DNA from: a virus
Reading direction: 5' to 3' (one strand)
DNA: 20,023 bases
IMG/VR virus record: IMGVR_UViG_3300042564_003753
Location: 1-20,023 of that record
Positions 1 to 20,023 of the stretch are shown here, in pieces. The notes below the pieces were generated by a model that was not told the origin of the DNA, ran no database searches, and was given only the letters and a program-made list of their open reading frames with translations. The translations under genes were made by a program, and so were the position numbers. Every line of letters begins with the position of its first letter. The first letter of the stretch is position 1.

Positions 1-360
1 CAGGTTCGGCTTGGCCTGGTACTCCAGGACGTCGTTGATCTGGAAGGCGAAGTACTTGCCCTTGTCGATCACGAGTTCCTGCGCGTCGGGTGCGGGCACC
101 GAGTAGGTGACGCCGCCACCAACCGTGTAGTTGGCGACTGCGATGGACGGCGCGGTGTGGATGATGACCTTGTCACCCATCGAGCCAATGTCACCCTGCC
201 AGTCGGTGTTGGCGATGTCGCCATAGACCGAGGCAGCGTAGAACTTGGCATTCATCTTCGCCGACCAGACGGCCGGGATGAAGTTGCCCGAGTACGGCGG
301 GTTGGTGTTAAAGGGGGCGGCTACCGGGTAAACAGCAGCGGTATTGCGAATGACAGCCAT
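1..360 (-). CDS. Major capsid protein, N-terminal part (runs off the left edge)
   Basis: The reading frame opens at ATG 360 and stays open for 120 codons to the window edge, so the C-terminus is missing. AGGAG lies 7 bases before the ATG. The start of the protein has the pattern typical of phage coat proteins: FIPAVWSAK at residues 27-35, KFYAA at 39-43, then GDIANTDW and SMGDKV. Coat proteins of this type assemble the icosahedral head shell around a scaffold. Its neighbours fit: a scaffold-like gene lies just upstream, then portal and terminase. A half copy of the recurrent TCTAAC element lies 31-44 bases upstream of the start. The family call rests on remembered motif similarity and gene order; only about a third of a typical capsid protein is visible. 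Confidence 0.85.
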   Translation of the reverse strand, partial: MAVIRNTAAVYPVAAPFNTNPPYSGNFIPAVWSAKMNAKFYAASVYGDIANTDWQGDIGSMGDKVIIHTAPSIAVANYTVGGGVTYSVPAPDAQELVIDKGKYFAFQINDVLEYQAKPNL

Positions 361-390
361 GCCTTGCTCCTAGCGGAGGCGCCCCCGGGT

Positions 391-404
391 GCGTTAGATA
401 ACGC
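391..404 (-). promoter_or_regulatory. Half copy of the CTAAC/GTTAG element, before the capsid gene
   Basis: GCGTTA (391-396) and TAACGC (399-404) form a perfect inverted repeat with a two-base spacer. On the coding (minus) strand it contains TCTAACGC, matching one half of the 12-bp element found elsewhere in the window. It includes the stop codon of the scaffold-like gene (394-396). The arrangement of the half-sites differs from the full sites, so this may be a degenerate or unrelated dyad. Confidence 0.4.
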
Positions 405-1347
405 GACCTTCAGCGAGCGCCTGATTGATCTCGGCCTCCCGCGCTGCGAACTCAGCTTGCTTCCCGCGGTACGCACCGCGAGCGACGTCGTTGTAGAAGC
501 GGGTGATGTCCGCCTCCGAGATCGTCGGCTTGCCTTGTGGCAAGGAAGTGCTGGATGCCGCCGGGCGAGGGGCCACTTGACGTTCCAACTGTTGCGCGGG
601 GGTCGGGCCGGAGACGGGAGCGGGCTTCAGCGTGTCCTTGTAGGCCAGGAAAATCCGGACCACACGAACGGCGTCGCGCGCATCGGCTGCTGCAGTCAAC
701 GCTGCCTGACGGGGAGTGCCGTAGACCGGGTCCACTTCCGAGAGCCAGGCCAGGAAGCCTTCGCTCACGTTGATGTCCTCGTAGTCCGGCACAGCAGCGG
801 CGAGGCGGTCGATGAACATGTCATCGTTCGTCTTCTCCACTGTCTGCGTGGTTCCCCGCAGGTGTGCTTCGAGGGCGTCGAGACGCGCTCCAAACTGTTG
901 TGCCTGCGCTCCGATGTAGGCTTCGACGTGCCGACGCACCATCTCAACCAACTCGGCTCCAAAGACTTCCGCGTCTTTGGCGGTGTCGACGTTCTCGGGT
1001 TCCGGCTTGGCTTGCTTCTGCTGCTCCAGCTGGCTGGTCAGCGTCTGCACAGTGCGCGTCAGTTCCGAGATGCGGGTCTCGAAGCTGCGGTGCATGCCCT
1101 GCAGGACTCGGTGCTTGTTCGCCAATTCGTCGTACTGGGTACGCGGAATGACGGGCTCCGGGGTCGGGGCGGGGGCTTGCGGCACTGCTGCCTGGGGTGC
1201 GGGAACCTCGGGCACTGTCGGCTCCGGGGTCGCACTTGCTGCGGGGTCCGCTGCGGCGGGGGCCTGTTCCTGCGGGCTGTTCGCCGCCGCTAGGATTCGA
1301 TCGGCCTCCTCCAGTTGCTGCTGGACTCGACTGGGCAAGTTGCTCAT
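394..1347 (-). CDS. Scaffold-like capsid assembly protein
   Basis: This 317-residue protein lies between portal and major capsid genes, the usual place for a head scaffold. Residues 30-70 are a disordered Ala/Pro/Glu-rich stretch. They are followed by a predicted coiled coil (about 73-115, with ELANKHRVLQG and SELTRTVQTLTSQLEQQ) and a second helical part around 125-170. The C-terminus is rich in charged helix and ends QALAEGRVI. Scaffold proteins are helical, guide coat assembly and leave or are degraded before packaging. The only purine-rich sequence upstream (AAGAGG) is about 14 bases from the ATG, so the ribosome site is weak. Function is inferred from position and composition; no catalytic motif is visible, so a scaffold/protease fusion is not supported. 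Confidence 0.65.
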   Translation of the reverse strand: MSNLPSRVQQQLEEADRILAAANSPQEQAPAAADPAASATPEPTVPEVPAPQAAVPQAPAPTPEPVIPRTQYDELANKHRVLQGMHRSFETRISELTRTVQTLTSQLEQQKQAKPEPENVDTAKDAEVFGAELVEMVRRHVEAYIGAQAQQFGARLDALEAHLRGTTQTVEKTNDDMFIDRLAAAVPDYEDINVSEGFLAWLSEVDPVYGTPRQAALTAAADARDAVRVVRIFLAYKDTLKPAPVSGPTPAQQLERQVAPRPAASSTSLPQGKPTISEADITRFYNDVARGAYRGKQAEFAAREAEINQALAEGRVI

Positions 1348-1401
1348 GATTTTTGGCTCGGCCTCTTAGGCTCGGGCAAGTTGTGCCGACATGCGGCGAA
1401 A

Positions 1402-1599
1402 TCAGCGTCCCGCGTCGAGTCGCTTCTGCAGCTTGACGATGAACTGCGCTTGGCCCTGAGCCTTACGCAGCACGTCTACTTCGACGGCGGAGACAAGAAT
1501 CTTGGTCACGGAGTCGAGTTCCTGTTTCAGCCAGTCTTTGAAGCGCGCGTCGCGTCCGAGGGACTCGAACAACTGGCGCTCTTGGTCTGGTGTTAGCAA
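1402..1599 (-). CDS. Small conserved-type head-operon protein, unknown function (65 aa)
   Basis: A 65-residue, highly charged protein lies between portal and scaffold-like genes. It starts with TTG at 1599, chosen because AGGAG (1607-1611) sits 7 bases upstream and no in-frame ATG is near. The protein is likely all helical (residues 5-60, e.g. DARFKDWLKQELDSVTKIL and AQFIVKLQKRL). Small helical proteins at this location are common in podovirus head operons, but I know no function. A promoter with a perfect TTGACA and the 12-bp element directly precedes it. The start codon itself lies in a half copy of that element (TTGCTAACACC). Confidence 0.75.
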   Translation of the reverse strand: MLTPDQERQLFESLGRDARFKDWLKQELDSVTKILVSAVEVDVLRKAQGQAQFIVKLQKRLDAGR

Positions 1600-1623
1600 G
1601 CACTCACTCCTGAATTTGTGGCG

Positions 1624-1652
1624 AGACTACACGTCTAACACGTTAGTGTCAA
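1624..1652 (-). promoter_or_regulatory. Candidate sigma70-type promoter for the 65-aa/scaffold/capsid genes
   Basis: On the minus strand a perfect -35 box TTGACA (1647-1652) is followed by a 17-base spacer and TAGTCT (1624-1629) as a poor -10 box. The spacer contains the full 12-bp element. The -35 box overlaps the stop codon of the portal gene. Initiation near 1617 would leave a leader of about 18 bases containing the AGGAG of the next gene. The -10 box matches the consensus at only three of six bases, which limits confidence. Confidence 0.45.
1635..1646 (-). promoter_or_regulatory. 12-bp element CTAACGTGTTAG (coding strand)
   Basis: A near-perfect palindrome, read CTAACGTGTTAG on the minus strand, lies 2 bases after the portal stop. 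It sits between the TTGACA and the proposed -10 box of the next gene. Flanking bases CAC and AC are shared with the copy at 5855-5866, giving a 16-base identity on the coding strand. Confidence 0.8.
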
Positions 1653-3754
1653 GACGAAAAGTTGTCCGTGGCCGGCGCGTCGTTCATGAGGCGCTTCTCG
1701 CCCGGCTTGGTCGAGGGCTGCTGGCCCTGCGTCTGCTGTGCGGCCTCTGCCTGGGCCATCGACTGCATGGCGAGCCGCTGGCGGATCACGCTGAGCGGCG
1801 GGACCACGTCGTCCGTGTTCATGTCGAGGGACTTGGCGCCCTCGCGCAGGACGGCAGCGCGGCCATCGAGGCCCATGATCTGCATGTCGATCGGATTGGC
1901 CGTGTCGCGCAGGAACTCGGCGCGGCGCACCTGGGCGGTGTCCTTGACCATCAGCGACATGGCGCCGCGGGCCACGACCTGCAGGTCGCCCTTGATGTCG
2001 GGGTCGCCGACGTAGCGCATGGTGAACTCGAACGCGCTGCGGACCGACGGGCCGATGACGTTGAAGTCCAGGCTGCGCACGGTGTTCTTCGTGGTCTTGC
2101 CGGCGTTGCCGACCATCATCGACATGCCAGAGGCCGTGCGGCCTGCGCCGCCGGCGGAGCCGTCACCCGTCATGTAGCGGGGGATTCCGCTCACCTCGTC
2201 GGCGATCACGCTGAAGCGCTCGTAGACGCCCATCAGCTCGGCGGCGTTGGACGTCGGCTGGAAGAAACCGATCGGGGCGGCAGTGGAGCCGCTCGGGTCG
2301 CTCGTGACCTGGTGGATCTTCCACGGGTACAGCGTCGTGATTTCCTCGCCGGCTGGCATGCGATCCGCCATCACCCAGACCTGCGGACCGGATGAAATGC
2401 CCATGTTGTTCGACAGCGCGCGGGCGGCGGCGTTGCACATATCCTCGGCGTCGCGCACCAGGTCGTACAGCGAGTTGCCCCAGAAGGCGCCCGGGACGGC
2501 CTCGTAGCTGTCGCCGTAGTACGGGCGGCGGGCCAGCGGGTCGGTGTTGATCTCGGCCTTGATGACCCAGTCGCCCACCAGCCACGCCTCGATCTCGTAG
2601 ACCGCTGCGGTGTCGGGAACCTCGTCCGCGGGCATGCCCCACTCGCGCAGCACCTTGCCGGTGACGCTGCCCCAGTACTGCAGGGCGTCGATCATGTCGG
2701 AGCCCAGTGTCGGGTCGGACGTGCCGGGGGTCTCGACGTGCGCGCGTTCCTGGTCGACGCGCAGCCATTCGCGCAATCCACCGGATGAATACGCATCCAG
2801 CACAGCGCGGATGGCGGGTTCCTTGTAGCCCGGGACGCCGATCATCTCGGCGATGGCCGTCGGAGCCAGGCGGTGGTGCTCGATCAGGAAGCCGTCGTTG
2901 ACCGAACGCGACCAGGGCGCGGGGTAGATGTTCAGCGGGTCGACGCGCTCCCACTGGGGCTTGTTCTCGAAGGTGGCGACCGGCACGCTGGTGCCGTCGG
3001 GGCCTGGCGCCCACTGCAGGACACCGCAGCGGCGGATGACTGGGCCTTTGAGGAACGCCTTGGGCGAGACCATCAGGTCGTCCAGGAACGCGTTGAGCGC
3101 TTCGATGAAGCCGCCCTCCTGCAGCAAGTCCTCGATCTTGCGCTCCGCGCGCTTCATGCGGGTGCGGGCTTCGAGTTCGATCTGGGACTGGGCCTGTTCC
3201 TTGGCGTCGCGCAGCAGCTGGCGTATATCGCCAATGCCCATCGGCACGCCGGACATTTCCGCCTGGGCGACCAGTTCAGCGGCGCCGCGCAGTAGCTCAG
3301 AAACCAGCTCCTCGGGCAGCGTGGGCTCCGCCGTGGGCTTCACGGACCAGGGCTTCTCATCGCCGGAACCCAGCAGCACGTCGCCGATCAGCGACTTGGC
3401 CTGCCGCGCCTTGGTGGCGAACAGCATCATGTAGATCAGGGAGCTGCCCTGGCTCTTCAGGTCCGACTCTTTCAGTGGGTCGTACTCGCCGCGCTTGGAG
3501 CGCAGGGCCGCGATGATCCGCTTCTGGGCGTCGTTTTCCTTGTGCTCTTTCGCCAGTGTCCAGTGGCGCCGGATCTGGGAGGCAAGGGACTGGACCAGGA
3601 CCGAGTTGTTCGTAGCGACCGCGGCGTCGTGCGCTGCACGGGCTTCATCTTCCTGGACGGCGCTGAGTGACTTGACGGTCATGATGCCGCCAATAGACAC
3701 GTCCCGGCGAGCCGGGGACGCGAGTCCTGGGATGTTCAGCCCGGTCGCCTGCAT
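1649..3754 (-). CDS. Portal protein
   Basis: A 701-residue protein encoded between the large terminase and the head genes; its length and position match podovirus portal proteins. The portal is the dodecameric ring at one vertex through which DNA enters and leaves and to which terminase docks. Visible features are a charged helical N-terminus, a central region with NDGFLIEHHRLAPTAIAEM, GDSYEAVPGAFWGNSLYDLV and AAARALSNNMG, then SGIPRYMTGD with a Gly-rich loop, and a helical Gln-rich C-terminal tail. I chose ATG 3754 because GGAA lies 6 bases upstream. A TTG four codons earlier (3766) is open but abuts the regulatory element, and another ATG lies 24 codons downstream. The stop is 2 bases before the element at 1635-1646. 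Confidence 0.85.
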   Translation of the reverse strand: MQATGLNIPGLASPARRDVSIGGIMTVKSLSAVQEDEARAAHDAAVATNNSVLVQSLASQIRRHWTLAKEHKENDAQKRIIAALRSKRGEYDPLKESDLKSQGSSLIYMMLFATKARQAKSLIGDVLLGSGDEKPWSVKPTAEPTLPEELVSELLRGAAELVAQAEMSGVPMGIGDIRQLLRDAKEQAQSQIELEARTRMKRAERKIEDLLQEGGFIEALNAFLDDLMVSPKAFLKGPVIRRCGVLQWAPGPDGTSVPVATFENKPQWERVDPLNIYPAPWSRSVNDGFLIEHHRLAPTAIAEMIGVPGYKEPAIRAVLDAYSSGGLREWLRVDQERAHVETPGTSDPTLGSDMIDALQYWGSVTGKVLREWGMPADEVPDTAAVYEIEAWLVGDWVIKAEINTDPLARRPYYGDSYEAVPGAFWGNSLYDLVRDAEDMCNAAARALSNNMGISSGPQVWVMADRMPAGEEITTLYPWKIHQVTSDPSGSTAAPIGFFQPTSNAAELMGVYERFSVIADEVSGIPRYMTGDGSAGGAGRTASGMSMMVGNAGKTTKNTVRSLDFNVIGPSVRSAFEFTMRYVGDPDIKGDLQVVARGAMSLMVKDTAQVRRAEFLRDTANPIDMQIMGLDGRAAVLREGAKSLDMNTDDVVPPLSVIRQRLAMQSMAQAEAAQQTQGQQPSTKPGEKRLMNDAPATDNFSS

Positions 3755-3767
3755 GTGGTGTTCCAAT

Positions 3768-3779
3768 CTAACGCGTTAG
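3768..3779 (-). promoter_or_regulatory. 12-bp element CTAACGCGTTAG, perfect palindrome
   Basis: This is the only perfectly symmetrical copy of the element in the window. It lies in the short gap between the terminase stop (3828) and the portal start (3754), 13 bases upstream of the ATG. On the coding strand it continues as GTTAGAT, the same flank as the copy at 11056-11067. Confidence 0.8.
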
Positions 3780-3827
3780 CCTGTAATGTAGCCTACAGCG
3801 TAAGTGGGCGCAAACTAGCGTGGGCAA

Positions 3828-5267
3828 TCAGGAGTAGACGTACCTGTGGGGGACGACGCGCCGCGCCTGGACCTTGCGCCCGGCCAGGCTGCCGCGGATC
3901 TGGGCGTTGTAGTGCAGTGCCAGGTACTGGCCCGCGTCGCCGATGTGGCTGTGGTGGGTCTTGTCGACCGTGGTGCTCGGCTCGCCCGACTTCGACTTCT
4001 TGAAGCGGTGGCCCCACTCCAGGGCGTCCACGAAGTGCGGACACTCCTCGCCGTCGATCAGGAAGCCCGCATTGCCGTCGATGCTGCGGGTCAGCAGGCC
4101 CTCCACCGCTGCGATGCGCAGCTCGGGGTCGTTGGTGTGCGCCTTGATGGTGTTGTACCCCCGGCGCTGCACCGCCTGCGCGATGGTGTCCTCGTCGATC
4201 TGGCTGCGCGCAAAGCACGCGGGGTCCAGCACGAACAGGATGTTCTCGGCCCGGAACAGGGGGAACTTCGTGCGCAGCTTGGGGATGAGCAGCGTATCCA
4301 GGAAACGCTCGACGCCCATCGTCTCCCCGTCCGGCACGTACGCCTCGGCCAGGATGTTCACCCGACCCCGCGCATCCTGCTGACCCACCACAGCCGCGGC
4401 CTGCAGGCCGTTGTCCATGCCGACGATCAGGGGGTTGATGCCCTGGATGACCGCCGACAGGGGCTTGGTGCTGACGTGGAAGCTGCGCTTGAACGACCCG
4501 CGGTACAGCGGCTGGCCGGTGTCGCCGGCGCCGTACTGGTTCTTGAGGTAGACGTTGATCCAGTCCTCGGTCTTGCCGACGACCAGGTTGTCGTAGTACT
4601 CGGGGGCCAGGAACTCGCGGTTCTCCCGCTCCGGGTTCAGCGTGCCGTCCTCCAGCAGGGCCGGTGGCTGCATGAACACCTCGATGCCCGGCTCGGGCGT
4701 CGTCATCAGGCCGTGCCAGAAGCCGCCACGCGGCGGCGGGTTGGTGGAGCAGATCACGCCCGGGTAGGTCACCCCGCCAGCGATGCGCGCTGGGAAGCGG
4801 TTCACACGACCCTGCAGGCCGGCAAACACCTCGGGGTCCACCTCGCGGCACTCTTCAACCCATGCCGCACTGGCCTCCAGGGACAGGAGTCGCCGCACGT
4901 CGTCGGGCGTATCCGCGGCCAGCAAGCAGAACTCGCTATGCACCACGGTGCCGTCCGGCAGCTTGAAGCGGGCCTCGAACACGTTTTCGCTCAGCCGCCA
5001 CTGCCCCATCGAGCCCTGGGTCATCGTGACCAGCCAGGTGTCCATCATGGGCTTGACGGTCGACTTCAGCTGCGCCACGGTGTTCCGCAGGACGATGTGC
5101 TTGGTCCGCCGGACGTTGTTGAAGGGTGCCTGCGTGACGGATCGCTGCACCAGGTCCATCAGGGCCACCGTCGACTTACCACCGCCCACAGGGCCGCAGA
5201 TCAGCTTGATGAAGGCCCGGGATTCCAGGAAGCGCGCGCCCGTCGGGCTTGGGCGGTAGTTCAGCAT
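3828..5267 (-). CDS. terL: Terminase large subunit (packaging ATPase and nuclease)
   Basis: A 479-residue motor protein that pumps DNA into the prohead through the portal and cuts concatemers. The N-terminal ATPase shows Walker A GPVGGGKST (residues 25-33), a Walker B-like AAWVEE (134-139) with the catalytic Glu, and a coupling motif STNPP (174-178). The C-terminal RNase H-like nuclease shows acidic residues at the expected spacings: D285 in GMDNG, D348 in VLDPA and D444 in HIGDAGQY. All key residues appear present, so it should be active. The ATG (5267) overlaps the TGA of the upstream gene by one base, and GGGGA within that gene can serve as ribosome site, so the two are likely translationally coupled. 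The family assignment is firm; the packaging type (cos or headful) cannot be read from the sequence. Confidence 0.93.
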   Translation of the reverse strand: MLNYRPSPTGARFLESRAFIKLICGPVGGGKSTVALMDLVQRSVTQAPFNNVRRTKHIVLRNTVAQLKSTVKPMMDTWLVTMTQGSMGQWRLSENVFEARFKLPDGTVVHSEFCLLAADTPDDVRRLLSLEASAAWVEECREVDPEVFAGLQGRVNRFPARIAGGVTYPGVICSTNPPPRGGFWHGLMTTPEPGIEVFMQPPALLEDGTLNPERENREFLAPEYYDNLVVGKTEDWINVYLKNQYGAGDTGQPLYRGSFKRSFHVSTKPLSAVIQGINPLIVGMDNGLQAAAVVGQQDARGRVNILAEAYVPDGETMGVERFLDTLLIPKLRTKFPLFRAENILFVLDPACFARSQIDEDTIAQAVQRRGYNTIKAHTNDPELRIAAVEGLLTRSIDGNAGFLIDGEECPHFVDALEWGHRFKKSKSGEPSTTVDKTHHSHIGDAGQYLALHYNAQIRGSLAGRKVQARRVVPHRYVYS

Positions 5268-5680
5268 CAGATCCCCAGGAGGTCGTCCAGGGCGCGGACC
5301 ATGTCGTCCAGCGCTTCAGGCTCCGGTGACGGAGCGGGTAGTGGAGTGGCCTTCACTGTGGTAGCGACGACGTCCAGAATCTCAAGCGACTCCTCGGGGA
5401 TCGGCAGGGCGGGAGCCGCGGGCTCCGCCACGATCGTGGCCTGAACACCGCCAATACCTGTGAAGGTGAAGTTGAAGACTGGCAAGCCCGCATTGGGGTC
5501 CGCCTTCTTGTCAGCCTCTGCGCCGGTGACCCGCATGATGAGGTCGACTGCCTTGCGCATGTCTTCGATGTTGCCCTCGTGAAAGACCCGCTCGACATAC
5601 TTCGGAATGACCATCATCCCGCCTTCCCGTAGGACGGCGTGCGCGGCTTCCTTGAAGTCGGCGAGTTCCTTCGCGCTCAT
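5267..5680 (-). CDS. Putative terminase small subunit
   Basis: A 137-residue protein directly upstream of, and overlapping by one base, the large terminase gene. This is the standard place of the DNA-recognition subunit of terminase. Residues 1-55 look helical (ELADFKEAAHAVLREGG, IEDMRKAVDLIMRVTG). Residues 65-85 are rich in beta-forming residues (PVFNFTFTGIGGVQATIV). The C-terminal third is Pro/Glu-rich and ends with an acidic amphipathic helix (ALDDMVRALDDLLGI) that could contact the large subunit. I do not recognise a classical helix-turn-helix, so the role is inferred from position. No good ribosome site precedes ATG 5680, which lies 6 bases after the stop of the 45-residue gene, suggesting coupling. 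Confidence 0.6.
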   Translation of the reverse strand: MSAKELADFKEAAHAVLREGGMMVIPKYVERVFHEGNIEDMRKAVDLIMRVTGAEADKKADPNAGLPVFNFTFTGIGGVQATIVAEPAAPALPIPEESLEILDVVATTVKATPLPAPSPEPEALDDMVRALDDLLGI

Positions 5681-5686
5681 CAGGCG

Positions 5687-5824
5687 TTACTTCTTGCCGA
5701 ACGGCGGGGCTTTACCCGCAGGCTTCTTGCCGAAAGGGGGTGCCTTCTTGCCAGATTTCATCTCGGCAGCCTCTTCGCGCTTGGATTCTTTGCCGGCAAA
5801 CGGGTTGGGTTTCTTGGTCGCCAT
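5687..5824 (-). CDS. 45-residue Lys/Pro/Gly-rich protein
   Basis: This small gene has a strong ribosome site (AGGAGG 5 bases before ATG 5824) and ends 6 bases before the putative small terminase. The product is very basic (about one third Lys/Arg) and has a repeated motif: KAPPFGKK occurs twice, at residues 27-34 and 38-45, and PFAGK near the N-terminus is a related form. No membrane segment or known domain is visible. A disordered, nucleic-acid- or capsid-binding role is possible but is inference. The upstream region carries a perfect inverted repeat (5834-5850) and the 12-bp element (5855-5866). Confidence 0.75.
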   Translation of the reverse strand: MATKKPNPFAGKESKREEAAEMKSGKKAPPFGKKPAGKAPPFGKK

Positions 5825-5833
5825 AACGGCCTC

Positions 5834-5850
5834 CTGTCAATACTTGACAG
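5834..5850 (-). repeat. Perfect inverted repeat CTGTCAA-TAC-TTGACAG
   Basis: Seven-base arms at 5834-5840 and 5844-5850 are separated by three bases, directly upstream of the AGGAGG of the 45-residue gene and next to the 12-bp element. The arms contain TTGACA-like hexamers on both strands. It could be a regulator site or a small hairpin in the leader; a three-base loop makes a stable hairpin marginal. Confidence 0.6.
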
Positions 5851-5854
5851 CAGT

Positions 5855-5866
5855 CTAACACGTTAG
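5855..5866 (-). promoter_or_regulatory. 12-bp element CTAACGTGTTAG (coding strand)
   Basis: Identical on the coding strand to the copy at 1635-1646, including the flanks CAC and AC. It overlaps the stop codon of the 67-residue gene (5863-5865) and lies 31 bases upstream of the 45-residue gene start, so it marks the boundary before the small/large terminase group. Confidence 0.8.
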
Positions 5867-6066
5867 TGCGGATACACCAGGAAAGGCTCGGGGTCCGTCA
5901 TCTCCAGAAACACGTGCCAGGTGTCCGGCGGGCACATCGGACAGTAATGCACCACGTCCGCCACGCGATAGAAGACCCCCTCGAAGCACTTCACATCCCC
6001 GCGGCGGGGCGCGTTATGCCCGACGTCCTCGTACAGAAAGCGGCGTGCGACGTAGTAGCGAATCAT
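5863..6066 (-). CDS. Hypothetical 67-residue protein with CPMCP motif
   Basis: A 67-residue protein starting at ATG 6066 and ending inside the 12-bp element. It is rich in aromatic residues and has a compact pattern GDVKCFEGVFYRVADVVHYC followed by PMCPPDTWHVFLE, ending EPFLVYPH. The CxxC pair (residues 43 and 46) could bind a metal, but only these two plus an isolated Cys near residue 27 and several His are present. I do not recognise the family. The ribosome site is weak (ACTAGG just before the start). It lies 42 bases downstream of the endonuclease gene and is probably in the same leftward transcript. Confidence 0.65.
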   Translation of the reverse strand: MIRYYVARRFLYEDVGHNAPRRGDVKCFEGVFYRVADVVHYCPMCPPDTWHVFLEMTDPEPFLVYPH

Positions 6067-6108
6067 GGCCTAGTGTGCCCTGGGCTGGGTGGGAATGGAA
6101 GTGGCGTG

Positions 6109-7191
6109 TTAGGGGTGTTCGGTAGCCCTCCTCTTGGGCGGCGTGAACATCTGGCCCGAGGTCACTGTCAGGGCCGTCTCCACATCGCGGCCCGCCTTCA
6201 TGCGCGCCTTGACCGTCTCCAGGGTTACGCCATAGTGCTCCGCCAGGGTCTTCAGGGTTCCGGTGACGCCGCGCACGGTGTACTGCGCTGGGGGCTTCTT
6301 AGCGGCTTGCTGGGCCTGTCGTTTCTCCTGCGCCTTCTTGGACTTGACCTGGCGCGGCAGGGGCTCCAGGCCGACTGCTTGCTCCGGTGGGACGCCGCGG
6401 AACAGGCGCTGGTAGATGGTGTTGGCCGACACGCCGGTCTCCTTGGACCAGTCCGTGATGCTCTTGGTGCGCCCTGCGGCGGTGATGTGGCGAGTTCTCA
6501 TGTGCTTGATCTCCTGGTACTTGATGTATGCCTCGTACGAGGCGTGCTTCGTCAGGGTCGGTGGGGTGACCCCTAGAGCCCTGCAGGCGGCGTTGATGCT
6601 GGGGTACGGGCCGAACGGCTTGGGCGGGTTGCTCGGTTTCTTCTGGCGTAGCTGGTACGGCCAATACCAGCCGTTCTGGTTTACCAGTTGCGGCAGGTTG
6701 CGCGGGTCGGTTGGGCCGATTTTGGCTGGTGCCTTGCGCTGCCGCTTGGGCTCCGGCTTGGACTTGCTTGCCATGTACGCCTCGTAGGAACCCATCCGTC
6801 TCAGCTGGCTGCGAGACGTACCGAGCGCCTTGGACGCAACGCGCATAGAGTCGTAGGGGCCGAACCTCTTTGCCAGGGTCGCGTCACCACGCGGCCTTCG
6901 TTTGGGGTTCAGCGGCGCCAATGGCGTCGGCTCGCTCAGACAGTTAAGCGTGGGGCGAAGCGTAGCGATGACCTGGGCCTCCAACAGATGGAGTGTCTCC
7001 CGGTCGAACCCGCAGGCGATGGGCTGCATTTCCCAGCCGGGTTCCGTTCGTAGCTGTTTGGCTAGTACGTGGCTTGTGCGGTCCTTTCCGCGGGCCGCCC
7101 GGCGGTGCATGGCTTGCCTCGCATTGAAGCGCGAAGTGGCCCCTACGTACAGCGCGCCGGACGGGAACTGGATCGTGTAGATCAGGTGCAT
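6109..7191 (-). CDS. GIY-YIG family (homing-type) endonuclease with tandem DNA-binding modules
   Basis: A 360-residue protein. The N-terminal nuclease (residues 1-90) has IYT at 4-6 and YVG at 15-17, spaced as in GIY-YIG enzymes. Arg candidates follow at 21 and 25, the catalytic Glu is in LLEAQVIA (E71), and LNCLSEP holds the usual Asn (N83). The rest looks like four helix-turn-helix-type modules. Two closely related copies begin FGPYxS and end SYEAY (about 110-140 and 193-222). Two more are of the 'TGVSANTIYQRLFRGVPPEQAV' and 'YGVTLETVKARMKAGRDVETAL' kind (about 245-273 and 312-341). Such enzymes cut DNA at a long target and spread by repair. It is a free-standing gene at the head of the packaging operon. 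A possible promoter overlaps its upstream element. Confidence 0.85.
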   Translation of the reverse strand: MHLIYTIQFPSGALYVGATSRFNARQAMHRRAARGKDRTSHVLAKQLRTEPGWEMQPIACGFDRETLHLLEAQVIATLRPTLNCLSEPTPLAPLNPKRRPRGDATLAKRFGPYDSMRVASKALGTSRSQLRRMGSYEAYMASKSKPEPKRQRKAPAKIGPTDPRNLPQLVNQNGWYWPYQLRQKKPSNPPKPFGPYPSINAACRALGVTPPTLTKHASYEAYIKYQEIKHMRTRHITAAGRTKSITDWSKETGVSANTIYQRLFRGVPPEQAVGLEPLPRQVKSKKAQEKRQAQQAAKKPPAQYTVRGVTGTLKTLAEHYGVTLETVKARMKAGRDVETALTVTSGQMFTPPKRRATEHP

Positions 7192-7198
7192 GGCCCTG

Positions 7199-7227
7199 AT
7201 TGTCTAACACGTTATCCATGAAGTCAA
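7199..7227 (-). promoter_or_regulatory. Candidate promoter for the leftward arm
   Basis: On the minus strand TTGACT (7222-7227), a 17-base spacer and GACAAT (7199-7204) make a reasonable sigma70-like promoter (five of six and four of six matches). The 12-bp element lies in the spacer. Initiation would fall at about the ATG of the endonuclease (7191), giving an almost leaderless message, which is a reason for caution. Confidence 0.4.
7204..7215 (-). promoter_or_regulatory. 12-bp element ATAACGTGTTAG (coding strand)
   Basis: One mismatch from CTAACGTGTTAG, followed by AC as in other copies. It lies 13 bases upstream of the endonuclease start, inside the proposed promoter spacer, so a protein bound here would block initiation of the leftward arm. 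Confidence 0.75.
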
Positions 7228-7474
7228 CTAAATGTAAGGACTCACGAAATTGGCCGGGCGTGCAGACCGGCACTCAGGGAGAGGGCCAGGGGGTCGAGGT
7301 CGTTGGTCCACCCCCGGTAGGTCCGCCTGGCGTGGCCCTCGTGGTTGACGTGGCCCCATAGGTAAGCCCGGCGCACTGCGCTAGGCCCTCCGAGCCAGGC
7401 ACAGCCGGCACCCGCATAGCGGGCAGGACTGCTCTCTAACAATCCGCCCTCCAAGCCCCCAAAGCGCGCACGGT

Positions 7475-7486
7475 CTAACGTGTTGC
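7475..7486 (+). promoter_or_regulatory. Degenerate copy of the 12-bp element (CTAACGTGTTGC)
   Basis: The first ten bases match CTAACGTGTTAG read rightwards; the last two do not. The flank TCTAACGTGTTGCG resembles the reverse complement of 8623-8636. It is the first copy oriented rightwards and precedes the first rightward gene by about 260 bases. Confidence 0.5.
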
Positions 7487-7744
7487 GTGGCGGCCCGGCA
7501 AGCATCGTGAGCGTGAGCCAGACTCTGCGCGATGTTGGACGATTCCCCGTGTCGTGACAGTGGGGTGAGGTGCGCCCATTCACCGAGAACAGCAAAAAGT
7601 GGGTCCGATTCATCGGGCAAGCATTCCCTGCAAAGCTAGCGGCGCATACCCGTTAGCCCATAGCACAGCGCGAACCCGGTGGATATGTGACAGCGCCTAG
7701 TCGGGCTCTGTCGCCATGTTCATTCATTCAATCGGAGTCCTACC

Positions 7745-8290
7745 ATGTCCAACGATCTGCAAACCCAAGCCGCTAGCGAATTGGTCGCTGCCCCCGCTGT
7801 CGTCATCATGACCGGCAAGACCCTGTCGGAGAAGCGCCTCTCCGTCGTGTCCCAAACCGGTCATGCGGCCGTCGTCATGCTCGCCAGCACTATGGCCGGC
7901 GCAGTCGGCAAGGAAGCCCGTAGCGTGGCCCTGAACCATGTCGCTGGCATGCTGGCGAAGAATGCCCTGTCTGGCAATTACAAGCCCGTGGCCGAAGCCC
8001 TCGCATTGCGGCTAGGTGCCTCGGTGTGCTTCGGCAGCCCGTCCGAAGCCCCGAAGGGCGAGACTGCATCCCAACTGGCCGCCCGGACCCGCGAGGACTG
8101 GGAAGGCTTTGGCCGCGATATGCGCCGCGAGCTGCAGCGCCTGCCTGAGACCACAAAGGCCGGCAAGGTGCCCCCTGCCCGTCAGCGTGCGATGGACGCA
8201 CTGGAGCTGTATGTGTCGGTCCGCGGCGCCATCGAGTTCATCCTGGCCGAGCGCAAGGCCCGCGCCGAAGCCGCAGCCAAGACCGAGTGA
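7745..8290 (+). CDS. Hypothetical protein, first gene of the rightward arm (181 aa)
   Basis: A 181-residue protein with GGAG 7 bases before ATG 7745. Residues 15-75 are rich in Ala, Val, Met and Gly (VVIMTGKTLSEKRLSVV, GHAAVVMLASTMAGAVGKEA) and may form amphipathic helices; no clear membrane span is seen. Residues 100-181 are charged and helical (TREDWEGFGRDMRRELQRLPE, AIEFILAERKARAEAAAKTE). I do not recognise the family. It stands alone: a terminator-like hairpin begins 10 bases after its stop and the next gene is 750 bases away. Its position as the first rightward gene suggests an early role, but that is inference. Confidence 0.7.
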   Translation: MSNDLQTQAASELVAAPAVVIMTGKTLSEKRLSVVSQTGHAAVVMLASTMAGAVGKEARSVALNHVAGMLAKNALSGNYKPVAEALALRLGASVCFGSPSEAPKGETASQLAARTREDWEGFGRDMRRELQRLPETTKAGKVPPARQRAMDALELYVSVRGAIEFILAERKARAEAAAKTE

Positions 8291-8300
8291 GCCCAGACAC

Positions 8301-8335
8301 CATACCCGCGCCGTGCGGGTATGCGTTTGGACTTT
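8301..8335 (+). terminator. Rho-independent-type terminator
   Basis: CATACCCGC (8301-8309) pairs perfectly with GCGGGTATG (8315-8323) around a five-base loop, 10 bases after the stop of the 181-residue gene. It is followed by a T-rich but interrupted stretch (GTTTGGACTTTCT). The nine-pair GC-rich stem is convincing; the weak T run lowers efficiency. Confidence 0.65.
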
Positions 8336-8344
8336 CTAATAAAC

Positions 8345-8376
8345 ATACGGCGGCCCGTATACATGGTGCGCGCACC
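8345..8376. repeat. Two adjacent inverted repeats
   Basis: ATACGG (8345-8350) and CCGTAT (8355-8360) form a six-pair inverted repeat with a four-base centre. GGTGCGCGCACC (8365-8376) is a perfect 12-base palindrome right next to it. Both lie at the left edge of the origin-like region, just before the iterons. Confidence 0.6.
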
Positions 8377-8382
8377 GCAATG

Positions 8383-8412
8383 GTGCGCCGGAGTGCGCCG
8401 GAGTGCGCCAGA
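8383..8412 (+). repeat. Three tandem 10-base repeats (iterons)
   Basis: GTGCGCCGGA occurs at 8383-8392 and 8393-8402, and GTGCGCCAGA at 8403-8412. The spacing of about one helical turn would place bound proteins on one face of the DNA, as in plasmid and phage iterons. Confidence 0.7.
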
Positions 8413-8490
8413 TGCCGCATTACATGGGGGTCTCCAATATACACGCCGGCATTCGGCAGTGATGTATTGAACGGCAGTCAGCTAATGGGC

Positions 8491-8507
8491 CATTACACCC
8501 CATTACA
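8491..8507. repeat. 17-base direct repeat, left copy
   Basis: CATTACACCCCATTACA occurs here and at 8710-8726, flanking the AT-rich stretch and the large dyad. The heptamer CATTACA itself occurs five times (8418, 8491, 8501, 8710, 8720), and once inverted at 8882-8888. Confidence 0.75.
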
Positions 8508-8575
8508 CCAGATTTGCACCCTGGTTCCCCCTCCTATATATATAACTCTTATAAGATACAAACAAACAAACAGGG

Positions 8576-8673
8576 AAAATCGATAAGCTACGTGTGACTT
8601 TCCGTTCGTGTTGCGTTTCCGCAACACGTGTTAGACCCCTTACGAATTCGTAAAAGTTCAGCTTATCGATTTT
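8576..8673. repeat. 98-base dyad with 14-base perfect arms and nested palindromes
   Basis: AAAATCGATAAGCT (8576-8589) is the exact reverse complement of AGCTTATCGATTTT (8660-8673). Inside lie a nine-pair stem CGTGTTGCG/CGCAACACG (8607-8615 with 8620-8628, four-base loop), the palindrome AACACGTGTT (8623-8632) and the perfect palindrome TTACGAATTCGTAA (8640-8653). Such nesting points to a protein-bound or structured DNA locus: origin, recombination site or partition-like site. Confidence 0.8.
8623..8634 (+). promoter_or_regulatory. Degenerate 12-bp element inside the dyad (AACACGTGTTAG)
   Basis: Nine of twelve bases fit CTAACGTGTTAG in the rightward direction, followed by AC as in other copies. 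The overlap with the dyad's hairpin arm means that the regulator of this element could also touch the origin-like locus. Confidence 0.45.
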
Positions 8674-8709
8674 GACGCATGTATTGTACAGAGTTAATGG
8701 ATATAACCA

Positions 8710-8726
8710 CATTACACCCCATTACA
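8710..8726. repeat. 17-base direct repeat, right copy
   Basis: Exact second copy of CATTACACCCCATTACA (first at 8491-8507), 219 bases further on, just outside the large dyad. Confidence 0.75.
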
Positions 8727-8753
8727 TGGCCATTTCGGTGATCTCATATACAT

Positions 8754-8765
8754 ATCGCACGTTAG
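8754..8765 (+). promoter_or_regulatory. Degenerate 12-bp element (ATCGCACGTTAG)
   Basis: The right half CACGTTAGAT matches strongly and the left half poorly (8-9 of 12 overall). It lies between the large dyad and the 50-base repeats. Confidence 0.35.
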
Positions 8766-8836
8766 ATACACTCTAGCCGCTATGTATATGGGCTTCCAGT
8801 TCCCGTATAGATGGCCGGTCCGCCGCCCGCTGGCGC

Positions 8837-8990
8837 CATGCCGCGCGGCCACACCGAGCAACGCCGTCGGCTTCGATAGTTTGTAATGCCGCGCACCCCT
8901 GCTGCGCCCTGCCGCACTGGGTTGTATAGATCCTAATGGCGCGCACCCTGTTGCGTCGTTGCCTCACATCTTAGATAGATCCTAATGGCG
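8837..8990 (+). repeat. Degenerate tandem repeats of about 50 bases
   Basis: Units begin near 8837, 8884, 8934 and 8983. The core ATAGATCCTAATGGCG is exact at 8926-8941 and 8975-8990, and GCGCACCCxTG followed by GCC recurs at 8891 and 8941. The leftmost unit is recognisable only by ATGCCGCGC and spacing. They sit immediately before the rightward gene at 9038 and end in half-sites of the 12-bp element (GTTAG near 8990 and 9003). Confidence 0.6.
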
Positions 8991-9005
8991 TTAGCTTGTG
9001 CCGTT

Positions 9006-9017
9006 AGACTGCAGTCT
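9006..9017. repeat. 12-base perfect palindrome AGACTGCAGTCT
   Basis: The palindrome lies 20 bases before the ATG at 9038 and starts inside a GTTAG half-site. It may be an operator or leader hairpin for that gene. Confidence 0.6.
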
Positions 9018-9037
9018 CACATTAGAAGGAGCCTCCT

Positions 9038-9598
9038 ATGGCGATCACCCGCCTGTTCCGCGCCCCCCGCCGGGTGGGCATCCCCTACGCTTTCGTGTGC
9101 CGCTGCGACTGCGGCGCTGCGCTGGAAGTGGTCGGTCACCAATGTTCCGATGCCGAAGGCGCTGCGCGGCTCCGCCTGACCGGGTGCTATGCGTGCCGCA
9201 GTGAGCAGTCCCAACTGCTTGGCCGCCGTGCCTTTGAGCGTGCCCAAGAGAAAGAACCCCTGTTCGGCATGCTGGAGGAAAAGCAGGAGCAGCCCGACGA
9301 GGTGCTGGAGCCCGAGCGTGCCGCGTACTTCAAGGTTGCCCCCGAGCAGCTGGACTACACCCGGTCCACTCAGTGCGTGCTGACCGTCATGAAGGCGGGC
9401 TTCACCAAGAAAGACGAGGCGTTCGCCACTGGCCTGCTGCGCTTGAGCATGTTCTGCCGTGAAGCCCTGGCGGATGGCGATGCACACCGCTACACCTCAC
9501 GCATGGAGAAGCTGGTCGCCCTGGCGAACACGCTGAGTGCCGCCCACACCGCGAAAGCACCACCCGCTGCGCGCACCACGGGGGCTAATCCGTCATGA
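9038..9598 (+). CDS. Hypothetical protein with N-terminal Cys-rich (zinc-ribbon-like) motif (186 aa)
   Basis: A 186-residue protein with AGGAG 6 bases before ATG 9038. The N-terminal 60 residues carry CRCDC (C21, C23, C25), C36 with H35, and CYAC (C50, C53), a pattern suggesting one zinc-ribbon-like site. The middle part (60-150) is charged and probably helical. The C-terminus is Ala/Pro-rich and likely disordered. No enzyme motif is seen; binding of nucleic acid or protein is possible. The stop overlaps the start of the next small gene (ATGA), so translation is coupled. It is the first gene after the repeat-rich region. Confidence 0.72.
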   Translation: MAITRLFRAPRRVGIPYAFVCRCDCGAALEVVGHQCSDAEGAARLRLTGCYACRSEQSQLLGRRAFERAQEKEPLFGMLEEKQEQPDEVLEPERAAYFKVAPEQLDYTRSTQCVLTVMKAGFTKKDEAFATGLLRLSMFCREALADGDAHRYTSRMEKLVALANTLSAAHTAKAPPAARTTGANPS

Positions 9599-9711
9599 GG
9601 AACGGTGCGGAATTCCGTCGCCCCACGCTGGTGGGGTGTGCCCTGGCTGCCGTCTATGTGCTGGCGCTCATCGTGATTGCGATGGACCTGCTGGTGTGGC
9701 GGCCCTTCTGA
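9595..9711 (+). CDS. 38-residue single-span membrane protein
   Basis: ATG 9595 overlaps the TGA of the previous gene by four bases. The product has a basic N-terminus (MRNGAEFRR), then a hydrophobic stretch of about 24 residues (LVGCALAAVYVLALIVIAMDLLV) that fits one membrane helix, and ends WRPF. Short membrane proteins in phage early regions can be holins, superinfection factors or inhibitors of host functions; nothing visible distinguishes these. A lone Asp near the end of the span is unusual. Confidence 0.6.
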   Translation: MRNGAEFRRPTLVGCALAAVYVLALIVIAMDLLVWRPF

Positions 9712-9733
9712 CTCACCGCATAGGAGAACACCG

Positions 9734-9949
9734 ATGCCCCTCACCAAGAAAGACTTCGAGGCCGTCGCCGATGCCCTGGCGCGGAACGCACAGCCCCACC
9801 CCGCATACCTGGCAGCCGTGAAGGCCACGGCGCTGGGTCTCAGAAACACCAACCCCCGGTTTGACTCGGCGCACTTCGTTCGCGCCGTCGAGGATCGGGC
9901 GGCCCAGATGAGCAAGCAGCGCGAGCTGCCGCTCCCAGTGGAGAACTGA
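9734..9949 (+). CDS. Hypothetical small phage protein (71 aa)
   Basis: ATG 9734 is chosen because AGGAG lies 7 bases upstream; the frame is open earlier but without a site. The 71-residue product begins with LTKKDFEAVADALARN, passes a helix AYLAAVKATALGLRNTNPRFD, and ends with SAHFVRAVEDRAAQMSKQRELPLP. The 'LTKxDFEAxAxxLA ... TNPRFDxxxF' pattern is familiar from many small phage early proteins of unknown function. It lies between the membrane protein gene and a 74-residue gene in one tightly spaced operon. Confidence 0.75.
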   Translation: MPLTKKDFEAVADALARNAQPHPAYLAAVKATALGLRNTNPRFDSAHFVRAVEDRAAQMSKQRELPLPVEN

Positions 9950-9950
9950 C

Positions 9951-10175
9951 ATGCAGACCACCCCTGCCCCACTCATCCTGCCCAGCTTCCCCATGATCGA
10001 AGCCCGGGCCCGAAACATCAAGCGCACCCTGGGACTGCGCCGCGCTGCGGCCTACCTGTGCGAGCAAGGCGTCGGCGAAGAAGTCGCACGCCGCATCCTG
10101 GTCAGCCCCGACCCCACCACTGAGGACCAGGCGATCGTGCTGTACGACCGCAGCCCTGGCCCCGCACCACATTGA
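9951..10175 (+). CDS. Hypothetical small protein (74 aa)
   Basis: It starts one base after the previous stop, with GGAG 7 bases upstream of ATG 9951. The 74-residue product has a hydrophobic Pro-rich start (TTPAPLILPSFPM), then a helical part that could form a helix-turn-helix (IKRTLGLRRAAAYLCEQGVGEEVARRIL), and a short acidic/Pro tail. The middle resembles a small DNA-binding fold but I cannot confirm it. No named family is recognised. Confidence 0.65.
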   Translation: MQTTPAPLILPSFPMIEARARNIKRTLGLRRAAAYLCEQGVGEEVARRILVSPDPTTEDQAIVLYDRSPGPAPH

Positions 10176-10188
10176 ACTGGAGCACACC

Positions 10189-10302
10189 GTGATCGAAATC
10201 ATCGACCGCAAGGACAGCGGCAAGTACGCCACGTCAGGCCCGGCCATCCAGGTGGTCCACACCGTCGACCAAGCCACAGCCTGGCTGGAAGGGAAGCTAT
10301 GA
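10189..10302 (+). CDS. 37-residue protein with GTG start
   Basis: GTG 10189 is preceded by GGAG at 6 bases. The 37-residue product (IEIIDRKDSGKYATSG ... ATAWLEGKL) looks like a small alpha/beta protein. It ends in ATGA with the start of the NinX-like gene (10299), so the two are coupled. No family is recognised. Confidence comes from spacing, ribosome site and overlap rather than content. Confidence 0.55.
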   Translation: MIEIIDRKDSGKYATSGPAIQVVHTVDQATAWLEGKL

Positions 10303-10892
10303 AAGTCAAAACATCCGAGCTGACCGGCGCTGCGCTGGACTGGGCGGTGGCGAAGTGCGAGGGCCGGCAACTGACCGAGCCCAAGCGGGCCACGAATGAG
10401 GAAGCTGAAGGCAAGGCGGTGCCGTTCACTATGTACGGCACACGATGCACCTACAAGAACGGGGAGGTAACCGCTGTGGATGCCGAGGAGATCCGGGTCA
10501 CTCGCTACGGCGTCAACATCGCTGCGGGGGCAACGGCCCCGTCAATCAGCTTCGTGAGCGGGGATCGCCGCCCCGCGCTGGGGTCAATTGACCTGTTTTT
10601 CTGGACCCGCGAAGAGGCCGAGAAAGAATGCAACCTGTATCGGAACGGCGGCCTTGAAGGCTTCGAGCCTTCCACCGACTGGGCACAAGGCGGGCCGATC
10701 ATCGAGCGGGAGCACATCGAGCTGACGTTCGACCGCGACGGCCCCGACATCCTGTGGCATGCCAAGAAGTACGCCTTCGACGGCACCCTGCTCTGGAGCG
10801 AGAGCGGCCCCACCCCTCTGATCGCAGCCATGCGCTGCTACGTAGCCTCGAAGTTGGGCGACGAGGTGGAGATCCCGGACGAACTCCTCTGA
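10299..10892 (+). CDS. ninX: NinX-like protein (DUF2591)
   Basis: A 197-residue protein recognised from its start VKTSELTGAALDWAVAKCEG and its signature PSTDWAQGGPIIEREHI (residues 124-140), both typical of the phage P22 NinX / DUF2591 family. Members occur in the nin region of lambdoid phages and in early regions of many others; their biochemical role is not established. This copy is somewhat longer than short NinX proteins, with an extra segment before the signature (about residues 60-110). The ATG overlaps the previous stop by four bases. A gap of 230 bases follows, so it ends this operon. Confidence 0.8.
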   Translation: MKVKTSELTGAALDWAVAKCEGRQLTEPKRATNEEAEGKAVPFTMYGTRCTYKNGEVTAVDAEEIRVTRYGVNIAAGATAPSISFVSGDRRPALGSIDLFFWTREEAEKECNLYRNGGLEGFEPSTDWAQGGPIIEREHIELTFDRDGPDILWHAKKYAFDGTLLWSESGPTPLIAAMRCYVASKLGDEVEIPDELL

Positions 10893-11121
10893 TCCCAGTG
10901 GCATGCCGCCCCGGCAGGTGCGGCCTCTACCCCGGCTAGTCCCGCATCGCTTCGTGGCCGGATACCAACAATGGAAGCTATGCAAGCTGGGCACAGCCCC
11001 TTGCGCCCTTCGCTGGGTGCTTGGGAGTGTTCCCTCTAAGGGTTTACACTCACTTCTAACGTGTTAGATTAGATATCTGACTGAGTTAGACTCTCGATCC
11101 ACCAACCAACAAGGAACCACC
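10893..11121 (+). promoter_or_regulatory. Intergenic region with element and possible promoter
   Basis: The 229-base gap starts with a small hairpin (TGCCG 10904-10908 with CGGCA 10912-10916). It ends with TTTACA (11043-11048), the element CTAACGTGTTAG (11056-11067), an AT-rich GATTAGATATCT and a further GTTAG half-site at 11084-11088. A promoter here is plausible because a new operon begins at 11122, but no good -10 box at proper spacing could be fixed. Confidence 0.45.
11056..11067 (+). promoter_or_regulatory. 12-bp element CTAACGTGTTAG
   Basis: Exact match to the coding-strand form seen at 1635-1646 and 5855-5866, here reading rightwards with the direction of transcription. It lies 55 bases upstream of the next gene start and 8 bases after TTTACA. 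Confidence 0.8.
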
Positions 11122-11451
11122 TTGCCCAACGTCCATACCCCAGAGCGCGGACCCGATGAGAGCCAGCGCGACTACCGCGCACGCCAGGCTGCATCCCGCC
11201 TGCTGGCCAAGATTGCCACGCTGCGCATCGGCACGCAGATGAAGTGGAAGCCCATGATGAACAGCCGCGGCATCGAGGAGCCGCCTCCGCTGCGTCAGTA
11301 CTGGGACGGCCAGCACACCAACCCGGGCCGCAACACCAGCCGCAAGGCACTCAAGGCAGCCGGCGGTCACCGCCAGTACAAGCGCGACATGAAGTTCGTC
11401 CGCCGCAGCCTGACCTCGGCCAGCGCACGAGGAGCGACGGCATGGCAGTGA
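11122..11451 (+). CDS. Basic hypothetical protein (109 aa), TTG start
   Basis: TTG 11122 is used because AAGGA lies 6 bases upstream and no ATG is near. The 109-residue product is strongly basic: DESQRDYRARQAASRLLAK at the start, a central Pro/Trp-containing part (MKWKPMMNSRGIEEPPPLRQYWDG), and a Lys/Arg-rich C-terminus (GHRQYKRDMKFVRRSL). It is likely to bind nucleic acid, but this is inferred from charge only. The 3' end overlaps the next gene by 10 bases. Confidence 0.65.
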   Translation: MPNVHTPERGPDESQRDYRARQAASRLLAKIATLRIGTQMKWKPMMNSRGIEEPPPLRQYWDGQHTNPGRNTSRKALKAAGGHRQYKRDMKFVRRSLTSASARGATAWQ

Positions 11452-12272
11452 CCTTCGGGGGCGCCAAGCCCGCGCCGGCCAAGACACCGACCGTGCCCGC
11501 GTTCAGCAAGGCGGCCTACGACGCGCTGCGGGCGGCGGAGAAGTTCCTGCTCCAAGACCCGGGGTTCGTTCAGAACTACACGACCTTCGCCGGGGGTAAC
11601 ACCCCGCGTGATGCGCGAGATCAGATCCGAAGCGCCACCCTGCGGGCTTCGCTCGTAGACCTGGACATATCGACCGACGACAAGAAGACCCTGACCGGCA
11701 ACCGCCAGCACCGTGAAGCACTGCGCATCACCCTGGATAACAGGTGCGGCATCAAGCGCGGGCCGTCCGACATGAAGGGCGAGTTCATCCCCTGGCCGGC
11801 AGGATTCTGGGGATCTGGTAGCCCGGACGTCGCCGACCTGTTCTTCATCCGAGAGCCGGCGCAGGTCAACGCGGCGCCCGAGGTCGCCAGCCCACTCACT
11901 GGCGACTGGGGGATCTCAGCCATCAGCCCCATCGCCGACGCGCTCGACAAGATGAGGCCCGGCCCCATCACCCGTGCCCCAGACAACGGCGACGCCCTCG
12001 CCAACATCGGCATCCAGTTCGCCTCTCAATTCATCCAACCCGAAAAGGAAACCACCGTGAACACCATCAAGATCGAGACCCGCACGTTCGTCAACAACCA
12101 GGACGTGGCGACCATGTCGCCGGCGCAAATCTATGACCTGATCGCCAAGCAGGAAGAGGCCATCGAGAAGCTGCGCGCTATCAAGAACAAGCCGCTGCTG
12201 CTGAAGCAGGAGATCGAGGACCGCCAGGCTGGCATCGACGCCCTGGTCAAGCACCTGGACACCCTGGTCTGA
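11442..12272 (+). CDS. Hypothetical protein with an apparent second gene fused or nested at its C-terminus (276 aa)
   Basis: ATG 11442 is chosen because GAGGAG lies 7 bases upstream; it overlaps the previous gene by 10 bases. Residues 1-205 form one unit of unknown function (FSKAAYDALRAAEKFLLQDPGF at the start, TGNRQHREALRITLDNRCGI in the middle, ending FASQFIQPEKETT). Residues 206-276 (NTIKIETRTFVNNQD ... HLDTLV) look like an independent small phage protein: a short beta start, the motif MSPAQIYDLIAKQEEAIEKL, and a charged coiled coil. An in-frame GTG with its own ribosome site marks the junction. No enzymatic motif is seen in either part. Confidence 0.7.
   Translation: MAVTFGGAKPAPAKTPTVPAFSKAAYDALRAAEKFLLQDPGFVQNYTTFAGGNTPRDARDQIRSATLRASLVDLDISTDDKKTLTGNRQHREALRITLDNRCGIKRGPSDMKGEFIPWPAGFWGSGSPDVADLFFIREPAQVNAAPEVASPLTGDWGISAISPIADALDKMRPGPITRAPDNGDALANIGIQFASQFIQPEKETTVNTIKIETRTFVNNQDVATMSPAQIYDLIAKQEEAIEKLRAIKNKPLLLKQEIEDRQAGIDALVKHLDTLV
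12057..12272 (+). CDS. Probable internal in-frame gene (71 aa), GTG start
   Basis: GTG 12057 has AAAAGGAA about 6 bases upstream and is in frame with the larger gene 11442-12272. Translation from here gives a 71-residue protein beginning NTIKIETRTFVNNQDVATM. I associate this type with a stand-alone small phage protein whose body is a coiled coil (EEAIEKLRAIKNKPLLLKQEIEDRQAGIDALVKHL). Either it is made separately from a nested start or it was once a separate gene joined by loss of a stop codon. Sequence alone cannot decide. Confidence 0.5.
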   Translation: MNTIKIETRTFVNNQDVATMSPAQIYDLIAKQEEAIEKLRAIKNKPLLLKQEIEDRQAGIDALVKHLDTLV

Positions 12273-12273
12273 C

Positions 12274-12393
12274 ATGCGCCACCCCCGCAGTTTCGTAGTG
12301 CGCCGGTTCTTCATCGTCGTGGTCGACCTGCTGGGGGCGATTCTCCCCATGGCAGTGACCATCGCGGCGCTGCTGGTTCTCGCAAAGCTCTAA
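12274..12393 (+). CDS. 39-residue hydrophobic membrane protein
   Basis: ATG 12274 follows one base after the previous stop. The product has a basic start (MRHPRSFVVRR) and then about 28 hydrophobic residues (FFIVVVDLLGAILPMAVTIAALLVLAKL), enough for one long or two short membrane segments with a Gly/Pro hinge. No strong ribosome site is visible, so it is probably coupled to the upstream gene. Its stop codon lies within the 12-bp element at 12390-12401. It resembles the membrane protein at 9595-9711 in size and layout but not in sequence. Confidence 0.5.
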   Translation: MRHPRSFVVRRFFIVVVDLLGAILPMAVTIAALLVLAKL

Positions 12394-12401
12394 CGAGTTA
12401 G
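12390..12401 (+). promoter_or_regulatory. 12-bp element variant CTAACGAGTTAG
   Basis: One central base differs from CTAACGTGTTAG. The TAA stop of the 39-residue gene (12391-12393) is part of it. It lies 66 bases upstream of the gene at 12468. Confidence 0.7.
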
Positions 12402-12467
12402 CCTGCCGGACTGGCCTCCCGGCGGGCACATCACCCCCCCGGCCAAACCCAACCAACTGGAGCCTCT

Positions 12468-12920
12468 ATGGCATTCGCAAAAATCTCCCCCGCTTCCGCT
12501 CTCTCCCTGACCTTGGTCAAGGATCACGGCACCCCCGCTGATCTGAAGTCCGCCCGCGCCAGCATCTTCCAAGACGCCAAGGCCCGCTTCGGCATCCCGC
12601 TGAACGTCAAGATCAAGGTCGAGATCCGCGACCGCAACAACCCGGACTACTGCGTCATCAAGACCAAGGGCGACGTCAAGTTCGAGCTGGCCGACGACGG
12701 CCTCTGGGTGAACGCTGCCCGCAACGCCGCACCTGTGGCCGCGCCCGCTCCCAAGATGGGCTGGTTCAAGCTGGAAAAGGACGCCCTGCAGGAGCTGGTG
12801 GTCGACACGATGACCGCGAGCGAAGCGGTTGACCTGCCGGACGGCACTTCCTACGTCGCAACCGGCGTGTCCGTGGGGAACGGTGCGGTTTTCGTGCAGG
12901 TGGCGCTGGACGCCCTGTGA
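12468..12920 (+). CDS. Hypothetical protein (150 aa)
   Basis: A 150-residue protein with GGAG 6 bases before ATG 12468. The N-terminal half (KSARASIFQDAKARFGIPLNVKIKVEIRDRNNPDYCVIKTKG) looks like a small alpha/beta domain. An Ala/Pro linker (about 85-95) leads to a second small domain ending DLPDGTSYVATGVSVGNGAVFVQVALDAL. No known motif is recognised. It stands between the element at 12390-12401 and a hairpin at 12950-12972 and so may be a single-gene unit. Confidence 0.72.
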   Translation: MAFAKISPASALSLTLVKDHGTPADLKSARASIFQDAKARFGIPLNVKIKVEIRDRNNPDYCVIKTKGDVKFELADDGLWVNAARNAAPVAAPAPKMGWFKLEKDALQELVVDTMTASEAVDLPDGTSYVATGVSVGNGAVFVQVALDAL

Positions 12921-12949
12921 ACCCTGCGCTGATGCGCTGACCTGAAGAC

Positions 12950-12972
12950 AGCAGCCCCCGAGTGGGGCTGCT
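12950..12972 (+). terminator. GC-rich stem-loop, possible terminator or attenuator
   Basis: AGCAGCCCC (12950-12958) pairs with GGGGCTGCT (12964-12972) around a five-base loop, 30 bases after the stop at 12920. There is no T run after it, so intrinsic termination is uncertain; it may instead protect RNA ends or attenuate transcription. Confidence 0.5.
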
Positions 12973-12998
12973 CCACTGACTCAATTACAGGATCAACC

Positions 12999-15206
12999 AT
13001 GACAACGAATAAGGAAAAGCTGTCGCAGAAGATCACCAGCTACGAGCAGCTTCAAGCGATCTACGGCAACGACTTCGAGTACAAATTCAACTACGGCTGC
13101 ACCCCCAGCGGCGACAGCACGTGCAAGTGGGACGAAGACAATGACCTCTTCGGCAGGACGGGCGGCGCTTGGTGGATCACCCGAGAGATGATGCGCGAAG
13201 AAGAGGGTGTGTACCCTGCGCCCACCTCGGTCATCCTGTGGCTGCGCAACCGTGGCCTCGCCAAGCAGTACTGGCCCCACGTCAGCAAGACTGACCCCAC
13301 CCGCATCGCGTACACCCCGGACACGCAGTCGGGCCTCGCAGACCGCCAGGTCGTCACCACAATCGGTCGCTTCCTGCGCAAGTACTGCATCCTGCTGAGC
13401 GACGCCTTTGTCGCGCGCCTTGAGTCCGACCACCGCGCCGAGATGGACGACGAGTTCCAGCTGGCGACCACGATGGAAGAGATCGAGCACGTCTACACCC
13501 ACATGAACGGCGACACGGGCTGCATGCGCTACAGCCGCGACCAGTTCAGCAACGAGGACTACCACCCGTCCGCCGTCTACGCGGCCCCGGGCATCGGTGT
13601 GGCCTACATCAAGAACAACGAAGGCAAGATCACCGCCCGGACGGTGGTGTACGTCAACCCCGAAGACCCGACCGACAAGCGCTATGTCCGCCTGTACGGT
13701 GCGCCGCTGCTCAAGGCGAAGCTGGAGCGACTCGGCTACCGCAACGCCGGCCTGGCTGGGGTCTACATCCGCGCCCTGAAGGACCCATCGTTCGATGATC
13801 GGTTCAACGTCACCGACCGAGCCCGCGCGTTCGTCATGCCGTACCTGGATGCGCCGGGTGGCAACGGCTCCGGTGTCTACGACAAGCTGGCGGTCGGCCT
13901 GGCCTATGACACCTCCCGCGACGCCATCCTCATGCTCGACCAGGACGGCGTCAAACGATTCCGCAATGCGGGCGTCTCCATAAGCGACTCGGTCCGCGGC
14001 ACGTCAGGGGTGAGCCTCGTCCCCCACTTCGACGGCAGCACGATGGAGTTCACCTGCTTCCTGTCCGGTGAGAAGTGCAGCCGCATGACCCACCAGCTGG
14101 CATGGCTGCTGGACGACGAGGGCAAGCTGCAGACCGTCGACGCGGTGCGGATGTATGCGATCAGCGATCTGTACACCCAGCTATACAACCACAAGGGCGA
14201 CGCGAATGTCATGGTCAACGTCAAGCTGACGGAGTACCGAGACCGCAGCCTGGAAAAGCACGGCTTCGGCGGATGGCTGGACACCCCGCAGAACCGCGCG
14301 CACCTCGGCATCCTCGAACTGTCGACGGCCTTCTACCCCGAGGGCACCATCAGCCAGCGGAACGAGACGACCCGGACGATCATCAACGGCGAGGAGCACA
14401 TCATCCTGGCGGATGACGCTGTCCGTGTCTACCACAAGGACGGGACGTGCGAGATGCTCCACACCAGCCTCGCGGCTCCGCTGAAGAAGGCCGGCTACGT
14501 CACGGTCCATGCGATCGAGGGTGTCAAGCTGCTGGCCCACAAAGAGCACAGCGGACTCGCCACCACGCGCAGCGGTCGCCGCGTCATCGAGAACGTCCAC
14601 GAGGTCAGCCGCCTGCTTGACGGCACCTTGGAGTTCAACCGCAACTCTCAGGAGATTGTCATCTTCGGTAAGAGCTACCGTGTCCACCGCGATGACGTCT
14701 GGTCGGATGTCACGGTGCCGGTGGAGCGCTTCCGCGAGGACATGCTCATGGCCCACTACCTCGCCCAGTACGGCAAGGCCGAGTACGCCCAGATCGCTCG
14801 ACGCGTGCTGCATAGCGGGACGCAGTACGGTCGCGGCTTCGAGTTCGTGAAGGGAGACGGCGGCGAGCACGTGGCATACACCTCGGCATGGCACAGCTCC
14901 AACCACGCAGGCCGCGTCCGGGCAGCTAGCGAACTCCAGGTCTGGATCGACGAGCAGTTCATAGCCGCCGGCATCAACGCGAACCTGGGGCGGTTCTGGG
15001 CACGCAATGCGTACAACCTGATCGAAGCCTATGCGTCGGTTCTCCGGGACCACGAGATCCAGCAGGCCGAAGCCGCAGCGCTGGACTACACCCGCACCGA
15101 GGGCCGGGGCACCGCCGCCGACATGGAAGCCGCCAAGGCACGAGCAGCCCAGACGATTCGGGAAGTCCTCGCCTCCACGGACGAACTGTTCGCAGTCGCC
15201 GCTTAA
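12999..15206 (+). CDS. Large phage protein of unknown function (735 aa)
   Basis: The longest gene in the window, with AGGA 6 bases before ATG 12999. It has no signal peptide or membrane span. The N-terminal part contains two Cys (C34, C42) and many aromatic residues. A central signature around GCMRYSR (C175), DYHPSAVYA, GVAYIKN, TARTVVYV and YVRLYGAPLL (residues 170-237) is reminiscent of large uncharacterised proteins found in early regions of many tailed phages. Later residues hold mixed alpha/beta segments (e.g. MPYLDAP, HIILADDAVRVY), and the last 130 are helical. No polymerase, helicase, nuclease or protease motif could be found. It lies next to a metallopeptidase gene; whether they act together is unknown. 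Confidence 0.8.
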   Translation: MTTNKEKLSQKITSYEQLQAIYGNDFEYKFNYGCTPSGDSTCKWDEDNDLFGRTGGAWWITREMMREEEGVYPAPTSVILWLRNRGLAKQYWPHVSKTDPTRIAYTPDTQSGLADRQVVTTIGRFLRKYCILLSDAFVARLESDHRAEMDDEFQLATTMEEIEHVYTHMNGDTGCMRYSRDQFSNEDYHPSAVYAAPGIGVAYIKNNEGKITARTVVYVNPEDPTDKRYVRLYGAPLLKAKLERLGYRNAGLAGVYIRALKDPSFDDRFNVTDRARAFVMPYLDAPGGNGSGVYDKLAVGLAYDTSRDAILMLDQDGVKRFRNAGVSISDSVRGTSGVSLVPHFDGSTMEFTCFLSGEKCSRMTHQLAWLLDDEGKLQTVDAVRMYAISDLYTQLYNHKGDANVMVNVKLTEYRDRSLEKHGFGGWLDTPQNRAHLGILELSTAFYPEGTISQRNETTRTIINGEEHIILADDAVRVYHKDGTCEMLHTSLAAPLKKAGYVTVHAIEGVKLLAHKEHSGLATTRSGRRVIENVHEVSRLLDGTLEFNRNSQEIVIFGKSYRVHRDDVWSDVTVPVERFREDMLMAHYLAQYGKAEYAQIARRVLHSGTQYGRGFEFVKGDGGEHVAYTSAWHSSNHAGRVRAASELQVWIDEQFIAAGINANLGRFWARNAYNLIEAYASVLRDHEIQQAEAAALDYTRTEGRGTAADMEAAKARAAQTIREVLASTDELFAVAA

Positions 15207-15210
15207 CTCA

Positions 15211-15222
15211 CTCACTTGTTAG
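15211..15222 (+). promoter_or_regulatory. Degenerate 12-bp element (CTCACTTGTTAG)
   Basis: Nine of twelve bases match CTAACGTGTTAG, and the right half GTTAGAC is intact. It sits directly before ATG 15229, where a ribosome site would be expected but is not seen. Confidence 0.45.
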
Positions 15223-15228
15223 ACCAAT

Positions 15229-16491
15229 ATGACCACGACCAACACCCCCTCCCCCGCCGCTGACACCAAGATCACGGCCACCCCTCCGACCCGCCCCCTG
15301 GCAGCCGTCGCACCCCCCGCGGCCAAGCCGGCCCCTGTCGAGAAGACCCACCCGATCCCCGAGTCGGTCGACCCCATGCTGGTGAACATCCTGTCCTGGC
15401 CCCGCGACCACGACAGCGAGAACGAGAAGATGTTCTGCGACTGGATGAAGCGCCACCTGTCGCTCAAGCACGCCGTCCGTATCCACCAGGAGGGGGCGTT
15501 CTCGGTGACCATCCCGATCCCCGCGGAGAAGGGGGCCAAGCCTAGCTCCACCCTGTTCAGCTGCCACGTGGACACCGCGTCCGACCGAGCCTGCAAGACC
15601 GGCGAGCGCAAGCGCCTGGCCTACGACCCCAACTTCGGAACCATCTTCCTGGAGAAGGACTCCCCGGGCGGCTGCCTGGGTGCCGACGACGGCGCTGGTG
15701 TGTGGCTGATGCTCAAGATGATCGAGCAGAACAAGCCCGGCACGTACCTGTTCCATCGCGGCGAGGAGCGCGGCGGCATCAGCGCCAGGGCTATCGCGTC
15801 CAAGGAAGTCCCCTGGATCAGCCAGTTCGAGCTGGCCGTGGCGTTCGATCGGCCCCGCACCAACGAGATCATCACGCACCAGGGCAGCATGGAGTGCGCC
15901 AGCCAGAAGTTCGCCAAGGCGCTGTGCGCTGAGTTGAACAAGCACAGCATGGAATACAAGCCCAGCGACCGCGGCGTCTACACCGACACCAAGGAATACC
16001 GCCGCCTGGTTGCCGAGTGCATCAACGTCGGCGTGGGCTACGAGGGCCAGCACGGTCGTGCCGAGACCCAGGACTACGCCCACCTGTGCGCGCTGCTGAC
16101 GGCGATCCTCGCGGTGGACTGGGACGCGCTGCCCGTGGACCGTGACCCCACTAAGCCGGACCCGGCGCCTTCGTATGCCGGCTGGAAAGGCTGGACCAGC
16201 CCCGGACGCCAGAGCAGTTTCGACGACCTGGAGGACTACGACGTGCCGGTGGGGAACGGTGCGAAGAATGGCGGCAAGGCGAAAAAGGCGCCGGCCCCGC
16301 CGGTCCCCGTGCATACGGTCAGCACGGCCAAGGAAATCATCGAGGAGATGGACGGCATGACCATCGACGACATCCGCTACGTCCTCGAAGAGTCCCCGGA
16401 CGACGCCCTGCTTGTCGTGATCGAGCTGCTGCGCCAGCGCAACCGCCTGGCTAACGACGTGATCGCCCTCGAAACCCTCTTGGGAGTCTGA
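15229..16491 (+). CDS. M20-like zinc metallopeptidase / amidohydrolase
   Basis: A 420-residue protein. After a disordered Ala/Pro/Thr-rich start (1-45) comes a domain with the ligand order of the M20/M28 co-catalytic metallopeptidases. These are SCHVDT (H113, D115), GADDGAG (D153 or D154), HRGEERGG (E179 catalytic, E180 metal), AVAFDR (D207), and GYEGQHGRAE (H275, E279). All are present, so activity is likely. Family members remove amino acids or acyl groups from peptides. The C-terminus adds a Lys/Ala/Pro linker and a helical end (EIIEEMDGMTIDDIRYVLEES). No signal peptide is present, so it acts inside the cell. No ribosome site is seen before ATG 15229; a later Met (residue 50) is a possible alternative. 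The substrate is unknown. Confidence 0.82.
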   Translation: MTTTNTPSPAADTKITATPPTRPLAAVAPPAAKPAPVEKTHPIPESVDPMLVNILSWPRDHDSENEKMFCDWMKRHLSLKHAVRIHQEGAFSVTIPIPAEKGAKPSSTLFSCHVDTASDRACKTGERKRLAYDPNFGTIFLEKDSPGGCLGADDGAGVWLMLKMIEQNKPGTYLFHRGEERGGISARAIASKEVPWISQFELAVAFDRPRTNEIITHQGSMECASQKFAKALCAELNKHSMEYKPSDRGVYTDTKEYRRLVAECINVGVGYEGQHGRAETQDYAHLCALLTAILAVDWDALPVDRDPTKPDPAPSYAGWKGWTSPGRQSSFDDLEDYDVPVGNGAKNGGKAKKAPAPPVPVHTVSTAKEIIEEMDGMTIDDIRYVLEESPDDALLVVIELLRQRNRLANDVIALETLLGV

Positions 16492-16492
16492 C

Positions 16493-16672
16493 ATGGAGAT
16501 GGTTCACTGGACCCCCGAAGCGCTGGAGCGCCTGCGCACCGCGACGAATACGGCACTGAGCACCGGCGAGCACGGCTTCGCTGTTGACGGGTTCGAGTTC
16601 GTCACCTCCTACGCAGTACACCTGGTCGAGTACCTCGACGAGATGTTCCGCATTCAGCCCACCATCCACTGA
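16493..16672 (+). CDS. Hypothetical small acidic protein (59 aa)
   Basis: It begins one base after the peptidase stop, with GGGAG 6 bases before ATG 16493 (a second ATG is two codons later). The 59-residue product (TPEALERLRTATNTALSTGEHGF, then FEFVTSYAVHLVEYLDEMF) looks like a small helix-hairpin protein with an acidic end. The family is not recognised. It is part of a tight series of short genes leading to 17032. Confidence 0.65.
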   Translation: MEMVHWTPEALERLRTATNTALSTGEHGFAVDGFEFVTSYAVHLVEYLDEMFRIQPTIH

Positions 16673-16673
16673 C

Positions 16674-16880
16674 ATGAGTACTGTCAAAACCTTCTTGGGT
16701 TTTCGGACCTCTGCCCCGAAAGGGGTGGAGCCGAACCACCACCAGCACGCGGCACCGAACGAGCGCATCGAGTCGATGCTCCGCGAGCTAGTCGACCGAA
16801 CCCGCCGTATTGAGACCCGCGTCGTCGTCCTGATGCGCGAGCACGGCATCGACCCCCACGGAAACCCCATCGACCGATGA
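16674..16880 (+). CDS. Hypothetical small protein with helical C-terminus (68 aa)
   Basis: ATG 16674 follows one base after the previous stop. The 68-residue product has a His/Pro-rich, probably disordered start (GVEPNHHQHAAPN). It ends in a charged amphipathic helix (ERIESMLRELVDRTRRIETRVVVLMREHGI) that could dimerise as a coiled coil. The stop overlaps the next start (ATGA). No function is recognised. Confidence 0.65.
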   Translation: MSTVKTFLGFRTSAPKGVEPNHHQHAAPNERIESMLRELVDRTRRIETRVVVLMREHGIDPHGNPIDR

Positions 16881-17035
16881 ACACTCACTACCTGCGCCGC
16901 GCACGGCGCCTGTTCGATCACGAAGGCGTCCCCCGCCACGTCGTCCGTCACAACATGCGAGCCTGGGTGCGGTCCGTCCGCCACCTCGGCAACTCCTGGC
17001 TCCTGGCAAACCCCGTTGAACGTAAAGCAGCATGA
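16877..17035 (+). CDS. Small basic phage protein, Arg/His-rich (52 aa)
   Basis: ATG 16877 overlaps the previous stop by four bases, and its own stop overlaps ATG 17032 in the same way. The product is highly basic (MNTHYLRRARRLFDHEGVPRH, then AWVRSVRHLGNSWLLA). I associate the 'YLRRARRLF ... GVPxHVxRHNxRAWVRSVRxLG' pattern with small early proteins of several phages of GC-rich hosts, function unknown. The charge suggests nucleic-acid binding. Confidence 0.7.
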   Translation: MNTHYLRRARRLFDHEGVPRHVVRHNMRAWVRSVRHLGNSWLLANPVERKAA

Positions 17036-17886
17036 CACAACTCATTTCACTCACTGATCTCGCTCGCAAGTCCGATCTGACGAAGACCCTGACTGGCTCC
17101 CTCCTCGCCAAGGCGGAGCTGGCCCCCTTGTTCACAATGCCGCAGGGTCGCGGCCAGGTCGAGGTGTACGACACCGCCGCGGCGGAGGCTGTCATCACGA
17201 AGTACAAGGCGGACCTCGAAGCCCGCACAGCCCAGGCTGCCAAGCAGAAGGAAGAGGCGCAGCCCGCGACTAGCACCAAGGAACTGCTGGAGGTGTTCAC
17301 CCGTATGCGCAGCGCCGTCGAGGATCAGCTGCAGATCATGGCGAGCGGCGTCGATGCAGTCGACGAGACGACCACCCAGCTCACCGAGAAGTTCGACCGC
17401 CTGGAGCAGCAGAACGTGCTGATGAATGGCCGCATCGGACGGGTGATCTCCATGCTGGAAGCCCTGGCGGAGTCCCTCGCCAAGCCCGGGGAGGCGCCGC
17501 TCCTGCCCACCCTGGCGCCCACGTTCTCTGAGCCTCCGCCGCCCGTTGCCGCGCCGGCCCCAGTCCAGCCGATCAAGCCCCTCAAGCCCCGCGTCCTGGT
17601 CATCGGCCTCCTGCCATCGCAGTCCAACGAGATCAGCCGCGAGTTCGGCGAGGCGTTCGACTTCACCTTCGTGGACATGGATGTGTTGCGTCGCCGCCAC
17701 AACACGATGGGCGTGGACCGCTACGACGTGGTTATCACAATGACGAAGTTCGTGTCCCACGCCGCGGAGGAGATCAAGGGCAAGGCCAAGCGCCTGGAGC
17801 GCGTGAACGGCGGCGTGTCGTCCCTCAAGACCAAGCTGACCGAGCTGTTCCTGGAACAGCCGAAGCTGGAGACGGCCCGTGCGTAA
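17032..17886 (+). CDS. Protein with helical N-terminus and DUF2325-like C-terminal domain (284 aa)
   Basis: Visible regions are a possible DNA-binding N-terminus (ISLTDLARKSDLTKTLTGSLL, 5-25), a coiled coil (about 84-152), a Pro-rich linker (155-186), and a Rossmann-like C-terminal domain. That domain begins PRVLVIGLLPSQ (186-197) and has DFTFVDMD (210-217), YDVVITMTKFVSHAAEEIKGKAKR (231-254) and NGGVSSLKTKL (259-269). The last parts resemble DUF2325 domains (strand-D-V-V-I ... SH ... vk ... SSL), known from bacterial mobile elements but without a settled function. The ATG overlaps the previous stop by four bases. The domain combination suggests an oligomeric DNA-associated or regulatory protein; that is inference. 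Confidence 0.75.
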   Translation: MTQLISLTDLARKSDLTKTLTGSLLAKAELAPLFTMPQGRGQVEVYDTAAAEAVITKYKADLEARTAQAAKQKEEAQPATSTKELLEVFTRMRSAVEDQLQIMASGVDAVDETTTQLTEKFDRLEQQNVLMNGRIGRVISMLEALAESLAKPGEAPLLPTLAPTFSEPPPPVAAPAPVQPIKPLKPRVLVIGLLPSQSNEISREFGEAFDFTFVDMDVLRRRHNTMGVDRYDVVITMTKFVSHAAEEIKGKAKRLERVNGGVSSLKTKLTELFLEQPKLETARA

Positions 17887-18373
17887 GCGCAGCAAGCACC
17901 GCCCCAAGCCGGTCCTCCGCAACCCGATGGCCTTCGTCATGGAGAACGTGGCGCTCATCAAGTGCCATGACGCCGGCGACACGATGGTCACCCTGCAGGC
18001 CAAGAACCACGCGGCTATCGAGGCGGTTCGCATCGGCGAGGCCACCAGGCTGCACGTCGACCGCCTGATCTCGATGGTCAACGTGACGGACTCCATCCTC
18101 AGTCTCTATGGCCGGGGCATCGAGTTCGCCGCCGAGATCCGGGCGGGCCACGAAGCGGTCATGATGGTCGGTCGCCGCGGCCTGGCCCGCGGGCGGTTCC
18201 TGTTCACCGGCCCAGAGCTGGACGCGGTCCGCACCTTGGCAGAAATCCACGACGCGCAGCTGGAGATCACCACGCTCGGCGAGATGGAGCGCGCGGTGGA
18301 GTACGTCAAGGCGAAGACCCGGTCGGGCCACGCCAAGGCCATCACCCCACTGGAGGCGAGCCATGCCGGGTAA
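17879..18373 (+). CDS. Conserved-type hypothetical protein (164 aa), GTG start
   Basis: GTG 17879 overlaps the previous gene by eight bases. The 164-residue product has a basic start (MRKRSKHRPKPVLRNPMAFVMENV). Then comes a compact helical body (LQAKNHAAIEAVRIGEATRLHVDRLISMVNVTDSIL, GPELDAVRTLAEIHDAQLEITTLGEMERAVEYVK). I recognise the general pattern from phages and plasmids of Betaproteobacteria, where it is unannotated. No catalytic motif is visible. Its 3' end overlaps the winged-helix-like gene by 11 bases. Confidence 0.72.
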   Translation: MRKRSKHRPKPVLRNPMAFVMENVALIKCHDAGDTMVTLQAKNHAAIEAVRIGEATRLHVDRLISMVNVTDSILSLYGRGIEFAAEIRAGHEAVMMVGRRGLARGRFLFTGPELDAVRTLAEIHDAQLEITTLGEMERAVEYVKAKTRSGHAKAITPLEASHAG

Positions 18374-18776
18374 GCCGCCAGGTGCGATCGTGCTGGGCAT
18401 CATCGCCACCATCAAGGAACACGGACCGTCGACCACCTCAGAGATCCGCCGCCACCTGGGGCGCGGCAAGAACGAGGTCGGCAGCGTCGTCTCCCGCATG
18501 AGCAAGGCCCAGAAACTGGTGCCCAAGCGCCTGCGAGTCGTGGGCTATGTCTACGACGATGAAGGCAGCAAGCTGTCCTACCCCCGGGCGGTCTACGACC
18601 TGGGCGATGGACCTGACGCCCCGCCCCCCGGGGCAAAGCGAAAGAAAGTGCGGCAGCGCTACTGGTCCAGGAAGAGGGGCCGCGTTGCGTCTGTGTTCGA
18701 CCTGGGCGTCCCATTCCGGGAGCGCCGCAAACCGAAGGAGAGGAATGGAGAACCCCACCAGCCGACAAGTAATTGA
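18363..18776 (+). CDS. Winged-helix-like DNA-binding protein (137 aa)
   Basis: GGAGG lies 6 bases before ATG 18363. Residues 7-60 read like a winged helix-turn-helix: AIVLGIIATIKEHGPSTTSE, then IRRHLGRGKNEVGSVVSRMS as turn and recognition helix, then KLVPKRLRVVGYVYDDEG as the wing. The C-terminal half is basic and Pro-rich (AKRKKVRQRYWSRKRGR). It may therefore be a transcription regulator, and is one candidate for the protein that binds the dispersed 12-bp element, though nothing shows this directly. It overlaps the next gene by 32 bases. Confidence 0.72.
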   Translation: MPGKPPGAIVLGIIATIKEHGPSTTSEIRRHLGRGKNEVGSVVSRMSKAQKLVPKRLRVVGYVYDDEGSKLSYPRAVYDLGDGPDAPPPGAKRKKVRQRYWSRKRGRVASVFDLGVPFRERRKPKERNGEPHQPTSN

Positions 18777-18924
18777 GGCCGCCGAGGCCGAGTTCCGTAG
18801 AGAGCAGTTCCGAGAGGCGGTTGATGCATGTAAACAACAGTTGCGCAACCGACCCGAGCAAACCCCGTGGCAGCGACTCGTGTCCAAGCTGCCCTTCACC
18901 ATCACCATCAAGAGGAAAATCTAA
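18745..18924 (+). CDS. Hypothetical small protein (59 aa)
   Basis: ATG 18745 has AAGGAG closely upstream (about 4-5 bases) and lies within the end of the previous gene. The 59-residue product is a charged helix (RQVIEAAEAEFRREQFREAV), then a basic part and a short beta end PFTITIKRKI. This layout, with a terminal 'FTITIKRK' strand, is familiar from small phage proteins of unknown function. Its TAA stop lies inside the 12-bp element at 18921-18932. Confidence 0.68.
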   Translation: MENPTSRQVIEAAEAEFRREQFREAVDACKQQLRNRPEQTPWQRLVSKLPFTITIKRKI

Positions 18925-18932
18925 CGTGTTTG
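18921..18932 (+). promoter_or_regulatory. 12-bp element variant CTAACGTGTTTG, spanning a stop and a start
   Basis: Eleven of twelve bases match CTAACGTGTTAG. It contains the TAA of the 59-residue gene (18922-18924) and the GTG start of the next gene (18926-18928). A bound protein here, or an RNA signal in this place, would sit exactly on the gene junction. Confidence 0.6.
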
Positions 18933-19108
18933 ACATCAACGAAGTCGAGAAAGCCGCCCAAGACGAGATCCGCAAGGAAAAGATCGAGAAGGCCAAGAAG
19001 GCACTCATGGCCCAGATGCGGATCGTCGAGAACGCCAAGCAGGTGCTGCGCGGCGAGGAGCTGAAGCTGGCGGACATCAAGGCCCAGATCGGCGATGGCA
19101 CTCTCTAA
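18926..19108 (+). CDS. Small coiled-coil protein (60 aa), GTG start
   Basis: GTG 18926 begins one base after the previous stop, with AGAGGAAAA just upstream as ribosome site. The product is almost wholly a charged helix (VEKAAQDEIRKEKIEKAKKA, VENAKQVLRGEELKLADIKA), typical of a coiled coil. A partner is not known. The end overlaps the next gene by 14 bases. The earlier in-frame codons are occupied by the previous gene in another frame, so the GTG start is preferred. Confidence 0.62.
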   Translation: MFDINEVEKAAQDEIRKEKIEKAKKALMAQMRIVENAKQVLRGEELKLADIKAQIGDGTL

Positions 19109-19691
19109 AGAGCGCTTCCTGAGCCCACCCTGCCGCGTCTTGTTTGCAGGGTGGGAGACCACCACGGCCCGGCTTCAGAACGCGGGCTGGTCGCTGGCGG
19201 CGGAGCAGTTACTTCATGACCGCACCCTGCGGCTGGCGATGCGCCATGAGCCGTCCGGGCTCTACATGGTCTCGGACAGCACCGACTACGCCTTCGGCCC
19301 GAGGTACACCCAGTACGGCTTCAACCAGCTGCACATGAACGAGCAGACCCCGACGTTCGTCGTGCGTTACGTTGGCAGCAAGATCACGGTGCGGGTGATG
19401 GACAACTTCGATGCGTTCCGTCCGATCGACGCCGCGCCGCAGTTCACGACCATCGAGGAGAGGGGCATCGAGCAGTTCAACCTGTTCGCTACCCCGCTGA
19501 CCAGGACCGAGGAAATCATTGTCGAGCCGGAGACGGTCAACGACCTGATGGAGAAGATCCGCGCGCTGCAAGCCCCCGAGCTGGCCCAGATCCGCCAGCG
19601 CAACCGCATGCGAGACGCCCGCAGTGAGGGCAGTTCCGCCCCCATCGCACAACAGAAATTCCACGCTCAGATTCTGAGCATTGCCGCATAG
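19095..19691 (+). CDS. Hypothetical phage protein (198 aa)
   Basis: The 198-residue protein begins at ATG 19095 inside the previous gene. Its N-terminal half (CRVLFAGWETTTARLQNAGW, then LAAEQLLHDRTLRLAMRHEP, GLYMVSDS) is a pattern I associate with uncharacterised proteins of podoviruses and siphoviruses. The rest is a mixed beta/helical part (FVVRYVGSKITVRVMDN, EEIIVEPETVNDLMEKIRAL). No enzyme motif was found. It is the penultimate gene of the window's rightward operon. Confidence 0.72.
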   Translation: MALSKERFLSPPCRVLFAGWETTTARLQNAGWSLAAEQLLHDRTLRLAMRHEPSGLYMVSDSTDYAFGPRYTQYGFNQLHMNEQTPTFVVRYVGSKITVRVMDNFDAFRPIDAAPQFTTIEERGIEQFNLFATPLTRTEEIIVEPETVNDLMEKIRALQAPELAQIRQRNRMRDARSEGSSAPIAQQKFHAQILSIAA

Positions 19692-19701
19692 GAGAAATGA
19701 C

Positions 19702-19980
19702 ATGGACCAAGCTACCAAGAACCTGATCGCCAAGGCTGCCAAGAAGGCCGGCGTCCCCGCAGCTCGCCTCACCGGCCCGATGCCGGCCAACACCAAGCCG
19801 CTCCGCGACCGCGCGGGCCTGTACCTGCGCGTCAGCCAGAAGACCGGCGACATCGTCTGGGCCTGGTGGAACGGTACGAACTTCGGCTTGTACGCTGACA
19901 CCAAGGCACGCGCCACGGCCCGCCGTGGCAAGCGCAGCAAGAAGCCGCTGGTCTGGTTCGGCATGGCCGCCGCCAAGTAA
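19702..19980 (+). CDS. Basic hypothetical protein (92 aa), last gene before a terminator
   Basis: ATG 19702 is chosen because AGGAG lies 7 bases upstream; a TTG seven codons earlier is open but has no site. The 92-residue product is basic and Ala/Lys-rich (NLIAKAAKKAGVPAARLTG), with a central strand-rich part around YLRVSQKTGDIVWAWWNGTNFGLYA and a Lys/Arg-rich end (RATARRGKRSKKPLVWFGM). It may bind nucleic acid. A strong hairpin follows within four bases, so it ends the transcript. Confidence 0.75.
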   Translation: MDQATKNLIAKAAKKAGVPAARLTGPMPANTKPLRDRAGLYLRVSQKTGDIVWAWWNGTNFGLYADTKARATARRGKRSKKPLVWFGMAAAK

Positions 19981-19983
19981 CCC

Positions 19984-20002
19984 GGGGGCTTCGGCCCCCT
20001 TT
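19984..20002 (+). terminator. Rho-independent terminator
   Basis: GGGGGC (19984-19989) and GCCCCC (19994-19999) form a six-pair GC stem closed by a TTCG tetraloop and followed by TTT. It starts four bases after the stop at 19980 and ends the rightward operon. The T run is short. Confidence 0.75.
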
Positions 20003-20023
20003 GGAGTATGTGTGGAAGAGGTC

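Follow-up and report, generated by a model that had tools for sequence, protein, structure and literature searches.

What is the function of a gene-free, repeat-laden stretch of DNA that separates the leftward late genes (capsid, portal, terminase) of an uncultured phage from its rightward early genes? A preliminary description of this locus had read it as a candidate replication origin, or alternatively as a site for a recombinase, a partition protein or a telomere resolvase. Our comparative analysis of sequences suggests that it is probably the phage's replication origin; the origin reading is supported by the conserved place and architecture of the locus in related phages and by its co-occurrence with a replication module. 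The locus may also double as an early control region.

The window analysed here is the whole of IMG/VR record IMGVR_UViG_3300042564_003753 (20,023 b). Window positions 1-5880 recur without a difference in another record, G002, which extends leftward from there, and the two were joined into a genome of 59,350 b, for which the source virions of the two records may differ and the other ends may be separated by a small gap. Assuming a circular map, the early arm leads to genes for a DNA polymerase of the PolA type, for a helicase that carries the annotation SNF2 in RHph, and for a primase-helicase of 1023 aa. The window has no DNA similarity to named phages, and direct searches of viral contigs gave no homologues of the two genes flanking the locus or of two early proteins. 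The setting of the locus is as follows.

3828..5267, minus strand: terminase large subunit (TerL), anchor of the cross-phage comparison
7745..8290, plus strand: 181-aa gene adjoining the locus, assigned by sequence comparison to family A (relatives in L004, L035, L039 and L041)
8291..9037: whole non-coding locus (747 bp), proposed origin and early control region; the codon model predicts zero genes and repeat density far exceeds that of shuffles
9038..9598, plus strand: 186-aa first early gene right of the locus, cysteine-rich and without a family (from sequence)

Elsewhere in the window, a 360-aa protein (6109-7191) has matches to HNH-endonuclease PHROGs and a GIY-YIG-like N-terminus. The DNA polymerase gene in G002 (L014-L016; joined coordinates 313-3168) encodes 951 aa compared with 648 in the related genome G001, and the extra stretch, which starts with CVEGDALVLTDSGW and ends with VHNC, looks like an intein.

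Architecture of the locus

The locus had been placed at 8340-8730 and called gene-free. No gene is indeed predicted there, but the locus is larger, spanning 8291-9037 and including iteron cores within the elements at 8876, 8926 and 8975. It is the lowest-GC repeat-dense stretch in the joined genome, with a GC content in 500-b windows of about 0.50 compared with about 0.65 around it, which bears out the AT-rich segment described earlier. Its features, from repeat analysis except where indicated and with the strand where one is assigned, are listed below.

8302..8322, plus strand: GC-rich hairpin ATACCCGC-gccgt-GCGGGTAT, directly 3' of the 181-aa gene (direct reading of the sequence)
8365..8376: 12-base palindrome GGTGCGCGCACC
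8383..8412, plus strand: three tandem 10-mers, GTGCGCCGGA/GTGCGCCGGA/GTGCGCCAGA (two perfect, one imperfect), starting at 8383, 8393 and 8403
8418..8427, plus strand: iteron-like site CATTACATGG
8483..8509: left iteron cluster, a reverse core TAATGG followed by two tandem copies of CCATTACACC (8490, 8500) with a 10-bp period
8491..8507 and 8710..8726: 17-base direct repeat CATTACACCCCATTACA
8533..8575: AT-rich segment, CCTATATATATAACTCTTATAAGATACAAACAAACAAACAGGG region (sequence and GC profile)
8576..8673: 98-base dyad with 14-bp arms AAAATCGATAAGCT/AGCTTATCGATTTT at 8576-8589 and 8660-8673 (repeat analysis and folding)
8607..8615 and 8620..8628: 9-bp hairpin inside the dyad
8640..8653: 14-base palindrome TTACGAATTCGTAA inside the dyad
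8695..8729: right iteron cluster, a reverse core TAATGG (8695) followed by ACATTACACC CCATTACATGG (8709-8729)
8876..8990, plus strand: three elements, ATAGTTTGTAATGCCG then two copies of ATAGATCCTAATGGCG, starting at 8876, 8926 and 8975 (spacing 50 and 49 bp), with a reverse iteron core in each

The weight of these repeats was assessed against 2000 dinucleotide shuffles of 8291-9037. The locus holds 58 duplicated 9-mers, a number reached by none of the shuffles (maximum 16), and the 17-base direct repeat, rightly described at the outset as lying on both sides, was likewise matched in 0/2000. One of the 2000 shuffles had an inverted repeat of 14 bases within 120 b, such as the perfect arms of the dyad form, and the nine-pair hairpin and the perfect 12-base palindrome are also present as first reported. 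The 14-base palindrome is real too, but it is unremarkable alone, since 134/2000 shuffles have one.

The specific iteron of this phage is CCATTACACC, all three window matches to which (at most one mismatch) lie inside the locus. Six of the seven copies of CATTACA in the 59-kb joined genome and seven of the ten of CCATTA are found there, the CATTACA/CCATTA copies being at 8418, 8483 (reverse), 8490, 8500, 8695 (reverse), 8710, 8719, 8882 (reverse), 8934 (reverse) and 8983 (reverse). The three 10-base iterons named in the preliminary description are instead the tandem 10-mers at 8383-8412; two of these are perfect copies, but the third is imperfect and their GTGCGCC core is not specific to the locus, given its 12 copies across the window. 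A role for these 10-mers, with a core so frequent elsewhere, is doubtful. To the left and right of the core the CATTACA iterons share one orientation, and reverse cores occur only singly, so the clean inverted layout seen in G022 or L035 is not present in the window. The locus has two of the features that characterise an iteron-type origin, short repeats clustered in one place and an adjoining AT-rich segment.

The hairpin at 8302-8322 is a possible terminator; it has no T run and was not flagged by a terminator scan. The elements at 8876-8990 could serve as early promoters, or operators, arranged in tandem. Several phages have two or three elements at a spacing of about 48-50 bp in or beside the locus, as at window 8876-8990, L020:3345-3410, L048:8129-8205 and L025:8251-8318.

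Conservation in related phages

Relatives were gathered by terminase-based searches, which gave 47 contigs with both a related terminase and enough upstream DNA. In 40 of them the densest-repeat 500 b falls between -2.0 and -3.4 kb relative to TerL, usually within a long non-coding low-GC gap; chance agreement would be 23% (binomial p ~5e-19, from contigs that are not independent). For most whole genomes, no other place is both AT-rich and repeat-dense. The letters of the repeats differ from phage to phage, the repeats often being 7-10 bases long, and in several phages the iterons are arranged in tandem at 8-10 bp and are inverted on the two sides of a spacer. The syntenic gap of G001, whose terminase is 75% identical to that of the window phage, carries iterons CACATAAAA with a 9-bp period in both orientations, together with a 46-base imperfect dyad and, at the place of the window 8876-8990 elements, two copies of an 18-base repeat ATAGATCACTGTCCGCAC 48 bp apart. 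The iteron is GGTTTyATT in L004, TTGGATAAT and TTGGATTATT in L032, L035 and L041, and AATGTAAAGTTT in L047 and L067, and the Rollin locus contains long palindromes. Besides its TTGGATTATT iterons, L032 has nine GGTGTGTATG-type 12-mers near the locus (L032:6427-7133), and palindromic boxes of the AGGGTTTACCCT type recur beside iterons at L031:3149-3411 and near the locus in L032 and L041.

Two unrelated families of small genes fill the position that separates the locus from the late genes (window 7745-8290; L003:8478-8939; L031:3644-4174). One iteron type is common to L031, which has the family B small gene, and to L035 and L041, which have family A. Since iteron type crosses the two families, and does not track the adjoining gene, we disfavour the 181-aa gene as an iteron binder; judged from these sequences it is probably not the determinant of iteron specificity.

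Conservation in relatives, proposed earlier as a check, therefore holds for the iterons and AT-rich DNA but does not extend widely to the large dyad. The dyad has a strong single-strand fold (z = -5.6 as DNA; -5.8 as RNA, minus strand), and a central structure of similar strength (z near -5.7) is present in the window and G001, in sequences that are unlike. The z score is only -2.2 to -2.8 in L004, L035 and L041 and near zero in the spacers of all other relatives tested. Since strong structure is confined to the window phage and its nearest relative, G001, and three further phages show no more than faint traces, the dyad was rejected as a conserved core and looks like an accessory feature added in the window phage's clade. 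It perhaps forms a cruciform that aids opening or priming.

Association with the replication module

Five genomes (G022, G023, G024, G025 and G027) encode an AEP-DUF927 primase-helicase and have such a locus with no detectable relative of the window terminase, and in these the locus stands where the arm towards the primase-helicase begins. The same scan found no such locus in BcepC6B, Ss1, VA-RY-3, MEP301 or Y3, which have a related terminase but no such enzyme. A low-GC repeat-dense window is present in 17 of 19 primase-helicase genomes (RHph falls below the threshold and G013 fails on GC) compared with 0 of 5 terminase relatives without the enzyme, for which C(7,5)/C(24,5) = 5e-4 by hand, with genomes that are not independent and a control set of five phages. 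The cut-offs for GC and repeat density, and the interval from -2.0 to -3.4 kb, were chosen after seeing the data, and the relatives' dyad spacers were mapped by eye; these numbers, including the 40 of 47 and the z scores of the relatives above, therefore describe a pattern and are not blind tests. Present with the enzyme but without the terminase, and absent with the terminase but without the enzyme, the locus appears from these gene contents to go with the early/replication arm and not with the structural module.

A candidate initiator

The 1023-aa primase-helicase is encoded in the early arm, some 23 kb from the locus on the joined map, and is predicted to comprise an AEP primase domain, a DUF927/Cch-like helicase and a C-terminal winged helix. 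A structure model built from 44 homologues (mean pLDDT 82; pTM 0.51, which makes the domain arrangement unsure) matches the SCCmec Cch helicase (5dgk, Foldseek E 2e-14) and the AEP domain of S-2L PrimPol (6zp9, Foldseek E 6e-9). A DUF927/Cch-like initiator helicase in the same genome is therefore recognised by fold (5dgk); by sequence, Pfam DUF927 is matched at E 4e-4 and 20.6 bits, under the 22.6-bit cut-off. The last ~110 residues form a beta-helix-helix-beta unit that is conserved across the family and, as modelled, looks like a winged helix, with weak Foldseek matches to winged-helix DNA binders (E ~0.5) and weak Pfam matches to 'Cch helix turn helix' in 4 of 41 homologues. Across 50,697 phage records, matches over most of the enzyme's length came only from Rollin and four closely similar Rhizobium phages. 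The 'putative integrase' of Rhizobium phage RHph_TM3_14A (QIG67541.1, L121:17240-20323) is a homologue of this AEP-DUF927 primase-helicase, and to judge from its sequence that annotation is probably wrong.

Cch is a DUF927 relative of SaPIbov1 Rep, and the C-terminal domain of SaPI Rep acts on iteron origins (PMC7581432); winged-helix domains in AEP-helicase fusions have also been suggested to recognise origins (PMC5862659). By analogy, there is perhaps an even chance that the primase-helicase binds the iterons, and such binding would probably occur via its C-terminal winged-helix domain. Distances between iterons correlate with those between winged helices (r 0.77; Mantel tests, 14 genomes), but no better than with those between terminases (0.77) or helicase cores (0.77), so the binder is not identified by covariation, which is indistinguishable from shared ancestry.

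In the mechanism that we propose, an initiator, for which the phage's own primase-helicase is the most likely candidate, would bind the short iterons flanking the AT-rich/dyad core, open the core, load as the helicase and prime synthesis. Forks would then move outward and be extended by the phage PolA-type polymerase, with the dyad as a clade accessory that may help opening or priming as a cruciform. We regard this explanation as likely, with the origin itself as its firmer part and the identity of the binder as a less certain one.

Alternative explanations

Cumulative GC skew, put forward earlier as a check on an origin, does peak close to the locus (window ~7306), but its sign is opposite to that of a bacterial origin and the peak coincides with the switch in gene direction. 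Being confounded in this way, it was rejected as proof of an origin. Gaps between divergent arms commonly hold promoters, and a phage regulator might instead use the iterons as its operators, ahead of early promoters in tandem, with replication starting elsewhere. The position of the locus directly before the rightward early genes fits such early transcription control, as does the recurrence of iteron cores in the 49-50-bp-spaced elements at 8876-8990, with a similar pair in G001. However, a consensus scan found no sigma-70 promoter, and iterons are also placed around an AT-rich core that lies several hundred bases ahead of the first gene. That the locus accompanies the primase-helicase where structural modules differ also speaks for replication, but it fails to exclude a control region because other early genes travel along too, related early genes being common to the primase-helicase carriers with and without a window-type terminase. 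On balance, we consider control of transcription in place of replication unlikely, though a serious rival, and the locus may well have both roles.

A structured non-coding RNA across 8570-8680, with the iterons incidental, would account for the strong minus-strand RNA fold and the similar single-strand fold in G001. Rfam gave no match at a family's gathering score, however, and most of the relatives with iterons lack the fold, with sequences too diverged for covariation; we judge this explanation very improbable. A partition centromere, or a recombinase, attachment or telomere-resolution site, is in our view very improbable too. The dyad is flanked by direct repeats and the window phage encodes a tyrosine integrase, but the dyad has a 70-base spacer, and so is not a continuous palindrome, and the integrase gene is about 19 kb from the locus on the joined map. 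A family search of 16 records (G002, Rollin, RHph and 13 other contigs) found the integrase in G002 only; it is absent from 14 relatives, and G001, Rollin and RHph all lack it. Since the integrase does not accompany the locus across relatives, attP is unlikely and the recombinase-site reading of the preliminary description is not supported. Its telomere resolvase and partition readings fare no better: protelomerase (PF16684), ParA (PF13614) and ParB (PF02195) were not found in the 10 records searched, though a short piece of the joined genome may be missing, and telRL and a ParABS centromere, the partition type that the search covered, were rejected on this basis. The integrase itself (G002:C1:37670-38134) is absent in the other relatives searched, a distribution which suggests that it is a recent acquisition.

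Comparison with known systems

An origin thus remains our preferred reading, and probably its best form is an iteron origin resembling that of SaPIs, a comparison made by analogy. If this is true, a recognisable origin and a named initiator candidate become available for a widespread group of phages of which hardly any member has been studied, as well as many natural iteron/winged-helix pairs in which the evolution of origin specificity could be followed. A broader proposal, which we think less likely than not, is that this large group of mostly uncultured phages of ~60 kb relies on a single protein as initiator, helicase and primase, acting at a distant iteron origin with repeats on two sides. 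Iteron and binding domain would co-diversify so fast that each lineage has a private origin code, perhaps excluding rival phages or satellites that parasitise replication, and the window phage's clade would have added a cruciform-forming dyad to the core. Our searches, which covered literature outside subscription journals, found no description of the locus.

SaPI origins have iterons on both sides of an AT-rich core. The likeness to SaPI Rep and its origin, and to SCCmec Cch/Cch2 and their putative origin, extends to a DUF927-related initiator helicase, of which the C-terminal domain in SaPI Rep recognises short iterons (PMC7581432). Here, in contrast to both, helicase and AEP primase form one fusion protein. 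The SaPI origin lies directly downstream of rep, whereas the proposed origin is ~15-24 kb from the initiator gene in the present phages, and with that gene ~23 kb away in the window phage we describe the locus as working like a SaPI-type origin and not as a member of that type. The phages are also ~60 kb in size, each with a different iteron, and binding is proposed by analogy.

The alpha protein of satellite phage P4 combines primase and helicase in one protein and binds short iterons near AT-rich DNA, at ori and crr. The primase-helicase fusion and the short iterons near AT-rich DNA resemble the arrangement proposed here, but P4 uses two separate sites. Phage lambda, with O and ori, and the iteron plasmids share direct repeats beside AT-rich DNA, their iterons of ~17-22 bp being longer than those here; unlike in our phages, the lambda ori is inside the initiator gene and the helicase is loaded from the host. 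The general kind of origin is therefore a known one, and what is probably unusual is its pairing with a remote, self-priming initiator candidate in a little-studied group of phages.
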